From Propionibacteriales bacterium (lineage in GTDB: Bacteria > Actinomycetota > Actinomycetes > Propionibacteriales > Nocardioidaceae): 64,000 nucleotides of DNA. The stretch is taken from contig JAPLCB010000002.1 of assembly GCA_026392455.1 (NCBI GenBank), forward strand, positions 1-64,000, given 5' to 3'. The position numbers were made by a program, and so were the translations under genes. Each line of letters starts with the position of its first letter. Within the stretch, counting starts at the first letter, position 1. The notes beneath the pieces were generated by a model. It was not told the origin of the DNA, made no database searches, and was given only the letters and a program-made list of their open reading frames with translations. Shown here in pieces: positions 1 to 64,000 of the stretch.

Positions 1-1
1 C

Positions 2-301
2 CTCAAGGAGCACCTCGAGCTCCGCGACCGGACGTGCGTGTTCCCGCACTGCGACAAACCCGCGAGGGGTTGCCAGAAGGACCACACCCACCCCTACGAC
101 CAAGGCGGACCGACCAGCAGCGAGAACCTCGGAAACCTCTGCCAGCACCACCACAACCTGAAGACCCACGTCGGTTGGACCTACACCCAGATCGACACCG
201 GGGTGTATCTCTGGCGGTCACCCCACGGCTACCAATTCCTCCGCGACCACCACGGCACCCACGACCTCACCCCCAGACCGGTTGACCCACCCGGCGGGTA
301 G
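2..301 (+). CDS. HNH endonuclease C-terminus (13E12/DUF222 type), 5' truncated by window edge
   Basis: The reading frame is open from the left edge and ends at TAG 299-301, so only the last 99 codons are seen. The fragment contains CVFPHCDKPARGCQKDH followed by HPYDQGG, then ENLGNLCQHHHNLK, the Cys/His pattern of the HNH nuclease domain that ends actinobacterial DUF222 / 13E12-repeat proteins. These are multicopy proteins of unclear biological role, often thought to be mobile-element associated. The N-terminal DUF222 part lies outside the window. A dispersed inverted repeat follows 16 bp after the stop, which fits an association of this family with repeats. The family call is fairly sure; activity is not established. 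Confidence 0.8.
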   Translation, partial: LKEHLELRDRTCVFPHCDKPARGCQKDHTHPYDQGGPTSSENLGNLCQHHHNLKTHVGWTYTQIDTGVYLWRSPHGYQFLRDHHGTHDLTPRPVDPPGG

Positions 302-317
302 ACCTCTGCCGTGACCA

Positions 318-412
318 GGGTTTCGAGGCTCGCTGCGCTCGCACCTCAACCAGCAAAACCGAGCCACTGCTGGTTGAGGTGCGGCCGCGCTAGCGGTCGC
401 CTCGAAACCCGG
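318..412. repeat. Inverted repeat, two arms of a dispersed intergenic element
   Basis: The left arm (318-355) and right arm (368-412) are inverted copies of each other: GCACCTCAACCAGCA at 341-355 pairs with TGCTGGTTGAGGTGC at 368-382, and the outer ends GGGTTTCGAGGC and GCCTCGAAACCC also pair. The middle of the right arm is diverged. A single-arm copy occurs at 61203-61243. It could fold as a long cruciform or hairpin and might act as a terminator for the HNH gene, but there is no T-run. Confidence 0.8.
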
Positions 413-548
413 TATGCCGCACACGCGCTAACGGTCGCCTCGTCGCCAGGCGGTCCCGCGCTCTGAACAGCTGCGGCGATCGACAGGAGCCCGTTCTAGG
501 TGTGACGTCCAGGTCAGAAGCCAACACGTTCAGATGTCGCAGCACACC

Positions 549-1394
549 TCAGTACCAGCGCTTCGAGGTCTCTTTACAGTCATCGACCGAGATCCTCTTC
601 CGGAAGAGCACAGAACCCGGCTTGGCGATCGACGGGTCTCCGCCGTAGGCGTAGAACCCGTAGCTGCAGTAGTCAGGGGCAAATCGCACCCGAACGTAGG
701 AGGACTGGACGAACATCGTGATCGGCGTCGATCGCACGGTCAGGGCCGAAGCGCCAAGACCTGCGAGATACTTGCCGGCCACCTTCAGCTCGTCACATCC
801 GTTGTCGAACGCCATGTTGTAGAGCTTCGCGTAGTAGCCGGCAATCGCGCCCGCCGAGGCCACGTAGACATTCTTCGACTGCTGCGCGACCTTGACGGCC
901 TTGTCGTAGATTGCCTTGAAGGCGGCGTCCTTCAAGCATCCCGCGCCACGGTTGGCGAGGAACTTGACGACAGCCTGAGCGTAGGCCGAGAGGTTGACGC
1001 GGTTCAGGGGGTAGTTGGCCTCCCAGTGCTCGCTCGGCAGATCGTTGAGGGGGACGCCGATGCTCATCGGCCCGGGACGACCGTTAGCGTCGACCGCCCG
1101 CACGCGAGTGAAGCCGGAGGCAACGAAAGACACCGTGTCGGCCGGGGTCACCGTCTTGACGACCACATAGCCGTTGTTAGTCAGTTTGAGGATCTGATAT
1201 TTGGCCACCCCTGCCCGCGCACCCAGACCGTGCACGTAAGTGGCCGACGAGTTCGTGTAGTAGCGAGGTGACGGCGCCGTCAGAGTTGCGGCGCTTGCAG
1301 TCGGCGAGATGACGAGTCCCGCGAGGACGATCGCCATAGAGACAAGCAGGGCAGCAATCTGAGATCGTCCGGTCGATCCACTGGGGTTTTGCAT
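549..1394 (-). CDS. Secreted protein of unknown function
   Basis: 281 aa. The start is ATG 1394, chosen because GAAGGAG lies 6 nt upstream; an in-frame start 63 nt earlier has no such signal. Residues 1 to about 36 form a Sec signal peptide: a short polar stretch, a hydrophobic core (AALLVSMAIVLAGLVI) and a TASA cleavage site before ATL. The mature part has four cysteines (GCLKD, NGCDE, DYCSY, DDCKE), enough for two disulfides, and a helical middle region rich in Ala and Lys. I recognise no family. It is monocistronic, with about 560 bp of non-coding DNA upstream. Confidence 0.7.
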   Translation of the reverse strand: MQNPSGSTGRSQIAALLVSMAIVLAGLVISPTASAATLTAPSPRYYTNSSATYVHGLGARAGVAKYQILKLTNNGYVVVKTVTPADTVSFVASGFTRVRAVDANGRPGPMSIGVPLNDLPSEHWEANYPLNRVNLSAYAQAVVKFLANRGAGCLKDAAFKAIYDKAVKVAQQSKNVYVASAGAIAGYYAKLYNMAFDNGCDELKVAGKYLAGLGASALTVRSTPITMFVQSSYVRVRFAPDYCSYGFYAYGGDPSIAKPGSVLFRKRISVDDCKETSKRWY

Positions 1395-1798
1395 GGAAGG
1401 CTCCTTCGTAGGCACGTGAAACGGAAAAGTCCCGAGCAGCTTGAATGTGCGGGTCAAGCCTCGGCCCCGGGCCCCGCCGGGTCGATCCTGTTGTTGATCA
1501 GGGTCGAGCGGTGCGGGCGGAACTTCCCGCCAGCCAGCGCTCGGCGGGCAACTCCGGCATTGGCTTGAAGCGTTCCCACCTTGTTTGCGGCAGTTTGAGA
1601 CCGGCGCGCGGCTTCAGTTGCGGCTTCGGGGTCTTGCGGTCAGCAAGACTCAAGGACGGCCTGCCACGGTCGGAGAAGGGCAGAGTCCGCACGGGTGATC
1701 AAGACCCGCGAGAATGCGCCTGAAGACCGCTTCGCGGAAGCTCTCGGAATCTCCAGTTGGCAAACGCTGAGCAAGACGCCCTCGAACAGCAGCATGCA
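1395..1798. other. Intergenic stretch without a recognisable gene
   Basis: About 400 bp between the secreted protein and the hairpins behind tRNA-Arg. Open frames here (for example 1498-1692 on the minus strand) have no codon bias, ribosome binding site or family signature. Base composition is less GC-biased than in the neighbouring genes. Because it sits on the 3' side of a tRNA gene it could be the remnant of an integrated element, but I see no integrase piece and no copy of the tRNA end. Confidence 0.4.
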
Positions 1799-1838
1799 AA
1801 AGGGCTCGTGATCAGCATCGCTGCTGGTCACCGGCCCT
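1799..1838 (-). terminator. Candidate rho-independent terminator
   Basis: An imperfect inverted repeat of about 18 bp with a TCGC loop (AAGGGC-TC-GTGA-T-CAGCA against TGCTG-G-TCAC-CG-GCCCTT). Read on the minus strand the stem ends in GAGCCC followed by TTTT, the layout of an intrinsic terminator. It would be a second stop for transcripts leaving tRNA-Arg or for an unseen small transcript between 1839 and 1899. Confidence 0.5.
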
Positions 1839-1899
1839 TCCCGTTTGCGCGGCTGTGCCCCTCGCTGCGCTCGTCGGCACCCGCTTTCTCGCCGTGAAT

Positions 1900-1940
1900 G
1901 AGCAAGACCCCCGAGATGAAGCGTTTCGGGGGTCTTGCTC
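1900..1940 (-). terminator. Terminator hairpin behind tRNA-Arg
   Basis: A perfect 15-bp stem (GAGCAAGACCCCCGA, 1900-1914, against 1926-1940) with an 11-nt loop, 14 nt past the tRNA 3' end. The T-run is weak on both strands, but the stem is strong and correctly placed. Confidence 0.75.
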
Positions 1941-1954
1941 AATCAGACTCGCTG

Positions 1955-2027
1955 CGCGGCTGTAGGGATTCGAACCCCAAACCTTCTGATCCGTAGTCAG
2001 ATGCTCTATCCGTTGAGCTACAGCCGC
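1955..2027 (-). tRNA. tRNA-Arg (anticodon ACG)
   Basis: 73 nt. The acceptor stem GCGGCTG (2027-2021) pairs with CAGCCGC (1962-1956); the discriminator is G at 1955. The anticodon loop reads CTACGGA, giving ACG. The T arm carries GTTCGAATC and the D arm AGCTCAACGGATAGAGCA. CCA is not encoded. ACG (wobble A to inosine) reads the CGN codons that dominate this genome. Confidence 0.95.
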
Positions 2028-2057
2028 TCGCTGCCAGAGTGACCAGGCAACCCGCAT

Positions 2058-2086
2058 ATGTTAGCGGAGGTCGAACCCTGGTCGAA
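2058..2086 (-). promoter_or_regulatory. Promoter of tRNA-Arg
   Basis: On the minus strand TTCGAC (2086-2081) is followed by a 17-nt spacer and TAACAT (2063-2058), a good sigma-A-type -35/-10 pair. The -10 ends 31 bp before the mature tRNA 5' end, leaving room for a short 5' leader. Confidence 0.6.
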
Positions 2087-2322
2087 ATCGAGGGCACCCG
2101 CGTGACGCCCCTCACGAGTGGATCGATCCAATAGGTAGCCCTGAGTCCCTGACCTAAATTCGTTTGATCCTCCTGGCCGTCGGCACTCCCCTCGGTCGGA
2201 GGACCTCAGGATCGCCTGCAGCGTCGCGGTGATCGCAACATCCGACTTTCAAGATCCGTCGATGCGCTCGACGGCCGGCACTGGCCTTCCCGGCTCGTGT
2301 CGCGATCGAAAGGAACACCCGT
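2087..2322. other. Intergenic region upstream of pckG
   Basis: About 236 bp holding the control region of pckG. TAAATT at 2155-2160 is a possible -10 box but I see no convincing -35. The leader would then be about 155 nt long. No riboswitch-like structure is recognised. Confidence 0.4.
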
Positions 2323-4137
2323 ATGACTGCCGAAATCCTGACCACCGCCCCCACCAGCCGCGAGGACATCCTCGCCTGGGTCGCCGAAGTCGCCGAGCTC
2401 ACCCAGCCCGACTCGATCCACTGGTGCACCGGCTCCGACGAGGAGTGGACCGAGCTGACCGACTTCCTGGTCGGCACCGGAACGTTCATCAAGCTGGACG
2501 AGAACAAGAAGCCGAACTCGTACTACGCCGCCTCCGACCCCACCGACGTGGCGCGTGTCGAGGACAAGACGTTCATCTGCTCGGTGGACGAGAAGGACTG
2601 CGGGCCCACCAACAACTGGATGGACCCCAACGAGATGAAGACCCTCATGCGCGGCCTGTACGCCGGCTGCATGAAGGGCCGCACCATGTACGTGATCCCG
2701 TTCGTGATGGGCCACCTCGAGGCCGCCAACCCGATGTTCGGCATCGAGATCACCGACTCCGCCTACGTCGTGGCGTCGATGAAGGTGATGGCACGGATGG
2801 GCACGAACGTGCTCCGCAAGCTCGAGGAGACCGGAGCCCCGTACGTACCGGCGCTGCACTCGGTCGGTCACCCGCTCGCCGAGGGCCAGGCCGACGTCGC
2901 CTGGCCGTGCAACGACACCAAGTACATCGTCCAGTTCCCCGAGGAGCGGATGATCTGGAGCTTCGGGTCCGGGTACGGCGGCAACGCCCTGCTCGGCAAG
3001 AAGTGCTACGCGCTGCGGATCGCCTCGGTGATGGCGCGCGACGAGGGCTGGATGGCCGAGCACATGCTCATCCTCAAGCTCACCTCCCCGCAGAACGTCA
3101 CCAAGTACGTCGCCGCCGCGTTCCCCAGCGCCTGCGGCAAGACCAACCTGGCGATGCTGCAGCCGACCATCCCCGGCTGGAAGGTCGAGGCCATCGGCGA
3201 CGACATCGCCTGGATGCGGATCGGCGACGACGGCCGCCTGTGGGCGGTCAACCCCGAGTTCGGCTTCTTCGGGGTCGCGCCGGGCACCAACGAGCACACC
3301 AACCCGAACGCGATGAAGACCATCAACAAGGGCAACTCGGTCTTCACCAACGTCGCGCTCACCGAGGACGGTGACGTCTGGTGGGAGGGCCTGGAGAACC
3401 CGCCGGCAAAGGCCACCTCCTGGAAGGGCGAGCCGTGGACCCCCGACAGCGACGAGCTGTCGAGTCACCCCAACAGCCGCTACTGCACCCCGATCAAGCA
3501 GTGCGACATGCTCGCCGCCGAGTACGACGACCCGCGCGGTGTCCCGATCGACGCGATCCTCTTCGGCGGTCGCCGCAAGACCACGATCCCGCTGGTCTCC
3601 GAGGCCCGCGACTGGACCCACGGCACCTTCCTCGGCGCGACGCTGTCGAGCGAGACCACCGCTGCCGCGGTCGGCCAGGTCGGCGTGGTCCGCCGCGACC
3701 CGATGGCGATGATCCCGTTCATCGGCTACAACGCCGGTGATTACTTCAACCACTGGATCACCATGGGCAAGGACAACGACGCGTCCAAGATGCCCAAGAT
3801 CTTCTACGTGAACTGGTTCCGCCTCGACGAGAACGGCGACTTCCTGTGGCCCGGGTTCGGCGAGAACAGCCGCGTCCTGAAGTGGATCATCGAGCGCATC
3901 GACGGCCAGGTCGCTGCGGTCGAGACCCCGATCGGCTACGTGCCGGCCCCCGGCTCGTTCGACCTCGACGGTCTCGACATGACCGAGGCGCAGCTCACCG
4001 CGGCGCTGAAGGTCGACGTCGAGGAGTGGAAGGCCGAGATCCCGCAGATCACCGAGTGGTTCGAGAAGTTCGGCGACGACCTGCCGAGCGTGCTCTGGAC
4101 CGAGCTCGACGGGCTCAAGGCGCGACTGGGTCTGTAA
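2323..4137 (+). CDS. pckG: Phosphoenolpyruvate carboxykinase (GTP)
   Basis: 604 aa, normal for the GTP-dependent family. It interconverts oxaloacetate + GTP with PEP + GDP + CO2 in the cytosol, the first step of gluconeogenesis or an anaplerotic reaction. The start ATG 2323 has AAAGGA 9 nt upstream. The kinase-1 P-loop is [12 protein letters not shown], with the family's hyper-reactive cysteine at C271 and P-loop lysine K273. The kinase-2 metal/nucleotide motif GDDIAWM is at 292-298. [10 protein letters not shown] and the C-terminal [19 protein letters not shown] block are also typical. The gene stands alone and ends in a strong terminator. Confidence 0.98.
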
Positions 4138-4151
4138 GCAGGTTCGATCGA

Positions 4152-4190
4152 CAGCAAGGGCCGAATCCGTCACGGATTCGGCCCTTGCTG
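4152..4190. terminator. Bidirectional terminator between pckG and the secreted-protein gene
   Basis: A near-perfect 19-bp stem (CAGCAAGGGCCGAATCCGT against its complement, 4172-4190) starts 14 bp after the pckG stop. It lies 6 bp from the stop codon of the convergent gene at 4197, so it can serve both transcripts. Confidence 0.85.
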
Positions 4191-4196
4191 TTGCCG

Positions 4197-5930
4197 TCAG
4201 TTCGGCAGGCCCAGGACGTGCCGAAGCAGGTCCGTGGGTTCGGACGGGAACCTCCCCAGCAGCGGCTCGATCGGTCCGGGCTTCTCGCAGACCTGGCCCA
4301 CGGCACACTGCCGGAACCGGGTGATCCCGCCGAAGGTTCCGGTCCAGATCGTCTGGTCGGGTCCGATCGTGGCTCCGGCGTACGTGCTGTTGGAGGTCGG
4401 GAGCGCCGTCGTGGGGACCGACAGCGTCAGCCGTCCCGTGGCGAGGTCCAGCCCGTCGAGACTCCAGACTCCGCCGTGGACCCCGATCCCGTAGACCATC
4501 TTGGAGGCCGTGCTCAGGGTCGGGATGCCGTTCGGGATCGAGGCGGTCGGATTGGCCCACACCACGTCGCAGCGTCGGGTCACCGGGTTCCAGTCGACCC
4601 GCTCCACCCCCTTCGGCGCGTTGAGCGGGAGCCCCGAAACCAGCGCCGTGTAGATCGAGAGCTGACCGGGCAGCTGACTGAGGACCTCGTCGAACCCCTG
4701 CAGGTTGTTGACCACGACCGCTGTCTTCCCGCGCACCACGACGGACTGCTCGCTGAGCGATTCGGTACCCGGCTCGTTGCCGAACACCAGCGGCACCTCG
4801 CACGCGATCCGCCGGTCGGCGCCGGGCCGGACCGGGGTCCAGCCCGTCGGAATCTTGTCGCGCCACATCAGGACCAGGTTCATCGTCCTGGCACCGTCGG
4901 TGATCACCACGAACCTGTCGTCCTGGCGTACCCCCATCAGGGTCGGGGTCGACCCCGAGCCGCCGCTGATCCGCCCGCTGCCGGTCAGCCCGGCGCCCGC
5001 GTAGCCGGAGCGCCAGACCGGGGTCGGTCCGTCGACGCCGTCAGCGAACCGGTACATCGCGTGGCTGGTGACGACGTAGATGCCGTTGTTCTCGTCGACC
5101 GCGATCGAGTTGGAGACGTCCTCGATCCCCCCGGCGCCACCCGCGCAGTCGGACCCGTTGATCGAGTAGGTCCGCAGGTGGGCAGCATCCATCAGGGCCG
5201 GGTCCCGGGGCAGGGTGCCGACGACACCGTGCTGGGTGGCGAAGGCGATCCGACCGGTGTAGGTCATCGCGATCCCCACCACCTTGTCGTCGCCGCACAA
5301 GGCCTCGGGCGGCAACGTGAATTCCTTGAGCAGGGCGATGGCTGACCGGCGCTGACCAGGAACGGCATCACCGAAGACCTGCAGGGTCGTCCCGGCCGGC
5401 ACGAAGACACGGTTCTGGGAGTCGACCAGGTTGTAGGCACCCGAGACCCCCGGCTGGACCGGCGGCGCCCCGGCCTCGAGTTGCGGGATGTACTTGTCGA
5501 TCACGGTGACGGTCTCCGGGTCCACCTTGATCACCTCGCCGGTGACCCCCACCGTCGAGGCCCAGATCACCCGCTTGCCGTCGGGATAGGTCGGTGAGAA
5601 GGACAGGACGACCGGCACCGCCCCTACGGCAGCGTGCGCCACTCCGACCCGGTCCGCCGGCCCGGTGGGACCGGGGAACGGCGATGAGTCCTGGGCGTAG
5701 GGGTTGCGGTGCGAGCCGGTCCACGGCGAGTCGGCGAGGTACGGGTTGCAGGGCGGCTCGTCCGGGTTCGCGGCCACCACTGCGGCACAGCTCTGCGCCG
5801 TCGGCTCAGCGGCCTGGGCGCCGCTGACGTACGAGGCGAGCAGCGGGGCGGGGGCCGCCAGCAGGGCGGCCGCGAGCACCAGACTGGTACGGCGGGACCG
5901 CACTGCTCGGCGTTGCTCTGACAGGGTCAT
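4197..5930 (-). CDS. Secreted protein, probably beta-propeller-like, last gene of the oxidation operon
   Basis: 577 aa. The start ATG 5930 is preceded by AGAAGGAG and overlaps the TGA of the hydrolase gene (ATGA), so translation is coupled. Residues 1 to about 41 are a signal peptide (RRTSLVLAAALLAAPAPLLA ... AQAAE). The mature part has repeated motifs of the type GIYVVTSHAMYRF, GVWSLDGLDLATG and TIWTGTFGGITRF, which suggest a seven-bladed-propeller or PQQ/SMP-30-like fold, plus several Cys pairs. No catalytic motif is recognised. Its place at the end of an intracellular oxidation cassette suggests a role in substrate binding or surface delivery; that is inference. Confidence 0.65.
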   Translation of the reverse strand: MTLSEQRRAVRSRRTSLVLAAALLAAPAPLLASYVSGAQAAEPTAQSCAAVVAANPDEPPCNPYLADSPWTGSHRNPYAQDSSPFPGPTGPADRVGVAHAAVGAVPVVLSFSPTYPDGKRVIWASTVGVTGEVIKVDPETVTVIDKYIPQLEAGAPPVQPGVSGAYNLVDSQNRVFVPAGTTLQVFGDAVPGQRRSAIALLKEFTLPPEALCGDDKVVGIAMTYTGRIAFATQHGVVGTLPRDPALMDAAHLRTYSINGSDCAGGAGGIEDVSNSIAVDENNGIYVVTSHAMYRFADGVDGPTPVWRSGYAGAGLTGSGRISGGSGSTPTLMGVRQDDRFVVITDGARTMNLVLMWRDKIPTGWTPVRPGADRRIACEVPLVFGNEPGTESLSEQSVVVRGKTAVVVNNLQGFDEVLSQLPGQLSIYTALVSGLPLNAPKGVERVDWNPVTRRCDVVWANPTASIPNGIPTLSTASKMVYGIGVHGGVWSLDGLDLATGRLTLSVPTTALPTSNSTYAGATIGPDQTIWTGTFGGITRFRQCAVGQVCEKPGPIEPLLGRFPSEPTDLLRHVLGLPN

Positions 5931-6829
5931 CTCGGGCTCCTTCTGGTCCACGGCGAGCCGTGCTGATCGGTGGGGCTGGACGCGTTCGGGGGCGTTGCGC
6001 GGCGCTCGTGGTCCTCGAGCCGGGAGAGCACCAGCCGGGGCGCCGTGAGCTGCGGGCAGTGCGCGCTGTCGTCGATCACCATCGTGGCGTCACCGTCGTA
6101 CCGGCTGACGCCGGCCACCGGGCAGATCCGGTCCCGGCGGCCTGACCACACGGTGACCGGTACCCCGAACTCGCGCAGGGTCGCGGCGTCGGTGTCCATC
6201 AGGGCTGGCAGCACCCGACGGCTCAGGGCGACCTGATGGCGCAGCCGTCGGCGGCCCAGGTGCTGGGTGTAGCCGCGGCGCTCCGCGTCGGCCACCGGGC
6301 CGTCGGCGCACTGCCGCAGGTAGAGCCGTCCGACCAGCGCGCCGAGGGCCGCGTCCGGGAACGGCAGGCGCAGGAGCAGGTCGATGGCTCCCGCAACCCG
6401 CGGCAGGGCCCGCAGCCCGATGTGGACGGCGTCGCCGGGAGGCGCGATCGCCAGGACGCCGACCAGCCCCGGGACCGGGACCGCAGCACAGTGCAGGGCC
6501 AGGAGCGCGCCCAGGCTGTTGCCGACGATGACCGTCCCGTCGCCGTTGTTCGCCCGGTCGACCGCGGCCGCGGCGAAGTCGGTGAACGCGCTCGGCGACC
6601 AGGGCCGGACCACGTCGTCGGCACGACCGTGCCCCGGGAGGTCGAACGCCACGGCCCGCCGTCCCTGCGCGGCGAGCAGGCCGAGGACGCCGCGCCAGGT
6701 GTCGGCCGAGTCGGAGTAGCCGTGCAGCAACAGCACGGTCGGCCCCTCGCCATCCACCTGGAGGAACCGGGTGCAGGATCCAGCGATCGTCGTCGTACCG
6801 GACCTGATCCCCGCGGTGGCAGCCGTCAT
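5927..6829 (-). CDS. Alpha/beta hydrolase (putative esterase)
   Basis: 300 aa. The start ATG 6829 overlaps the monooxygenase stop (ATGA). The fold signature is clear: LLLHGYSDS (oxyanion region, about 33-41), nucleophile elbow VGNSLGAL with S105, acid D233 in SGRRDRICP, and H257 in DSAHCPQL. It directly follows a Baeyer-Villiger monooxygenase, so hydrolysis of the ester that enzyme makes is the natural role. The mycobacterial mymA operon has the same neighbour (LipR). Specific substrate unknown. Confidence 0.88.
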   Translation of the reverse strand: MTAATAGIRSGTTTIAGSCTRFLQVDGEGPTVLLLHGYSDSADTWRGVLGLLAAQGRRAVAFDLPGHGRADDVVRPWSPSAFTDFAAAAVDRANNGDGTVIVGNSLGALLALHCAAVPVPGLVGVLAIAPPGDAVHIGLRALPRVAGAIDLLLRLPFPDAALGALVGRLYLRQCADGPVADAERRGYTQHLGRRRLRHQVALSRRVLPALMDTDAATLREFGVPVTVWSGRRDRICPVAGVSRYDGDATMVIDDSAHCPQLTAPRLVLSRLEDHERRATPPNASSPTDQHGSPWTRRSPR

Positions 6830-8349
6830 CGCCGGGCACCCACCGCGGCGCCGGTGAACTGGTAGTCGTCCAGGTCGAAGGTGCGGCTCTCCCTCGCCGC
6901 ACCCCAGGTGGTCGAGCGGCGCAGCGCGACATCTCCGTGCTGGTCGAAGTAGTAGCTGTTGGCCCTCGAGCACGAGTCCTGCCAGAAGACCTGGGTCGGA
7001 CGTCGCCGCATCATCTCGGCGAAGTACCGGTCGTTGGCTGCCGCTGTCACCTCCACCCGGTCGGCACCGACCTCCCGCGCCCTGGTCAGGCACCGGACGA
7101 TGTGGTGGGTCTGGGCCTCGATCAGCGCGAAGTACGAAGCGCCGTTGTACCCGTACGGACCGAAGACCGTGAAGAAGTTCGGGAACCCGGGAACCGAAAC
7201 CCCCTGGTACGCCTGCGCCCGGTTGCGGTCCCAGAACTCTCCCAGGGTCTCGCCGGACTCCCCCACCAGATCGTAGGTGGGGATGTTGTCCGACTCGACT
7301 CCCTTGAACCCGGTCGCGAGGACGAGCACGTCGAGCGGGTGCTCGACCCCGTCACGGGTCCTGATCCCGGTGGGCGTGATCTCGTCGATCGCCTCCGTCT
7401 CCAGGTGCACGTTCTCCCGGTTGAACGTCGCCAGGTACCCGTTGTGGAAGCTCGGGCGCTTGCAGCCCACGCCGTACGCCGGGGTCAGCTTCGCCCGGGT
7501 CTCCGGATCACGCACCTGGCTGCTCAACCAGGCCTTGGCCACCGACTCCATCCTCCCGGCCAGCGGGAAGCGGGTGTGGAAGTGCGCCGCCAGCGGGAAG
7601 GTGACCTCGACGAACGCCTGCCCGAGCAGCCGGCCTGCTGACCTGCCCGCCGAGGTGCGCAGGGCCCGACGAGCGGCACCGGACAGCCGCACGTCTGCCT
7701 TGGGGAAGCACCAGATCGGCGTCCGCTGGAAGACGGTGAGAGCGGCGACCTGCGGCGCGATCTCCGGGACCAGCTGGACGGCCGAGGCACCGGTGCCGAT
7801 CACCCCGACCTTCTGGCCGACGAGATCGACACCGTGGTCCCAGCGAGCCGTGTGCAGGGTCCTGCCGGCGAAGGACTCCACCCCGGGGATGTTCGGCAGG
7901 TTGGGCGTCGTCAGGACGCCGGAGCCGTTGATCAGGAACCGGGCCCGAACCACCGCACCCCCGGCCGTCGTGAGGATCCAACGGTTGTCCTCGGCGGACC
8001 AGGCGGCGCGCTCGACCCGGGTGGAGAACCGGATCCGGTCACGCAGACCGTAGGCGTCGGCACAGTCCTCGGCGTACCGCTTGAGCTCGCGCCCCGGCGC
8101 ATAGGTCCGGGACCAGTCGGCGCGCTGGGCGAAGGAGAACTGGTAGCTGAAGGACGGGATGTCGACAGCGACGCCCGGGTAGGTGTTCCAGTGCCAGGTG
8201 CCGCCGACCCCGTCGCCGTCCTCCAGGATCACCCAGTCGCGCAGGCCCACCCGGTCCAGGGCGATCCCGGTGCCGAGTCCGGAGAAACCGGCACCGACGA
8301 TCGCCACCTCCACCTCGCGCAGGTCGGCGCTGCTCACCGCCGCGCTCAC
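6826..8349 (-). CDS. Flavin monooxygenase, Baeyer-Villiger type
   Basis: 507 aa. It starts at GTG 8349, overlapping the SDR stop (GTGA). The FAD Rossmann motif GAGFSG is at 19-24. The Baeyer-Villiger fingerprint FxGxxxHTxxW[PD] is present as FAGRTLHTARWD from F160, and the NADPH motif GTGASA is at 185-190. Such enzymes insert oxygen next to a carbonyl to give an ester, using NADPH and O2. It resembles mycobacterial MymA/EthA-type proteins in overall layout. It lies between an SDR, which could supply the ketone, and an alpha/beta hydrolase, which could cleave the ester. Confidence 0.92.
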   Translation of the reverse strand: MSAAVSSADLREVEVAIVGAGFSGLGTGIALDRVGLRDWVILEDGDGVGGTWHWNTYPGVAVDIPSFSYQFSFAQRADWSRTYAPGRELKRYAEDCADAYGLRDRIRFSTRVERAAWSAEDNRWILTTAGGAVVRARFLINGSGVLTTPNLPNIPGVESFAGRTLHTARWDHGVDLVGQKVGVIGTGASAVQLVPEIAPQVAALTVFQRTPIWCFPKADVRLSGAARRALRTSAGRSAGRLLGQAFVEVTFPLAAHFHTRFPLAGRMESVAKAWLSSQVRDPETRAKLTPAYGVGCKRPSFHNGYLATFNRENVHLETEAIDEITPTGIRTRDGVEHPLDVLVLATGFKGVESDNIPTYDLVGESGETLGEFWDRNRAQAYQGVSVPGFPNFFTVFGPYGYNGASYFALIEAQTHHIVRCLTRAREVGADRVEVTAAANDRYFAEMMRRRPTQVFWQDSCSRANSYYFDQHGDVALRRSTTWGAARESRTFDLDDYQFTGAAVGARR

Positions 8350-9134
8350 AACCGGGCCATCAGGTTCTGCACCGCGGTCGGTAGGACCCGCTGCGCCTGG
8401 AAGCCCAGCTGCGCCTCGATCCCGACCGGCTCGACCGCCCGGTTGGTCGCCGCTGCCCCGACGATGGCGCGGGCGACGAGCTCGGGAGAGTGCGCCCGAC
8501 GGAAGCCGGCGGCGAACCGGGACCGCTGCGACTCGTCGATCCCGTTCAGCCGGGTCGCGTGCACGATCGGGGTGTTGATGATCCCGGGGCAGATCACGCT
8601 GACCCCGACCCCGTCGGCGGCCCAGTCCGCGCGCAGGGCCCGGGAGAACATCATCACGGCGGCTTTGGTGGTGCAGTACTCGATGGTGCGCCGGCTCGGC
8701 AGGTACGCCAGGCCGGAGGCGACGTTGACCACCTGGCCCCGGCCGCGCGCCACCATCGCCGGCCCGAAGGCATGGCACCCGTGGACGACGCCATCGAGGT
8801 TGATCGAGCGGATCCAGGCCCAGTCCTCCACCGACCCGTCCAGGAACCGACCGCTCATCCCGACCCCGGCGTTGTTGACCAGAACGTCGACCGGGCCGCA
8901 CTGGTCCACGATGGACGCCGCGAGGGCCACCATCGCGTCGGCGTCAGCAACGTCGCAGGCGAACGCGAGCGCGTCGCGGCCACACCCCAGCGCGGTCTCC
9001 TTCGCTGCGGCCTCGTTCAGGTCGACCGCGACGACCCGGGCGCCCCGGTCCGCGAACGCGCTGGCGGTGGCGCGCCCGATGCCGCTCCCGGCCCCGGTGA
9101 CGACGACCAGGGACGGCGCTGCGATGCCCTTCAC
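8346..9134 (-). CDS. Short-chain dehydrogenase/reductase
   Basis: 262 aa. It starts at GTG 9134, overlapping the P450 stop (GTGA). It is a classical SDR: cofactor motif TGAGSGIG near residue 14, D in VAVDLNE (an Asp here favours NAD), NNAG, catalytic Ser in NVASG, and Y153-x3-K157 (YCTTK). In this operon it most plausibly oxidises the secondary alcohol made by the P450 to a ketone. The reaction direction is inferred from context. Confidence 0.92.
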   Translation of the reverse strand: MKGIAAPSLVVVTGAGSGIGRATASAFADRGARVVAVDLNEAAAKETALGCGRDALAFACDVADADAMVALAASIVDQCGPVDVLVNNAGVGMSGRFLDGSVEDWAWIRSINLDGVVHGCHAFGPAMVARGRGQVVNVASGLAYLPSRRTIEYCTTKAAVMMFSRALRADWAADGVGVSVICPGIINTPIVHATRLNGIDESQRSRFAAGFRRAHSPELVARAIVGAAATNRAVEPVGIEAQLGFQAQRVLPTAVQNLMARL

Positions 9135-10591
9135 CGCTCCTCCTGACGGCGGCGCGCCACGACCCGCAGGCCGTGCCGCGGCCGGAGGGTGACGGTCGCC
9201 TCGGGCTCCACGGGGTGCCCGGGGACCAGGTCGAAGGTGAACTCACCGGAGAGGACCGCGACGATCAGCACCATCTCCATCAGCGCGAAGCTCTGGCCGA
9301 TGCAGACCCGGCGACCGCCACCGAACGGCAGGTACGTCGACCGCTGCGGCCGCGGGGCGCCCGGCAGGAACCGGGTCGGGTCGAACTGCTCCGGGTCGGA
9401 CCAGTAGCGCGGATCGTGGTGGAGGTAGTGCGAGGGGACGATCACCGTGGTGCCCCTGCGGATGTGGTGCCCGTCGATGACGTCGTCCGCGACGGCTTCC
9501 CGGGTGAAGGACCAGACCGCAGAGTAGTACCGCTGGGACTCCTGGACGCAGGCCGTGGTCCACGGCAGCTGAGCCAGGTCGTCCACGCCCGGCCGCCGAC
9601 CGCCGAGGACCTCGTCGATCTCGGCGTGCATCCGCTGCCGCGCCTCGGGGTTCAGCGCCATCAGGTACCAGAACCACGACATCGCGTTCGCCGTGGTCTC
9701 GTGCCCGGCGAGCATGAAGGTGAGGGCCTCGTCCCGTACCCGCTGCCGCGGCCAAGAACCCTCGTCGGCGGAGAGCAGGATGTTCAGCAGGTCCGGACTG
9801 TCGGTGGGGTGGGCGATCCGGTCGTCAACCACGGCGTTGACCGCGTCGTCGAGGTCGTGGGCGATCTTCTGCATCGTCGAGAACGGCGGCGGCAGCGGGA
9901 CCCGGGAGTAGATCGACTTCTTGATCAGTCCCCAGCCGGACCGGTTCAACAGCCCTACGGTGCTGAACCGGTTGATCACCTCGGTGATCCGCAGGCCTTT
10001 CGTCGCCATGTCGCTCATCGAGGCCACCACCCCGCCGAAGTCCTGGCTGAACAACGCGTTGGCAACCACCCGCAGGGTCATCTGCACCATCACCTCGTGC
10101 AGGTCGACCTCGATCCGTCCCGCCCGTCCGGCCAGCTCGCTGGTCATCTCCTCGATCGGGTCGATCATCAGGTCGACGATGTCGTTGAGGTAGCGGCGCG
10201 CGAACATCGGGTTGATCGCCGCCCGGTGCTCGGCCCAGGAGTCGCCCTCGTCGGTGAGCAGGTTCAGTCCGGCCGCGAGCCGGATCGGCTCGAACTCCAC
10301 GGACTTGATGTAGTTCAGGCGGGCCGTGTGCAGGACGTGGTCGATGTACTCGGGCTTGGTCAGCACCACGAAACGGCGCCCGCCGGCCCGGAAGCGACTG
10401 ATGTCGTGGCCACGGACCCGGCTGATCATGCCGTCCTCCAGCGACATCCCGACCAGCAGCGCGTCCCGGGTCATCTGCCAGGTGCTCCACCGCTTCGCCG
10501 GCCCGCCAGCACCGACCGGACGGGGAACCGGGATCGCGGCCGGCGTACCGGCCCGCTCGGCGTTGTTCTCGACCAGCACGGTGGACGTCAT
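9131..10591 (-). CDS. Cytochrome P450
   Basis: 486 aa. The start ATG 10591 follows AAAGAGG by 6 nt; an upstream in-frame start overlaps the divergent regulator's promoter and is unlikely. I-helix AGHETT is at 295-300, the ExxR motif E351-R354 (ESQR), and the heme loop FGGGRRVCIGQ places the iron ligand at C430. There is no membrane anchor. No ferredoxin or reductase is encoded nearby, so electrons must come from elsewhere. It is the first gene of the five-gene overlapping operon and likely performs the initiating hydroxylation; the substrate is unknown. Confidence 0.95.
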   Translation of the reverse strand: MTSTVLVENNAERAGTPAAIPVPRPVGAGGPAKRWSTWQMTRDALLVGMSLEDGMISRVRGHDISRFRAGGRRFVVLTKPEYIDHVLHTARLNYIKSVEFEPIRLAAGLNLLTDEGDSWAEHRAAINPMFARRYLNDIVDLMIDPIEEMTSELAGRAGRIEVDLHEVMVQMTLRVVANALFSQDFGGVVASMSDMATKGLRITEVINRFSTVGLLNRSGWGLIKKSIYSRVPLPPPFSTMQKIAHDLDDAVNAVVDDRIAHPTDSPDLLNILLSADEGSWPRQRVRDEALTFMLAGHETTANAMSWFWYLMALNPEARQRMHAEIDEVLGGRRPGVDDLAQLPWTTACVQESQRYYSAVWSFTREAVADDVIDGHHIRRGTTVIVPSHYLHHDPRYWSDPEQFDPTRFLPGAPRPQRSTYLPFGGGRRVCIGQSFALMEMVLIVAVLSGEFTFDLVPGHPVEPEATVTLRPRHGLRVVARRRQEER

Positions 10592-10689
10592 CGTGACCTC
10601 TTTCGCTCGCGTACCGACGTTCCCCACGCTAGGAGCCGGCAGCAGCGGGCGTAAGGACACCAACGGACAATGATTGATACTTTGGGACA
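10592..10689. promoter_or_regulatory. Divergent control region between the P450 operon and the AraC regulator
   Basis: 98 bp. On the plus strand TACTTT (10678-10683) lies 6 nt before the regulator's ATG, a leaderless-type promoter. The P450 side has a Shine-Dalgarno leader. The AraC-family operator is expected here, but I cannot define direct repeats with confidence. Confidence 0.5.
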
Positions 10690-11802
10690 ATGGAGGTCGT
10701 CCCGCCGCTCAACCAGCGCCACCCGGTCCTCGGGACCCGGATGGTGTGCGAGGTCGCCGAGGAGCTCGGGCTCGCGGTCACCGACGTCCTGGCCGGTACG
10801 CCGCTGACTCCCGCGGACCTGCGGTCCTCGGACCTGGAGGTCGCCGGGGAGGACGAGATCACGGCGGTCCGGAACCTGCTGGCGCTGATCGCGGGGACAC
10901 CGGACGAGGTCGGCATCGGCGTCCGGGTCGGGATGCGGGCCACCCTGGCCAACCTGGGCCTGTTCGGGTTCGCCGTCATGGTCTGCCCGACCCTGCGGGA
11001 CCTGATGACGGTCGGCCTGCGCTTCTTCTCGCTGACCGCCCTGCACACGTCGGTGACGTTCTCCGAGAACGCCGGCCGGATGACGATGACCGTTGACGGC
11101 GGGCACCTTCCCGAGGACGTCCGGATGTTCTTCGTCGAGCGCGAGGTCGCGGGCCTCTTCGCGACCCTGCCGCCGTTCATCAACCCGGTGCTCGCCGAGA
11201 ACGCCGACCAGGTGCGCGTCGAGATCGCCGCAGAGGCGTCGTACCTCGAGTCCCTGGCCGCGCTGCTGCCGATCGACGGCATCTCCTTCGGGGCCGAGCG
11301 CAACCAGGTCAGCTTCCCCTCGTCCATGCTGGACGCACCGCTTCCGCAGGCCGACCCGGCGACCTTGCAGGTGTGTGTCGCCCAGTGCGAGGAGCTGATC
11401 CAACGGCGCACCCGACGCCACGGGCTGGCCGAGGAGGTGCGCAACCTGATCGTCGCCACCCCTGGAAGCCTCGCGTCACTCCCGCAGGTCGCCGCAGCGT
11501 TGGACCTGCACCCGCGGACGCTGCGCCGCAGGCTCGCCGAAGAGAGCACCACCTTCCGGGACCTGCTCGGCGAGGTGCGTTCAGCCCTCGCGGCCGAGCT
11601 GATCGCCCAGGTCGGTCTGTCGGTCGAGGAAGCAGCCAGCCGCCTGGGCTACTCCGAGACCGCCGCCTTCACCCGCGCGTTCAGGACCTGGTACGGGATG
11701 CCGCCGAGCCAGTTCCGGAACGCTGCTGTATCCGGCGGAGCGAGCTCCGCCCTGGTTGCCCGGGGCGGAGCTCATGTATCCGGCGGAGGTGGAGGGATTT
11801 GA
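10690..11802 (+). CDS. AraC-family transcriptional regulator (VirS/ThcR-like layout)
   Basis: 370 aa. The N-terminal two thirds match the Arabinose_bd-type sensor domain of long AraC regulators. The C-terminal pair of helix-turn-helix motifs is visible in SLPQVAAALDLHPRTLRRRL and EEAASRLGYSETAAFTRAF, ending with the usual GMPPSQFR near residue 342. Start ATG 10690 is leaderless (TACTTT then 6 nt). It is divergent from the P450 operon and is probably its activator, as VirS is for mymA. The last 25 or so codons are abnormal: they read through a direct repeat, a hairpin and 19 nt of the antisense tRNA-Ser gene (tail rich in Gly/Ser), so the C-terminus is a recent extension. Confidence 0.92.
   Translation: MEVVPPLNQRHPVLGTRMVCEVAEELGLAVTDVLAGTPLTPADLRSSDLEVAGEDEITAVRNLLALIAGTPDEVGIGVRVGMRATLANLGLFGFAVMVCPTLRDLMTVGLRFFSLTALHTSVTFSENAGRMTMTVDGGHLPEDVRMFFVEREVAGLFATLPPFINPVLAENADQVRVEIAAEASYLESLAALLPIDGISFGAERNQVSFPSSMLDAPLPQADPATLQVCVAQCEELIQRRTRRHGLAEEVRNLIVATPGSLASLPQVAAALDLHPRTLRRRLAEESTTFRDLLGEVRSALAAELIAQVGLSVEEAASRLGYSETAAFTRAFRTWYGMPPSQFRNAAVSGGASSALVARGGAHVSGGGGGI
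11727..11788. repeat. 14-bp direct repeat flanking a hairpin at the tRNA-Ser 3' end
   Basis: TGTATCCGGCGGAG occurs at 11727-11740 and again at 11775-11788; the second copy includes the last 5 nt of the tRNA-Ser gene. Between them an 11-bp hairpin (GAGCTCCGCCC 11742-11752 against 11763-11773) could terminate the tRNA transcript. The arrangement looks like a small insertion with duplicated ends, and it supplies the odd C-terminal tail of the AraC protein. Confidence 0.8.
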
Positions 11803-11870
11803 ACCCTCGACAGGGATTAACCTGAACCCGCTTAGCAGGCGGGCGCCATAGGCCACTAGGCGACACCTCC
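11784..11870 (-). tRNA. tRNA-Ser (anticodon GCT)
   Basis: 87 nt with a long class II variable arm. The acceptor stem GGAGGTG (11870-11864) pairs with CACCTCC (11791-11785), with discriminator G at 11784. The anticodon loop CTGCTAA gives GCT, reading AGC/AGT. The T arm is GAGGGTTCAAATCCCTC. It overlaps the 3' end of the AraC gene on the other strand by 19 nt. Confidence 0.95.
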
Positions 11871-11947
11871 AGATAGCCAGGAAAGGTTACCCACCCGGAC
11901 CGGCTGCGGGAAATCGGGGCCCGTTTACGGCCCGGTCGCGCCGAGGC

Positions 11948-12409
11948 CTACTTCTTGCTGTTGCCGTGCCGCCCGGCCAGCCGGCGCTTGATCTCCTCGA
12001 CGAACTCCTCACGGTCGCCCTCGATCAGCTCCACCGGGATCGTCGTCGAACGACCGTCGCGCAACCGGATCACCACGCACTTGGAGCCGTGGATCTCGGC
12101 CGTGGCCAAGTCCTCGACGTCAGCCCAACGGGCATTGGTCTCACCGGCACCCCGGACGAAACGCACCTGGTAGCCGATGTCGTCGATCTGGACGACGTAC
12201 CACCGCCGCACCAGGAAGAACCCCAGGGTGAAGACACCGACGACGGTCAGGATCACGACGGCACTGAGGACGTCGCCCGGCAGCCTGAGGGCGACGACCA
12301 CGATCGTCATCACCAGCAGGGTGATGCCGATCCCGGCCAGGAACAGGCCCATCAGCCGCGCGCGCAGCTGGGGCGCGAGGCCGTAGTTGATCTGGTTCGT
12401 CGCAGTCAC
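11948..12409 (-). CDS. Small membrane protein with a PH-like domain
   Basis: 153 aa from GTG 12409 (VTATNQ...). AGGGGG abuts the start and TGTAAT lies 8 nt upstream, so either initiation mode is possible. Two hydrophobic segments (LMGLFLAGIGITLLVMTIVVVAL and SAVVILTVVGVFTLGFFLV in outline) form a hairpin near residues 20-70. They are followed by a soluble beta-rich domain (WYVVQIDDIGYQVRFVRG ... VVIRLRDGRSTTIPVELI), the arrangement of bacterial PH-domain membrane proteins. Function unknown; transcribed toward the tRNA-Ser. Confidence 0.6.
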   Translation of the reverse strand: MTATNQINYGLAPQLRARLMGLFLAGIGITLLVMTIVVVALRLPGDVLSAVVILTVVGVFTLGFFLVRRWYVVQIDDIGYQVRFVRGAGETNARWADVEDLATAEIHGSKCVVIRLRDGRSTTIPVELIEGDREEFVEEIKRRLAGRHGNSKK

Positions 12410-12561
12410 CCCCTGATTACATCGGGTCCCGCCGGAGGGCGGCGAACCGGGGCCTGGGACCGAGGTCCCCATTCGTTCCCAAGGTCTTGTTTCACAGTGT
12501 GGCCTGGGTCACACTCAAGGCTCCCACTGTGCACGGACGATCCTCGTGGAGGTGGTGGCTC

Positions 12562-12918
12562 ATGACTCTTGAGACCGCAATCGCAGAACTTCAACGCACG
12601 CTCGGCGGGACCCGCACCGCCTCGAACTGGCGGCTGATGACGCGCCAGCAGCTCGCGGCCGTGCGCGACGCACTCAGCGATGAACGCTTCGCGTCCTGGG
12701 ACGGCTGGTTGACCGCCCGCAGCAGCGGCAGCGACCGGGAACGCCAGCAGCTGCTCGGCCGGATCTCCGCCCTCGGTAGTGGCCTGCTGGACCGGTTGGA
12801 CACCGAACGCGCGGCCTCAGAGGTACGCCGGCTGCTCAACGACGTCGAGCACTACCGGCAGAAGGTCCACGACCTGGTCTACGACTCGGTCTCGATGGAG
12901 ATCGGTGGGTCGGAGTAG
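12562..12918 (+). CDS. Hypothetical helical protein
   Basis: 118 aa. ATG 12562 is chosen because GGAGGTGG lies 6-7 nt upstream; an in-frame start 75 nt earlier would include it. The product is charged and almost all helical (LETAIAELQRTL, LLDRLDTERAASEVRRLL), with no signal peptide or membrane segment. No family is recognised. Its 3' end overlaps the convergent small gene by 40 bp. Confidence 0.55.
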   Translation: MTLETAIAELQRTLGGTRTASNWRLMTRQQLAAVRDALSDERFASWDGWLTARSSGSDRERQQLLGRISALGSGLLDRLDTERAASEVRRLLNDVEHYRQKVHDLVYDSVSMEIGGSE

Positions 12919-13100
12919 GCCTGCTCGAGCAGGTCCACCAGGTCTGCACCCGCCATCTGCTCACGGACGGCGTGGAGGCGCTCGACGTACCGGCGCTCGG
13001 ACTCGGCCGGTGACAACGGCGGAAGCCCCGGCTCCTGGGGATACGCCATCGCGTCCATGATCGGATCGGCTTTCCAGTAGTCCGCTCGGTAGGCGTTCAT
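12879..13100 (-). CDS. Small hypothetical protein
   Basis: 73 aa. ATG 13100 is preceded by GAGAGGA at 7 nt, which decides the start over one 39 nt upstream. The product is acidic and soluble, with a Tyr/Trp/Met-rich N-terminus (MNAYRADYWKADPIMDAMAY), then a helical part ending in DLVDLLEQAY. I recognise no family. It overlaps the 3' end of the plus-strand hypothetical gene by 40 bp tail to tail. Confidence 0.45.
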   Translation of the reverse strand: MNAYRADYWKADPIMDAMAYPQEPGLPPLSPAESERRYVERLHAVREQMAGADLVDLLEQAYSDPPISIETES

Positions 13101-13166
13101 CTCGATCCTCTCCTGAACCCACGGGTTCCCGTCTCGCACGTTACATCGGCAGCGGCTGCGACTCGG

Positions 13167-14819
13167 CTAGGCATCGCGGCGACTCACCTTCTTCACGACC
13201 TTCGCCTCCAGCGCGGACCGACGCATCCAGGACGACGCCGCCATCACCCAGGTGATCGCACCCAGGGTGAGCAGCACCGTCCAGGTGTTCTCGTAGGTCA
13301 GGTGCTCGCGCAGGCCCAGCCACTGCGGTACGCCGCGCACCAGCCAGCCCGGGATGTCGCGGACGAAGAAGAGCAGGATCGCGACGCAGGCCAGCAGGAA
13401 GGTGATCGTCGAGACCGTCCTGGCAGCGAGGACGCCACCGACCAGGTTCCCCGAGCGATCCAGCCCGAGCCATCCCGACGCCACTCCGGGCAGTGCCACC
13501 AGCAGCGCTACCGCGTCCGAGCCCGGGTTGGCGGCGACCGGCGCGAGGGCGACCCGGCTCGACGCGTACGCCCCGACCAGGGCGGCCAGGGCCGCGATCG
13601 TGGCTGGCCCGATCGATCCCGGCGTGCGCTCGTTGAAACGGCAGTGCAACCGACCGTGGACGATCGGCAGGTCGGCACCCCGGATGTAGAGGTGGGAGTA
13701 CCGCTGCCCGAGCCGACTGCGGTAACGCGCGTACCGGAACGGACGGTCCTGGGTACTTTCCTCGAGGAAGAGCTCCTGTTCGGCCAACCAGGTCCCGACC
13801 GGGCCGAAGAACTCCAGGTGGTACGAGCCGGTCCGCGCCGCCTGCTCGACCGGGTGGGTGAACGTGCTGGGCCGGACCCCGAGCAGATCCGCGTACCAAC
13901 GGCGCAGCCGGGAGATCAGCCCGCCCTTCGCCCGGGTCTGCAACGCGGTCCTGCGCACCCGGACGACCAGGTCGACCGGCCGCACGGCCGCCTGCTCGAC
14001 CGGAACCGGGATCCGGGCGAAGATCACGTACCGCTTGGTCAGGTTCGTGGCGATCAGACCGGCCAGGTTCGCCGGGAGGCTCGTGCCGAGGATCCCGGCC
14101 AGCCTCCACACGGCGTGCAGGTGGCGCTGGTCGGATGCGGCCTCACCCCGGCTCGCGATGGCGTGCACCAGATCCGTGCGAACCTCGACCTGGTAGCGGG
14201 TGAACGCGACCGTGCCGCACCGCCTGGCCAGATCGTCGATGCACGCCATCACCAGGCCGAGCGACTCCTCGAAGGTGACCGTCGACAGCTCGGTCCCGTC
14301 GGTGAGCGTGATCGAGAGCTGGTCGAGGAGCTTGCCCTTGTTCGGCGTCAGGATCGGGAACAGCACCGAGTCGCTCCCGGCCGGCACCGGTACCGTCAGC
14401 CAGTAGTCGGACTCGATCTCCATCGCCCGGGTGAGCAACGAGACCCGTTCCTTGATCCGCTTGATGATGCGCTGCGGGTCGCTGAAGGCCAGGGCGATCG
14501 TCGACACCTGGGCCACCGAGAGCGACGGGACCCGGAGGCTGTCGAGGTCGAGGGCCGGCTCCGGGATCGACCCGATCACCACGACGCTGTCCTCGCTCGG
14601 CTCCTCGAAGATCGCCCGGTCCAGTGACTGCCGGACCCACTGCAGCACCAGGAACGCGCCGACCCCCAGGGCCATCAACGACACCGACTCCCGGTGGACC
14701 GCCCACGCGGTGCCGCCCGCTGCAGCGAACCGGGCGACCAGCAGCAGCAGTGCCGTCAGCTGACGCAACCGGACCCGCCAGGGGGTCCACAACACACCGA
14801 TCAGCTTCAGCAACGCCAA
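13167..14819 (-). CDS. Uncharacterised multi-pass membrane protein
   Basis: About 550 aa from a TTG at 14819; the start is uncertain, since GGGGA is very close and other GTG/TTG codons follow within 30 nt. Two hydrophobic segments lie at the N-terminus (LTALLLLVARFAAAGGTAWAV and SLMALGVGAFLVLQWV). A soluble domain of about 300 residues follows, and four or so more segments lie after residue 420. The middle domain has IESDYWLTVPVPAG and other beta-rich stretches but no motif I can assign. It is probably an actinobacterial conserved hypothetical. Confidence 0.6.
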   Translation of the reverse strand: MALLKLIGVLWTPWRVRLRQLTALLLLVARFAAAGGTAWAVHRESVSLMALGVGAFLVLQWVRQSLDRAIFEEPSEDSVVVIGSIPEPALDLDSLRVPSLSVAQVSTIALAFSDPQRIIKRIKERVSLLTRAMEIESDYWLTVPVPAGSDSVLFPILTPNKGKLLDQLSITLTDGTELSTVTFEESLGLVMACIDDLARRCGTVAFTRYQVEVRTDLVHAIASRGEAASDQRHLHAVWRLAGILGTSLPANLAGLIATNLTKRYVIFARIPVPVEQAAVRPVDLVVRVRRTALQTRAKGGLISRLRRWYADLLGVRPSTFTHPVEQAARTGSYHLEFFGPVGTWLAEQELFLEESTQDRPFRYARYRSRLGQRYSHLYIRGADLPIVHGRLHCRFNERTPGSIGPATIAALAALVGAYASSRVALAPVAANPGSDAVALLVALPGVASGWLGLDRSGNLVGGVLAARTVSTITFLLACVAILLFFVRDIPGWLVRGVPQWLGLREHLTYENTWTVLLTLGAITWVMAASSWMRRSALEAKVVKKVSRRDA

Positions 14820-14921
14820 TCCCCTGACCTCGTGGATCCCCCGAGGCGGGACAAGGTAGTGCCGATGTTCGTCGGTCGGCGAGACTGCGGCGCAGAACTG
14901 TCGCTCAGCCCTTGCCTTCAG

Positions 14922-15006
14922 CAGAGGGGGAGGGATTCGAACCCCCGGTGGGTTTCCCCACGATCGCTTTCAAGGCGATTCCGATCGGCCGCTCCGGCAC
15001 CCCTCC
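14922..15006 (-). tRNA. tRNA-Ser (anticodon TGA)
   Basis: 85 nt, class II with a long variable arm (GTGGGGAAACCCACC). The acceptor GGAGGGG (15006-15000) pairs with CCCCTCT (14929-14923), the end pair being G-U; the discriminator is G. The anticodon loop CTTGAAA gives TGA, reading TCA/TCG. The T arm contains GTTCGAATC. Confidence 0.95.
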
Positions 15007-15041
15007 TCGCGACCGGGCGGACCCGCTCGCAGACGCTGAGT

Positions 15042-15278
15042 CTAGTGGTCGAGGACCACCAGCACGTCACCCTCCTGGATGACGTCGCCGGGGACGACCC
15101 GGACCTCGCGAACCGTGCCCGCCTTCTCGGCCAGCACCGGGATCTCCATCTTCATGGACTCCAGCAGGATCAGCACGCCGCCGGTATCCACGCCGTCACC
15201 AGGAGCGACGGCGATCGACAGCACGCTGGCGACCATCTCCGCGAGGATCTCTGAGGTGTGCGACATCTCGGGGGCCAT
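15042..15278 (-). CDS. Biotin/lipoyl attachment domain protein (free-standing BCCP-like)
   Basis: 78 aa, essentially one biotinyl domain. ESMKMEIPV carries the modifiable lysine in the MKM motif, followed by GTVREVRVVPGDVIQEGDVLVVLD, the normal beta-sandwich end. Start ATG 15278 is leaderless (TACGGT at 15291-15286, 7-nt spacer). Small separate BCCPs occur widely in actinobacteria and serve multi-subunit acyl-CoA carboxylases. The carboxylase alpha subunit at 49.5-51.4 kb has its own biotin domain, so the partner of this one is unclear. Confidence 0.85.
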   Translation of the reverse strand: MAPEMSHTSEILAEMVASVLSIAVAPGDGVDTGGVLILLESMKMEIPVLAEKAGTVREVRVVPGDVIQEGDVLVVLDH

Positions 15279-15317
15279 GGTCGCGACCGTACTCGCTCGC
15301 GGGGGTTACTCGCGCGT

Positions 15318-16787
15318 TCAGTGCAACGGGCTGGTGCGACGGGGCTCGGGACGGTGCGCCACCGCCTCCTCGTCACGCCGCGCCCGACGGCCGTGCGAAC
15401 CGGTGAACGACTGCTCGACCCGGATCACCAGGTAGCCGAGCACCAGCCCGATCAGCAGGCTGTAGACCTCGCCGAGGACGATGCTCCGGACGCCGAGGTC
15501 CTCGGCGATCAACCGGGTGGCAGCGGACGCGGTCGCCGCGACCCCGAAGGCACAGACCCACCAGCCCTGTCGGCGCCGGGCTCGCATGAACACGCCCCAG
15601 ACCAGAGCCGGGTACCCGAGCAGGCCCATGATCGGGTGCGGCACCGCCCCCAACGTCGAGCGCAACCAGTCCCGGGCCTGGTCAAGGGTGTCGACCAGGT
15701 CGCGCGACCCCCACTGCGAGATCGCCTCGCTGTAGGCCATCGCCAGGAAGAGCAGCAGGGTCGCGCCCGCGGCAACCGCGTACCCGCGGCGACCGAGGCC
15801 GTGCAGGCCCGCGCCCAAGCGGTAGACCAGCGCGAACGCGGCGACCAGGGAGAGCGCGAAGACCACGTAGCCGAAACGCTCGACGTCGACGTCGTCGTGG
15901 TCGACGTACCCGAGCACGCCGAGTGCGCCGACCCAGGCCAGCGACACCGCGACCAGGGCCTCCCGGATCGCCAGGCCGAAGGTCGCCGCCGGGGTGGTGA
16001 GCATCAACGAGAAGGTGGCCGCCAGGACCGCGGTGCCGATCGCGGCACCGGAGAGCAGCGACTCCCACTGGGTGACCGCTGCCGCGAGGCCCAGGACCGT
16101 GGTCAGCGCCGTGGCCCACACCGGGCGCCCCCCGGTCCGGACGGCCAGTCCCCAGGCCAGGGAGCTGGACACCAGCACGCCGCCCAGGGTGCGGACCACC
16201 TCGGGGAGATCCGGGCCGAGCCGGGCGAACGCCACCGTCGCCGCACCGAGGAGCAGGACCAGGAACCAGTTCTCGCTCCCGGTGATCGCGAACTGGGCAC
16301 GCCGCTCGGCGGCCGTACCGATGACCGCCGGCGGGCTCTGCCTGCGGGGTGGCTTCGGGCTTGGTTTCGGGGCTGGTTTCGGGGTTGGCTCGGGAGTCGC
16401 CCGCGGGGCCGGCGGGCGAACCGGCGTTGCGGGGGGCGGCGAAGCGATCGGCTCGGTGATCCGGGCGTGCGAGCCGGTCTCGGTGAGAGCGTCGGTCGGC
16501 CGGACGTCGGGCCGTCGCTCCTCGGGGGCAGCGATCCGCCGACCGGCCGGGCGCGGCGCGGCCCTGGGCACCGAACCCGGAGGCGGCACCACCGGGCTCG
16601 ACGTGGGGACCTGGGCCCGACGGGCTCCGGGCGGACGCGCTGCCGGCCGGTCACTCGCCGGCAGCACCGGGAAACCCCCGCTGGGCGGGCGCGACGCCGG
16701 GCGCGCGGCGGGACGGGGGGTGTCGGCACGCCGTCGTCCGGGCACCTGCTCCGGAGGTGTCTGGGGGGTCCCCTCAGGACCTGACAC
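15318..16787 (-). CDS. Membrane protein with long proline-rich cytoplasmic N-terminus
   Basis: 489 aa from GTG 16787, which has GAAGG 8 nt upstream; an in-frame GTG 9 nt earlier is an alternative. Residues 1 to about 150 are disordered, with Pro/Arg/Ala runs such as PEPTPKPAPKPSPKPPR. About ten hydrophobic segments follow (for example FLVLLLGAATVAFA, AVAAGATLLLFLAMAY, VLGEVYSLLIGLVLGYLVI). The protein ends with a basic tail. There is no transporter motif. It may be one of the actinobacterial SCO-type conserved membrane proteins; function unknown. Confidence 0.6.
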   Translation of the reverse strand: MSGPEGTPQTPPEQVPGRRRADTPRPAARPASRPPSGGFPVLPASDRPAARPPGARRAQVPTSSPVVPPPGSVPRAAPRPAGRRIAAPEERRPDVRPTDALTETGSHARITEPIASPPPATPVRPPAPRATPEPTPKPAPKPSPKPPRRQSPPAVIGTAAERRAQFAITGSENWFLVLLLGAATVAFARLGPDLPEVVRTLGGVLVSSSLAWGLAVRTGGRPVWATALTTVLGLAAAVTQWESLLSGAAIGTAVLAATFSLMLTTPAATFGLAIREALVAVSLAWVGALGVLGYVDHDDVDVERFGYVVFALSLVAAFALVYRLGAGLHGLGRRGYAVAAGATLLLFLAMAYSEAISQWGSRDLVDTLDQARDWLRSTLGAVPHPIMGLLGYPALVWGVFMRARRRQGWWVCAFGVAATASAATRLIAEDLGVRSIVLGEVYSLLIGLVLGYLVIRVEQSFTGSHGRRARRDEEAVAHRPEPRRTSPLH

Positions 16788-16843
16788 GTACGCCACCTTC
16801 GTCTGGAGAGCTCGCGGGATCGACGACCGAGAATATCAACGGT

Positions 16844-17629
16844 TCACAGCCGTCGGTTCCGCAACGACGGGTTCTGCTCGCGAGCTGCGGTGACAGCAGC
16901 AAGATCCAGCGACGCCACGAGCCACCCCTCGTCCGGCCCGCACTCCGCGACCACGTCGCCGGTCGGAGCGATCACCGTCGAGTGCCCGCAGTAGCGCGGG
17001 CCGGGCTGGGCCGCGGCCACCACCCAGCAGAGGTTCTCGATCGCCCGGGCCCGCAGCAACGTCCGCCAGTGCTCGACCTTGCGCTCCCCCGCGACCCACG
17101 CAGCGGGAAGCACCAGCACCTCGGCACCTGCGGCCGACAACGACCTGGCCAGCTCGGGGAACCTCAGGTCGTAGCAGGTCATCAGGCCGACCCGGGCACC
17201 ACCGATCCCGACCACCGTCGGCTGCGGCGGACCCGGCGCGACGATGTCGGACTCGCACTGGCCGAACGAGTCGTAGAGGTGGATCTTGCGGTACGTCGCC
17301 AGCGTCTGACCGCCGCCGGTCAGCACCAGCGTGTTGAAGGGGCGAGCGGCATCCTCGCCGGTCTCGAACATGCCGCCGAGCACCGCTGCACCGGTCCGCC
17401 GGGAGACGTCCTGGAGCGCGCGGACGAACGGCCCGTCCAGCGGTTCGGCGTACGGGGCCAACGGTTCGCCGGGGGTGCCGAAGTCCCGGGCGAAGGCCTC
17501 GGGCAGCACGATCAGGTCGGTTCCGGCAGCACCGTCGGAGACGTCGATCTGCTCCAGCGCGGTGCGGTTGACCGCCGGATCCGGGGACGACGCGTGCTGC
17601 CAGACCCGAACTTCCAGCAGAGCACCCAT
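16844..17629 (-). CDS. Carbon-nitrogen hydrolase (nitrilase superfamily)
   Basis: 261 aa. The catalytic Glu-Lys-Cys triad is complete: E44 in VLPEAF, K115 in YRKIHLYD and C152 in TCYDLRFPE. The size and motifs match the Nit1/omega-amidase branch, which hydrolyses amides such as deaminated glutathione or alpha-ketoglutaramate; a nitrile substrate is unlikely. Start ATG 17629 has no clear Shine-Dalgarno. It is divergent from the MobA-like gene, with 91 bp between them. Confidence 0.88.
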   Translation of the reverse strand: MGALLEVRVWQHASSPDPAVNRTALEQIDVSDGAAGTDLIVLPEAFARDFGTPGEPLAPYAEPLDGPFVRALQDVSRRTGAAVLGGMFETGEDAARPFNTLVLTGGGQTLATYRKIHLYDSFGQCESDIVAPGPPQPTVVGIGGARVGLMTCYDLRFPELARSLSAAGAEVLVLPAAWVAGERKVEHWRTLLRARAIENLCWVVAAAQPGPRYCGHSTVIAPTGDVVAECGPDEGWLVASLDLAAVTAAREQNPSLRNRRL

Positions 17630-17720
17630 GCGGCAAGGGTGCCAGTCACCGGCGCTGCGGACAACGCGCGTCGCCGTCGGCAGGCAGTCGGCCGACGCCG
17701 AGCGGTGGCAGACTGCGGGG

Positions 17721-18308
17721 GTGGACGGAATCCGGATCGGCGCAGTGATCCTGAGCGGCGGCGACGCCGTCCGGCTCAGCGGTGCCGACAAGGCCTCGAT
17801 CGAGGTCGGCGGGATCACCCTCCTCGAGCACGCGCTGGGGGCCCTGGTCGACGTCAACGAGGTCGTCGTCGTCGGTGAGCCCGTCCCGACCACCCGCCCG
17901 GTGACCTTCACCCGGGAGGACCCGGCCGGTGGCGGTCCCGCAGCCGGGCTGCTGACCGGGCTGCGCTGCTTCGCCCGCAGGCCCGACCTGGTGGCCGTGC
18001 TCGCCGTCGACATGCCCCTGGTCACCAGCACCACCTTCCGCCGGTTGCTGGCGACCCGCGCGGCTCACCCCGAGTCCGACGGAGCCGCCCTGATCGACGA
18101 GGGCCGCAAGCTCCAGTACCTCTGCGCGGTGTACGCGGTCGAGAGCCTGCACCGGGTCCAGCCGTCCTACGAGGACGAGCACGGGCTGTCGATGCGGGCG
18201 CTGGTCGGCGGGCTGCGCCTGGAGCACGTACCGGCGTACGGGCCCGAGGCTCGCGACGTCGACACCTGGGACGACCTGCTGACGATTCGCGAGGCGTTCG
18301 GCGAGTAA
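17721..18308 (+). CDS. MobA-like nucleotidyltransferase
   Basis: 195 aa. The N-terminal signature LSGGDAVRLSGADK is a variant of the MobA nucleotide-binding loop LAGGxSxRMGxDK, and LAVDMPLV carries the metal-binding aspartate. This family transfers GMP or CMP to molybdopterin in Mo-cofactor maturation. The first loop lacks the usual Ser-x-Arg-Met/Phe-Gly spacing, so the exact substrate is uncertain. GTG 17721 lies 6 nt after CAGACT, a relaxed leaderless -10. The next gene is a DUF6457-type protein, a partner commonly seen beside such transferases. Confidence 0.8.
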   Translation: MDGIRIGAVILSGGDAVRLSGADKASIEVGGITLLEHALGALVDVNEVVVVGEPVPTTRPVTFTREDPAGGGPAAGLLTGLRCFARRPDLVAVLAVDMPLVTSTTFRRLLATRAAHPESDGAALIDEGRKLQYLCAVYAVESLHRVQPSYEDEHGLSMRALVGGLRLEHVPAYGPEARDVDTWDDLLTIREAFGE

Positions 18309-18367
18309 CCGCACCTCGTTGGCCGAACCTCTTGCATCCGGGCCGGGGTGTGGGTGATCGTGAACAG

Positions 18368-18682
18368 GTGAACCTGCACGACTGGATCGATGAGCTCTGT
18401 GACGCGCTGGACGTCGAGATCGACCTCGACGAAGCGCTGGTCCTCGACGTGGCCAAGGACGCCGCGGAGAACGTGGACCGGTCCGCCGCCCCCATCACCG
18501 CGTTCCTCCTGGGGTACGCCGCAGCCCGCTCCCAGGGTGCTCCGGACCAGGTCGAGGAGCTCGCTGCTGCGGCCTCCGACCTGGCGCTGCGGTGGGACAA
18601 GTCCCCCGATGCCCTCGAGGAGGAGGACGAGCCCGAGGTCGACGAGGAGATCGAGCTCGACGACGAGCTCGAGTCCGTCTGA
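18368..18682 (+). CDS. DUF6457-type small acidic protein
   Basis: 104 aa from GTG 18368 (VNLHDWIDEL). The first 75 residues are helical (LHDWIDELCDALDVEIDLDE), matching the DUF6457 family usually found next to mobA genes. The C-terminus is an acidic run (EEEDEPEVDEEIELDDELE). An upstream in-frame start would add 12 residues but lacks a signal. Its stop codon is followed after 5 bp by the first unit of a 32-bp-period repeat. Confidence 0.65.
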   Translation: MNLHDWIDELCDALDVEIDLDEALVLDVAKDAAENVDRSAAPITAFLLGYAAARSQGAPDQVEELAAAASDLALRWDKSPDALEEEDEPEVDEEIELDDELESV

Positions 18683-18687
18683 TCCCT

Positions 18688-18797
18688 GAGCGGGCTCAGA
18701 TGTCCCGGAAAACGGCGGCGAGCGGGCTCAGATGTCCCGGCAACGCGGAACATTCGCGCCCGGTCAGCGGGTTCTGGCGGGACATCCGCGCCCGGTC
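18688..18797. repeat. 32-bp-period dispersed repeat, locus 1
   Basis: GAGCGGGCTCAGATGTCCCGG occurs at 18688-18708 and 18720-18740 (32 bp apart). ACAT[T/C]CGCGCCCGGTC occurs at 18750-18765 and 18782-18797 (also 32 bp apart), and is an inverted version of the same core (CGGGC-N4-ATGTCCCG). So there are two units in each orientation. A related locus lies at 38733-38777. Confidence 0.75.
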
Positions 18798-18843
18798 GGC
18801 GACTGGGTCGGGTGCAGGCCGGGGCGCTCGCTAACCTCGACGT

Positions 18844-19812
18844 ATGCGTGCAGTCATCGCCCCGGACCCGGGCGGCCCCGAGAACCTCGTCGTGACCGAC
18901 CTGCCGGATCCCGTCGCCGGTCCCGGCGAGGTGGTCATCGACATCGTCGCCAGCGCCCTGAACCGCGCGGACCTCCTGCAGCGGATGGGTTTCTACCCGC
19001 CACCGCCGGGTGCCAGCGACGTCCTGGGGATGGAGTGCTCCGGGCGGGTGGCCGAGCTCGGCGAGGGTGTGACCGGTCTCGCCGTCGGTGACGAGGTCTG
19101 CGCCCTGCTCTCCGCCGGCGGGTACGCCGAGAAGGTCGTCGTCCCCGTCGGACAGGTGCTGCGGGTGCCGGCCGGGGTGAGCCTGGTCCAGGCCGCCGCG
19201 CTGCCCGAGGTCGCCGCCACGGTCTGGTCGAACGTGTTCATGATCGCCGGCCTGCAGGCCGACGAGACCCTGCTGGTCCACGGCGGCGCCGGCGGCATCG
19301 GCACCTTCGCCATCCAGCTCGCCAAAGCGCTGGGGGCCCGGGTGTTCACCACCGCCGGCACCCCGGAGAAGCAGGAGCTCTGCCGCTCGCTCGGGGCGGA
19401 CCGGGCGATCAGCTACCGCGACGAGGACTACACCGAGATCCTCCGCGAGGCCGGCGGCGCTGACGTCATCCTCGACAACATGGGGGCGAAGTACCTCGGC
19501 GGCAACGTCAAGGCCCTGGCCACCGAGGGCCGGCTGGTCATCATCGGGATGCAGGGCGGGGTGAAGGGCGAGCTCGACATCGCCGGCCTCCTGGGCAAGC
19601 GCGGCGCCGTGATCGCCACCTCCTTGCGCGCCCGTCCGTCCGCGGAGAAGTCGGCGATCTGCCGCGGCGTCGAGGAGTTCGTCTGGCCGCTGGTCGCCGA
19701 CGGCAGCATCCGCACGGTCGTCGGGGCCGAGTTCGCCCTGGCCGACGTCGCGGACGCGCACCGGCTGATGGAGTCGGGCGGGCACACCGGGAAGATCCTG
19801 CTGCGGACCTAA
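18844..19812 (+). CDS. NAD(P)H:quinone oxidoreductase, zinc-independent MDR family
   Basis: 322 aa. It has the N-terminal GroES-like MDR fold (NRADLLQRMGFYPPPPG), then the Rossmann dinucleotide loop in LLVHGGAGGIGTFAIQLAKALGA. The zinc-ligand cysteines of alcohol dehydrogenases are absent, as in quinone oxidoreductases of the PIG3/TP53I3 type, to which the PPPPGASDVLGMECSG block points. ATG 18844 is leaderless (TAACCT 18832-18837, 6-nt spacer). Its stop codon overlaps the convergent lipoprotein gene by 4 bp. Confidence 0.9.
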   Translation: MRAVIAPDPGGPENLVVTDLPDPVAGPGEVVIDIVASALNRADLLQRMGFYPPPPGASDVLGMECSGRVAELGEGVTGLAVGDEVCALLSAGGYAEKVVVPVGQVLRVPAGVSLVQAAALPEVAATVWSNVFMIAGLQADETLLVHGGAGGIGTFAIQLAKALGARVFTTAGTPEKQELCRSLGADRAISYRDEDYTEILREAGGADVILDNMGAKYLGGNVKALATEGRLVIIGMQGGVKGELDIAGLLGKRGAVIATSLRARPSAEKSAICRGVEEFVWPLVADGSIRTVVGAEFALADVADAHRLMESGGHTGKILLRT

Positions 19813-20333
19813 CCCGTCCGGCGCACGACGACGTAGGTGGCCGTGTTCGTGCCGTCGGCGCGGATCACGTTGACACCGACGTCGTACCGGGCGTTGCTGA
19901 AGGTCGAGGTGCTGGTGGTCGGCGTGCTCACGCCGGGCGCCGCCGTGAACCCGGCCCGGGTGAGCTGGGCATCGATCCGCTTCATCGCCGCAGCCGGGCT
20001 GGCGCCGGCGACCCGGACCAGCACGGTGAACGCGAACGGGTCGTCGGTACCGCCCTGGGAGGCACCGACCAGGACGCCGGGCACGACGGGGATCTGCTTG
20101 ACCGGGAACCCCGCCGGCAACGACCGTACGTCGGTCGCGGGGGCGAGACCATCGACCGGCCCAGCTCCTGGCGTACCGACCGGCGTGCCGGACGACCCGA
20201 CGGATGGCACCGCGCTGGACGGGGCCGACCCGGTCGAGGGTGTCGCCACGGTCGGCGATCCCGACCCACCGCAACCGGTGAGCGCCGCGCCCGCGACGAG
20301 GGCGACAGCACCGAGCCAGCTCCGGGTGGTCAT
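19809..20333 (-). CDS. Putative lipoprotein
   Basis: 174 aa from ATG 20333. The signal peptide SWLGAVALVAGAALTGC ends in a lipobox (LTGC), predicting acylation at C21. A Ser/Thr/Pro/Gly-rich linker follows. The C-terminal 100 residues form an alpha/beta domain (DPFAFTVLVRVAGASPAAAMKRIDAQLTRAGF) of unknown function. It faces the divergent Bpa gene, with 61 bp between starts. Confidence 0.7.
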   Translation of the reverse strand: MTTRSWLGAVALVAGAALTGCGGSGSPTVATPSTGSAPSSAVPSVGSSGTPVGTPGAGPVDGLAPATDVRSLPAGFPVKQIPVVPGVLVGASQGGTDDPFAFTVLVRVAGASPAAAMKRIDAQLTRAGFTAAPGVSTPTTSTSTFSNARYDVGVNVIRADGTNTATYVVVRRTG

Positions 20334-20394
20334 GGCGGCATTCAAGCAGTTGCCCGCCCGGGGCGGTTCAGAACAGCGCGTTAGGCTCGGGCGC

Positions 20395-20955
20395 ATGTCC
20401 AGCCAGCAGCCCGAGCCTCAGCAGGAGAACCCGGACCCCCGGGTCATGATCATCAACGCCGATGGCGCCCCGGCCACCCCGGCCGCGCCCGGCGCGGAAC
20501 CCGTCGGCGAGGAGGTCACCGACCTGATCGAGGAACCGGCGAAGGTGATGCGGATCGGCAGCATGATCCGGATGCTGCTCGAAGAGGTGAAGGCGGCGCC
20601 CGTCGACGAGGCCGGCCGGACCCGGCTGGCCACCGTGCTGTCGACGGCCATCTCCGAGCTCAAGCAGGGCCTCGCCCCCGAGCTCGGCAACGAGCTCGAC
20701 CGGCTGATCACCCCGCTGTCCGGCGCCACTCCCTCGGAGTCCGAGCTGCGGATCGCCCAGGCCCAGCTCGTCGGCTGGCTCGAGGGGCTGTTCCACGGGA
20801 TCCAGACGGCGATCTACGCCCAGCAGATGGCCGCCCGGGCGCAGCTCGAGCAGATGCAGAAGGCATTGCCGCCGGGCCTGAGCAGCACCGAGGTCGGCGG
20901 CCCGAACGACCTCACTGCTGCGAGCGAGAACAGCTCCGGCGGGATGTACCTCTGA
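20395..20955 (+). CDS. bpa: Bacterial proteasome activator (Bpa/PafE family)
   Basis: 186 aa. It corresponds to the ATP-independent ring-shaped activator that docks on the 20S proteasome of actinobacteria and opens the gate for unfolded substrates such as HspR. The core helical bundle is present (PAKVMRIGSMIRMLLEEVKAAP, then ELKQGLAPELGNELDRL, and GWLEGLFHGIQTAIYAQQM). The protein ends in GGMYL; mycobacterial Bpa ends in GQYL, the docking tail, so one position differs (M for Q). ATG 20395 is leaderless (TAGGCT 20382-20387, 7-nt spacer). Proteasome genes are not in the window. Confidence 0.9.
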   Translation: MSSQQPEPQQENPDPRVMIINADGAPATPAAPGAEPVGEEVTDLIEEPAKVMRIGSMIRMLLEEVKAAPVDEAGRTRLATVLSTAISELKQGLAPELGNELDRLITPLSGATPSESELRIAQAQLVGWLEGLFHGIQTAIYAQQMAARAQLEQMQKALPPGLSSTEVGGPNDLTAASENSSGGMYL

Positions 20956-20959
20956 TCTC

Positions 20960-21511
20960 CTAGGACCGCTTCCGCAGCCAGACCAGGCCGCCGATCACCA
21001 CCGCCAGCACGGCGCTAGTGCCGAGGATGCTGCCGACGCCGGTGCCGCTGATCGGGTCAGGGTTGATCGGGCCCGACGAGGGCAGCGGACTGAACTCAGG
21101 GATGCCCGGCGGCCCGGTGACGGTGGCCACCTGGTCGGAGACGGCGGCGGCGAACGGCCGCGAGCCGTCGCAGGAATCGACCTTCATCTGGCCGGGGTGC
21201 TGCCCCTGGGCGAAGAAGAGGTAGCGCTCGTCCGCGGCGATCCCGGTCAGCCCGCAGGCTGCCGAGCTCGCGCTGGTCTTCAGCTTCTCGAAGGTGGCGG
21301 ACTGGCCTTTGTAGACCTGGCCGACCCTGACGCCGTACGTGGTCTCGATGCCGTTGCTGGAGACCCAGGCGACGGTCCCGTCCAGGACGGTGTCGGCCCG
21401 GGTGGTCTGGGCGGTGACGGTCAGGTTCTTGCAGCTGCACGCATGCGCGGCCGTCGGCGAGGCGAGCAGCATCCCGACGACCAGACCGAGGACGACCGCG
21501 AGCCGCTTCAT
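20960..21511 (-). CDS. Secreted, membrane-anchored TIMP/NTR-like domain protein
   Basis: 183 aa from ATG 21511, overlapping the upstream stop (ATGA). The signal peptide ends at AHA before CSCKN; the mature N-terminus therefore begins with the CxC of netrin/TIMP-like (NTR) domains. Cys residues in AACGL and DSCDG complete the pattern. A Pro/Ser linker and a C-terminal segment (SILGTSAVLAVVIGGLVWL) with RKRS form a stop-transfer anchor. Role unknown; it is the third gene of the operon with the HAD phosphatase and pterin dehydratase. Confidence 0.75.
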   Translation of the reverse strand: MKRLAVVLGLVVGMLLASPTAAHACSCKNLTVTAQTTRADTVLDGTVAWVSSNGIETTYGVRVGQVYKGQSATFEKLKTSASSAACGLTGIAADERYLFFAQGQHPGQMKVDSCDGSRPFAAAVSDQVATVTGPPGIPEFSPLPSSGPINPDPISGTGVGSILGTSAVLAVVIGGLVWLRKRS

Positions 21512-21804
21512 CCGACAAGTCCGTCGGTGACCAGTCCGTCGATGACCCGTGCCAGCGCAAAGTCCTGGGCCGTCAGTCCGCCGGCCGAGTGCGTGCTGAG
21601 CGTGAAGGTGATCGTCCGCCAGCGGATGTCGATGTCGGGGTGGTGGTCGGCCTCCTCCGCGACGCGTCCGACGGCGACGACCAGGTCGAGGCCGGCCAGG
21701 AACGAGGCGGAGGTCACCGAGCGGGTGATGCTGTCGCCGACCCGGGACCACTCCGGGGCAGCAGCGAGCGCCTCGTCCAGCTCGGCGTCCGGGAGCAGTG
21801 CCAC
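21508..21804 (-). CDS. 4a-hydroxytetrahydrobiopterin dehydratase (PCD/PhhB family)
   Basis: 98 aa, normal family length. It contains the signature EEADHHPDIDIRW, with the His-His-Pro active-site cluster, followed by LSTHSAGGLTAQDFALA. Members dehydrate pterin-4a-carbinolamine, recycling the cofactor of aromatic amino acid hydroxylases; some act as transcription coactivators. No hydroxylase is seen nearby. Start GTG 21804 has GAGGA 7 nt upstream and lies 4 bp after the HAD gene's stop. Confidence 0.92.
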   Translation of the reverse strand: MALLPDAELDEALAAAPEWSRVGDSITRSVTSASFLAGLDLVVAVGRVAEEADHHPDIDIRWRTITFTLSTHSAGGLTAQDFALARVIDGLVTDGLVG

Positions 21805-21808
21805 CTGG

Positions 21809-22639
21809 TCATCCTCGCCCGGTGACGCTCGGCCTGTCGAGGAGCTGCTCCATGACCTGAGCCACACCGTCCTCGTCGTTGGTCCCGGCGACCTGACCGG
21901 CAGCCTCGCGGACCGACGGGTGCGCGTTGGCCATCGCGTACGACGTCCCGGCCCACTGCAGCATCGGCATGTCGTTGGGCATGTCCCCGAAGGCGACCAC
22001 CTCGGCCGCAGTGATCCCCCGCTCGGCGCAGAACAGCTCGAGGGTCGAGGCCTTGGTGACGCCGTACCCGCTCATCTCCAGGAGGGTGGTCGCTGACGAC
22101 CAGGTGACTTCGACCAGGTCGCCGACAGCAGCGATCGCCCGGTCCCAGTAGTCCTGCGGCTCGAGCTCCTCGTGCCGCGCCAGCAGCTTGAACGCCGGCT
22201 CGGTCAGGATCTCGGCCGCCGTGCCCCGGACCGCACCGCCGGGGACGGGGTAGCGCTCCAGGAAGCCGTGCTCGAGCGCGATCCCGGCCATCGTCTCGAC
22301 GGCGAAGTGCGACTCGGGAACGGCGGCCCGGAGCCGCTCGGTGACCTCGAACGCCACGACCGGCTCGATGGCCCGGGTCTGGTGGACCTGGGACCGGGCG
22401 ACGTCCCAGACCAGGGCGCCGTTGGAGACAATCGCGAACCCGTGGGTGCCGACGTACCCGAAGACGTCCTCGGCCCAGCGCAGCGGCCTGCCGGTCACGA
22501 AGACGACGTCGATCCCGGCTTCCTCGGCCGCGACCAGCGCCTGCGCCGTGCGGGTCGAGATGCTGCCGTCGCTGCGGACCAGGGTGCCGTCGAGGTCGGT
22601 CGCGACCAGCCGTACCGGGGGATCCACCGCGTTCGTCAC
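21809..22639 (-). CDS. Cof-type HAD phosphatase
   Basis: 276 aa. HAD motif I is ATDLDGTLV (nucleophile and acid aspartates). Motif II is in VTGRP, the lysine in VTKAS, and motif IV in AFGDMPNDMPML. The C2-type cap lies between, as in Cof/YbjI sugar-phosphate phosphatases. GTG 22639 is leaderless (TAAGGT at 22651-22646, 6-nt spacer). Its promoter lies directly beside a long palindrome (22665-22700). A second Cof-type paralogue lies at 23646-24476. Confidence 0.9.
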   Translation of the reverse strand: MTNAVDPPVRLVATDLDGTLVRSDGSISTRTAQALVAAEEAGIDVVFVTGRPLRWAEDVFGYVGTHGFAIVSNGALVWDVARSQVHQTRAIEPVVAFEVTERLRAAVPESHFAVETMAGIALEHGFLERYPVPGGAVRGTAAEILTEPAFKLLARHEELEPQDYWDRAIAAVGDLVEVTWSSATTLLEMSGYGVTKASTLELFCAERGITAAEVVAFGDMPNDMPMLQWAGTSYAMANAHPSVREAAGQVAGTNDEDGVAQVMEQLLDRPSVTGRG

Positions 22640-22664
22640 GTCCCGACCTTAGCGAGCAGACCCT

Positions 22665-22700
22665 TGCCCTGTATTCAACCAAGTGGTTGAATACAGGGCA
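22665..22700. promoter_or_regulatory. 36-bp perfect palindrome, candidate operator
   Basis: Arms 22665-22681 and 22684-22700 are perfect inverted copies (TGCCCTGTATTCAACCA and its complement) around a 2-nt centre. The element begins 14 bp beyond the HAD gene's -10 box and ends on the A of the MDMPI-like start codon, so a bound dimer would block both divergent promoters. The core TTCAACC-n4-GGTTGAA resembles ArsR- or MarR-type operators. No regulator gene lies next to it. Confidence 0.75.
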
Positions 22701-23269
22701 TGTCAGAGACTTCCCTCGAACACCGACAGATCTCCGGCGCCTTCGCCGACCTGGTGCGTACGGCCGACCCGTCCGGCTGGGACGCGCCGGCGCCGGTCGA
22801 CGGCTGGACCGCGCGCGACGTCGTCCGGCACCTGGTCGAGTGGTTCCCCGCCTTCCTCCAGGGCGCTGCCGGGATCACCCTGCCGCCCGGACCCTCGGTC
22901 GACGCAGACCCGGTCGGTGCCTGGGCCGCCCAGAACGAGGCGGTGCAGGCCCTCCTCGAGGACCCGGAGACTGCCGCGCGGCCGATCGACAACCCGCACC
23001 TCGGCGCCATGTCGCTGGAGCAGGCGACGTCGCGGATCTACGTCGCCGACGTCTTCATGCACACCTGGGACCTGGCCCGGGCCACCGGTCAGCCGGTCGC
23101 TCTCGACGAGGACCGCTGCGCGACGATGCTCGCCGGGATGCAGCCCCTGGACGAGATGCTGCGCGCCAGCGGCCAGTACGGGCCGAAGGTCGCCGTACCG
23201 GACGACGCACCGGCGATGGACCGGCTGATGGGGTTCATCGGCCGAGACCCGGGGTTCCGAGCGGTCTGA
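22700..23269 (+). CDS. MDMPI/DinB-like metal-binding protein (TIGR03086-type)
   Basis: 189 aa. It has the N-terminal four-helix domain of mycothiol-dependent maleylpyruvate isomerases, with DGWTARDVVRHLVEWF and FMHTWDLARATGQ giving the metal-binding histidines. Such actinobacterial proteins probably act in mycothiol-dependent thiol chemistry; the exact reaction is unknown. ATG 22700 sits at the edge of the palindrome, so its transcript would be leaderless or nearly so. The 3' end overlaps the convergent acetyltransferase gene by 35 bp. Confidence 0.85.
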   Translation: MSETSLEHRQISGAFADLVRTADPSGWDAPAPVDGWTARDVVRHLVEWFPAFLQGAAGITLPPGPSVDADPVGAWAAQNEAVQALLEDPETAARPIDNPHLGAMSLEQATSRIYVADVFMHTWDLARATGQPVALDEDRCATMLAGMQPLDEMLRASGQYGPKVAVPDDAPAMDRLMGFIGRDPGFRAV

Positions 23270-23636
23270 CCATCACCAGGTTGCCCTCGACGTCGGCCCC
23301 GCGCAGACCCGTGAACCCGCATTTCGCGAGCACCCGGACAGCGGCCCGGTTCTCGGGGAGCACGCTGGCGCGGACCCGGACCCCGAGCTCGTCGGTGGCC
23401 GCCAGAACACCGAGGAGTGCCTCGGTGGCAGCGCCGTGGCCGCGGGCGTCGGGCGCCAACGTGCAGCGCACCTCGACCTCGGGGACACCGTCCTCGGAGT
23501 CGTCCGGGTCGCCGAAGAACTCCAGGGAACCGACGTCCAGGTTGTCGAAGGCGCGGACGATGCGCCGCTGCCCCCAGGCCGTGCCCTCCAGGCGCAGCCG
23601 TGGGGTGCTGATCACGGTCTCAAGCATCGGGAGCAC
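23235..23636 (-). CDS. GNAT-family N-acetyltransferase
   Basis: 133 aa. The acetyl-CoA loop LAPDARGHGAATEAL (Q/R-x-x-G-x-G/A type) and the C-terminal VLPENRAAVRVLAKCGF block identify the RimJ/RimL-like GNAT fold. It begins with LETVISTPRLRL, typical of this subgroup. The start could be ATG 23636 or ATG 23627. Substrate unknown. It lies 9 bp from the start of the region holding the next HAD gene's stop but reads in the same direction. Confidence 0.8.
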   Translation of the reverse strand: MLPMLETVISTPRLRLEGTAWGQRRIVRAFDNLDVGSLEFFGDPDDSEDGVPEVEVRCTLAPDARGHGAATEALLGVLAATDELGVRVRASVLPENRAAVRVLAKCGFTGLRGADVEGNLVMVRPLGTPGLGR

Positions 23637-23645
23637 GGTGCTTGC

Positions 23646-24476
23646 TCAAAAGTACTTCCTCAGCTCGATCGCCGCGCCGTCCTGCGCCACAGGCGCGGTG
23701 ACGTGGTCGGCAGCGTCGCGGACGACCTGCGGGCCCTGTCCCATCGCCACCCCGCGACCGGCCCAGGTGAGCATCTCGATGTCGTTGCGGCCGTCACCGA
23801 TCGCCAGCACGTCGGCGGCATCGACGCCGAGCTCGCGGCAGACCCAGTCCAGGCCGCTGGCCTTGCTGACCCCCTCGGGCGCCAGGTCGAGCCAGGCGGT
23901 CCAGCCGATGAAGTAGTTGGTGCCGTGCAGACCGAGCTCCCGGGCCAGGTTCACGAAGTCCTCCGACGTCGAGTCGGGGTCGCGGATGATCACCCGGCTG
24001 ACCGGCCCGGCGATCATCTCGTCGATGTCGCAGATGATCATCTCGCCGTCGAGCTCACCCGGCGGGAAGAGCCGGTTGACCCGGTAACCGATGCCGTGCT
24101 CCTCGACCGCGACCGCTGCGCCGGGGACGTGCCCGAGCACCGTCCGGACCGCGTCCGCGGCGTCGAAGGTCACTTCGTGGACCATCTCCAGCGGTGGGTA
24201 CCGCACCACCACCGAACCGTTCGACGCGACCACGTGCAGCCGTTCACCGGTCAGCTCACGGACCAGCGCGGCCAGCCCCATCCGGTCGGCGACCCCGGCC
24301 ATGCTCAGCGGCGCCCGGCCGGACGCGAGCACCACGTGCGCCCCGGCCCGGGCCGCGTCCAGGACCGCCTCGGTCACCGGCTCCGTGACGGTCTCGGTGC
24401 TGAAGCCGTGCTCGGGGTCCGGGATGAGCAAGGTGCCGTCGATGTCGAGGGCGACGAGCTTCGGGGTCCAGGTCAC
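23646..24476 (-). CDS. Cof-type HAD phosphatase, second copy
   Basis: 276 aa. Motif I is ALDIDGTLL, motif II is in LASGRAP, the conserved lysine is in VSKAS, and motif IV is IGDGRNDIEML. The product has a C2B cap like the first HAD protein at 21.8 kb, with modest similarity to it. GTG 24476 lies 13 bp after the serS stop, so it is probably cotranscribed with serS. A Cof-type phosphatase near serS also occurs in mycobacteria (from memory). Confidence 0.9.
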   Translation of the reverse strand: MTWTPKLVALDIDGTLLIPDPEHGFSTETVTEPVTEAVLDAARAGAHVVLASGRAPLSMAGVADRMGLAALVRELTGERLHVVASNGSVVVRYPPLEMVHEVTFDAADAVRTVLGHVPGAAVAVEEHGIGYRVNRLFPPGELDGEMIICDIDEMIAGPVSRVIIRDPDSTSEDFVNLARELGLHGTNYFIGWTAWLDLAPEGVSKASGLDWVCRELGVDAADVLAIGDGRNDIEMLTWAGRGVAMGQGPQVVRDAADHVTAPVAQDGAAIELRKYF

Positions 24477-24489
24477 GCGGTCACCGACG

Positions 24490-25764
24490 TCACCGGGCCA
24501 CCGGCTCCAGGAGCTCGCGCCCGAGCCACTTCTGCAGCGCCTTGGGGACCCGGACCGAGCCGTCGGGCTGCTGGTGGGTCTCCAGGATCGCCACGATCGT
24601 CCGGGTCATCGCGCAGAGCGTGCCGTTCAGGGTGGCGACCGGACCTACCTGACCGTCGTACCGGGCCCGGGTGTCGAGCCGCCGGGTCTGGAACTCGGTG
24701 CAGTTCGAGGTCGAGGTGAGCTCGCGGTACTTGCCCTGGGTCGGGATCCAGGCCTCGCAGTCGAACTTCCGCTGGGCCGAGAGACCGAGGTCGCCGGCAG
24801 CGACGTCGATCACCTGGTAGGCGAGCTCGAGCTTGTTCAGGAACTCCTTCTCCCAGTTCAGCAGGCGCTGGTGCTCGGCCTCGGCGTCCTCGGGCGTGGT
24901 GTAGACGAACATCTCCACCTTGTCGAACCAGTGCACCCGGATGATGCCCTTGGTGTCCTTGCCGTGCGAACCTGCCTCCTTGCGGAAGCACGGGCTGAAC
25001 GACGCGTAGCGCAGCGGCAGCGCAGCACCGTCGAGGATCTCGTCGGAGTGGTACGCCGCCATCGGCACCTCCGAGGTGCCGACCAGGTAGAGGTCCTGCC
25101 CCTCGATCCGGTAGACGTCGTCGGCGGCCTGGCCCAGGAAACCGGTGCCGTCCATCGCCCGTGGCTTGACCAGCGCCGGTGCGATCACCTGGGTGAAGCC
25201 GGCCTCGCGGGCCTGCTCCATCGCGAGGTTGATCAGCGCGAACTCGAGCTCGGCGCCGACCCCGGTCAGGAAGTAGAAGCGCGACCCGGAGACCTTGGCG
25301 CCGCGGTCGATGTCGATCGCCCCGAGGATCTTGCCCAGCTCGATGTGGTCACGCGGCTCGAAGCCCTCGGCCGCGAAGTCGCGAGGGGTCCCGACGGTCT
25401 CCAGCACCACGAAGTCGTCCTCGCCGCCGGCGGGGGCCTGCGGGGCGGCCGGGTTCGGGATCGCCATGGCGGCGTCCAGCCAGGCCTGCTCGGCGTCGTT
25501 CTGGGCGGCCTCGGCGGCCTTGACCTCGGCCGAGAGCTCCTTGGTCCGGGCGAGCAGCGCGACCTTCTCGTCGCCCTGGGCCTGCGGGATCTGCTTGCTC
25601 ATCGCCTTCTGGTCGGCGCGGAGGGCCTCGAACGTGGTGATCGCCTGACGACGGGCCTCATCAGCAGCGAGAGCCACGTCCACGACCTCGTCGGACAGGC
25701 CCCGCTTGGCCTGGGCTGCGCGGATCAGGTCAGGGTTGTCACGGAGTACGCGCGGATCGATCAC
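24490..25764 (-). CDS. serS: Serine-tRNA ligase
   Basis: 424 aa, normal length. The N-terminal coiled-coil arm (about 25-105, [25 protein letters not shown] region) binds the long variable arm of tRNA-Ser. Class II motif 2 is [17 protein letters not shown] and motif 3 [16 protein letters not shown], the actinobacterial form. TSEV and FDKVEMF are also present. GTG 25764 is leaderless (TATCCT at 25776-25771, 6-nt spacer). Two of its tRNA substrates are encoded 10-14 kb away in this window. Confidence 0.98.
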
Positions 25765-25790
25765 CGGTCGAGGATATCGGTCCGGACGGA

Positions 25791-26750
25791 CTAGTCGGTC
25801 CCGACCGGCGGCAGCACGACCGGAAGCTCCTCGGCCGTCCGGGGCACGACAGCCTTCGACGCGACCCCGACCTGCTCCCAGGCGTCCGCTCCCGGCGTCC
25901 ACCGGTACGCCGAGATCTTCGGGGTGTCGGCGCAGAAGAGCCAGGCTGCCCCGTCGGTGAGGGTGAATCCACCGGCGAAGCCGCACGGCAGCGCCGGTTG
26001 ACCGGCGACGTCGTTCGGGTCGGTCGGCCGCAGGACACCACCGCGACGTTCGACCGGGCGGACGTCGTCGTCGCCGTTCCCGGCCGGCAACGTGTCCGGC
26101 GTGTCCAGCGACTCGATGAACGGGAGCCCGGTGTTCTTGTCGAAACCGTTGGCGAAGATCCACCCGGGGTGCTGCGGCAGGTTCCCGTCGCGGACCGCGG
26201 TCCGTGCGGTCACGTCGACCTTCCAGACCTGCTGCCGGGCGTCCACGACCCGGAGCAGGGCGCCGTCGACGGGGTCGAAGGCGACCCCGACCGGCTTCAG
26301 GTCCGGCGAGCCGCTCCAGCTGCGGACGTCCAGCCGCACCGATCCGTCGCCGTCGATCGGGAACACCGTGACCCGCCCGGCCGCGCGGTCGGCCGCCGTC
26401 ACCCGGGAGTCGAGCAGGGCGTACTGCTGGTCGGCACTGACGAGCAGCGCCTGGCTGTCGGCATAGGTGTCGCGGTTGTCCAGTGCGGGGAGACTGCGGA
26501 CCGTGGTGGCACCGGTGTCCGGGGTGAACCGGACGTAGACCGCCTGAACGGTCTCACCCTCGGGACCACCGGCGGTGCTGAACCGCAGCAACCACGGTCG
26601 CTCGCCCCAGCCGGCGTCCGGCTGGGCCAGCGTCTCCGGATCCGCCGCGGCTGCCTTCACGGTCGACCCGTCGTTGCCGCACGCGGCGGTGGTGACGGCA
26701 GCCCCGAGGAGCACCGCAGCCAGCACCGACGTCCTGGTTCTGGTCCCCAT
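25791..26750 (-). CDS. Putative lipoprotein, propeller-like
   Basis: 319 aa. ATG 26750 follows GGGGGTG. The signal peptide [17 protein letters not shown] ends in a lipobox-like AAC, predicting lipidation. The rest is beta-rich with short [37 protein letters not shown]-type repeats, suggesting a beta-propeller. No catalytic motif is recognised. It stands alone between serS and the divergent PAP2/kinase gene. Confidence 0.65.
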
Positions 26751-26849
26751 GACCGACACCCCCTGGTTCCTTCCGAGCCTGCGTTCCACTGTCTCATCAG
26801 TCAGGGTCACCCGGATAGCGCGAAAGGTACAGGCCGGTAGCATCCGGCG

Positions 26850-28436
26850 GTGATCGTTTCTCCTCCGCAGCGGGTGAAGGCCCAGGTCTGGGCGGTCGTC
26901 TGCTCGGCCGCTTTCACGCTGCTCGCGGTGCTGGTCGCCCAGCACGCGGAGGGGATCCTGGCCGGGGACCGCGAGGTCGGCCGCTGGCCGTACGAGTTCA
27001 CCCGCGACCACACCTGGGCCCGCCACCTGTTCCTCGGGATCGGCCGGGCCACCGCCTTTTGGCCGCTGTTCGCCCTCACCTTCGTCGCAGCGGCGCTGCT
27101 GGCCGGACGCCGCCTGCGCCGTGCCGGGATCTTCGTGCTGATCACGATGACCACCACCTCGCTGGCGACCACCGCGACCAAGCTCGCCGTCGACCGCGAC
27201 CGACCGTCCTGGGACGACCCGCTGCAGATCCTGTCGAGCTCCTCGTTCCCCTCCGGGCACTCCAGCGGGATCGCCGCCGCGGCCGGCACCGGGATCGTGA
27301 TCGCGACCATGCTGATCCGCCGGCGCGAGCTGCGCCGGCTGGTCGTCACCGCGGCCGTCCTGATCGCCCTTGTGGTCGGGGCGGACCGCGTCTTCCTGGG
27401 GGTGCACAACCTCTCCGACGTGGTCGGCGGCTACCTCCTCGGCGCCACCATCGTGCTGCTGACGGCGCTCGTCTTCGACCCCCAGCCCCGCTCGATCGCC
27501 CTGACCGGCGAGACCCAGCCCGACACCATGCCGCCGGCCCGTCGACGGGTCGCGGCGATCCTGAACCCGATCAAGGTCGACGATCCCGCCGGGTTCCGGT
27601 CGATGCTCGAGAAGATGGCGACCGATTCCGGCTGGGGCGAGGTGCTCTGGTGGGAGACCGAGGCGGACGACACCGGCTACGCGATGGCGCACGAAGCGGC
27701 CGTCTCCGGCGCGGAGGTGGTGATCGCGATCGGCGGCGACGGCACCATCCGAGCGGTCTGCGAGGAGCTGGCCGGCACCGGCATCCCCGTCGGGATCGTT
27801 CCCGCGGGCACCGGCAACCTGCTGGCCCGCAACCTCTCCATCCCGCTGTACCTGCGGGCCGCGGTCGACGTCGGCCTGAACGGTCAGGACCGCGCCATCG
27901 ACATGGTCCGGGTGACGGGTGACGACATGGACGAAGCCATCTTCCTGGTGATGGCCGGGATGGGGTTCGACGCCGCGATCATGGAGGGCGTCAACGAGGA
28001 GTTCAAGAAGAAGGTCGGCTGGCTGGCCTACGTCTGGTCGGCGCTGAAGGCGCTGATGTTCCCGGCGATCAAGGTGGAGGTCTCCGTCGACGGGGGCGAG
28101 CCCACCACCCACCGGGCGCGGACCGTCGTGATCGGCAATGTCGGCACCCTGCAGGCCGGGATGCCGCTGATCCCCGACGCCGCCCCCGACGACGGCCAGC
28201 TGGACGTGGTGCTGCTCTACCCGCGCAGCTTCCTGGCCTGGCTCCCGGTCGCTGCCCGGGTGCTGACCAAGAACCGGCGCACCGACGAGTCGATCGTCCG
28301 GATGACCGGGCGCTCGGTCGTCGTACGGGCTTCGGCGCCGGCGCCGCGGCAGCTGGACGGCGACCTGATCAGCTCCGGGCGCGAGATCAGCGCGGTGTGC
28401 GAGCAGGGTCGCCTGCTGGTCCGCGTCCCGCGCTGA
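26850..28436 (+). CDS. Fusion of PAP2 phosphatase and diacylglycerol/sphingosine-kinase domain
   Basis: 528 aa. The N-terminal half is a multi-pass PAP2 phosphatase: KLAVDRDRP, the FPSGHSSG loop with H137, and DRVFLGVHNLSDV. The C-terminal half (about 230 on) is a DAGK catalytic domain with the nucleotide loop GGDGT at 295-299, PAGTGNLLARNL, and QLDGDLI near the end. One half removes phosphate from a lipid, the other adds it, so the protein could recycle undecaprenyl or diacylglycerol lipids at the membrane. GTG 26850 is leaderless (TAGCAT 26838-26843). Confidence 0.92.
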   Translation: MIVSPPQRVKAQVWAVVCSAAFTLLAVLVAQHAEGILAGDREVGRWPYEFTRDHTWARHLFLGIGRATAFWPLFALTFVAAALLAGRRLRRAGIFVLITMTTTSLATTATKLAVDRDRPSWDDPLQILSSSSFPSGHSSGIAAAAGTGIVIATMLIRRRELRRLVVTAAVLIALVVGADRVFLGVHNLSDVVGGYLLGATIVLLTALVFDPQPRSIALTGETQPDTMPPARRRVAAILNPIKVDDPAGFRSMLEKMATDSGWGEVLWWETEADDTGYAMAHEAAVSGAEVVIAIGGDGTIRAVCEELAGTGIPVGIVPAGTGNLLARNLSIPLYLRAAVDVGLNGQDRAIDMVRVTGDDMDEAIFLVMAGMGFDAAIMEGVNEEFKKKVGWLAYVWSALKALMFPAIKVEVSVDGGEPTTHRARTVVIGNVGTLQAGMPLIPDAAPDDGQLDVVLLYPRSFLAWLPVAARVLTKNRRTDESIVRMTGRSVVVRASAPAPRQLDGDLISSGREISAVCEQGRLLVRVPR

Positions 28437-28458
28437 GCAACCGCCCTAGACTCGGCCC

Positions 28459-28938
28459 ATGGGAATGCTGACGCCGCTGGCCATCAGGATCGGCGGCCTC
28501 TCCTGGATGCCGCTGCTGCTGCCGCAGATCACCTGGCTGGACAAGACCCTGCAGCGACTGACCCGGGGCCGGCTCTCGATCCTGCGGATCGCCGGCCTGC
28601 CGAACCTGATGCTGACCGTGGTCGGTCGCAAGTCCGGTGTCCCGCGCTCGACGCCCCTGCTGTGCGTCCCGTACGGCGACGGCAACCTGATCGCGGGCTC
28701 CAACTTCGGCGGCGCCAAGGCTCCGGTCTGGGTGGTCAACGTCCGGGCGGTCGCCGAGTCCGGCGGCACCGTGACCGTCGACGTCCAGGGGCGCGTCCAC
28801 CAGGCCGTGCCGCGCGAGATCGGCACCGCCGAGCGCGACCAGGTCTGGGCTCACATGCTCAGGACCTGGCCCAACTACGCCAAGTACGCCGAACGCACCG
28901 ACCGGGTCATCCCGGTGTTCTTCCTGGAACCGAGGTAG
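28459..28938 (+). CDS. Deazaflavin (F420)-dependent oxidoreductase family (Ddn-like)
   Basis: 159 aa. The split-barrel F420-binding signature LTVVGRKSGVPRSTPL is followed by GNLIAGSNFGGAKAPVWVVNVRA, typical of the Ddn/DUF385 family, which in mycobacteria includes the nitroimidazole-activating Ddn. The physiological substrate is probably a quinone or lipid but is not evident. ATG 28459 is leaderless (TAGACT 28447-28452, 6-nt spacer). Confidence 0.9.
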   Translation: MGMLTPLAIRIGGLSWMPLLLPQITWLDKTLQRLTRGRLSILRIAGLPNLMLTVVGRKSGVPRSTPLLCVPYGDGNLIAGSNFGGAKAPVWVVNVRAVAESGGTVTVDVQGRVHQAVPREIGTAERDQVWAHMLRTWPNYAKYAERTDRVIPVFFLEPR

Positions 28939-28941
28939 TCC

Positions 28942-29355
28942 CTAGCTGCGGGCCTGGGCGAGCGCCTCGGCCTCTTCGGGCGAGAGCGGTTGCTGGCAGC
29001 GCCAACCCTCGATCGACTTGGCGTAGGTCCGCGCCTCGGCACGGCTGTGGATCGACGTGATCACGGTGCCGTCACCGTGGTCGTCGAGCAGGGCCAGGGA
29101 CCACGACAGCTGGCCACCGCTGCCGCGCATCTGGTCGCTGTCGAAGGCGTCGTACCGGACCACCGCGAGATTCCGCAGCGAGGTCGCCGCCTCCGCGCGC
29201 AGGGCCGCCACCTCGTGCCGAAGGCCGAGTGCGTCCTCGGGCAGGTCGGTGACGTCGGCAACCGGCCGCCGCGACCTGCGCCAACGCGGCAGCAGCTCCA
29301 GAGCGAGGGCCGTCAGGGCCACGAGAAGCGCGAGGACCGAGAGCGCAGTGTTCAT
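28942..29355 (-). CDS. DUF4446 family protein
   Basis: 137 aa. One N-terminal membrane segment (LSVLALLVALTALALELL) is followed by a helical stretch (LRHEVAALRAEAATSLRNLAVVRYDAF) and then GGQLSWSLALLDDHGDGTVITSIHSR, the DUF4446 core. The function of the family is unknown. ATG 29355 is leaderless (TAACCT at 29368-29363, 7-nt spacer). It is divergent from pheA. Confidence 0.85.
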   Translation of the reverse strand: MNTALSVLALLVALTALALELLPRWRRSRRPVADVTDLPEDALGLRHEVAALRAEAATSLRNLAVVRYDAFDSDQMRGSGGQLSWSLALLDDHGDGTVITSIHSRAEARTYAKSIEGWRCQQPLSPEEAEALAQARS

Positions 29356-29418
29356 TGCGTAGAGGTTAGGTGGGAAACCCCTTCGGCTGGTGGCGGCGTG
29401 CCGTGGGAGCATCAACCC

Positions 29419-30276
29419 GTGACGACCGTACGACGCATCGCCTACCAGGGCGAACCCGGCGCCAACTCCCACCTGGTGTGCAAGCAGCACTACCCCGACT
29501 GGGAGGCCGTGCCGTGCGCCTCGTTCGAGGACGTCTTCGCGGCCGTCGAAGGTACCGACGGAGTGGCGCCCGTCGCCGAGCTGGCGATGATCCCGATCGA
29601 CAACTCGATCGCCGGCCGGGTCGCCGACATCCACCACTTCCTGCCGGCGTCGAACCTGCACATCATCGGCGAGCACTTCCTGCGGATCCAGTTCTCGTTG
29701 ATGGCCGTCCCCGGGACCGACCTGGACACCATCAGGACGGTGCACAGCCACGTGCACGCGCTCGGGCAGTGCCGGCGCATCATCCGCGAGCACGGTCTCA
29801 AGCCGGTCATCTCCGGCGACACGGCCGGCGCGGCCCGCGAGGTCGCCGAGGCAGCGGACCCGACCCAGGCGGCGATCGCACCGCCCTTGGCCGCCGAGAT
29901 CTACGGGCTGGAGATCCTCGCGAACGACGTGGAGGACGAGGACGACAACACCACCAGGTTCGTCGTCCTGTCCCCGGAGTACGTCGAAGCCCCGCGCGGC
30001 AACGGGCCGGTGGTGACCAGCTTCATCTTCAACGTCCGCAACCTCCCGGCCGCGCTCTACAAGGCACTCGGCGGGTTCGCCACCAACGGCGTCAACATGA
30101 CCAAGCTGGAGAGCTACATGGTGGGCGGTCACTTCTCCGCGACCCAGTTCCTGGCCGAGGTCGACGGCCACCCCGAGGACCCGGCCCTGCGCAACGCCCT
30201 GGAAGAGCTGGCGTTCTTCACCACCGAGGTGAAGATCCTCGGCGTGTACCCGGCGGCCGACTTCCGGGACCGCTGA
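29419..30276 (+). CDS. pheA: Prephenate dehydratase
   Basis: 285 aa, the monofunctional form without a chorismate mutase domain. It converts prephenate to phenylpyruvate in phenylalanine synthesis. GEPGANSH starts the catalytic domain, and NTTRFVVLSPE carries the essential Thr-Arg-Phe. The C-terminal ACT domain (VTSFIFNVRNLPAALYKAL, LESYMVGGHFSATQF) binds phenylalanine for feedback control. GTG 29419 lies 6 nt after GAGCAT, a weak leaderless -10. The next gene starts 1 bp after its stop. Confidence 0.96.
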   Translation: MTTVRRIAYQGEPGANSHLVCKQHYPDWEAVPCASFEDVFAAVEGTDGVAPVAELAMIPIDNSIAGRVADIHHFLPASNLHIIGEHFLRIQFSLMAVPGTDLDTIRTVHSHVHALGQCRRIIREHGLKPVISGDTAGAAREVAEAADPTQAAIAPPLAAEIYGLEILANDVEDEDDNTTRFVVLSPEYVEAPRGNGPVVTSFIFNVRNLPAALYKALGGFATNGVNMTKLESYMVGGHFSATQFLAEVDGHPEDPALRNALEELAFFTTEVKILGVYPAADFRDR

Positions 30277-30277
30277 G

Positions 30278-30880
30278 GTGGACCTCGCGGTCGTCGCCCT
30301 GAGCTTTGCCGCCATCTTCGTGGTCGAGCTCCCGGACAAGACCTTCATCGCGGCCCTGGTGCTCTCGACCCGCTACCGCGGTCTGTACGTCTGGATCGGG
30401 GTCGGTCTGGCGTTCCTGGTGCAGACCCTGATCGCCGTCACCGTGGGCCGGGCCGTCACCTTCCTGCCGGACACCGCGGTCAAGGTCGTTGCTGCGCTGA
30501 TCTTCCTCGCCGGCGCGATCCTGCTGATCCGGGAAGCGCCGAAGGCCGATGCGGACGAGGCCGAGACCGAGGCGGCCTTCGAGGAGAAGGCGAAGCCCGG
30601 CAAGACGGGTCTGGCCGCGATCGGGGCCTCGTTCCTGGTGCTCTTCGCGGCCGAGTGGGGTGACCTCTCCCAGCTGCTCACGATCAGCCTGGTCAGCAAG
30701 TACGACGAGCCGGTCAGCGTCTTCCTCGGCGCCTGGGCTGCCCTGCTCGCCGTCTCCGGCCTGGCTGTGATCGCCGGCCGGTTCCTGCTGCAGCGCATCA
30801 AGCTCTCCCTGGTGTACTACCTCGGCGCCTCGATCTGCCTGGTCCTCGAGGCCGTCACGCTCTACGAGCTGACCCGCTGA
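30278..30880 (+). CDS. GDT1/TMEM165 family cation transporter (Mn/Ca)
   Basis: 200 aa with six hydrophobic segments in two halves. Each half carries the family motif E-x-G-D-[KR]-[TS] in variant form: ELPDKT in segment 1 and EWGDLS in segment 4. Bacterial members (MneA-type) export manganese. A charged loop (DADEAETEAAFEEKAKPGK) joins the halves. GTG 30278 is 1 bp behind the pheA stop, indicating cotranscription. Confidence 0.9.
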   Translation: MDLAVVALSFAAIFVVELPDKTFIAALVLSTRYRGLYVWIGVGLAFLVQTLIAVTVGRAVTFLPDTAVKVVAALIFLAGAILLIREAPKADADEAETEAAFEEKAKPGKTGLAAIGASFLVLFAAEWGDLSQLLTISLVSKYDEPVSVFLGAWAALLAVSGLAVIAGRFLLQRIKLSLVYYLGASICLVLEAVTLYELTR

Positions 30881-30898
30881 CCGGCGTACCGTGACCGC

Positions 30899-32098
30899 AT
30901 GACCGTGCGACCGAACGTCTCGTGCGAGGTGGGCCGGCTCCGGTCCGTGCTGCTGCACCGTCCGGGCCCGGAGCTCAAACGGCTGACGCCGCGCAACAAC
31001 GACAAGCTGCTCTTCGACGGGATCCCCTGGGTCAGCCGGGCCCAGGACGAGCACGACGCCTTCGCGGCTGCACTGACCTCGCGCGGCGTCGAGGTCGTCT
31101 ACCTGCTCGACCTGCTGGTCCAGACCCTGGCCGATCCGGCGGCCCGCGTCCGCGCGATCAAGGAGGTGCTCTGGTCGCTGCACCTGGGCGACACCATGCG
31201 CAACTACCTGCGCGAGGCACTGGACGACCTGGCACCGGATGCCCTGGCGAGCGTCCTGACGGCGGGACTGCGCAACGACGAGGTGCGTGGCGGCTTCGGC
31301 CTGGTGACCTCGCTGCTGGCACCGGACGACTTCCTGATCGATCCGTTGCCCAACCTGCTGTTCACCCGTGACTCCAGCGTGTGGGTCCGCGACCAGGTCG
31401 CGATCACGTCGTTGGCGATGCCGGCACGGGCGCGGGAGTCCCAGCTGACCGAGCTGATCTACAGCACCCTCCCCCGGTTCGCGGCGAGCCCCCGGCTCCA
31501 CGGCGCCGACCACGAGTACCTGGAAGGCGGCGACGTCCTGCTGCTGGCCCCGGGCGTGGTGGCGGTCGGGGTCGGCGAGCGCACCACCGCGGCGGGGGCG
31601 GAGCGGTTCGCCCGCCAGTTGTTCGGCTCCGACCTGGCGGACACCGTCCTGGTGGTCCCGATCGCCCAGGAGCGGGCCACCATGCACCTCGACACGGTGT
31701 GCACGATGGTCGACGTCGACACGATCGTGATGTACCCGAACGTGGCCGACCAGCTCCAGGCCTACACCGTGACCGCCGGGACCGACGACCTCCGGGTCAC
31801 CGGTCCGGAACCGTTCCTGCGCGCAGCCGCGACCGCGATGCAGATCGATGTCCTGCACCGCATCGACACCGGGCTGGACGCGGTCACCGCCGAGCGCGAG
31901 CAGTGGGACGACGGCAACAACACCCTGGCCGTGGCTCCGCGGGTCGCCATCGGCTACGAGCGCAACGTCGAGACCAACGCACGGCTGGAGGCCACGGGGA
32001 TCGAGGTGATCGCGATCGCCGGCTCGGAGCTGGGATCGGGTCGCGGAGGACCGCGCTGCATGAGCTGCCCGCTCGAGCGGGACCCGGCAGCGGACTAG
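30899..32098 (+). CDS. arcA: Arginine deiminase
   Basis: 399 aa. It hydrolyses arginine to citrulline and ammonia, the first step of the ADI pathway. The guanidino-modifying fold is shown by [17 protein letters not shown], the catalytic His region [11 protein letters not shown], and the nucleophile C387 in [12 protein letters not shown] 30899 is leaderless (TACCGT 30887-30892). Neither arcB, arcC nor an arginine/ornithine antiporter is in the window, so the gene stands alone. Confidence 0.96.
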
Positions 32099-32119
32099 CC
32101 CGCGTTCCGGCACGGAGAA

Positions 32120-32159
32120 GCCCGGCCGATGTTGACGGGGGATGCAACACCGACCGGGC
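32120..32159 (+). terminator. Hairpin behind arcA
   Basis: GCCCGG-C-CGATGTTG pairs imperfectly with CAAC-A-CCG-AC-CGGGC around a loop of about 10 nt, 21 bp after the arcA stop. There is no T-run, so termination strength is uncertain. The rest of the 32160-32267 spacer shows nothing recognisable. Confidence 0.5.
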
Positions 32160-32267
32160 AAGACCGACCATAGAACACGTTGCCGATCTGCGCCACGGAT
32201 TCCGATACCCCGGTGTACCAATTCGCGGGAAAAGACCAGACCAGCTGGCCGAAAAGCCCGTTTCCGA

Positions 32268-33209
32268 CTAGCGGATCGTCAGCTGCCGGCTGGCCAGCCC
32301 GGCCCGGACCGACCGCTCGGCCGTCTCCAGCGGACGCGCGTCGGCCAGGGTGGCAGCCAGCTTCTCGGCGAACGCCGCCACCGGAGCCACCAGCGCGTCG
32401 GCGCCGGTGCCGGCCGGCAGGTCCCAGACGGGCACCAGCACGCCGTGGGCCCGGAACATTCCGATCAGCCGGCCCCCGTCGACCAGGTGGTCCTCCCCGG
32501 CGGCGTGCAGCCGCGCGAGGGCGTCCAGGAGGGCGTCCTCGTCCTCGGGGCGCACCCAGCGGAGGAACTCACGCTCCCCGAGCTCGGTCCAGTACGCCGA
32601 TTCGACCCCGTCGAGCCGGACGGTCGGCGCGACCGCGCCGTTGGCCTGCTCCAGGACGGCGGCCATGCTGCCGTCGGCGTCCTCGACCTCGTCGATCCAG
32701 AAGTCGAAACCTTCGTGCACCGTCACCGCGAGGTCACCCTCGACCAGGTCCTGGAAGGTGGCACCTTCGCCCGGGTCCTCGGTCAGGCCGACCATCGAGC
32801 CGGGCTCGGCGGCCAGCGCGGCGGTCAGGACCGCTGCCAGGTCGCGGCTGGGGTCGCCGTACCCGTGCTGGACCTGGAGACCGAGCAGGATGTCGCCGTT
32901 CGCGCGCACGAGGGCCGGGACCGCGCCGGGCAGCAACGAGCAGAGGGTGACCGTCCGGTCACTGCCCTTCACGGTCAGCGGCGCGGTGGCCGACGGGACG
33001 AACTCGCGCAGGGCGATCAGGTCGGTCTCACCGGCCAGACCGGCGAACGGACGGGCCGAGAAGACCGGCGGCGGACCCGACGGGCTGCCGTGGCAGGACT
33101 TGTACCTGCGTCCCGAGCCGCACGGACACGGTTGCCGGGGGCCGACCTCGGCGCCACCTTCGGCCGGTGCTGCGACGGAGCGTGCCTTGGTCCGTGAACT
33201 CTTACCCAT
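32268..33209 (-). CDS. DUF5926 family protein with SEC-C zinc motif
   Basis: 313 aa. The N-terminus has a SEC-C zinc-binding motif, PCPCGSGRRYKSCHG (Cys-x-Cys-x8-Cys-His), like the tail of SecA and many small proteins. The remaining 260 residues match the actinobacterial DUF5926 proteins in outline (SARPFAGLAGETDLIALREFVPSATA). Function unknown. ATG 33209 is leaderless (TAACCT 33221-33216). That -10 box is the end of a 78-bp repeated element. Confidence 0.85.
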   Translation of the reverse strand: MGKSSRTKARSVAAPAEGGAEVGPRQPCPCGSGRRYKSCHGSPSGPPPVFSARPFAGLAGETDLIALREFVPSATAPLTVKGSDRTVTLCSLLPGAVPALVRANGDILLGLQVQHGYGDPSRDLAAVLTAALAAEPGSMVGLTEDPGEGATFQDLVEGDLAVTVHEGFDFWIDEVEDADGSMAAVLEQANGAVAPTVRLDGVESAYWTELGEREFLRWVRPEDEDALLDALARLHAAGEDHLVDGGRLIGMFRAHGVLVPVWDLPAGTGADALVAPVAAFAEKLAATLADARPLETAERSVRAGLASRQLTIR

Positions 33210-33215
33210 GGGTCG

Positions 33216-33299
33216 AGGTTACCGAGTGTCCGAGCTTGCTCGTGACCGAGTGGGCGAGAACCCGTTGACGAGCGCAGCGAGGAACATGGTCGAAGGCTA
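33216..33299 (-). repeat. 78-bp repeated element with duplicated -10/start module, copy 1
   Basis: Read on the minus strand: TAGCCT (33299-33294), 6 nt, ATG (33287), a 22-codon open frame, stop TAA (33221-33219), whose TAA opens TAACCT, the -10 box of the DUF5926 gene. The distance between the two -10 boxes is 78 bp. The second copy at 41323-41412 has the same length, frame and order, and most bases match. It contains the hairpin core CGAGCAAGCTCG. Confidence 0.85.
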
Positions 33300-33740
33300 G
33301 GCGATGCCGGTGATCCTGCTGTCGTCGGGAGCGTCCATCCGCAGCAGGACGTGGATCACGGTGGCCTCGGCCAGCCGCTCGACCCGCCACTCCTGGCTCA
33401 GGGCGTCGACGATCGCCAGCCCCCGGCCCGACTCGGAGTCGGCCGGGGCAGCCACCTGGCGCGGCGTGTTCGGGGCGCCGCCGTCGTACACGCTGAGACT
33501 GAGCGCGTCCCCGGACCGGCTCCAGCAGACCCGGAGGTCGGTCCCGCCGAGCGGCGCGGCGTGCCGGACCGCGTTCGACACCAGCTCCGTCATCACCAGC
33601 CGGGCGTCGTCGACCACCGGCTGGGCGGTGCCGTGGTCCTGCAACCAGGCGACCAGGGCTCGCCGGGCCTCACCGGCACTCTCCGAGACGAACGGCAGGT
33701 CCATCGTCACGGGTCCCGGAGGGACGGCGGCGTAGGACAT
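33297..33740 (-). CDS. Anti-sigma-factor-like serine kinase / HATPase protein
   Basis: 147 aa. It is a single GHKL ATP-binding domain of the RsbW type: DDARLVMTELVSNAVRH is the N-box, VYDGG the G1-like box and SESGRGLAIVDALSQEW the G2 region. Such small actinobacterial proteins bind sigma factors or anti-sigma antagonists. No sigma or antagonist gene adjoins it. ATG 33740 follows GGAGGAGGA. Its TAG stop coincides with the first bases of the 78-bp element. Confidence 0.85.
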   Translation of the reverse strand: MSYAAVPPGPVTMDLPFVSESAGEARRALVAWLQDHGTAQPVVDDARLVMTELVSNAVRHAAPLGGTDLRVCWSRSGDALSLSVYDGGAPNTPRQVAAPADSESGRGLAIVDALSQEWRVERLAEATVIHVLLRMDAPDDSRITGIA

Positions 33741-33828
33741 CGACGACTCCTCCTCCGGTGGTGCGACCGTGCGAACACCTCCAACCTTCCCGTTCCGGCC
33801 TCCGCTGAAACCGGTCCGGGGGGAGGAA

Positions 33829-34617
33829 TCAGCGGGTGAGGTACTCCAAGGTGGCGCCCGGCTTGTCGGTGATCACGGCCGAGACCCCCGACGAGACGCA
33901 CAGGTCGATGTCGGCCTGCTTGTTGACGGTCCAGACGTGGATCTCGGTCCCCGACTCGCGGATCCGCTGGATCAGCTCCGGGTGCTTGCGCACCAGCTTG
34001 ATCCCGGGCCCGGCGATCCAGTCGTGGTCGGCGAACGGCCGCACCCGGACCCAGTCGGTGGGCCGGTCCATCAGGAACACCAGGTCCAGGTCCGGCGCCA
34101 ACCGACGGACCCGGCGCAGCGCGATCCAGGAGAAGCTCATGATCCGGGCCGGGGAGTCCTTGCCGGCCCACCCGAAGTCGTCGAGGAGGTCCACCAGGCG
34201 ACGTTCCACCAGGCCGGCGTACCGGGTCGGGTGCTTGGTCTCGATCGCGAGCTGGACGGGACGGCCGTAGTCGGCGACCGTCTCCAGGAGCCGCCGCAGC
34301 GTCAGCACCTTGTTGAGCTCGGGGTCCATGTCGGGCGCCTCGTCGTCGAGCTCGGCCCACGGGTGCTTCCAGCTCGCGAAGTCCAGCTGCTCGAGCTCGG
34401 ACAGCTCCATCGAGGAGACCAGCCGCTTCTTCTGCGCCGTACGACGCAGGTCACGGTCGTGCACGCAGACCAGGTGCCCGTCCGCAGTGAGCCGGACGTC
34501 GCACTCGAGCGCCTCGGCACCCTCGTCGAGGGCGGCGACGTAGGCGCCGAGGGTGTGCTCCGCGTTCTCGGCGCTGGACCCACGGTGGGCGACCACCTGG
34601 GGTCGGCTCGCTGCCAT
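33829..34617 (-). CDS. Glycerophosphodiester phosphodiesterase
   Basis: 262 aa, cytosolic (no signal peptide). The GDPD TIM barrel is clear: VAHRGSSAENAEHT, ALECDVRLTADGHLVCVHD (metal-binding Glu/Asp and catalytic His) and the barrel end VWTVNKQADIDLCVSSGVSAVITDKP. It cleaves glycerophosphodiesters to glycerol-3-phosphate and an alcohol. ATG 34617 lies 6 nt after GACACT, a relaxed leaderless -10. The mycobacterial counterpart would be GlpQ1 (inference). Confidence 0.93.
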   Translation of the reverse strand: MAASRPQVVAHRGSSAENAEHTLGAYVAALDEGAEALECDVRLTADGHLVCVHDRDLRRTAQKKRLVSSMELSELEQLDFASWKHPWAELDDEAPDMDPELNKVLTLRRLLETVADYGRPVQLAIETKHPTRYAGLVERRLVDLLDDFGWAGKDSPARIMSFSWIALRRVRRLAPDLDLVFLMDRPTDWVRVRPFADHDWIAGPGIKLVRKHPELIQRIRESGTEIHVWTVNKQADIDLCVSSGVSAVITDKPGATLEYLTR

Positions 34618-34688
34618 GGGTCCAGTGTCCCTCGAACGGCCCGGCGACGGTGCGCGAAACACCGAGGCCGGGACCGTTGTCACCAGGG

Positions 34689-35072
34689 TCAGACGCCGGC
34701 GAGCTTGGCGGCGATGTGGTCCAGCACCTCGCCGTGCTCCTGCTGGGGGCTGAACAGGATCAGCTCGGCGTCGTGCTCGACGCGCACGCTGTGACCCGCG
34801 ACCCAGTGGAAGACCGAGCCCTCCGCACAGGTCTCGGTCGAGCCGTCGGCGTACGTGACGACCACAGCGCCGGCGATCACGTAGCCCCAGTGCGGGGCCT
34901 GGCACAGGTCGTCCTCGAGACCGGCGAGCAACGGCGCCATGTCGACACCGGTCGCGAGCGAGAAGTACTCGGCGCCGAAGGTGCCCTCGGGCTCGCCGAA
35001 GTTCTGGAACTGCCGGGCGATCGCGCCGTCGATGGCGATCCGGGTCGGGATGTCGTTCTTGTCGAGGTGCAT
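34689..35072 (-). CDS. Cupin-domain protein
   Basis: 127 aa. A small single-domain cupin: APHWGYVIAGAVVVTYADGSTE supplies the first metal-binding His region and VFHWVAGHSVRVEHDAELILFSP the second. ATG 35072 has AGGAGGA 5 nt upstream. It is divergent from the TPR protein gene with 103 bp between starts. The substrate is unknown; it may be a stress- or redox-related binding protein. Confidence 0.8.
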   Translation of the reverse strand: MHLDKNDIPTRIAIDGAIARQFQNFGEPEGTFGAEYFSLATGVDMAPLLAGLEDDLCQAPHWGYVIAGAVVVTYADGSTETCAEGSVFHWVAGHSVRVEHDAELILFSPQQEHGEVLDHIAAKLAGV

Positions 35073-35175
35073 GGGTTCCTCCTGGGGTGGTGGGTGTCAT
35101 CCAGGAGGCGTGACAGGCCGTGTCACAACGGGACAACGGGGCCTACGCTGTCCGCAGGCTTCCCCAGGAGGTGCG

Positions 35176-37200
35176 ATGGACGAGCTGGCAACCCTCGGTT
35201 CGGTCCGCGCTGCCCTCGACGAGCACGACTGGGACTCGGCCACCGGTCTGCTCGCCGGGATCGACGCCGATCACGTCGACGCCTGCGAGCTGCGCGCCCA
35301 GGCGGCCTACGGCAGCGGTGACCTCGAAGGCTGCCTTTCCGCGTGGGAGCACCAGTACCAGCTCCTCGTCGCTACCGAGGAGAACATCCTGGCCGCCCGG
35401 GCCGCCTGCATGGTCGCGATGTACCTGCTCATCGACACCGGCCTGATGGCGCCGATCCGCGGCTGGCTCGCCCGGGCCGAGAAGCTGCTCGCCGACGTCG
35501 AGGAGCCGGCGCCACCGCACGTGCTGGTCGCGATGATCCGCGGCTACGAGCGGTTCTTCTGCGGTGACCCGGCCGCGGCGCGCCCGTACGCCGAGAAGGC
35601 GGTCACGCTCGGCCGGGCCCTGGACGTGATGCCGGGTGTGGTGATGAGCAGCATCTGCCTGGCCCGCCTGGACATCCTCGAGGGCCGGGTCGACGACGGC
35701 CTGGCGGCGCTCGACGAGGTGGCCCTGATGCTGGCCTCCGACGTCGTCGACCCGCTGACCTGCGGGATGGCGTACTGCGAGCTGATCTGTGCGGCCCAAG
35801 GGATGCTGCTGTCCGATCGGGCCCAGGAGTGGACCGACGTGATGGCGCGGTGGAGCAGCACCCGCGCCTTCGGCGGGCTCAACGGTCGCTGCCTGGTCCA
35901 CCGGGCCGAGCTGCTCCGGATCTCCGGTCCGGCCGACGAGGCCGAGCGAACCGCCGAGCAGGCCTGCACCGAGCTGCGGCCGTGGATGCGCCGCGAGTAC
36001 GGCTGGCCACTCGTCGAGCTGGGGGCCATCAGGCTCCGCCGGGGCGACCTGGTCGGGGCCGAGGAGGCTTTGATCGCTGCCCACGAGCGCGCCTGGTGCC
36101 CGATGCCGGCACTGGCGCTGCTGCGGCTGGAGCAGGACGACGCCGATGCCGCCGCGGCCCTGATCGCCGAGGCCATCGCTCGGCCGATCGAGATCCCGTG
36201 GAAGGAACGACCGCCGATCAGCGAGCTCCGGGTCTTCCCGTTCTACGCCGCGCAGTGCGAGATCGCGCACGCTCGGGGCGACCGGGCGACGGCTGCCTCG
36301 GCCGCCGGCACCTTGCGCCGCGTCGCCGACCAGTACGGCGGCAACGGGCTGGCTGCCGTCGCCTCGCTGGCGACCGCGCGGTCCGCCGTGCTGCACGACG
36401 ATGTCGACACCGCGGTGCGCGAGGCGTCGCGGGCTGTTGCCACCTGGTCGGAGTCCGGCGCACCGTTCGAGGTCGGGCAGGCCCGCCTGGTGCTGGCCGA
36501 GGGACTGGAGGCCTCCGGCAACCCCGAGGCAGCCCGACTGGAACGCGCCGCGGCAGCCGAGGCCTTCCGGTCCTTCGGCGCCCCGCGGTGGGAGGCCCGG
36601 GCCCGGGCCCAGGACGTCCGACCTCCGCACGCTGCGACTGAGGCGGCGTTCACGATCACCGGGTCCACCGTCACGATCACCTTCTCCGGCCGGACCAGTC
36701 ACCTGCGCGACCTCACCGGGCTGCGGACCCTGCGTCGGCTGCTCGCCGAACCGGGCCGCGAGTTCCACGTCCTCGACCTGGTCGCGACCTCCGCCGGGGT
36801 GACCGACCGACCCGAGCCCGGGTTCACCCTGCAGTCCGGGATGCCGGTCATCGACGAGCAGGCGCGGGCGGCGTACAAACGTCGGCTCGACGAGATCGAC
36901 GAGGACCTGGCCGTGGCCGAGGCCGAGGGTGACGCGGACCGGATGGAGCTCGCCCGGATCGACCGGGACTTCCTGGCCCGCGAGCTCGCCGCCGCCGTCG
37001 GGCTGGGCGGACGGGAGCGGCGTACCGGGGACCCTGCCGAACGGGCCCGCACCAGCGTGGCACGTTCGCTGCGCTACTCGCTGACCGCACTCGCCGAGCA
37101 CGACCCGACCCTGGCCGCGCACCTGAGGCTGCACCTGCGGACCGGGCTGTACTGCGCGTACCAGCCGGACCCGGTCGCGCCGGTCACCTGGAAGGTCTGA
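35176..37200 (+). CDS. TPR-repeat regulator-like protein
   Basis: 674 aa. AGGAGG 5 nt before ATG 35176 fixes the start. Residues 1 to about 470 are alpha-solenoid repeats of the TPR type (for example ARPYAEKAVTLGRAL, LVGAEEALIAAHERA). The C-terminus (from about 495) carries the module FTITGSTVTITFSGRTSHLRD-LTGLRTLRRLLAEPGREFHV-LDLV, then a charged helical stretch and RTGLYCAY. This module ends many large actinobacterial AAA-ATPase/LuxR-type regulators. Here no ATPase and no HTH_LuxR precede it, so this is a stripped-down member. Function unknown. Confidence 0.7.
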   Translation: MDELATLGSVRAALDEHDWDSATGLLAGIDADHVDACELRAQAAYGSGDLEGCLSAWEHQYQLLVATEENILAARAACMVAMYLLIDTGLMAPIRGWLARAEKLLADVEEPAPPHVLVAMIRGYERFFCGDPAAARPYAEKAVTLGRALDVMPGVVMSSICLARLDILEGRVDDGLAALDEVALMLASDVVDPLTCGMAYCELICAAQGMLLSDRAQEWTDVMARWSSTRAFGGLNGRCLVHRAELLRISGPADEAERTAEQACTELRPWMRREYGWPLVELGAIRLRRGDLVGAEEALIAAHERAWCPMPALALLRLEQDDADAAAALIAEAIARPIEIPWKERPPISELRVFPFYAAQCEIAHARGDRATAASAAGTLRRVADQYGGNGLAAVASLATARSAVLHDDVDTAVREASRAVATWSESGAPFEVGQARLVLAEGLEASGNPEAARLERAAAAEAFRSFGAPRWEARARAQDVRPPHAATEAAFTITGSTVTITFSGRTSHLRDLTGLRTLRRLLAEPGREFHVLDLVATSAGVTDRPEPGFTLQSGMPVIDEQARAAYKRRLDEIDEDLAVAEAEGDADRMELARIDRDFLARELAAAVGLGGRERRTGDPAERARTSVARSLRYSLTALAEHDPTLAAHLRLHLRTGLYCAYQPDPVAPVTWKV

Positions 37201-37229
37201 CCCGGCGCGGTTGAACGTAGGATTCGTCG

Positions 37230-38732
37230 GTGATCTCCGACGACCCGACCGCTGGCATCGACCCGGATGAGCTCGCGATAACCCTGAAGGTCCTCGGCGA
37301 GCTGCAGCAGCTCCACCCCGACCACGACGACGTCCGCACCGTGAAGCGGGCTGCGTCGTACATGTACAAGATGATCAAGAAGTCCCGGCGGGCGGAGATC
37401 CGCAGCATCCGGTTCAAGCACGACCAGGACATCATCGAGAAGACGGCCACCGGCAGCGCGATGCGGATCGACGACGAGACGGCCGGCATTCCCCTGGTCT
37501 CGACGGCGCCCGGTGCCTTCGCCGGCGAGCTGATCACCGCGCGCGGCTGCTACATCTGCAAGCAGGACTTCACCCTGGTCGACGCGTTCTACCACTGGCT
37601 CTGCCCGACCTGCGCGGCGTTCAGCCACTCCAAGCGCGACCAGCGCACCGACCTGACCGGCAAGCGCGCCCTGCTCACCGGGGGCCGCGCCAAGATCGGG
37701 ATGTACATCGCGCTGCGCCTGCTCCGCGACGGCGCGCACACCACGATCACCACCCGGTTTCCCAAGGACGCCGTCCGTCGGTTCTCCGCGATGGAGGACA
37801 GCGCCGACTGGCTGCACCGGCTCAAGATCGTCGGGATCGACCTGCGCGACCCGACCCAGGTGGTCGCGCTGACCGACGACGTGGCTGCCGACGGGCCGCT
37901 GGACATCCTGATCAACAACGCCTGCCAGACCGTACGCCGCTCGCCGGGCGCCTACTCGAACCTCGTCGAGATGGAATCCGCCCCTCTCCCCGACCTTCCC
38001 GTCCTCCCGGAGATGGTCACCTTCGACCGGATCTCCGAGGCCCACCCGGCCGCGATCTCCGGCGCGCTCGGGTCCTTCGCCGTCGCCCACCACGAGGGTG
38101 AACCGATCGAGCAGGCGATCGCCGCCCACAACGCGGCTTCGCTGACAGCGCTCGCGCTCAAGGCCGGCAACGCCTCGCTGGACGCGCACCTGGCCGGCAC
38201 CGCCGTGGACGCCGGCGGCCTGCTGCCGGACACCCAGACCACCAACTCCTGGACCCAGCTCGTCGACGAGGTCGACCCGCTGGAGCTGTTGGAGGTGCAG
38301 TTCTGCAACTCGATCGCGCCGTTCCTGCTGGTCTCCAGGCTCCGCCCGGCGATGCGGGCCGCGGTCGCAGCAGGAGCCCGGCGCGCGTACGTCGTCAACG
38401 TGTCCGCGATGGAGGGCCAGTTCTCGCGCCGGTACAAGGGCCCGGGCCATCCGCACACCAACATGGCCAAGGCGGCGCTGAACATGATGACCCGGACCAG
38501 TGCCGGGGAGATGTTCGAGAACGACAAGATCCTGATGACCGCGGTCGACACCGGCTGGATCACCGACGAGCGGCCCCATCAGGAGAAGCTGCGGATCGCC
38601 GCCGAGGGCTGGCACGCACCGTTGGACCTGGTCGACGGTGCAGCTCGCGTCTACGACCCGATCGTGCTCGGCGAGGCCGGCCAGGACGTGTACGGCTGCT
38701 TCGTGAAGGACTACCAGCCCAGCCCCTGGTGA
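37230..38732 (+). CDS. Zinc-ribbon/SDR fusion oxidoreductase with altered active site
   Basis: 500 aa. Residues 1 to about 135 hold an N-terminal helical part and a four-cysteine ribbon (GCYICKQ ... WLCPTCAAF). From about 145 an SDR domain follows: LLTGGRAKIGMYIALRLL for the cofactor loop, LINNACQT and VNVSAMEGQF with the serine. The catalytic Tyr-x3-Lys is replaced by Thr-Asn-Met-Ala-Lys (TNMAK), so classical dehydrogenase chemistry is doubtful. GTG 37230 is leaderless (TAGGAT 37218-37223). Related Cys-ribbon SDR proteins exist in bacteria and fungi (from memory), but the role is unknown. Confidence 0.8.
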   Translation: MISDDPTAGIDPDELAITLKVLGELQQLHPDHDDVRTVKRAASYMYKMIKKSRRAEIRSIRFKHDQDIIEKTATGSAMRIDDETAGIPLVSTAPGAFAGELITARGCYICKQDFTLVDAFYHWLCPTCAAFSHSKRDQRTDLTGKRALLTGGRAKIGMYIALRLLRDGAHTTITTRFPKDAVRRFSAMEDSADWLHRLKIVGIDLRDPTQVVALTDDVAADGPLDILINNACQTVRRSPGAYSNLVEMESAPLPDLPVLPEMVTFDRISEAHPAAISGALGSFAVAHHEGEPIEQAIAAHNAASLTALALKAGNASLDAHLAGTAVDAGGLLPDTQTTNSWTQLVDEVDPLELLEVQFCNSIAPFLLVSRLRPAMRAAVAAGARRAYVVNVSAMEGQFSRRYKGPGHPHTNMAKAALNMMTRTSAGEMFENDKILMTAVDTGWITDERPHQEKLRIAAEGWHAPLDLVDGAARVYDPIVLGEAGQDVYGCFVKDYQPSPW

Positions 38733-38777
38733 GCCGACCGGGCGCGAATGTCCCGCCGTACGACGCCGACCGGGCGC
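38733..38777. repeat. 32-bp-period dispersed repeat, locus 2
   Basis: GCCGACCGGGCGC occurs at 38733-38745 and 38765-38777, 32 bp apart. The first copy continues as GAATGTCCCGCC, the core seen at 18688-18797. It starts on the base after the TGA of the SDR gene and sits in the 49-bp convergent gap before the AAA gene's stop. Confidence 0.7.
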
Positions 38778-38781
38778 CCGC

Positions 38782-39990
38782 TCAGCGTTCCAGCAGGTAG
38801 CGCCCGAAGTGCGGGACCGTGAAGGCGATCCGGCCGCGCTCGCCGGAGTAGATCAACCCCTTCTTCAGCAGCGCGTCCCGGGCCGGCGAGAGCGACTGCG
38901 GCTTCTTGCCGAGCACTGCGGCGACCTCGGCCGTGGAGACCGACCCGATGTCGTCAGCGTCCTCACCACCCTCACGCCGTACGACGGCAGCGTCCGCCAT
39001 CGCGCGGAGGTACTCGCGCTCGCCGGGGGTCGCCCGGTCGTAGCGGCTGCCGAAGAACCCGACCGCCAGCTCGGCCTCGGCCTCGGGTGCCGCGACAGCG
39101 ACGTCCGCGGCCGTCACCGGCGAGGACGGGGCCACGTCCCAGACCGCCTTGCCGTAGGCCTGGATGAAGTACGGGTAGCCGCCGGTCGCCTCGTACATCG
39201 CGGCCAGCGCGTCGTCGGCGAACGCGGCGTCCTCGTCGGCCGCCGGGGCTGACAGCGCCAGGTCGGCCGCGTCCCGGGCGAGCCGGTCGATCCGCTGGTA
39301 GCGGAAGAGCCGCTCGGAGTAGGACTTGCTCGCCGAGAGCACCGCCGGCAGGTGCGGCAGGCCGGCACCGACGATGATCACCGGCAGCCCCGACTGGCTG
39401 ACCTCGTGGCAGGCCGCGCAGAGAGCCGAGACGTCGTCCGGTCCGAGGTCCTGCATCTCGTCGATGAAGACCGCGATCCCCTTGCCGACGTCCGCGGCGA
39501 GTCCGCCCACGTCGGTGAAGAGCTCGACCAGGTCGATCTCGATGTCCCCGGAGTCAGCCCGTCCCCGCGCCGCCGGGACGTCGATCCCCGGGTTCCACTG
39601 GTCGCGCAGCCTCGTCCCGGGGGCAGCATCGCGGTGCACGAAGGCCTTGATCACGCCGAGGACCTGGGCGACCGCCTCGGGCTCCGGGTGCCCGAGCTCG
39701 CGGACGGCCTGGTGCAGCGCGCTGGACAGCGGCCGGCGCAGGTTCTGGTCCGGCCGGGCCTCGAGCTTGCCGGTCCCCCATCCCCGTCGTACGGCCGCCG
39801 ACCGCAGGGCGTTCAGCAGCACCGTCTTCCCGACCCCGCGGAGCCCGGTGAGGACCAACGACCGTTCCGGACGGCCGCGGGAGACCCGTTCCAGGACGAC
39901 GTCGAAGGCCGCCAGCTGCTCGTCACGACCGGCGAGCTCGGGAGGGCGCTGGCCGGCTCCCGGAGCGTAGGGATTCCTGATCGGGTCCAT
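38782..39990 (-). CDS. AAA/STAND-type ATPase with C-terminal winged helix
   Basis: 402 aa. Walker A is GLRGVGKT (49-56), Walker B AVFIDEMQDL, and sensor-1 VIIVGAGLPHLP. The ATPase matches archaeal-type ATPase_2/AAA_16 proteins. The last 80 residues (STAEVAAVLGKKPQSLSPARDALLKKGLIY) form a winged helix that may bind DNA. ATG 39990 is leaderless (TATCGT 40002-39997). An AT-rich inverted repeat (40000-40020) overlaps that -10 box and suggests autoregulation. No partner nuclease or toxin is seen beside it. Confidence 0.85.
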   Translation of the reverse strand: MDPIRNPYAPGAGQRPPELAGRDEQLAAFDVVLERVSRGRPERSLVLTGLRGVGKTVLLNALRSAAVRRGWGTGKLEARPDQNLRRPLSSALHQAVRELGHPEPEAVAQVLGVIKAFVHRDAAPGTRLRDQWNPGIDVPAARGRADSGDIEIDLVELFTDVGGLAADVGKGIAVFIDEMQDLGPDDVSALCAACHEVSQSGLPVIIVGAGLPHLPAVLSASKSYSERLFRYQRIDRLARDAADLALSAPAADEDAAFADDALAAMYEATGGYPYFIQAYGKAVWDVAPSSPVTAADVAVAAPEAEAELAVGFFGSRYDRATPGEREYLRAMADAAVVRREGGEDADDIGSVSTAEVAAVLGKKPQSLSPARDALLKKGLIYSGERGRIAFTVPHFGRYLLER

Positions 39991-39999
39991 GATCGGACG

Positions 40000-40020
40000 A
40001 TATCGGTTTGTATTGGATAT
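40000..40020. promoter_or_regulatory. AT-rich inverted repeat at the AAA ATPase promoter
   Basis: ATATC (40000-40004) and GATAT (40016-40020) frame GGTTTGTATTG in one of the few AT-rich stretches of the window. The left arm overlaps the -10 box TATCGT of the AAA ATPase gene. A DNA-binding protein here could control the ATPase gene; the membrane-protein gene starts 98 bp away in the other direction. Confidence 0.45.
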
Positions 40021-40117
40021 TCCGTAGATTGAACTAGCGAGCCTAAGAGTGAGTTCGGCCCTGTCTCCGCGGACCCGTAGGATCGATGGCGTTGCGTCTA
40101 CCGGGAGAAGTCAACAC

Positions 40118-41305
40118 ATGCCGATCACACTTGCGTCCGACACGTTCAGCGACGCCGCGGTCACCGATTCCATCGGCCGTGGCGACCTGACCGCGGCAGC
40201 CCGGCTCTGGGTCCGGCACTGGCCCTCTGCCCTCGCCTCGGCGCGCTTGTACGTCGAGCGCCGTGAGGTCCCCGGCCTGGCCGCCGAAGCGCTGATCGGC
40301 ACCGTCTCGATGACCGCCCTGGGACGGGGACCTCGCGAGGACGTGGCGAGCTTCGTCGCCGCCGCGGTGCGCGAGCTCGGCGAGGACGACGAGCCGCCGC
40401 CGATCGACGTGGCAGCGCTGCCCGAGGTCTCGACCTCGCCGCGGCTGAGCCAGGCCTTCGCGGCACTCCCCCTCTCGGCACGGGCGGCGCTGCGCGACTT
40501 CGCCCACGGCGGCCCCGAGGCCCCCGAAGCGCTCACCCTGCTGCAGACCGGCTACCTGGTCGAGCACGCCGCCGACGCACCCGGCCGCGAGTGCCGTCCC
40601 GCCCACGGGGCGATGCTGGCCGCGGCCGAGGAGCGCGCGACCGAGGGCTTCGCCGGTGACAACTGGATGCACATGAGCACCTGCGTCTGGTGCACCGAGG
40701 CCTTCCACGAGCTCGCCCACAGCAACTGCGCGCTCTCTGCCCTGATCGCCCCGGCCGTGCTCGCCGCCGACGCCGCCGCGCCGCTGCCGACCCCCCTCAC
40801 CGACCAGGTGGCCGAGCCGGTCCTCGCTGCCGTCGCCACCCACCGCGCCGGCGTCCACGTCGTGCTTCGCGGCGGACGCAACCGGATCCTGATGGCCGCA
40901 GGACTGACCGTCGCGGTGGCCCTGATCGCCGTCCTGGTGTCGCAGAACCTCACCGGCAACGACGACCCGACCTCGCCTACTGCGGCGAGCGGCGCGTCGA
41001 GCACACCGACCGCTGCGGCCACCAACGGCAACGACGCCTTCGTCCTCGGGTCCCCGCTGCCCAGCCCGACCGGGCTGCCCAGCGACCTGCCCAGCGCGAC
41101 GGTCGCCGGGCCGCTGGTCCTCCCGGAGCCGACCGGTACGGCGAGCACGCCCGCGGCCAAGCCGACCCCGACCCGCACGCCGACCCCGAAGCCGAGCCCG
41201 TCGAGCACCCCCAAGCCGACACCGACGCCGACGCCCACCCCGGCGCCGAGCACCAGCCCGACCCCCACCTGCAACCCGCTGCAGCACGTCCTCGGCTTCT
41301 GCTGA
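40118..41305 (+). CDS. Single-pass membrane protein with sigma/anti-sigma-like N-terminus and Pro/Thr tail
   Basis: 395 aa. ATG 40118 has GGGAGAAG 9 nt upstream, and TAGGAT (40078-40083) is a likely -10. The cytoplasmic part (1-265) is helical and contains a His/Cys cluster, HMSTCVWCTEAFHELAH, similar in spacing to zinc-containing anti-sigma domains. A membrane segment follows (ILMAAGLTVAVALIAVLVS). The outside part is Thr/Pro/Ser-rich, ending in long TPTP runs and a short Cys pair (TCNPLQHVLGFC). No extracellular enzyme domain is present. It may be an anti-sigma-like sensor; unproven. Confidence 0.6.
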   Translation: MPITLASDTFSDAAVTDSIGRGDLTAAARLWVRHWPSALASARLYVERREVPGLAAEALIGTVSMTALGRGPREDVASFVAAAVRELGEDDEPPPIDVAALPEVSTSPRLSQAFAALPLSARAALRDFAHGGPEAPEALTLLQTGYLVEHAADAPGRECRPAHGAMLAAAEERATEGFAGDNWMHMSTCVWCTEAFHELAHSNCALSALIAPAVLAADAAAPLPTPLTDQVAEPVLAAVATHRAGVHVVLRGGRNRILMAAGLTVAVALIAVLVSQNLTGNDDPTSPTAASGASSTPTAAATNGNDAFVLGSPLPSPTGLPSDLPSATVAGPLVLPEPTGTASTPAAKPTPTRTPTPKPSPSSTPKPTPTPTPTPAPSTSPTPTCNPLQHVLGFC

Positions 41306-41319
41306 CCTGGCGGTAGGCG

Positions 41320-41412
41320 CGATAGCCTCGGCTCATGATCCTCACTCCGTTCGCCAACGAGCTCTCGGCCACTCGGCCTCGAGCAAGCTCGGGCACTCGA
41401 TAGCCTCGGCTC
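41320..41412 (+). repeat. 78-bp repeated element with duplicated -10/start module, copy 2
   Basis: CGATAGCCTCGGCTC occurs perfectly at 41320-41334 and 41398-41412. The first is followed by ATG 41335 and a 22-codon open frame ending at TAG 41401-41403; the second by the GTG of the glycosylase gene. Each TAGCCT (41323-41328, 41401-41406) is a -10 box 6 nt before a start codon. Spacing between them is 78 bp, as in copy 1 at 33216-33299. Confidence 0.88.
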
Positions 41413-42279
41413 GTGCCTGAGCTTCCCGAGGTCGAGGCCCTGGCCCGCGACCTGACCCAACGCCTCGACGGTCGGGCCGTCGTCCGCGTCGACCTGGCGA
41501 ACTTCAGCGCCCTGAAGACCTACGACCCGCCGCTGACCGCACTGTCCGGCGGTCTGGTCGACAGCGTGAAGCGGCACGGAAAGTTTCTCGACTTCGACAT
41601 CTCCGGGACGCACCTGGTCCTGCACCTGGCCCTCGCCGGCTGGGTCCGCTGGAAGGACGAGGTGCCGAAGGTCCCCGCCAAGCCGAACAGCAAGTCACCG
41701 TTGGCGGCACGGATCGTGCTGGACAACGGCGCCGGCCTCGACATCACCGAGGCCGGCACCCGCAAGAGCCTGGCGCTGTACGTCGTCCGCGACCCCAGCG
41801 ACGTCGAGGGCATTGCCCGGCTGGGTCCGGACGCCCTGTCCGAGGAGTTCACCGCGGACCGGCTCGGCGAGATCCTGGCCGGTGCCGGACGCGCCCAGAT
41901 CAAGGGCGTCCTGCGGATGCAGAGCAACATCGCCGGGATCGGCAACGCGTACTCCGACGAGATCCTGCACGCAGCGAAGATGTCGCCGTTCAAGCCCGCC
42001 AACAGCCTGACCGACGTCGAGCTCGCACTGCTGCACGCGACGATCCGGCGCGAGCTGGGCGAGGCGGTGGCCCGCGCCGACGGCCTGCCCCCCAGCGAGC
42101 TGAAGGGTGAGAAGAAGTCGAACATGCGGGTGCACGGCCGGACCGGTGAGGCCTGCCCGGTCTGCGGCGACACCGTCCGCGAGGTCTCGTTCGCGGACCG
42201 CAGCCTCCAGTACTGCGCGACCTGCCAGACCTGCGGCAAGCCGCTGGCCGACCGACGGATGTCGAAGCTCCTGAAGTAA
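41413..42279 (+). CDS. Fpg/Nei-family DNA glycosylase
   Basis: 288 aa. After Met removal the N-terminus PELPEVE supplies the nucleophilic Pro and the catalytic Glu of formamidopyrimidine-DNA glycosylases; GKFLDFDI contains the conserved lysine. H2TH region: IKGVLRMQSNIAGIGNAYSDEIL. The zinc finger has four cysteines (CPVCG ... YCATC) and keeps the arginine before the third Cys (DRSLQYC). An extra tail CGKPLADRRMSKLLK follows. It is therefore probably one of the actinobacterial Fpg-like paralogues; lesion specificity is unknown. GTG 41413 is leaderless. Confidence 0.92.
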   Translation: MPELPEVEALARDLTQRLDGRAVVRVDLANFSALKTYDPPLTALSGGLVDSVKRHGKFLDFDISGTHLVLHLALAGWVRWKDEVPKVPAKPNSKSPLAARIVLDNGAGLDITEAGTRKSLALYVVRDPSDVEGIARLGPDALSEEFTADRLGEILAGAGRAQIKGVLRMQSNIAGIGNAYSDEILHAAKMSPFKPANSLTDVELALLHATIRRELGEAVARADGLPPSELKGEKKSNMRVHGRTGEACPVCGDTVREVSFADRSLQYCATCQTCGKPLADRRMSKLLK

Positions 42280-42284
42280 CGTCC

Positions 42285-43235
42285 TCAGGGACGGCGGTCG
42301 ACGTCGCGGCGTTGCATCGGCACCCGGCTCCAGAGCCGCTGCTGCACGGCCAGGGTGAGGGCCCCGGCGACCACCATCCCGGTGACGTTCAGGACCAGCT
42401 GGAGCGCGCTGCCCCCGATCTCCTCCCCGACGCCGAAGGCCAGACCCAGGGCAACGTTGCCGGCGGCCGGGATCGTCGTCAACGAGATGAAGACACCGGA
42501 GAGACCGCCGACCCGGGCCGAGGTGAGCGACAGCACCCCGGCGGCGGCAGCGACCACCGCCACGATGAAGGACCACTTGTCCGGGGTGTAGATGAAACCG
42601 GTCCCGGGACGGCTTCCGGTCAGGTCGCCGACGACCACCCAGCCCAGGGCACGCGCGACCAGGGCCAGCACCGTGGTGATCCCGATCGCCACCAGGAAGC
42701 CGACCACGAGCGTCCGAGCCGCGGTCGTGAACAACGTCCGGCGGCGGCGGACCACGGCCAGCCCCAGCGCAGCCACGGCCACGAACTCCGGACCCAGCAC
42801 CATCGCGCCGATCACCAGGATCTGCGAGTCGAGCACGATCGCGATGCTGGCCAGCAAGGTGGCCATCACCATGAACGACAGGTAGGTCCAGTTGAGCTCC
42901 GACTCCTCGTAGGCACGCTGGGTCACGTCGGCCCAGACGACGGCGTCGGCGCTGCTGCCCGGCGTACGGCGCTCGGCGTCCAGGCCTGCCCGGGACATCC
43001 AGGTGGCCACCGGCTCGACGTGGATCGTGCCGACCTGGGGGACGCCCAGGTCGACCAGGGCCTCGAGGATCGCGTTGGTCCCCTCCCGCGCGACGTCCAC
43101 GAGGACCAGGTCGCCGACCGGCAGCACCGACGCCCCGCGCAGGACCGCGAGGGCGCTGACGGCCGGGTCGCCGTCCAGGACGGCCAGAACGTCCTCGGTC
43201 AGCTCGGGAGGGATGCTGATCCGGACCTGTTGCAC
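42285..43235 (-). CDS. DUF389 membrane protein
   Basis: 316 aa. A soluble N-terminal domain of about 110 residues ([23 protein letters not shown]) precedes six or so membrane segments with the family motifs [12 protein letters not shown] and [22 protein letters not shown]. The TIGR00341/DUF389 family has no established function. GTG 43235 lies 6 nt after CAGACT, a relaxed leaderless -10. It ends 5 bp from the convergent glycosylase gene. Confidence 0.88.
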
Positions 43236-43323
43236 CCGACCAGTCTGCCGCCAGCGGACGGACGACGCCGCCCGGACGCGCCCTTGCGAGACTCCGGGAT
43301 CCGGCCGTGGCTAGCCTGGGACC

Positions 43324-43659
43324 ATGAACGGCATCCCCACGGTCAGCATCGACCAGGTCCCCGACCCGCTTCCCGACGGCCTCGTCGTGGTCGACGTGCG
43401 CGAGCCCGTGGAGTGGGCGCACGGCCGGATCGACGGGGCCGTGCACATCCCCCTGGGGGAGCTGGTGGCCCGGGTCGGTGAGGTCCCGACGCAGGGCCAG
43501 GTGCTGGTCGTCTGCAAGGTCGGCGGGCGCTCGGCCCAGGCGACGGGCTTCCTGGTGCAGAGCGGCGTCGAGGCCGTGAACCTCGACGGCGGGATGCTGG
43601 ACTGGAGCGCCGCGGGTCGGCCGATGGTCAGCGACCTCGGGGAACCGACGGTCTTCTAG
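43324..43659 (+). CDS. Rhodanese-domain protein
   Basis: 111 aa, single rhodanese domain. VVDVREPVEWAHGRIDGAVHIPLGEL is the CH2A/N-terminal pattern and the active loop is VCKVGGRS, with the catalytic Cys. Such proteins carry persulfide sulfur. ATG 43324 is leaderless (TAGCCT 43312-43317). It is divergent from the DUF389 gene. Confidence 0.92.
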   Translation: MNGIPTVSIDQVPDPLPDGLVVVDVREPVEWAHGRIDGAVHIPLGELVARVGEVPTQGQVLVVCKVGGRSAQATGFLVQSGVEAVNLDGGMLDWSAAGRPMVSDLGEPTVF

Positions 43660-43672
43660 GCAGCGGCGCTGG

Positions 43673-44362
43673 TCAGGCGAACGCCGCCGGGAGCGGCAGC
43701 CCCAGAGCGACCCCGAGACGCTCGAAGTACGCCGACCGCGGGATCTCCACGACCCCCAGGGTGGCCAGGTGGTCGGTCTGCCACTGGGTGTCCAGCACCC
43801 GTCGGTCAGCGTGCTCGTCGGTGAGCAGCTCGACCAGCCCCACCAGCGCCACCTTCGAGGCGTCACGCTCACGGGCGAACATCGACTCCCCGGCGAAGAG
43901 TCCGCCGATCGCCAGCCCGTACAGGCCGCCGACGAGCTGGTCGTCGAGCCAGGTCTCGACCGAGTGCGCCCACCCGAGCTCGTGCAGGTGCAGGTAGGCG
44001 TCGAGGATCTGGTCGTCGATCCAACTGCCGTTGCGGGCCGGGTTCGCGCACCCGACCATCACCGCCTCGAAGGCGGTGTCCACGCGGACCTCGAAACGGC
44101 GTACCGACTTGCGCAACGACCGGGTCATCCGGAGTCCGTCGAGCGGGAGCACTCCGCGACGTTCCGGGGACCACCAGCCGATCTCGGCCCCGGCCTCGAC
44201 CGGCATCGGGAAGAGCCCCCCGGCGTACGCCGAGAGCACCGTCGCCGGATCCAGTCCCGCCCCGACGGCGACGAGGTCTCCGGGAGCGAACGGCGGCGTC
44301 GGCATCCGCCACTGCGGGAGCCCTGGGTCGATCGGCACCGGTCCATCATCGCGCCTGGACAC
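43673..44362 (-). CDS. aat: Leucyl/phenylalanyl-tRNA-protein transferase
   Basis: 229 aa. It transfers Leu or Phe from tRNA to N-terminal Arg/Lys of proteins, marking them for Clp degradation (N-degron pathway). Family motifs: LSAYAGGLFPMPV, IGWWSPERRGVLPLDGL, RSLRKSVRRFEVRVDTAFEAVM, GGLYGLAIGGLFAGESMF and the end LDTQWQTDHLATLGVVEI. GTG 44362 is the likely start, but neither a Shine-Dalgarno nor a TAnnnT box precedes it at the usual place. Confidence 0.95.
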   Translation of the reverse strand: MSRRDDGPVPIDPGLPQWRMPTPPFAPGDLVAVGAGLDPATVLSAYAGGLFPMPVEAGAEIGWWSPERRGVLPLDGLRMTRSLRKSVRRFEVRVDTAFEAVMVGCANPARNGSWIDDQILDAYLHLHELGWAHSVETWLDDQLVGGLYGLAIGGLFAGESMFARERDASKVALVGLVELLTDEHADRRVLDTQWQTDHLATLGVVEIPRSAYFERLGVALGLPLPAAFA

Positions 44363-44382
44363 CTCGGCTCTAGGCTGACCCC

Positions 44383-45081
44383 ATGAGCGTCGCCAAACGG
44401 GTCGGAGCCGCCCTCGCCCCCCGGGTCACCCAGATCGCGCCGAACCTCTCGGCCGCCTTCGTCCACCAGGCCCTCGACAAGGCCATCGTCGGCGTCGGCC
44501 CGTTGCCCGGGGCTGCGGCCGCTGCCGAGAAGCAGCTGACCCAGAACGACGGCGACGTCGAGCGCGGCACCCACGACGTGATCGAGAACCACGTCCGCTA
44601 CGCCGGGCTGCAGGGGTTCGTCACCAACATCGGCGGCCTGGTGACGATGGCGGTGACGGTGCCGACGAACATCACCGGGCTCGCACTGATCCAGTGCCGG
44701 ATGGTCGCCGGCATCGTTCACCTGCGCGGGTACGACCTCGACGACCCCCGCACCCGGGCCGCGGTCCTGACCTGCCTGCTCGGCGAGGAACGCATCCTCA
44801 AGCTGGTCAAGGAACGCACCCTGCCGGGCACCCCGATGGAGCTGGCCAGTGCGCAGGTCTTCGACTCCACCCTGAACGCCCTGCTGGCCAACGAGGTCGC
44901 CTCCGAGCTGATCACCCGCGCCGCCGGCAAACGCCTGGCCACCACGGTCGGACGCCGCGTCCCGGTGGTCGGTGGGGTGGTCGGGGCCAGCACCGACGCC
45001 TACGTGACCTGGAAGATCGGCCGGTACGTCGACCGCGAGTTCCTGCCACGGGCGAAGAAGAAGCGGCTCCGGAGGACCTAG
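44383..45081 (+). CDS. EcsC-like protein
   Basis: 232 aa. A compact alpha-helical protein with a Gly/Val/Ala-rich amphipathic middle (GFVTNIGGLVTMAVTVPTNITGLALIQCRMVAGIVHLRGYDL) and GRRVPVVGGVVGASTDAYVT near the end, as in the EcsC family (PF12787). The role of these membrane-associated proteins is unknown. ATG 44383 is leaderless (TAGGCT 44371-44376). Its stop overlaps the next, convergent gene by 4 bp (CTAG). Confidence 0.75.
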   Translation: MSVAKRVGAALAPRVTQIAPNLSAAFVHQALDKAIVGVGPLPGAAAAAEKQLTQNDGDVERGTHDVIENHVRYAGLQGFVTNIGGLVTMAVTVPTNITGLALIQCRMVAGIVHLRGYDLDDPRTRAAVLTCLLGEERILKLVKERTLPGTPMELASAQVFDSTLNALLANEVASELITRAAGKRLATTVGRRVPVVGGVVGASTDAYVTWKIGRYVDREFLPRAKKKRLRRT

Positions 45082-46106
45082 GCCCCGGACCGGGTCGGCT
45101 CGGCCAGCTTGACCATCATCTTGCCGATGTTGGCCCCGGTGAAGATCCCGTTGAGCGCGTCCACGCAGGACTCGATCCCCTCGTAGACGGTCTCCCGGTG
45201 GACCAGCAGCCCGTCGGCGTCCCAGCCGCGGAGGGCTGCGAACGCGTCGTCGAAGTGCTCCCACTCGTTGAGCGCGTTGAAGCCCTGCATGGTGGCGGTC
45301 TTCGCGAGCAGGTTCACGTAGTTCGACGGCCCCGGGTGGTCCCCGGTGAGGTAGCTGGAGATCACCCCGCAGAGCACGACCCGGGCATTCGCGGCCAACC
45401 GGCCGAGGACCGAGTTCAGCACCGTTCCACCGACGTTGTCGAAGTAGACGTCGACCCCGCGGGGGCAGTGCGCCTTCAGCGCCGCGTCCAGGTCGCCGCC
45501 CCGGTAGTCGATGCAGGCGTCGAAGCCGAACTCCTCGACGACGACCCGGCACTTCTCCGGCCCGCCCGCGATGCCGATCACCCGGGCCCCGGCGATCTTC
45601 GCGATCTGGCCCGCGATCGAGCCGGTCGCCCCGGCGGCTGCCGACACCACGACGGTCTCCCCGGCCTGCGGCTTGCCGACACCGGTCATCCCGAAGTAGG
45701 CGGTCGCCCCGGTCGGGCCGTAGACCGAGAGCACCGCCGGGTGGTCGATCACGTCCATCCCGGTGACCGGGGTGCAGAAGACGTCGTCACGGACGATCGT
45801 GTACTCGCTGAACCCCGCCAGCATCGTCACGACGTCACCGACGGCGTACGCGTCGCAGCGTGACTCGACGACCTCACCGATCCCGGCGGCCCGGACCACC
45901 TCGCCGAGCTGGACCGGAGGCAGGTAGCCCGGTTGGTCGTCCAGCCAGGTCCGCGCAGCCGCGTCCAGGCCGAGGTAGGTGACCCGGACCAGCGCCTCGC
46001 CATCGGCGGGCACCGGAGCCGGCACCGTGACGAGCTCGGTGTCGTCGGGCCGGACCAGACCGTCGGGCCGACGGCGCAGCAGGATCTGACGGTTCTCCCG
46101 GGGCAT
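45078..46106 (-). CDS. NADP-dependent MDR oxidoreductase (CurA/leukotriene B4 dehydrogenase type)
   Basis: 342 aa. It begins with NRQILLRRRPDG, continues with DAAARTWL and carries the cofactor loop VVVSAAAGATGSIAGQIAKIAGA, with VDVYFDNVGG and GFNALNEW, all typical of the zinc-free alkenal/one oxidoreductase branch that reduces alpha,beta-unsaturated carbonyls with NADPH. ATG 46106 is leaderless (TAGGTT 46118-46113). Specific substrate unknown. Confidence 0.9.
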   Translation of the reverse strand: MPRENRQILLRRRPDGLVRPDDTELVTVPAPVPADGEALVRVTYLGLDAAARTWLDDQPGYLPPVQLGEVVRAAGIGEVVESRCDAYAVGDVVTMLAGFSEYTIVRDDVFCTPVTGMDVIDHPAVLSVYGPTGATAYFGMTGVGKPQAGETVVVSAAAGATGSIAGQIAKIAGARVIGIAGGPEKCRVVVEEFGFDACIDYRGGDLDAALKAHCPRGVDVYFDNVGGTVLNSVLGRLAANARVVLCGVISSYLTGDHPGPSNYVNLLAKTATMQGFNALNEWEHFDDAFAALRGWDADGLLVHRETVYEGIESCVDALNGIFTGANIGKMMVKLAEPTRSGA

Positions 46107-46115
46107 GGAGTGAAC

Positions 46116-47297
46116 CTAGCCGCGCAGCCGGCGGTAGAGGTCCAGGCCGCGCGCGGCGAGCCGGCTGTCGTCGGCCTTGGCGACCAGCCGCTGCTTGAGC
46201 CGGTACGTCCGGGTCGCGTACAGCGGAGCCAGCTGGCGGTGCAGGTCCGCGATCTCGTGGTCGCGCTCCTCGACCACCGTCCGGAGCCGGGCGGCCTCCA
46301 GGGTCATCGCGGTCACCGACCGCAGCAGGACGGCCTCGCGCTCGGGCAGCCCGACAGCGTCCGGGTCGACGTACGGCAGCGCGGGCCGGGGCAGCAGGTC
46401 GTCGAGGTCACCGACGACGTCGTACCCGCGGCCCTCGATCTCGGCGACCCAGGCGCGGCTGAGCCCGTCGGCCCAGGTCCAGACGTCCGCCGGCACCGAG
46501 AGCGGCGCCGAGGTCCGGTGCTTCGACAGGTTCTGGTGCACCAGGTTCTCGCGCACCAGCGCCCGGTAGTCCGGGTTGGGCAGCACCCCGTTGAGCTCCG
46601 CGTTGATCGATCGCACGACGGAGACCTCGGCGACCCCGAGCGACGCGTTGGCACGCTCCGCGGAGACCGTGACGTTCGCGGGGTCGAAGTCGAAGACCCG
46701 GGCGAAGCGCTGCCACAGCAGGTCGGGGGGCGACCCGGCCGGGGGCACCGTGACGAGGTGGACGTGGGCGGGCGGCAGCGTCGAGCCCCAACGTTCCAGC
46801 ACCGCCGGGGTCTCCTGGACCCCCCAGAACCACTGGCCGAGGATCGTCGGACGCGCAGCGTCCTGGATGCCCGCGAGGAAGTCGGCGTAGCTCCGGGTCC
46901 GGCGGTGCTTGACGTTCTCCTGCCACTCGGCCGGGATCTGCCGGACCAGGTCACGGGCCGAGACGACCACGTGCACCTCGCCACCCAAGGTCTCCAGTGC
47001 GCGGGCCACCTGCTCCCGGCTGGCCTGGGCGAGGATCTCGTGGCTGACGATCGCCGACCCGGGCCACGCCCGCACCTCGGCAGCCAGGGCGTCCCAGGCG
47101 CCGACCGCGTCGGCCTCCAGGCCGCCCCACTTCAGCTGCATCAGGTCGAGCGCGGCCAGGAAGTGCTGGTCGAACCGCTCGCCGGGGTAGAGGACGCCGT
47201 GCTCACGGAGCAGCTCGCGCTCACCGAAGAACTGGTCCTGCAGGAAGGAGGTCCCGGTCTTCGGCGACCCCACGTGCAGGATCACCTTCTCAGCCAT
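46116..47297 (-). CDS. Sulfotransferase-like protein with C-terminal coiled coil
   Basis: 393 aa. The N-terminal GSPKTGTSFLQ is the PAPS 5'-phosphosulfate-binding loop form found in bacterial sulfotransferase-like proteins; ALETLGGEVHVVVSARDLVRQIPAEWQ is the region with the 3'-phosphate-binding Arg/Ser. The last 80 residues (LEAARLRTVVEERDHEIADLHRQL) form a coiled coil. ATG 47297 has AGCAGGT 5 nt upstream. A paralogue of the same layout lies just upstream at 47357-48430, probably in one transcript. The substrate may be a glycan or cell-wall lipid. Confidence 0.8.
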   Translation of the reverse strand: MAEKVILHVGSPKTGTSFLQDQFFGERELLREHGVLYPGERFDQHFLAALDLMQLKWGGLEADAVGAWDALAAEVRAWPGSAIVSHEILAQASREQVARALETLGGEVHVVVSARDLVRQIPAEWQENVKHRRTRSYADFLAGIQDAARPTILGQWFWGVQETPAVLERWGSTLPPAHVHLVTVPPAGSPPDLLWQRFARVFDFDPANVTVSAERANASLGVAEVSVVRSINAELNGVLPNPDYRALVRENLVHQNLSKHRTSAPLSVPADVWTWADGLSRAWVAEIEGRGYDVVGDLDDLLPRPALPYVDPDAVGLPEREAVLLRSVTAMTLEAARLRTVVEERDHEIADLHRQLAPLYATRTYRLKQRLVAKADDSRLAARGLDLYRRLRG

Positions 47298-47356
47298 CAG
47301 AACCTGCTGGCTGTACGACGTCGGGCCACCGGACGACCCTACCAATCCGGCGCCGG

Positions 47357-48430
47357 TCAGCCACCGAGGAAACGCTTGGCCAGCCGGCGCGCGGGCGAGC
47401 TGTGCGTCGGGGCCACGTGCGTGACCACGGCGGCCAACGCGGCGAGGGCCGCATCGGCCACCTCCTCGGCGGGCGGCTCGTCGGGATGGATCCAGACGTG
47501 GTCGGGCCCCGGGTGCACCGGTGTCAGGTCGGCGAGGTCGCCGACGACGTCGACCCCCGCACCCTGGATCCAGTCGAGCCACTCGTCGGTCACCCGGTTC
47601 GCGAACTTCCAGCGCCCCTGCGGCAGTACCACCGGGATGCTGCCCTTGCGCTGGCCGAGCACGCCGCGGATCGTGGTCTCCCGGATCAGGTCGATGTAGA
47701 CCGCGCGCGGAACCCCCTTGCCGGCAATGAGCTTGTTCAGCCGGCGGATCGTGGCGGCCTCGGCGATGCCCAGGGACGCGTTGAAGTTGGTGCTCTCGAC
47801 GGCACCGACCTCGGGCGCGATCCCCACCACCGACGTGAACCGCTTCCACAGCTCGCCCGGGGGACCCGACTTCGGTGGCACCGTGACGACGTGGATCCGT
47901 TCCGGCGCGAGGCCGTTGCCCCAGCGGGTGAGGATGTCCGGGAGGCTCTGCACCCGCCAGAACCACAGCGTCGGCGACGTGCGGCGCCCCTGGACGACCT
48001 CCATCATGAACTTCTTGAAGGTCTTGCGGCTGCGGTGCTTGATCAGCTCCTGCCACTCGGCGGGGATCTGCCGCGCGAGGTCACGGGCGGTCAGGATCAC
48101 GTGCACCTCGTCGCCGGCGAACGCCGCCATCGCCTTCGCGACCTGGTCCGTCGAGGCCGCGGCGAGGATCTCGTGGCTGATCAGGACGTCGCCGCTGGTG
48201 CGCTTCGCCTCGGCGACCAGCGCCGCCCACTGACCGCGGGCCACATCACGCTGCCCGGCCCAGCGCTCCTCGATCAGGTCGAGCGCCGCCTCGAAGTGGT
48301 CCCCGGTCCGGGTCGGCAGGTAGGTCAGTCCGGCCTTGGCGATGGCGTCCCGGTTGAGGGCGAACCGGTCCTGCAGGTAGCTGGTGCCGCTCTTCGGGGT
48401 TCCGATGTGGAGGAACACGCGGCGGGTCAT
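47357..48430 (-). CDS. Sulfotransferase-like protein, paralogue
   Basis: 357 aa. It has the same layout as its downstream neighbour: HIGTPKSGTSYLQ at the N-terminus, VHVILTARDLARQIPAEWQELIKHR, LWFWRVQSLPDILTRWG and FNASLGIAEAATIRRLN all have aligned counterparts there. It lacks the coiled-coil tail. ATG 48430 lies 6 nt after CACAAT, a relaxed leaderless -10. The pair clearly arose by tandem duplication. Confidence 0.8.
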   Translation of the reverse strand: MTRRVFLHIGTPKSGTSYLQDRFALNRDAIAKAGLTYLPTRTGDHFEAALDLIEERWAGQRDVARGQWAALVAEAKRTSGDVLISHEILAAASTDQVAKAMAAFAGDEVHVILTARDLARQIPAEWQELIKHRSRKTFKKFMMEVVQGRRTSPTLWFWRVQSLPDILTRWGNGLAPERIHVVTVPPKSGPPGELWKRFTSVVGIAPEVGAVESTNFNASLGIAEAATIRRLNKLIAGKGVPRAVYIDLIRETTIRGVLGQRKGSIPVVLPQGRWKFANRVTDEWLDWIQGAGVDVVGDLADLTPVHPGPDHVWIHPDEPPAEEVADAALAALAAVVTHVAPTHSSPARRLAKRFLGG

Positions 48431-48526
48431 GACGGCATTGTGCCGTACCCGTCGAGTCGGGCCCGGCGCGCGGTTGAGAAGGGCGCGACACGGGCTTCAG
48501 TGCGGCCTCGTGCTGGCTGCTGCAGG

Positions 48527-48630
48527 TGGGCCCGAGTCAAGTGCGCGGCAGGCCCGTTTCGACAGCGCGGTGGGCCCGAGTCAAGTGCGCGGCAGGCCCG
48601 TTTCGACAGCGCGGCGGGCCCCACTCAACG
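48527..48630. repeat. 44-bp tandem repeat, two full copies plus a partial
   Basis: The unit beginning TGGGCCCGAGTCAAGTGCGC and ending TTTCGACAGCGCGG occurs at 48527-48570 and 48571-48614, apparently identical; a diverged third copy starts at 48615 (CGGGCCCCACTCAA). It sits in the gap between the HMG-CoA lyase stop (48625) and the sulfotransferase start (48430) and has no reading frame of note. Confidence 0.85.
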
Positions 48631-49518
48631 GGGGGCGAGCGCGGTGACGACCCGGGACGGGCTGGGGCGGCCGAGGATCCCGGCCATCCAGGTGCTCGTC
48701 GCCACCAGGGCGTCGAGGTCGACCCCGGTCTCGACCCCGAGGCCGCGGAACATCCAGACCAGGTCCTCGGTGGCGAGGTTGCCGGTCGCGGACTTCGCGT
48801 ACGGGCAGCCGCCGAGACCGCCGGCACTGGCGTCGAAGGTCCGGATGCCGTGCTGCCAGGCGGCGTAGGCGTTCGCCAGGGCCTGACCGTAGGTGTCGTG
48901 GAAGTGGACGGCGAGCACCTCGTCGGGGAGACCAGCGGCGTTGAAGGCATCGAGCAGACCGCTGACCTGGCCGGCCGTCCCGACGCCGACGGTGTCCCCG
49001 AGCGAGAGCTGGCTGGCACCGAGGTCCACCAGGCGCCGCCCGACGCTGACGACCTGCTCGACCGGCACGGCACCCTCCCACGGGTCACCGAAGCACATGC
49101 TGACGTAGGCCCGTACGTCCAGACCCGCCGCGCGGGCCCGGGTCACCGTCGGCGCGAACATCGCGAACTGCTCGTCCAGGCTGCGGTTCAGGTTCTTCTG
49201 CGCGAAGGTCTCGGTGGCACTGCCGAAGATCGCGATGTGGCGCAGCCCGAGCTCGAGCGCCCGGTCGAGACCGCGCTCGTTGGGTACCAGGACCGGGAGG
49301 TGCCGGCCCTCCTCGCCCAGCATCGCCATCAGCTCACCGGCATCGGCCAGCTGCGGAACCCACTGCGGGTGCACGAACGAGGTGGCCTCGACGACCGGGA
49401 GCCCCGCCGCCAGCAACCGGGTGATGAACTCGGCCTTGGCCTGGACCGGGACGATCCCCTTCTCGTTCTGCAGGCCGTCGCGGGCGCCGACCTCGTAGAT
49501 CGTCACGTCGTCAGGCAT
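48625..49518 (-). CDS. Hydroxymethylglutaryl-CoA lyase
   Basis: 297 aa. It cleaves HMG-CoA to acetoacetate and acetyl-CoA, the last step of leucine breakdown. DRE-TIM motifs: YEVGARDGLQNE near the N-terminus, HFHDTYGQALANAYAA for the metal-binding His pair, and GGLGGCPYAKSATGNLATED with the catalytic Cys. ATG 49518 overlaps the end of the carboxylase alpha gene by 8 nt. Gene order carboxylase beta, alpha, lyase fits 3-methylcrotonyl-CoA carboxylase function. An isovaleryl-CoA dehydrogenase and a methylglutaconyl-CoA hydratase are missing from the window. Confidence 0.94.
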   Translation of the reverse strand: MPDDVTIYEVGARDGLQNEKGIVPVQAKAEFITRLLAAGLPVVEATSFVHPQWVPQLADAGELMAMLGEEGRHLPVLVPNERGLDRALELGLRHIAIFGSATETFAQKNLNRSLDEQFAMFAPTVTRARAAGLDVRAYVSMCFGDPWEGAVPVEQVVSVGRRLVDLGASQLSLGDTVGVGTAGQVSGLLDAFNAAGLPDEVLAVHFHDTYGQALANAYAAWQHGIRTFDASAGGLGGCPYAKSATGNLATEDLVWMFRGLGVETGVDLDALVATSTWMAGILGRPSPSRVVTALAPR

Positions 49519-51361
49519 CAGCAACCGCCTCACCCTGCTCGATCAAGAACAGCAGCTGCTTGAGCTGGACCTGGTCACCGACAGCGGCGCCGACGCGGGT
49601 GACGGTGCCTTCGTACGGCGCCTTCAGCGCGAGCTCCATCTTCATCGCCTCGACGACCCCGAGCCGCTGGCCCTCGGTGACCCGGTCACCGACCGCGACG
49701 TCGACGGCGAGGACCGTGCCCGGCATCGGCGCCAGCAGCGACCCGTCTCCGGCGGCACTGCCACCGGCGGCGAACGGGTCGGGCTGGTCGAAGACGTACC
49801 GCTGGCCCTGGTGCACCAGCTCGACGCTCCTCCGCGAGACGCGGACGTAGGGGGTCTCCGGTTCGGGCCCGGCGAGCACCACCGGTTCATCGAGGGTCAC
49901 CACGACCGGCGCCGGGGTCTGCCCGAGCCGGAAACCGTCGCCGGCGAAGGCGCCCCCACCGGAGCTCCGGGCACGCAGCCACGCCCAGCCGGCCAACGTG
50001 CGGGCCGGCGCCGGGTCGGGCGCCGGGATCTCGACCCGGTCCAGCCAGGCGGTGTCGATGGTGGCGTCGCGGAACTCGTCGCTCGCCGCGAGCACCCGCA
50101 GGAAACCGGCGTTCGTGGTGAGTCCGAGGATCGCGGTGTCGTCGAGAGCCGCGACCAGGGCGCGCCGAGCAGCCTCCCGGTCGGGCCCGCTGGCGACCAC
50201 CTTGCCCAGCATCGGGTCGTACGCGGTGCTGACCACCTGTCCGGAGTGCAGAGCGTGGTCGACCCTCACCTGCGCGGGCCAGTGCACCTGCGTCGCCGTG
50301 CCGGCCTGCGGGAGGAACCCGCCGAACGAGTCCTCGGCGTAGACCCGGGCCTCGATCGCACAGCCGACCAGGGTGACGTCGGCCTGGGTGAAGCCGAGCG
50401 GTTGCCCGGCAGCGACCGAGAGCTGCAGCGCGACGAGGTCAGGATGCTCGCCGTTGACAGCGACAGCCAGCTCGGTGACCGGGTGCTCCACCTGGAGGCG
50501 GGTGTTCATCTCCAGGAAGTAGACCTCCCCCGACGCGTTGTCGAGCAGGAACTCCACGGTGCCGGCGTTCTGGTAGCCGACCTGTGCGGCCAGGGCTACG
50601 GCGGCGCTGGTCACGGTCGCCCGGACGGTAGCCGTGATGGTCGGCGCGGGGGCCTCCTCCAGCACCTTCTGGTGCCGCCGCTGGGTGGAGCAGTCCCGCT
50701 CGAAGAGGTGCACGACGTTGCCGTGCGCGTCGGCGAGGACCTGGACCTCGATGTGCCGGCCGGACTCGACGTACTTCTCGATCAGCAGGGTGTCGTCGCC
50801 GAAGGAGTGCGCTGCCTCGCGCCCCGCAGCCTCGACGGCCGCGGCGTACTCGGCAGCCTCGCGGACCACCCGCATCCCCTTGCCGCCGCCACCGGCAGCC
50901 GCCTTGACCAGCACCGGGTAGGAGAGGTCAGCAGGTGGTGTCTGCAACGTGTACGACGGCACCACCGGGACGCCGGCAGCGACCGCGATCTCGCGGGCGG
51001 CGTCCTTGCGGCCCATCCGGTCCATCACGTCGGCCGACGGGCCGACGAGCTTCAGACCCGCCTGCTCCACGGCACGCGCGAACGCGGACCGCTCGGACAG
51101 GAAGCCGTACCCGGGGTGGATCGCGCCGGCCCCCGACGAGAGCGCGGCAGCCACCACCTCGTCGATGTCGAGGTACGACTCGACCCGGACGGCGACGTCC
51201 GCTGCGCGCACGTGCGGGGCACCAGCGTCCAGGTCGGTGTGGACCGCGACGGTCCGCAGGCCCAGGGCGCGGGCGCTGCGGAAGACCCGCACCGCGATCT
51301 CGCCACGGTTGGCGACCAGAACGGTGTCGAAGGGGGCTTCGAGGAGCTCAACCACGCTCAT
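49511..51361 (-). CDS. Acyl-CoA carboxylase alpha subunit (biotin carboxylase + BCCP), probably methylcrotonyl-CoA type
   Basis: 616 aa from ATG 51361, which overlaps the beta stop (TGATG); a GTG one codon earlier is also possible. Biotin carboxylase: ANRGEIAVRVFR, the ATP-grasp loop KAAAGGGGKGMRVV, EKYVESGRHIEVQVLAD, LEMNTRLQVEHPVTE. The C-terminal biotin domain has VVEAMKMELALKAP. Fused BC-BCCP subunits serve acetyl-, propionyl- or methylcrotonyl-CoA carboxylases; the lyase gene next door favours methylcrotonyl-CoA. Confidence 0.94.
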   Translation of the reverse strand: MSVVELLEAPFDTVLVANRGEIAVRVFRSARALGLRTVAVHTDLDAGAPHVRAADVAVRVESYLDIDEVVAAALSSGAGAIHPGYGFLSERSAFARAVEQAGLKLVGPSADVMDRMGRKDAAREIAVAAGVPVVPSYTLQTPPADLSYPVLVKAAAGGGGKGMRVVREAAEYAAAVEAAGREAAHSFGDDTLLIEKYVESGRHIEVQVLADAHGNVVHLFERDCSTQRRHQKVLEEAPAPTITATVRATVTSAAVALAAQVGYQNAGTVEFLLDNASGEVYFLEMNTRLQVEHPVTELAVAVNGEHPDLVALQLSVAAGQPLGFTQADVTLVGCAIEARVYAEDSFGGFLPQAGTATQVHWPAQVRVDHALHSGQVVSTAYDPMLGKVVASGPDREAARRALVAALDDTAILGLTTNAGFLRVLAASDEFRDATIDTAWLDRVEIPAPDPAPARTLAGWAWLRARSSGGGAFAGDGFRLGQTPAPVVVTLDEPVVLAGPEPETPYVRVSRRSVELVHQGQRYVFDQPDPFAAGGSAAGDGSLLAPMPGTVLAVDVAVGDRVTEGQRLGVVEAMKMELALKAPYEGTVTRVGAAVGDQVQLKQLLFLIEQGEAVADA

Positions 51362-52911
51362 CACATCCGGAAGATTCCGTAGCGGGGCTCACCGATCGGC
51401 GCCTGCGCGGCGATCTCGAGTCCCATCCCGAGCACCCGACGGGTCTGTGCCGGGTCGATGATGCCGTCGTCCCAGAGCCGGGCGGTCGAGTAGTACGCCG
51501 ACCCCTGGGTCTCGTACTGGTCGCGGATCGGCGCCTTGAACTCCTCGTCGTCAGCGCGACCGGCGACGGTCGCGAGCACGTTGGCGGCCTGCTCGCCGCC
51601 CATCACCGAGATCCGGGCGTTCGGCCACATCCAGAGGAAGCGCGGGTCGTACGCGCGACCGCACATCCCGTAGTTGCCGGCCCCGAACGAGCCGCCGATC
51701 ACGACGGTGAACTTCGGGACCACCGAGCAGGCGACCGCGGTGACGAGCTTGGCGCCGTCCCGCGCGATGCCGTTGTTCTCGTACTCGCGGCCGACCATGA
51801 AGCCGGAGATGTTCTGCAGGAAGATGATCGGTGTCTTGCGCTGGTTGCACAGCTCGATGAAGTGCGCGCCCTTCAGCGCCGACTCCGAGAACAGGATCCC
51901 GTTGTTGGCCACGATCCCGACCCGGTGGCCCCAGATGGTCGCGAAGCCGGTGACCAGGGTCTCGCCGTAGAGCTTCTTGAACTCGTGGAAGTGGCTGCCG
52001 TCGACGAGGCGGGCGATCACCTCGCGGACGTCGTAGGGGGTGCGGCTGTCGGTGGGGACCACGTCGTAGAGCGACTCCGCCGGGAAGCGCGGCTCCTCGA
52101 TCTCCTGGGCTGCGGGAGGCGTGGGGAGCGGCAGGGTGTCCACGATCGACCGCAGGATCGTCAACGCGTGCCGGTCGTCGTCGGCCAGGTGGTCCACGAC
52201 CCCGGACTTGCGGGCGTGCACGTCCCCGCCACCGAGGTCCTCGGCGGTGACCACTTCACCGGTGGCTGCCTTCACCAACGGAGGACCACCGAGGAAGATG
52301 GTGCCCTGCTCCTTGACGATCACGGTCTCGTCGGACATCGCCGGCACGTACGCGCCGCCAGCGGTGCAGGACCCCATCACGGCAGCGAGCTGCGGGACGC
52401 CTTCGGCGGACATGTTCGCCTGGTTGAAGAAGATCCGGCCGAAGTGCTCCTTGTCCGGGAAGACGTCGTCCTGCATCGGCAGGAACGCACCGCCGGAGTC
52501 GACGAGGTAGACGCACGGCAGCTTGTTGGCGCGGGCGACCTCCTGGGCCCGCAGGTGCTTCTTGACCGTGATCGGGTAGTAGGTGCCCCCCTTCACGGTG
52601 GCGTCGTTGGCCACGACCATGCACAACCGGCCGTTGATCCGCCCGACGCCGGTGACGATGCTGGCGCTGGGGACGGCGAAATCCGCATCGCCGGCGTCGT
52701 CGGCACCGTCGGCGCCGTACATCCCGTACGCCGCCAGCGCACTGAGCTCCAGGAACGGGCTACCGGGGTCGAGCAGGGCGTCGATCCGGTCGCGGGCCAG
52801 CAGCTTGCCGCGGTCGGTGTGCTTGCGACGGGCGCGCTCGGAACCGCCCTGGCGGACCCGGGCGAGACGGTCGCGCAGCTCGGTGACGAGGTCGTTCATT
52901 CCAGGGGGCAC
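51361..52911 (-). CDS. Acyl-CoA carboxylase beta subunit (carboxyltransferase), probably methylcrotonyl-CoA type
   Basis: 516 aa (GTG 52911) or 512 aa (ATG 52899). Crotonase-type carboxyltransferase with [79 protein letters not shown] and the C-terminal [21 protein letters not shown], all typical of methylcrotonyl/geranyl-CoA carboxylase beta chains. It transfers CO2 from biotin to the CoA ester. TAACCT is at 52931-52926 on the minus strand, inside the palindromic operator region, so transcription is probably controlled by the divergent TetR protein. Confidence 0.94.
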
Positions 52912-52927
52912 GGGTTCAGGGTGCCAG

Positions 52928-52943
52928 GTTAACGATCATTAAC
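52928..52943. promoter_or_regulatory. Palindromic operator between the carboxylase operon and tetR
   Basis: GTTAACGATCATTAAC is a 16-bp near-perfect palindrome (one mismatch pair) in an otherwise GC-rich spacer. On the minus strand it overlaps the TAACCT -10 box of the carboxylase operon. The divergent TetR-type gene starts 130 bp away, making that protein the likely ligand-controlled repressor. Confidence 0.7.
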
Positions 52944-53073
52944 TCAAGTCCCCGCCGGTAGCCGTTCAATTGGGCCTGGCGCACCGTTCACATGGGGCTC
53001 GGGACGGCGCGTAAGGCCCGACTCGACGGACCCGGCCCGCAGGGGTCGGCCCGATCCCCCGTAGAATCCGCCG

Positions 53074-53622
53074 GTGACCACCCGCCGCGAGCAGATCCTG
53101 GAGACCGCGGCCGGGCTCTTCGCCCAGCACGGGTTCCACGGCGTCTCGATCGCCGACCTCGGTGCCGCGTGCGGATTCTCCGGCCCCGCGCTCTACAAGC
53201 ACTTCCGCGGCAAGCAGGCGATCCTCTCCGAGATGCTCGTCTCGATCAGCGAGGAGCTGCTGCGCGAAGGCCGGCAGCGGGTGCGCGACGCCGAGGGTGA
53301 CCAGGCCGCCCTCGAGTCCCTGGTCGCCTGGCACGTCGACTTCGCCCTCGAGCACAAGGCACTGATCGTCGTGCAGGACCGCGACTGGTCGGCCCTGCCC
53401 CTGGAGGCGCGGGAGAAGGTCCGCGACACCCAGCGCAAGTACGTCGAGGTCTGGGTCAAGGTGCTGCGAGCCCTGCGTCCCGAGCTCGCTGCCGCCCCGG
53501 CGCGCGCCAGCGTGCACGCCGCCTTCGGGCTGATCAACTCCACCCCGCACAGTGCTCTCGTCTCGAACGAGGACATGCGCGGGATCCTCACCGGGATGGC
53601 CCTGCGGGCCCTGGCCGGCTAG
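53074..53622 (+). CDS. TetR-family regulator
   Basis: 182 aa. The N-terminal HTH is EQILETAAGLFAQHGFHGVSIADLGAACGFSGPALYKHF in outline, typical TetR. The rest is a helical ligand domain, with KYVEVWVKVLRALRPEL near the dimer face. Divergence from the acyl-CoA carboxylase/lyase operon suggests it senses a CoA ester or branched-chain intermediate, as similar regulators of leucine catabolism do. GTG 53074 is leaderless (TAGAAT 53062-53067). Confidence 0.92.
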   Translation: MTTRREQILETAAGLFAQHGFHGVSIADLGAACGFSGPALYKHFRGKQAILSEMLVSISEELLREGRQRVRDAEGDQAALESLVAWHVDFALEHKALIVVQDRDWSALPLEAREKVRDTQRKYVEVWVKVLRALRPELAAAPARASVHAAFGLINSTPHSALVSNEDMRGILTGMALRALAG

Positions 53623-53936
53623 CTCCGGCTCTTCCGGCGCACCCGTCGCTTCAGCTGCACGATCCGCAGCGAACCGGCGATCAGCGCTACCGAGAGTCCC
53701 AGTGCAGCAGCCGCCAGCAGGGCGGCGGCCAGGGGTGGGTTCCAGGTCCAGCCGAAGAGGTGGAGCGTCACCGGATCGGTGTTCTGCGCGACGAAGACGA
53801 CCGTGACCACCAGGAGCACGGTGAGCGCGAACAGCGCGGCCCAGGTCCGGCTGGCGACCGAGCCGCGCAACGGATCAGGCTCGGGCAGCGCCTCGGGGAC
53901 GACCGGCTCCGGGTCCACCTCTGGTTGGTCGCTCAT
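53619..53936 (-). CDS. LapA-like (DUF1049) membrane protein
   Basis: 105 aa. An acidic N-terminus (EVDPEPVVPEALPEPDP) is followed by two membrane segments: WAALFALTVLLVVTVVFVAQN with the DPVTLHLFGW turn, then AALLAAAALGLSVALIAGSL, and a basic tail. This is the LapA/YciS pattern. ATG 53936 has GAAGGAG upstream and overlaps the BrkB stop (ATGA). Its 3' end overlaps tetR by 4 bp. Confidence 0.82.
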   Translation of the reverse strand: MSDQPEVDPEPVVPEALPEPDPLRGSVASRTWAALFALTVLLVVTVVFVAQNTDPVTLHLFGWTWNPPLAAALLAAAALGLSVALIAGSLRIVQLKRRVRRKSRS

Positions 53937-54994
53937 GGTCTCTTCTCCTTCTCGTGGTCTGCGGGATCGGTGGCCGAGGGTGCAGGACGGGACGACGGCA
54001 CCGGGGACCTGCGGGCCCGGAACCGGACCGCGATGGCCTCGAAACCCTTGTGCCGTTGGGCCCGGGCGTAGCCGGCGTACGCCCGGCGGTCGCCCCGGGT
54101 GAGCTCGACGGCATCGGTGAACGGGGTGAGCAGCGCGCGGGGCCAGAGGTTGCGGTGAAGCACCACGTTGGTCTCCATCCCCAGCACCAGGGCGAGGGCC
54201 AGCAGGTAGGCGACCCCGATCAGGCCGAGGACCAGCCCGAAGGTCTGGTTCATCGACGACGCCTGCTGGAGGCGCTGCTGCACCAGCGAGGTACTGCCCC
54301 ACTGCACCAGGTGCCAGCACCCGGCGATCAGGACGGCGCCGGGCAGCGCACCGCGGAGCGTGTGCCGGCGCCCTCCGCCCTCACGCAGCAGGACCATCAG
54401 CACACCGACCATCACCACGAACGTCGCCGCCGGCACCAGCACCGGGGCCGCGTCACCGAGCACCGAGAACTGGTCGGAGGCGACCTGCGCCAGCGTGGCG
54501 ACGGCCGACAAGGCGATCAGGGACAGCCCGCCGACGACCAGCAGGCCGAGAGCCTGGACCCGGACCAGGACCGGATTGGGTCGACTGTTGCGCGGAACCG
54601 CCCAGACCGTGTGCAGGGCGTTCTGGACCGCCATGCCGAGCCCCAGGGCTCCGTACAAGGCCAGGACGGCGCCGATCAGGACCGCGCCGGTCGAACCCTG
54701 CAGGCCCTCGGGCCGGCCGAGCTGGTCACCGACCACCGGGAAGTTCGAGACCGCCGACTCCACGACCCGCGCGCGCAGCTCCGGATCGTCACGGAGCAGG
54801 AACCCGAGCACCGAGGTCGCCAGCAGCAGCAGCGGGACCACCGCGACGAACGCGTAGTACGTGATGATCACCGCCAGGTACACACCCTGGTCGTCGAAGA
54901 ACTTGTAGACCACCGCGAGCGGAACCGCCACCACGGGATGCCGGCGCTGCCAGGCGTCCCACCGCCCGAGTGGCTGCTCCTCGATCCCCGACAC
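53933..54994 (-). CDS. YihY/BrkB-type membrane protein
   Basis: 353 aa with six membrane segments. FDDQGVYLAVIITYYAFVAVVPLLLLATSVLGF is the start of the YihY/virulence factor BrkB domain in outline, and SSMNQTFGLVLGLIGVAYLLALALVLGMETN is its end. The physiological role of the family is not settled; the name ribonuclease BN for relatives is a misassignment. GTG 54994 is leaderless (TAGCGT 55007-55002, 7-nt spacer). It forms an operon with the LapA-like gene. Confidence 0.88.
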   Translation of the reverse strand: MSGIEEQPLGRWDAWQRRHPVVAVPLAVVYKFFDDQGVYLAVIITYYAFVAVVPLLLLATSVLGFLLRDDPELRARVVESAVSNFPVVGDQLGRPEGLQGSTGAVLIGAVLALYGALGLGMAVQNALHTVWAVPRNSRPNPVLVRVQALGLLVVGGLSLIALSAVATLAQVASDQFSVLGDAAPVLVPAATFVVMVGVLMVLLREGGGRRHTLRGALPGAVLIAGCWHLVQWGSTSLVQQRLQQASSMNQTFGLVLGLIGVAYLLALALVLGMETNVVLHRNLWPRALLTPFTDAVELTRGDRRAYAGYARAQRHKGFEAIAVRFRARRSPVPSSRPAPSATDPADHEKEKRP

Positions 54995-55081
54995 GCCTTC
55001 GACGCTACAACGCCGGTCGGCGCCGAGCCTCGTCCCACCCGAGGTCGTCGCGGAACTGCGCGCCTCGGGTGCGACAGCTGA

Positions 55082-55780
55082 CTACAACAACCGACTGACC
55101 TCGTCGTCGTACGCCGCCACCGCTGTATCCGCGAGGCCGTGGCCGTCCGGCGCGTCGTCGGCCAGGGCCAGGATCGTGGCCGCCCGGGCGGCCGCGTCCC
55201 CGGTCTCGGCAGGGAGCACCAGGCCAGGGTCCTGGAGCTGGTCGCGGGTGCGCCCGCGCAGCAGCAGCAGGACGTACGGGTCGCTGTCGAGGTGGCGGGC
55301 AAGCTGGTAGAGCAGGGCGAGCACGTGCAGGCACGGCTGGGCCCAGGAGTCGCACTCGCACGCGGTGTCCAGGTCACCGGGCCCCGGAACGATCTCGACA
55401 CCGGCCTGGTCGGCGTTCTCGACGAGCTCGACCGGCAGCTCGCCGCTCTCCAGCGCGGCCAGGAACCCGGCCTCCCGAGCCGCCTCGGCCGTGAACGTCG
55501 CCCACTCCTGGTCGTCGAGCCGGCGGACCCGGACCTGGGCGATCACCGCCGTCGGGCTGCCCGGGTCGTGGACCGCCGAGGCCATCCCGGAGATCACCAT
55601 CACGGCCCCGAGCCGACCCGACCGCGAGAGTGCCCGCGCCGTGATCAGGTCGCTGGGCTCCAGGACCGTCTCCTCGAACGAACGCACCCACGCCTTGCCC
55701 CACCAGGTGCCGCTGCGGGCCGAGGGTCCTCGAAGCCGGCCGGCGCGCGGGAAGACCATCGGGTCGTTCGACTCAGCCAT
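55082..55780 (-). CDS. SWIM zinc-finger protein
   Basis: 232 aa. The SWIM motif Cys-x-Cys-xn-Cys-x-His is present as ACECDSWAQPCLHVLAL near residue 143. The N-terminal WWGKAWVRSFEE block is typical of the SWIM proteins paired with bacterial SNF2 helicases. ATG 55780 overlaps the helicase gene's stop by 8 nt, so the two are translationally coupled. It probably binds DNA or protein as the helicase partner. Confidence 0.9.
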   Translation of the reverse strand: MAESNDPMVFPRAGRLRGPSARSGTWWGKAWVRSFEETVLEPSDLITARALSRSGRLGAVMVISGMASAVHDPGSPTAVIAQVRVRRLDDQEWATFTAEAAREAGFLAALESGELPVELVENADQAGVEIVPGPGDLDTACECDSWAQPCLHVLALLYQLARHLDSDPYVLLLLRGRTRDQLQDPGLVLPAETGDAAARAATILALADDAPDGHGLADTAVAAYDDEVSRLL

Positions 55781-58466
55781 AAGGGGTCCTGAGCCGGACG
55801 AGGTCGCGCAGCTCGTCGTTGGACAGCTCGGTCAGCGCGACCTCACCCGCGCCGAGGACCGACTCGGCCAACCCGCGCTTGCGGGTCAGCAGCTCGTCGA
55901 TCTTCTGCTCGATGGTGCCCTCGGTGATCAGCCGGTGAACCTGGACCGGCCGGGTCTGCCCGATCCGGTACGCGCGGTCGGTCGCCTGGTCCTCGACGGC
56001 CGGATTCCACCACCGGTCGACGTGCACGACGTGGTCGGCCCGGGTCAGGTTCAGCCCGGTCCCGCCGGCCTTCAGGGACAGCAGGAAGACCGGCGCCTCG
56101 CCGGCCTGGAAAGCCTCGACCATCTGCTCGCGCTGGCGCACCGGCGTACCGCCGTGCAGGAACAGCGTGGGTACGCCGGCAGCAGCGAGGTGGCGCTCCA
56201 GCAGCCTGGCCATCGCGACGTACTGGGTGAAGAGCAGCACGGCCCCGTCCTCGGCCAGGATCGTGCCGAGGAGCTCGTCGAGCAGGTCGATCTTCTCCGA
56301 CCGCCCCTTGATCCGGCCGTTCGGCTGGCGCAGGTAGTGGGCCGGGTGGTTGCAGATCTGCTTGAGCCCCGTGAGCAGCGCCAGCACCAGACCGCGGCGC
56401 GCGTCGTCGTCGGCGCTCTCGATCCGCTCCATCGACTCCCGGACCAGGGCCTCGTACAGGACGACCTGCTCGCTGGTCAGGCCGACGACCTGGTCGGTCT
56501 CGGTCTTCGGCGGCAGCTCCGGGGCGATCCCCGGGTCGGACTTGCGGCGGCGCAGCAGGAACGGCTCGACCAGCTGGGCGAACGTACGCGCGACCGCGGG
56601 ATCGACACCGCTCTCGATCGGGGCGGCCCACACCTTGCGGAACGCGTTGCGCGACCCCAGCAGTCCGGGCGTCGTCCAGTCCAGGATCGCCCACAGCTCG
56701 GTGAGGTTGTTCTCGACCGGCGTGCCCGTGAGCGCGACCCGGCACTGCGAGCCGATCAGCCGCAGGTTCCGCGCCGTCGAGGAGTTGGCGTTCTTGATGT
56801 GCTGGGCCTCGTCAGCGACGACCAGGTCCCACGGCACGGTGGCCAGGGTCTCGTGGCTGACCCGCATCGTCCCGTAGGTCGTGAGCACGAAGCCGTCCGT
56901 CACGTCACCCAGATCACGGTCGGCACCATGGAAGCGCCGCACGCTCACGGTCGGAGCGAACCTCTGGATCTCCCGCTCCCAGTTGCCCATCAGTGACGCC
57001 GGGCAGACCACCAGCGTCGGCCCGTCCGCGAGGGCACGGTCGAGCCGGTGCAGGTGCAGCGCGATCAGCGTGATCGTCTTGCCGAGCCCCATGTCGTCGG
57101 CGAGGCAGGCCCCCAGCCCGATCCCGGTGAGCTCGGCGAGCCAGGTGAAGCCCTGGCGCTGGTAGTCGCGCAGGGTGGCGTCGAGCCTCGGCGGGGTGTC
57201 CAACGGGCTAACGGTGGCCGCGTCGAGGATCCGGTCACGCACCTTCTCCAGGGTCGCCCCCGGGTGGACGTCCACGGTCGCGGAGTCGAAGTCGATCTCG
57301 CCGGTGAGGACCGCTCGCAGCGCCGCAGCAGGAGCCACCGGTTTCGTGCCCTTGGTCCGGGCGAGCCGCGCCTTGCGGGCAACGCTGGGGTCGATCACCA
57401 TCCAGTTGTTGCGCAGCTTGATCATCGGCGTGGAGGCGGCGGCGAGGGCGGCCATCTCGTCCTCGGTCAACGGGTCGTTGCCCAGCGCGAGCTTCCAGTC
57501 GAAGCTGAACAGCGCGTCCGGGCCGAAGAGACCGGTCATCAGGGCTTCCTCGCGAGCACCCCCGCCGGACCTACGGACCTCCAGCTCGGCGCGCGGGGTC
57601 AGCTCCTGACGCAGCCCGCGCGGCCAGTACACCTCGACCCCGATCTCGGCCAACGCCCCCAGACCGGTCTCCAGGAGATCGGCCAGCTCGTCCGCGTGCA
57701 GCACCAACCGGTCGGGGACCTGGCGGCGCAGCAACCGGTCGAGCACCGGCCAGGCCGCCGCCGCCCGGCGCATCGCCACGCTGGCACTGACCCGGGCCCT
57801 GCGGGAGAAGCCGTGACCGTCGGTCAGCCACAGGTCGGCGGCGTCGGCCACGTGGGTGGCGACGTCGAGCTCATGCACCTGCGGGACCACGCTGAGGGTG
57901 CCTGCCTCCAGCTGTTCCTCGGGCGCCTCGACGCGCAGGCTCAAGAACACCTCCGCCGGGAGGTCCTGGTCGGCCGTGTGCTCGGCGGCGGTACGGGCCA
58001 GCCGCTGCGCCAACGACGGCTTCGTCGGAGCCGTGCTCGGGGCGCTGCCACCGGCGACCGCACCAGCGGGCTGGCGGGTCATCGTGTCGGCGACCGCGTC
58101 CAGGAGCGACCGGATCACGGCCTCCGCCGCAGCCGCGTCGGTGCCGTCGTACGAGCGTGCACCGGCCAGGTCGCGGATCCGCTCGTGGTCGGTGGCCGGG
58201 AGCGGGCCCACCTGCCAGGACCCGCCGTCGTCGGCCCGCCGGAGCTGACCGGCGGCGACGAACTTCATCGCCATCATGGTGGCGGCGCCGAGGAGCGCCA
58301 CCGAGGCGTGCGCGTCCTCGACCCGGAGCGCCCGGGTCAGGACCGGGATCGCGCCCTTCATGGGCAGCCGGATCACCCGGCGCGGACCGCTGAACTCGAT
58401 CTCGCTGTCCCGGGGCGGGTCGGCCAGGTGGATCGTGGCCGGACCTTGCAGCGGGACAAAGCTCAC
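55773..58466 (-). CDS. SNF2/DEAD-like helicase (HelZ/RapA-type)
   Basis: 897 aa. The N-terminal 400 residues form the bacterial SNF2 helicase-associated region. Motif I is DDMGLGKT with K463, motif II DEAQ from D552, GTPVENNLTELW motif III, and the C-terminal helicase half carries LFTQYVAM, LSLKAGGTGLNLTRADHVVHVDRWWNPAVEDQATDRAYRIGQ (motif V-VI in outline). These enzymes translocate on duplex DNA; cellular roles in bacteria are mostly unknown. GTG 58466 has GGAGGG upstream. Confidence 0.93.
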   Translation of the reverse strand: MSFVPLQGPATIHLADPPRDSEIEFSGPRRVIRLPMKGAIPVLTRALRVEDAHASVALLGAATMMAMKFVAAGQLRRADDGGSWQVGPLPATDHERIRDLAGARSYDGTDAAAAEAVIRSLLDAVADTMTRQPAGAVAGGSAPSTAPTKPSLAQRLARTAAEHTADQDLPAEVFLSLRVEAPEEQLEAGTLSVVPQVHELDVATHVADAADLWLTDGHGFSRRARVSASVAMRRAAAAWPVLDRLLRRQVPDRLVLHADELADLLETGLGALAEIGVEVYWPRGLRQELTPRAELEVRRSGGGAREEALMTGLFGPDALFSFDWKLALGNDPLTEDEMAALAAASTPMIKLRNNWMVIDPSVARKARLARTKGTKPVAPAAALRAVLTGEIDFDSATVDVHPGATLEKVRDRILDAATVSPLDTPPRLDATLRDYQRQGFTWLAELTGIGLGACLADDMGLGKTITLIALHLHRLDRALADGPTLVVCPASLMGNWEREIQRFAPTVSVRRFHGADRDLGDVTDGFVLTTYGTMRVSHETLATVPWDLVVADEAQHIKNANSSTARNLRLIGSQCRVALTGTPVENNLTELWAILDWTTPGLLGSRNAFRKVWAAPIESGVDPAVARTFAQLVEPFLLRRRKSDPGIAPELPPKTETDQVVGLTSEQVVLYEALVRESMERIESADDDARRGLVLALLTGLKQICNHPAHYLRQPNGRIKGRSEKIDLLDELLGTILAEDGAVLLFTQYVAMARLLERHLAAAGVPTLFLHGGTPVRQREQMVEAFQAGEAPVFLLSLKAGGTGLNLTRADHVVHVDRWWNPAVEDQATDRAYRIGQTRPVQVHRLITEGTIEQKIDELLTRKRGLAESVLGAGEVALTELSNDELRDLVRLRTPYG

Positions 58467-58607
58467 GCAACACCCTCCGGAGCGTTCGAGGTAGAGACCT
58501 GCAATCTAACGCCGGGCACGGACAGATCGTTCCACGTCAGCTCCGCACCGCCCGGCCGACCGGCTCCGGGCATAGCGCTATTCACCCGGGTCCGGTAAGC
58601 ACGAGGG

Positions 58608-60113
58608 GTGAAGTCACTCAGCGAGCTCGAGAACACCTACAGCCCCGGCCCGGACGAACCGGTTCCCGACCTGGGTGCGCTTCCCGGGGTCGCCGCCGTC
58701 CGGCTCGAGCCCGTGGTCGAGCAGTCCGCGGTCTACTTCGATACCGAGCACCTGGACCTGCTGCGCGCCGGGGTCACCCTGCGCCGTCGTACCGGCGGCC
58801 ACGACGAGGGGTGGCACCTGAAGGTCCCCAGCCAGGCTGGCTCCCGGCTGGAGCTCCACCAGCCCCTCGACGACGCCGGCGCACCTCCGGAGTCGTTGCG
58901 CGAGCTCGCCGCCGGCTGGGTCCGTGGAGCGACCCTGGTCCCGGTCGCCACCATCGAGACCCGTCGCTCCCCGACCCTGCTGCTCGACGCCGAGGGCAAC
59001 GTGCTCGCCGAGCACGTCGACGACCACGTCACCGGTTCCGCCCCGGACTCCGCACCGGTCCGGTGGCGCGAGTGGGAGCTCGAGATCGTCGACGGCGCGC
59101 CGTCGCTCCTCGAGGACGCCGACGACCTGCTCGCGGCGGGCGGGGTCCACCGGGCCGAGGTCAGCCGCAAGGTGGCGCACGTCCTGGGTCACCGGCTCCC
59201 GCCGGCGACCGACCGGCCGACCCCCCGGCCGGGCAAGGCCGTCTCCCGGCTGGTGCACGAGCGACTCGTGACCGAGGTCGCCGCCCTGGCCCGCTACGAC
59301 GTCGAGGCCCGGCACGGCACGGAGGAAGGGATTCACCAGATGCGGGTGGCGTGCCGACGCCTGCGGGCCGTGCTGGCCACCTACCGACCGGTCCTCCAGC
59401 GCGAGGTGACCGACCCGGTCCGCGACGAGATCCGCTGGCTCGCCTGCGTGCTCGGCGGTGCCCGCGACGCGGCGGTCGTCCACGCGAACCTCAGCCGCCT
59501 CGTCGCCGACGAGAACCCCGCCCTCGTGCACGGGCCGGTGCTCGACCGGCTGCACCAGACGTACGCCGGCAAGGACCTGGACGCCCTCCGCGCCACCCTC
59601 GGCTCCCAGCGCTACTTCGCCCTGCGGACCACGCTGGACGCCCTGGTCGTCCACGCCCCGTGGAGCGAGCTCGCCGACGAGCCGGCGCACGACGTCGTAC
59701 CGCGGCTGCTGCGCAAGGAGCTCCGGCGGTTCCGCGCCACGGCAGCGGCAGCAGCGCAGGCGGAGGGCTCGACCGTGGCGCTGCACGAGGTTCGCAAAGC
59801 GGCCAAGCGGCTCCGCTACGCGGCCGAGAGCCTGCAGCCCGTGGCCGGGAAGCCGGCGCGCAGGCTCGCCCGCGAGGCCACCCAGATCACCTCGGTCCTC
59901 GGAGAGCTCCAGGACACTGCCGTCAGCCGTGCCGAGCTGCTCGACCTGGCACGGGCCGCCCAGGCCGACGGCGAGCCCGGGTTCACCTACGGCCTGCTCC
60001 ACGGCCGGCTCGAGCGCCGCGCCGACGAGCTGGTGGCGTCGTACCGGGCCGACGACCCGCTCAGCAGGCTCGCCACCAGGACCGACGCGGTGATCCGCGA
60101 GCTCGCCCTGTAG
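58608..60113 (+). CDS. CYTH-CHAD domain protein
   Basis: 501 aa. The N-terminal CYTH (triphosphate tunnel) domain occupies about 1-200: AVYFDTEHLDLLRAGVTLRRRTGG, WHLKVP, WRELELEIVDG-like strands. The usual start signature ExExK is degenerate (ELENT, no Lys). From about 220 the CHAD domain follows (EEGIHQMRVACRRLRAVLATY and HEVRKAAKRLRYAAESL), which binds polyphosphate through conserved His/Arg/Lys. Cooperation in polyphosphate metabolism is likely. GTG 58608 has GAGGG next to it. Confidence 0.9.
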   Translation: MKSLSELENTYSPGPDEPVPDLGALPGVAAVRLEPVVEQSAVYFDTEHLDLLRAGVTLRRRTGGHDEGWHLKVPSQAGSRLELHQPLDDAGAPPESLRELAAGWVRGATLVPVATIETRRSPTLLLDAEGNVLAEHVDDHVTGSAPDSAPVRWREWELEIVDGAPSLLEDADDLLAAGGVHRAEVSRKVAHVLGHRLPPATDRPTPRPGKAVSRLVHERLVTEVAALARYDVEARHGTEEGIHQMRVACRRLRAVLATYRPVLQREVTDPVRDEIRWLACVLGGARDAAVVHANLSRLVADENPALVHGPVLDRLHQTYAGKDLDALRATLGSQRYFALRTTLDALVVHAPWSELADEPAHDVVPRLLRKELRRFRATAAAAAQAEGSTVALHEVRKAAKRLRYAAESLQPVAGKPARRLAREATQITSVLGELQDTAVSRAELLDLARAAQADGEPGFTYGLLHGRLERRADELVASYRADDPLSRLATRTDAVIRELAL

Positions 60114-60182
60114 CAGATCTCGACACCCCAGGGACTCGTCCGTGCGCACCGGCGAACCACCCGAGGGGCCATGATGGTCCCC

Positions 60183-61184
60183 GTGACCGAGAACCAGCAG
60201 GGCGGGCCGGGCGGGCCGGTCCAGGCCGCCGTCCAGGCGTACGCCGAGCTGCAACCGCAGCTGGGACCGGTCACCGTGTCCTACGTCGAGCTGATCACCC
60301 AGCTCCTGGACGACGCCGGGATCAACTACCTGTCGGTCACCGGCCGCACGAAGAGCGTCGCGTCGTTCGCGGCCAAGGCCAACCGCTCCCGGCCCGGCAC
60401 GCCGGCCCACGACGAGCCGCTGATCGGGATCACCGACCAGGTCGGCATCCGGGTGATCACCTACGTGCTCGCGGACGTGGCGGCGGTCGCGGACCTGCTC
60501 TCCGACCAGATGGTGGTCCTCGACGACCGGGACATGGCCGCCGAGACGGCCAACAAGGGGAGCTTCGGCTACTCCAGCCGGCACGTCCTGGTCGACCTGG
60601 TGGTCCCGGGGCAGGAGCGGATCCGCCCTGCGTCGGTGCAGATCCGTACCGTTCTGCAGCACGCCTGGGCCGAGTTCGAGCACGACATCCGCTACAAGGG
60701 CACCATCCCGGAGGAGTACGTTCCCGACCTCGACCGACGGTTCACCCTGGCTGCCGGACTGCTCGAGCTGGCCGACCGCGAGTTCTCCGAGATCCGCGAC
60801 CGGCTCCAGGCCGCGACCCCGAAGCACCGCGACGGTGAGGACCCCGGCGACCCGCGGCTGTCCGCGCAGGACCTCGCCTCGTTCCTCTCCGGCCAGTACT
60901 CCGACGCCGGCTGGTCGCGTACCGACCACTACTCGTGGATCGCCGGGCTGCTGCTCGAGCTCGGCATCACCTCCCTGGAGGAGCTCGCCGGCCTGCTGAC
61001 GTCCGTCGACAGCGGGGTGATCAACGAGCGGCTCGCCTACAAGTACCCGCCCGGCGCCGTACGTCGTCTCGACGATGCCCTGCTCGCCGTCTTCGGGCAG
61101 GGGTACGTCGACCTCCACGGCAACGCGCACCGGGTCGAGATGCTGCACTCCCGGCTGGAGAAGCTGCGCACCGAGTCCGACTGA
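60183..61184 (+). CDS. RelA/SpoT-type nucleotidyltransferase (small alarmone synthetase-like)
   Basis: 333 aa from GTG 60183, 7 nt after CATGAT; an ATG 12 nt upstream is the alternative. The synthetase domain (about 50-200) has SVTGRTKSVASFAAK, ITDQVGIRVITYV, the loop GSFGYSSRHVLV and VQIRTVLQHAWAEFEHDIRYK. There is no HD hydrolase, TGS or ACT domain. A helical tail of about 130 residues follows. It probably makes (p)ppGpp or a related nucleotide, although toxic SAS relatives exist. It follows the CYTH-CHAD gene on the same strand after 69 bp. Confidence 0.9.
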   Translation: MTENQQGGPGGPVQAAVQAYAELQPQLGPVTVSYVELITQLLDDAGINYLSVTGRTKSVASFAAKANRSRPGTPAHDEPLIGITDQVGIRVITYVLADVAAVADLLSDQMVVLDDRDMAAETANKGSFGYSSRHVLVDLVVPGQERIRPASVQIRTVLQHAWAEFEHDIRYKGTIPEEYVPDLDRRFTLAAGLLELADREFSEIRDRLQAATPKHRDGEDPGDPRLSAQDLASFLSGQYSDAGWSRTDHYSWIAGLLLELGITSLEELAGLLTSVDSGVINERLAYKYPPGAVRRLDDALLAVFGQGYVDLHGNAHRVEMLHSRLEKLRTESD

Positions 61185-61202
61185 TCCGCCGAGCGGGCGG
61201 TA

Positions 61203-61243
61203 CTGCTGGTTGAGGTGCGAGCGAAGCGAGCCTCGAAACCCGG
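61203..61243. repeat. Single-arm copy of the dispersed intergenic repeat
   Basis: CTGCTGGTTGAGGTGC followed by GAGCGAAGCGAG and CCTCGAAACCCGG matches the right arm of the inverted repeat at 318-412 and the complement of its left arm. It fills the gap between the synthetase stop (61184) and the kdpE stop (61250). GCGAGCGAAGCGAGC-like self-complementarity could form a short hairpin. Confidence 0.8.
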
Positions 61244-61249
61244 CCCGTC

Positions 61250-61924
61250 CTAGGGCTCGAAGCGGTAGCCCATGCCCGGCTCGTTGAGCAGGTGCACCGG
61301 CCTCGCCGGATCGACCTCGAGCTTCTTGCGCAGCTGGGCCATGTAGAGGCGGAGGTTGCCACGCGCGGTCTCGTAGCCCGGACCCCACACCTCCAGCAGC
61401 AGCTGCTTCTGGCTCAGCAGCCGACCGGGGTTGCGCAGCAGTACCTCGAGCAGGTGCCACTCGGTCGGGGTCAGACGCACCTCCTCGCCATCGTGGGTGA
61501 CCTTGCGCGCAGCCAGGTCCACGGTGTTCGACCCGAACTCGACGACCGGTTGCTCGTCCTTGCCACCACGGCGCCGCAGCATCGCCCGCAGCCGGGCCAG
61601 CAGCTCGTCCATCCCGAACGGCTTGGTGACGTAGTCGTCCGCGCCGGCGTCCAGGGCCTCGACCTTGTCGGTGCTGTCGGAACGACCCGAGAGCACCAGG
61701 ATCGGGACCTCGGTCCAACCGCGGAGCCCGGCGACGACCTCGGTGCCGTCCATGTCGGGCAGACCGAGGTCGAGGATCACCAGGTCCGGCGGGTGCGCGG
61801 CCGCCAGCCGCAGAGCCTCGGCGCCGTCTGCCGCAGCATGGACCTCGTACCCCCGGGCCCGCAGGTTGATCCGCAGGGCTCGCAGCAGCTGTGGCTCGTC
61901 GTCGACCACCAGCACCGTCGTCAT
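61250..61924 (-). CDS. kdpE: Response regulator KdpE
   Basis: 224 aa. The receiver domain has acidic pocket D8/D9, phospho-acceptor D52 (VILDLGLPD) and the conserved Lys in VTKPFG. The OmpR-type winged helix is at the C-terminus (VRLTPTEWHLLEVLLRNPGRLLSQKQLL, then VHLLNEPGMGYRF). ATG 61924 overlaps the kdpD stop (ATGA). The protein activates the high-affinity K+ pump genes kdpFABC. Those are not in the window; they may lie to the right of kdpD. Confidence 0.94.
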   Translation of the reverse strand: MTTVLVVDDEPQLLRALRINLRARGYEVHAAADGAEALRLAAAHPPDLVILDLGLPDMDGTEVVAGLRGWTEVPILVLSGRSDSTDKVEALDAGADDYVTKPFGMDELLARLRAMLRRRGGKDEQPVVEFGSNTVDLAARKVTHDGEEVRLTPTEWHLLEVLLRNPGRLLSQKQLLLEVWGPGYETARGNLRLYMAQLRKKLEVDPARPVHLLNEPGMGYRFEP

Positions 61925-64000
61925 CGAACGGCCTCCGTTCGTTCGCGTTGGCCCGGGTCCCGGGACTGCTCGGGGGCCGCGTTCAGGGTCATCACCATCG
62001 TCAGGCCGCCCCCGGGGGTCTCCTCGGGCTCCAAGGTCCCGCCCATCGCCTCGGTCAGTCCGCGGGCCAGGGCGAGACCGAGTCCGATGCCGGTGGTGTT
62101 GTCGGTGTCGCCCATCCGCTGGAACGGCAGGAAGACCCGCTCACGGTCCTCGACCGGGATCCCCGGACCGCGATCGACGACCCGCACCTGGACCTGGTCG
62201 CCCAGGTGGCTCCCGGTGATCGAGGGCGGCTGCTCGGCGGGCGAGTAGCGGACCGCGTTGCCGACCAGGTTCGCCAGCACCCGCTCGGTCAGCCCGGCAT
62301 CGGCCAGCACCAGCGGAAGGTCGTCAGCGAGATCGATGCGGACCGACCGGGACGTCGCCCCGAGGTCGTCGACCGCGAGGGCCACCACTTCGTCCAACGC
62401 CACCGGTTCGAGATCGATGGTCAGTGCTCCGGCCTGCAGGCGGCTCATGTCGAGCAGGTTGTCGACCAGCGCCGCCAGCCGGTCCAGGGACTCGTCCGCC
62501 GCGACGAGGAGCTCGGCACTGTCCTCCGGGCCGAGGTCGATGTCGGGGCTCCGGAGGCTGGAGACCGCGGCCTTCGCTGCGGCCAGCGGTGCCCGCAGAT
62601 CGTGGCCGACGGCGGCGAGGAGCGCTGTCCGGACCTTGTTGGCGGCCGCCAGCGGAGCTGCTGCTGCCGCTTCCTCGCTGAGCCGCATCCGGTCGAGGAC
62701 GACGGCGACCTGGGCGGCGAAGGCCCCCAGCAACCGCTGGTCCTCGGCGGCCAGGATCCGCCCGTAGAGGGCCAGGACCAGGCCGGGTGCCACCGGGACC
62801 TCGGAGTCCGGGCTCGCCGACGGGTCGGGGTCCGGACCGGCACAGGCACGCCGTCCCCCCAGGGCCGGATCACCCGGCTCGGACTCGCGCTCGAGCAGCG
62901 CGACCGAGGTCAGGCCGAAGGTCTCGCGGACGCGCTCGAGCATCTCGTTGAGGGCCGCGGTCCCGGCCAGGACGCTGCCCGCCAGGTTGGCGAGCATCCG
63001 GGACTCGGCCGCTGCCCGAGCAGCCTGGCGGGTACGCCGAGCCGCCAGGTCGACCGCGGAGGACACCAGCATCGCGACCAGGACGAACACGAACAGCGCC
63101 AAGGCGTTGTTGGTGTCGCTGATCGTGAGCGTGTGCAGCGGTGGCGTGAAGTAGTAGTTGAGCAGCATCGACCCGGTGACCGCGGCGATCAACGCGGGCG
63201 CGAGGCCGCCGACCAGGGCGACCACGACGGTGAGCAGCAGGAAGAGCAGCATGTCGCTGACCAGGTTGAGCTCGCCGCGCACCGGGACCAGGACGACGGC
63301 CAGCAGCGGGGGGAGGAGCACCGCGAGGACGTAGCCGCGGACCCGGCGGCGCCAACCCAGGCTTCCCCGGCCCACCGGCAACGTCCGACCGCGACCGACG
63401 TGCTGGTGGGTGACGATGTGGGTGTCGATGTCACCGGACTCGCGGATCACCGCGGCAGCGGTCCCCTGCCCGAGGAGTCGGCTCCAGGCCGGCCGGCGGC
63501 TGTCTCCCAGGACCAGCTGGGTGGCGTTCTCCGCCCGCGCGAAGGCCAGCAGCGCTTCGGCGACGTCCTCTCCGAGGACTTGGTGGTAGCTGCCCCCCAG
63601 CGACTCGACCAGCAGACGCTGCCGGGCCAGCGAACCCTGGTCGGCCCGGGTCAGTCCGTCCGAGCGGGCCACGTGGACGGCGAGCAGGGCGCCGCCGGTC
63701 GACCGCGCTGCGACCCGGGCGGCTCGCCGGATCAACGTCTCCCCTTCGGGCCCGCCGGTCAGGGCGACGACCACCCGTTCGCGGGCCTCCCAGGTGCTGT
63801 CGATGTCGTGCTGCTCGCGGTACTCCTGCAGTGCGTCGTCGACCCGGTCCGCGGTCCAGAGCAGGGCCAGCTCGCGCAGGGCGTTCAGGTTGCCGGCCCG
63901 GAAGTAATTCGACAGCGCGGCGTCGATCTTCTCCGCCGCGTAGACGTTGCCGTGGGCGAGCCGGCGGCGTAGTGCCTCGGCCGTCATGTCGCGGAGCTCG
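61921..64000 (-). CDS. kdpD: Sensor kinase KdpD, 5' end outside the window
   Basis: The frame continues past the right edge: codons before Met 63987 read E-L-R-D, matching the usual ...VDMTPEALRRR context. The visible part starts late in the N-terminal KdpD domain (LAHGNVYAAEKIDAALSNYFR), then the Usp-like domain (VVVALTGGPEGETLIRRAARVA), four membrane segments, a GAF-like region, and the kinase: H-box VGHDLRAPLA, N-box ANLVGNAVRYSP, DRGPGIP and GIGLGLALARGL. It senses K+ limitation or turgor and phosphorylates KdpE. The first 200 or so residues are missing. Confidence 0.94.
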   Translation of the reverse strand, partial: ELRDMTAEALRRRLAHGNVYAAEKIDAALSNYFRAGNLNALRELALLWTADRVDDALQEYREQHDIDSTWEARERVVVALTGGPEGETLIRRAARVAARSTGGALLAVHVARSDGLTRADQGSLARQRLLVESLGGSYHQVLGEDVAEALLAFARAENATQLVLGDSRRPAWSRLLGQGTAAAVIRESGDIDTHIVTHQHVGRGRTLPVGRGSLGWRRRVRGYVLAVLLPPLLAVVLVPVRGELNLVSDMLLFLLLTVVVALVGGLAPALIAAVTGSMLLNYYFTPPLHTLTISDTNNALALFVFVLVAMLVSSAVDLAARRTRQAARAAAESRMLANLAGSVLAGTAALNEMLERVRETFGLTSVALLERESEPGDPALGGRRACAGPDPDPSASPDSEVPVAPGLVLALYGRILAAEDQRLLGAFAAQVAVVLDRMRLSEEAAAAAPLAAANKVRTALLAAVGHDLRAPLAAAKAAVSSLRSPDIDLGPEDSAELLVAADESLDRLAALVDNLLDMSRLQAGALTIDLEPVALDEVVALAVDDLGATSRSVRIDLADDLPLVLADAGLTERVLANLVGNAVRYSPAEQPPSITGSHLGDQVQVRVVDRGPGIPVEDRERVFLPFQRMGDTDNTTGIGLGLALARGLTEAMGGTLEPEETPGGGLTMVMTLNAAPEQSRDPGQRERTEAVR

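What the first reader, a model, noticed from the sequence alone, without database searches (positions are those of the whole stretch)
41320..41412. 78-bp element that duplicates a leaderless promoter-plus-start module in front of a DNA glycosylase gene
CGATAGCCTCGGCTC is repeated perfectly 78 bp apart (41320-41334, 41398-41412). Each copy is a -10 box 6 nt before a start codon: the first starts a 22-codon frame, the second starts the glycosylase gene. The stop TAG of the mini-frame forms the first three bases of the second -10 box. If the upstream box fires, RNA polymerase passes over the downstream leaderless start and would turn a leaderless mRNA into a leadered one. So the element may act as a translational switch, or it may be a mobile cassette with a target duplication.
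Basis: partly seen in the sequence, partly recalled or inferred. Interest (0 to 1): 0.75.

Follow-up and report, generated by a model that had tools for sequence, protein, structure and literature searches.

The report
Hairpin cassette inserted at start codons
The repeat is one copy of a family of tiny (about 78-bp) hairpin-forming DNA cassettes that sit exactly at gene start codons in a group of Nocardioides-like bacteria, where a copy puts a mini-gene and usually a second promoter in front of a host gene, with the mini-gene ending so close to the real start that the gene could still be translated.

Summary
The 78-bp unit (41335-41412) belongs to a dispersed repeat family: 47 covariance-model matches in this genome, matches in 12 of 24 genomes of its genus (Marmoricola-clade Nocardioides). 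Of 154 distinct copies examined, 111 end flush at a start codon of a same-strand ORF of at least 80 codons (random positions 1.5%); 100 of the 111 have a TANNNT box before it. Empty orthologous sites (thyA, a bifunctional-nuclease gene) show insertion between a native leaderless promoter and the start codon. The native promoter then starts a small ORF; the element's right end supplies a second -10 box. The small ORF stops at +9, -4 or -8 nt spacing from the gene in 94 of 101 copies. The element has a strongly covarying fold, partly compensated at orthologous sites. Conserved TC/TC loops and a GCTNCGC apex suggest that the bottom DNA strand folds (inference). The closest known system is the mycobacterial MIRU; this is a new variant, homology untested. 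No mobilising enzyme was found. A translational 'switch' is unproven; an insertion made tolerable by coupling plus a spare promoter fits better.

The parts
41323..41328 (+). left -10-like box TAGCCT, 6 nt before ATG 41335
   Evidence: sequence; at thyA and the bifunctional-nuclease gene the left promoter of filled sites corresponds to the promoter of empty sites
41335..41412 (+). the element: one 78-bp copy of the repeat family
   Evidence: model R1, 105.9 bits, E 6.8e-27 over the window (this copy is one of the 30 from which R1 was built); 47 matches in the own genome, 12 of 24 genomes of the genus
41335..41403 (+). small upstream ORF, 22 codons plus TAG; stop-to-start spacing +9
   Evidence: in 96 of 101 copies with an intact left start codon the stop begins within -13 to +5 of the gene start
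41341..41353 (.). hairpin 1; apex ACTCCGT here (compensated form of GCTNCGC), ACGGAGT on the bottom strand
   Evidence: pairs covary C-G/G-C and G-C/A-T; not predicted by RNAalifold
41359..41369 (.). left arm of the main stem (includes the 'guide' GAGCTC)
   Evidence: covaries with 41403-41412
41376..41394 (.). apical hairpin
41403..41412 (.). right arm of the main stem, overlapping the second -10-like box and its spacer
41401..41406 (+). second -10-like box TAGCCT, carried by the element
   Evidence: TANNNT before the gene start in 100 of 111 copies flush with a gene
41413..42279 (+). host gene: Fpg/Nei-family DNA glycosylase, GTG start
   Evidence: gene in 23 of 24 genomes of the genus; upstream 150 nt read correctly in 18 of the 22 other genomes, none with a complete element
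33207..33287 (-). second copy in the window (model span includes the ATG of its gene)
   Evidence: R1, 96.6 bits, E 2.5e-24; also one of the 30 sequences of the model

Best explanation
It is a short non-autonomous (or formerly mobile) hairpin cassette that inserts, in one orientation, exactly at the start codon of a gene, usually a leaderless one. After insertion the native promoter P1 starts its transcript at the RTG that now opens the cassette's small ORF. The cassette's right end supplies a new -10 box six bases before the gene's start, so P2 can again make a leaderless mRNA; in a minority subfamily it supplies a GGAGG-like site instead. P1 transcripts can still serve the gene because the small ORF stops at +9, -4 (RTGA) or -8 (RTGNNTGA) spacing, where translation can be handed on. 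The cassette thus sits there with little harm to its host gene, as proposed for mycobacterial MIRUs. Its fold closes flush against the gene's start codon and is maintained, probably as folded bottom-strand DNA needed for mobility. Shown by sequence: family, position, empty sites, stop spacing, covariation. Inferred: mobility, activity of both promoters, coupling, and the strand that folds.
For: Copies: 47 in G000; 12 of 24 genus genomes at E<=0.01; reversed-pattern control 0. Position: 111 of 154 distinct copies flush with a start codon of a same-strand ORF>=80 codons versus 307 of 20000 random positions; TANNNT on the right in 100 of 111 and on the left in 79 of 111. Empty versus filled: thyA has GGTAGGTT-spacer-ATG in G007, G008, G015, G018, G019 and GGTAAGTT-spacer-cassette in G000, G004, G016, G021; 17 of 24 thyA starts were read. 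Stop spacing: length mod 3 = 0, stop in the -10 box 67 of 69; mod 2, TGA of RTGA 22 of 25; mod 1, stop at +5 in 5 of 7. A at +4: 22 of 25 in mod 2, 22 of 69 in mod 0, 1 of 7 in mod 1 (Fisher, mod 2 versus the rest, 3.7e-7, copies not independent; by distinct gene 17 of 20 versus 15 of 48). The only mod-2 thyA copy read (G000) has A at +4; the 16 other thyA genes read have C. Fold: 96.9% of cells paired versus 82.8% shuffled and at most 47.8% slid; 10 of 18 pairs with double changes. In 32 orthologous 78-nt pairs 27 of 90 changed cells are double changes that keep the pair, versus 0-4 with partners slid. Bottom strand: TC opposite TC in 62-64 of 67 copies; GCTNCGC or ACTNCGT apex in 62 of 73 copies of 78 nt. 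MIRU precedent: PMC12548453, passages.
Against: No transposition was seen, and among fetched copies of 76-81 nt the most alike pair within a genome is 0.96 identical (G000 best 0.90), so the family may be inactive. Y1 transposase: 0 of 24 genomes. 52 of the 90 changed cells in orthologous pairs have a broken pair in at least one copy. Single copies fold no better than shuffles by a clear margin (3 copies, both strands, z -2.1 to +0.7), and the predicted folds are not the covarying one. No G-U asymmetry names a strand (22 versus 26 cells). Unrelated copies already share 0.80 identity, so the high identity of orthologous copies (0.85) is only weak evidence of selection at the site. 43 of 154 matches are not flush with an ORF>=80 codons. 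5 of 101 small ORFs stop far from the gene. The commonest spacing, +9, couples less well than -4 in several studies cited in PMC12548453. No transcript or ribosome data were available.
Confidence: 0.68

Rival explanations
1. A conserved cis-regulatory mRNA leader: the plus-strand RNA from P1 folds, and translation of the small ORF opens or closes the structure beside the gene's start codon, so the cassette is a regulator kept for the host's benefit. Not exclusive of the best explanation.
For: 26 of 66 gene clusters are occupied in two or more species (one cluster merges two paralogous groups); orthologous copies average 0.85 identity versus 0.63 at 4-fold sites, higher in 63 of 67 pairs; at covarying stem columns distant orthologues agree 0.83 versus 0.44 for unrelated copies, at four unpaired variable columns 0.54 versus 0.40; compensated changes at orthologous sites; the stem ends flush at the start codon.
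Against: Host genes are unrelated: thymidylate synthase, bifunctional nuclease, FAD synthetase/riboflavin kinase, dUTPase, DUF2344, inositol phosphatase family, Fpg (7 tested). No G-U excess on the plus strand. The kept TC/TC mismatches would weaken a plus-strand RNA. No Rfam family reaches its cut-off.
Confidence: 0.2
2. A purely selfish or passive palindromic repeat: the structure is needed for copying or arises by quasi-palindrome correction, and the ORF and promoter features are by-products of where it can land. Overlaps with the best explanation.
For: Correction of imperfect palindromes (recalled) could make both arms match without selection. Left, right and guide sequences match in some copies (12 of 67 with identical spacers versus 1.1 expected). 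No conserved peptide: covarying bases change amino acids.
Against: Correction should also erase the TC/TC mismatches, yet they stay in 62-64 of 67. It does not explain the stop spacings or the A at +4.
Confidence: 0.2
3. A single-strand DNA element of the IS200/IS605 or REP/RAYT type, with the guide arm pairing to the cleavage or target sequence.
For: Guide pairs with the right spacer at 2.66 of 3 positions versus 1.36 shuffled, and over all copies with the left spacer at 1.39 versus 1.01, reminiscent of guide and cleavage-site pairing in IS608 (recalled).
Against: Y1_Tnp in 0 of 24 genomes with working controls. In the 45 copies with dissimilar flanks the guide does not match the left flank (0.98 of 3).
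Confidence: 0.1

Closest known systems
MIRU (mycobacterial interspersed repetitive units; Supply et al. 1997, seen only as cited in passages of PMC12548453 and PMC2734929)
   Same: Short dispersed repeat (40-100 bp, 41 locations in M. tuberculosis H37Rv per PMC2734929), inserted at start codons, internal ORF coupled to the gene at -4 nt; here 22 of 101 copies have exactly that arrangement.
   Different: Most copies here have +9 spacing with the stop inside a -10 box, sit at leaderless genes and bring their own promoter; a covarying hairpin fold is shown. No MIRU sequence was compared.
REP/BIME elements with RAYT (IS200-like) transposases (recalled)
   Same: Small palindromic, structure-conserving repeats.
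   Different: Here mostly flush with gene starts in one orientation; no Y1 transposase in 24 genomes.
MITEs, Correia and ERIC elements (recalled)
   Same: Non-autonomous small elements, some carrying promoters.
   Different: No link to a known insertion sequence and no proven target duplication was found here.
d(GCGNAGC) DNA mini-hairpins
   Same: Hairpin 1 on the bottom strand is GC-GNA-GC, or AC-GNA-GT, with a variable N, in 62 of 73 copies of 78 nt; stability from PMC4686876, passages.
   Different: Known there from isolated oligonucleotides and aptamers; here inferred from sequence.

Membership tests
MIRU | 40-100 bp dispersed repeat in tens of loci, partly tandem | tested here: met
   47 matches in G000; tandem arrays such as three 77-bp units
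MIRU | insertion at a start codon with an internal ORF coupled at -4 nt | tested here: inconclusive
   Flush with a start codon in 111 of 154; -4 in 22 of 101, but the main class is +9 (67 of 101); coupling itself not measured
MIRU | sequence homology to mycobacterial units | not tested
   No MIRU sequence was fetched or compared
MIRU | copy-number variation between isolates | not testable with these tools
   One genome per species held
REP / RAYT | Y1 transposase (PF01797) in the genome | tested here: not met
   0 of 24 genomes; controls ring in 5 of 14
Integron cassette (attC) | integron integrase in the genome | tested here: not met
   TIGR02249: 0 of 24 above cut-off; weaker tyrosine-recombinase matches occur in all 24, as in all 14 controls
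Helitron/IS91-like | Y2 transposase | tested here: inconclusive
   PF04986: 0 of 24, but no control rang either
MITE | target-site duplication at an empty versus filled site | tested here: inconclusive
   thyA and nuclease-gene sites show insertion before RTG; a duplication of RTG alone cannot be resolved
Known Rfam RNA | match above the gathering score | tested here: not met
   Only an 18.3-bit microRNA match, cut-off 95

The most novel reading that the evidence does not exclude
A new class of DNA-structured mobile cassette. Its bottom strand folds through GNA mini-hairpin loops and tandem G·A pairs, and its guide arm is complementary to the spacer of the promoter it brings. It lands at the start codon of leaderless genes, rebuilds a leaderless promoter or a Shine-Dalgarno site, and lets the host gene be read by translational coupling in any of the three frames. 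It is moved by an enzyme not yet known.
Probability: 0.3. Interest if true: 0.87.

Novelty: new variant of a known kind. Interest (0 to 1): 0.72.

Why it matters
It extends the little-understood MIRU idea (a repeat that survives at start codons by coupling its own ORF to the gene) beyond mycobacteria and to leaderless genes, with evolutionary evidence: stop positions that fit coupling in each reading frame and a fold with compensatory change. It offers natural filled and empty sites for testing whether leaderless small ORFs hand ribosomes to the next gene, and asks which enzyme moves a 78-bp folded element.

Tried and rejected
Chance repeat or mere promoter consensus: rejected by 47 own-genome matches and a conserved 78-nt interior. 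Fold predicted from single copies: not notable; only covariation shows it. G-U asymmetry to name the strand: none, so the strand rests on the TC/TC and GCTNCGC signature and stays an inference. A UNCG-type RNA tetraloop on the plus strand was set aside because its closing pair would be C-C. A conserved peptide: set aside, since covarying positions change amino acids and mod-1 and mod-2 copies shift frame. Plain target-site duplication: identical 6-nt spacers in only 12 of 67. IS200/605 and integron integrase: not found; Y2: control silent. Wider distribution: 6 of 317 non-genus genomes of the family have weak matches (stricter filters, at most 13 candidates scored per genome); those looked at include tRNA-end neighbours and a tandem array. 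The tree from three proteins has weak deep nodes, so one gain versus several per gene is not settled. Literature: listings showed no paper on such an element in Nocardioides or Marmoricola; only listings were seen for this point and only open-licence papers are held.

Caveats on counts: the 30 copies of A1 were picked by requiring TANNNT and RTG at the right end, so those columns are conserved by choice. R1 was built from A1, so its hits lean to the fold. The 154 copies are the distinct ones among 171 model matches in the loci given to (100 loci; 59 loci), not all 205 matches tallied; the 36 stretches were not counted. Copies from G004 and G016 are close relatives, so copies are not independent. 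In one search the glycosylase start was misassigned for L127, L140, L142, L145 (G015, G002, G010, G013), which were not used. In one search, 7 of 24 thyA and 2 of 23 nuclease-gene starts were not recovered. A note of mine equates G018 with isolate BIN47; contig lengths show that it is G007.

The rival confidences overlap and do not add to one.

Full report
WHAT IS THERE. Each copy is TAGCCT plus six bases plus a start codon. The first start, ATG 41335, opens 22 codons that end in TAG at 41401-41403, inside the second TAGCCT. The second start, GTG 41413, opens a 288-aa Fpg/Nei-family DNA glycosylase. So the repeated unit is a 78-bp insert, 41335-41412, between a promoter-like box and a start codon.

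A DISPERSED FAMILY. A DNA search of the own genome (G000, 3.55 Mb) gave 22 matches. A 24-base head pattern gave 38 places at up to 3 mismatches, 0 for the reversed control. At up to 2 mismatches it hit 17 of 58 relatives (own genome included): 15 in the genus, several of them with a single 2-mismatch hit, and 2 single 2-mismatch hits in other families. The exact pattern in named genomes gave 36 stretches, titled Marmoricola, Nocardioides or Nocardioidaceae bacterium. Model R1, built from 30 copies, matched 12 of 24 genomes of the genus at E<=0.01: 47 places in G000 and in G019, 27 in G015, 22 in G004, 18 in G016, 14 in G007, 8 each in G020 and G021, 6 each in G008 and G018, 1 each in G006 and G023. 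Among 341 genomes of the family 18 matched at 1e-4: these 12 and, weakly, 6 of 317 others. A second copy is in this window, 33287-33207 minus.

POSITION. I examined 154 distinct copies among 171 model matches in fetched loci. 111 end flush at ATG/GTG/TTG of a same-strand ORF of at least 80 codons; random positions do so in 307 of 20000. Of the 111, 100 have TANNNT 5-8 bases before that start and 79 have it before the left end. The other 43 include tandem-internal units, a type with a GGAGCAAGCTCC core whose gene start lies about 13 bases further on, neighbours of tRNA ends, and degenerate copies; I did not class them one by one.

EMPTY AND FILLED SITES. The glycosylase gene is in 23 of 24 genus genomes. 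In 18 of the 22 other genomes I read the 150 bases upstream; none has a complete element, and a -10-like box often stands close to the start, for example TAGCGTGACGCC-ATG in G004. thyA (thymidylate synthase) is the clearest case: G007, G008, G015, G018, G019 have GGTAGGTT, a spacer and ATG; G000, G004, G016, G021 have GGTAAGTT, a spacer, the cassette and then RTG of thyA. A bifunctional-nuclease gene (PF02577) is filled in G000, G004, G019, G021, also in G015 by its coordinates, and empty in the 17 other genomes whose start was read. So the left promoter is the native one, the right -10 box comes with the cassette, and the insertion lies just before the start codon. A duplication of RTG alone cannot be excluded.

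THE SMALL ORF FITS THE GENE. Of the 111 copies, 101 have ATG, GTG or TTG at the left end. By cassette length modulo 3: class 0 (69 copies) stops in the -10 box in 67; class 2 (25) stops at TGA overlapping RTGA in 22; class 1 (7) stops at +5 in 5. These are +9, -4 and -8 nt spacings, together 94 of 101; two more stop within one or three bases of these, so 96 lie within -13 to +5. -4 and -8 are spacings reported as enriched between coupled genes (PMC12548453, passages). A follows the start codon in 22 of 25 class-2 copies, 22 of 69 class-0 and 1 of 7 class-1 copies; by distinct gene 17 of 20 in class 2 versus 15 of 48 in class 0. A stop at +5 exists in 10 of 69 class-0 genes. The class-2 thyA copy (G000) has GTGA; the 16 other thyA genes read have C there, including three with class-0 cassettes. 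The M-x-RMRT gene pair behaves likewise (G000 class 2 ATGACC, G015 class 0 ATGGCC). In the nuclease gene the class-1 copy of G019 has GTGCGTGA, making the +5 stop, where the class-0 copies of G000, G004, G021 have GTGCGCGA; but CGT also occurs in 2 cassette-free genes of 21 read, so this case is weak. Whether such bases were chosen at insertion or changed later is open except at thyA. The five exceptions include an orthologous pair (L181, L223) whose TAG became TAC, so that the frame runs on into the gene.

A SUBFAMILY WITH A SHINE-DALGARNO-LIKE SITE. 11 of the 111 lack the right -10 box. Five of these have GGAGG, one GGAGC and one GGACG eight bases before the gene's GTG, and all seven stop at RTGA; two of the seven are orthologues. 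One left flank is itself SD-like (G019, aaggagacaccgcATG), two have a -10-like box. This is the MIRU-like arrangement most exactly.

THE FOLD. In 30 ungapped 78-nt copies (A1) 10 of 18 pairs show changes on both sides; 96.9% of cells pair, versus 82.8% shuffled and at most 47.8% slid. RNAalifold alone finds the main stem and apical hairpin with 8 such pairs, but not hairpin 1. The right arm of the main stem covers the spacer between the second -10 box and the start codon. In 32 orthologous 78-nt pairs, 27 of 90 changed cells are double changes that keep the pair, against 0 to 4 with partners slid by 1-2 columns; 52 of the 90 have a broken pair in at least one copy. The 27 are 18 gene-by-pair cases, some of which may reflect replacement of one copy by another. 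Orthologous copies are more alike than 4-fold sites of their genes (0.85 versus 0.63, 63 of 67 pairs), but unrelated copies across genomes already share 0.80; distant orthologues share 0.90 (12 pairs). Single sequences fold no better than shuffles by a clear margin, and not into this structure.

WHICH STRAND. The plus strand keeps TC opposite TC in both helices in 62-64 of 67 copies. On the other strand these are GA/GA, possible tandem sheared G·A pairs (recalled). The apex is GCTNCGC or the compensated ACTNCGT in 62 of 73 copies of 78 nt; GCTNCGC is GCGNAGC on the other strand, the very stable DNA mini-hairpin with a GNA loop (PMC4686876, passages). Two 81-nt copies have C-GAA-G and C-GGA-G at the main apex on that strand (L015, L230). 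G-U and A-C cells are about equal (22 and 26), so wobble pairs point to no strand. I infer a bottom-strand DNA fold; it is not proven.

GUIDE AND FLANKS. The inner arm pairs with the right spacer at 2.66 of 3 scored positions (shuffled 1.36) and, over all 67 copies, with the left spacer at 1.39 (shuffled 1.01); in the 45 copies with dissimilar flanks the left value is 0.98. So complementarity belongs to the right end, and the left match comes from copies with like flanks.

MECHANISM. Most likely the element moves, or moved, as folded DNA and lands at start codons. It leaves the native promoter in front of its small ORF and sets its own promoter or SD-like site in front of the gene. Where the upstream promoter fires, the small ORF delivers ribosomes to the gene. 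A 2025 J Bacteriol article says the like of MIRUs: apparently mobile, inserted at start codons, ORF coupled at -4, minimal impact on the gene (PMC12548453, passages). No Y1 transposase was found in 24 genomes, no integron integrase above cut-off, and the Y2 search had a silent control. No pair of copies within a genome exceeds 0.96 identity among those compared, so there is no sign of a fresh burst.

NOVELTY. New variant of a known kind: it works like a MIRU; membership is not shown, because no MIRU sequence was compared and the main spacing differs. The listings (open-licence papers only) showed no description of it.

Noticed in passing
window 33287-33207 (-): Second full copy of the element, in front of another gene with ATG start (MGKSSRTKARSVAA).
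   Followed up: partly
L303, L305, L308, L244, L159: Related GC-rich hairpin repeats whose right end abuts what looks like part of a tRNA gene (for example GGGTAGGAGTCGAACCTACG); possibly a sister family that sits at tRNA ends. No tRNA scan was run.
   Followed up: no
L302 (G208 C27:91106-91321): Tandem 69-bp units in another genus with a GTGCTTCGCAC hairpin, GC-GAA-GC on the other strand: perhaps a distant relative.
   Followed up: no
L039:1500-1731 (own genome, contig C3 near 255297-255528): Three tandem 77-bp units of a second type (GGAGCAAGCTCC core) upstream of one gene with a -10-like box.
   Followed up: partly
L025, L072, L238, L254: Copies 112-119 nt long with a longer apical hairpin, in several species.
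   Followed up: no
L181, L223: Orthologous copies whose TAG is TAC, so that the small ORF runs in frame into the gene: a possible N-terminal extension.
   Followed up: no
L129 (G019, upstream of fpg): GGAGCACTCGCTAGGCTCGG before the glycosylase ATG looks like a lone right end of the element, perhaps a relic.
   Followed up: no
PMC2734929 (abstract and passages): The main fpg gene of M. tuberculosis also has a variable tandem repeat (VNTR3239) directly upstream, with repeat length linked there to expression; probably coincidence.
   Followed up: partly
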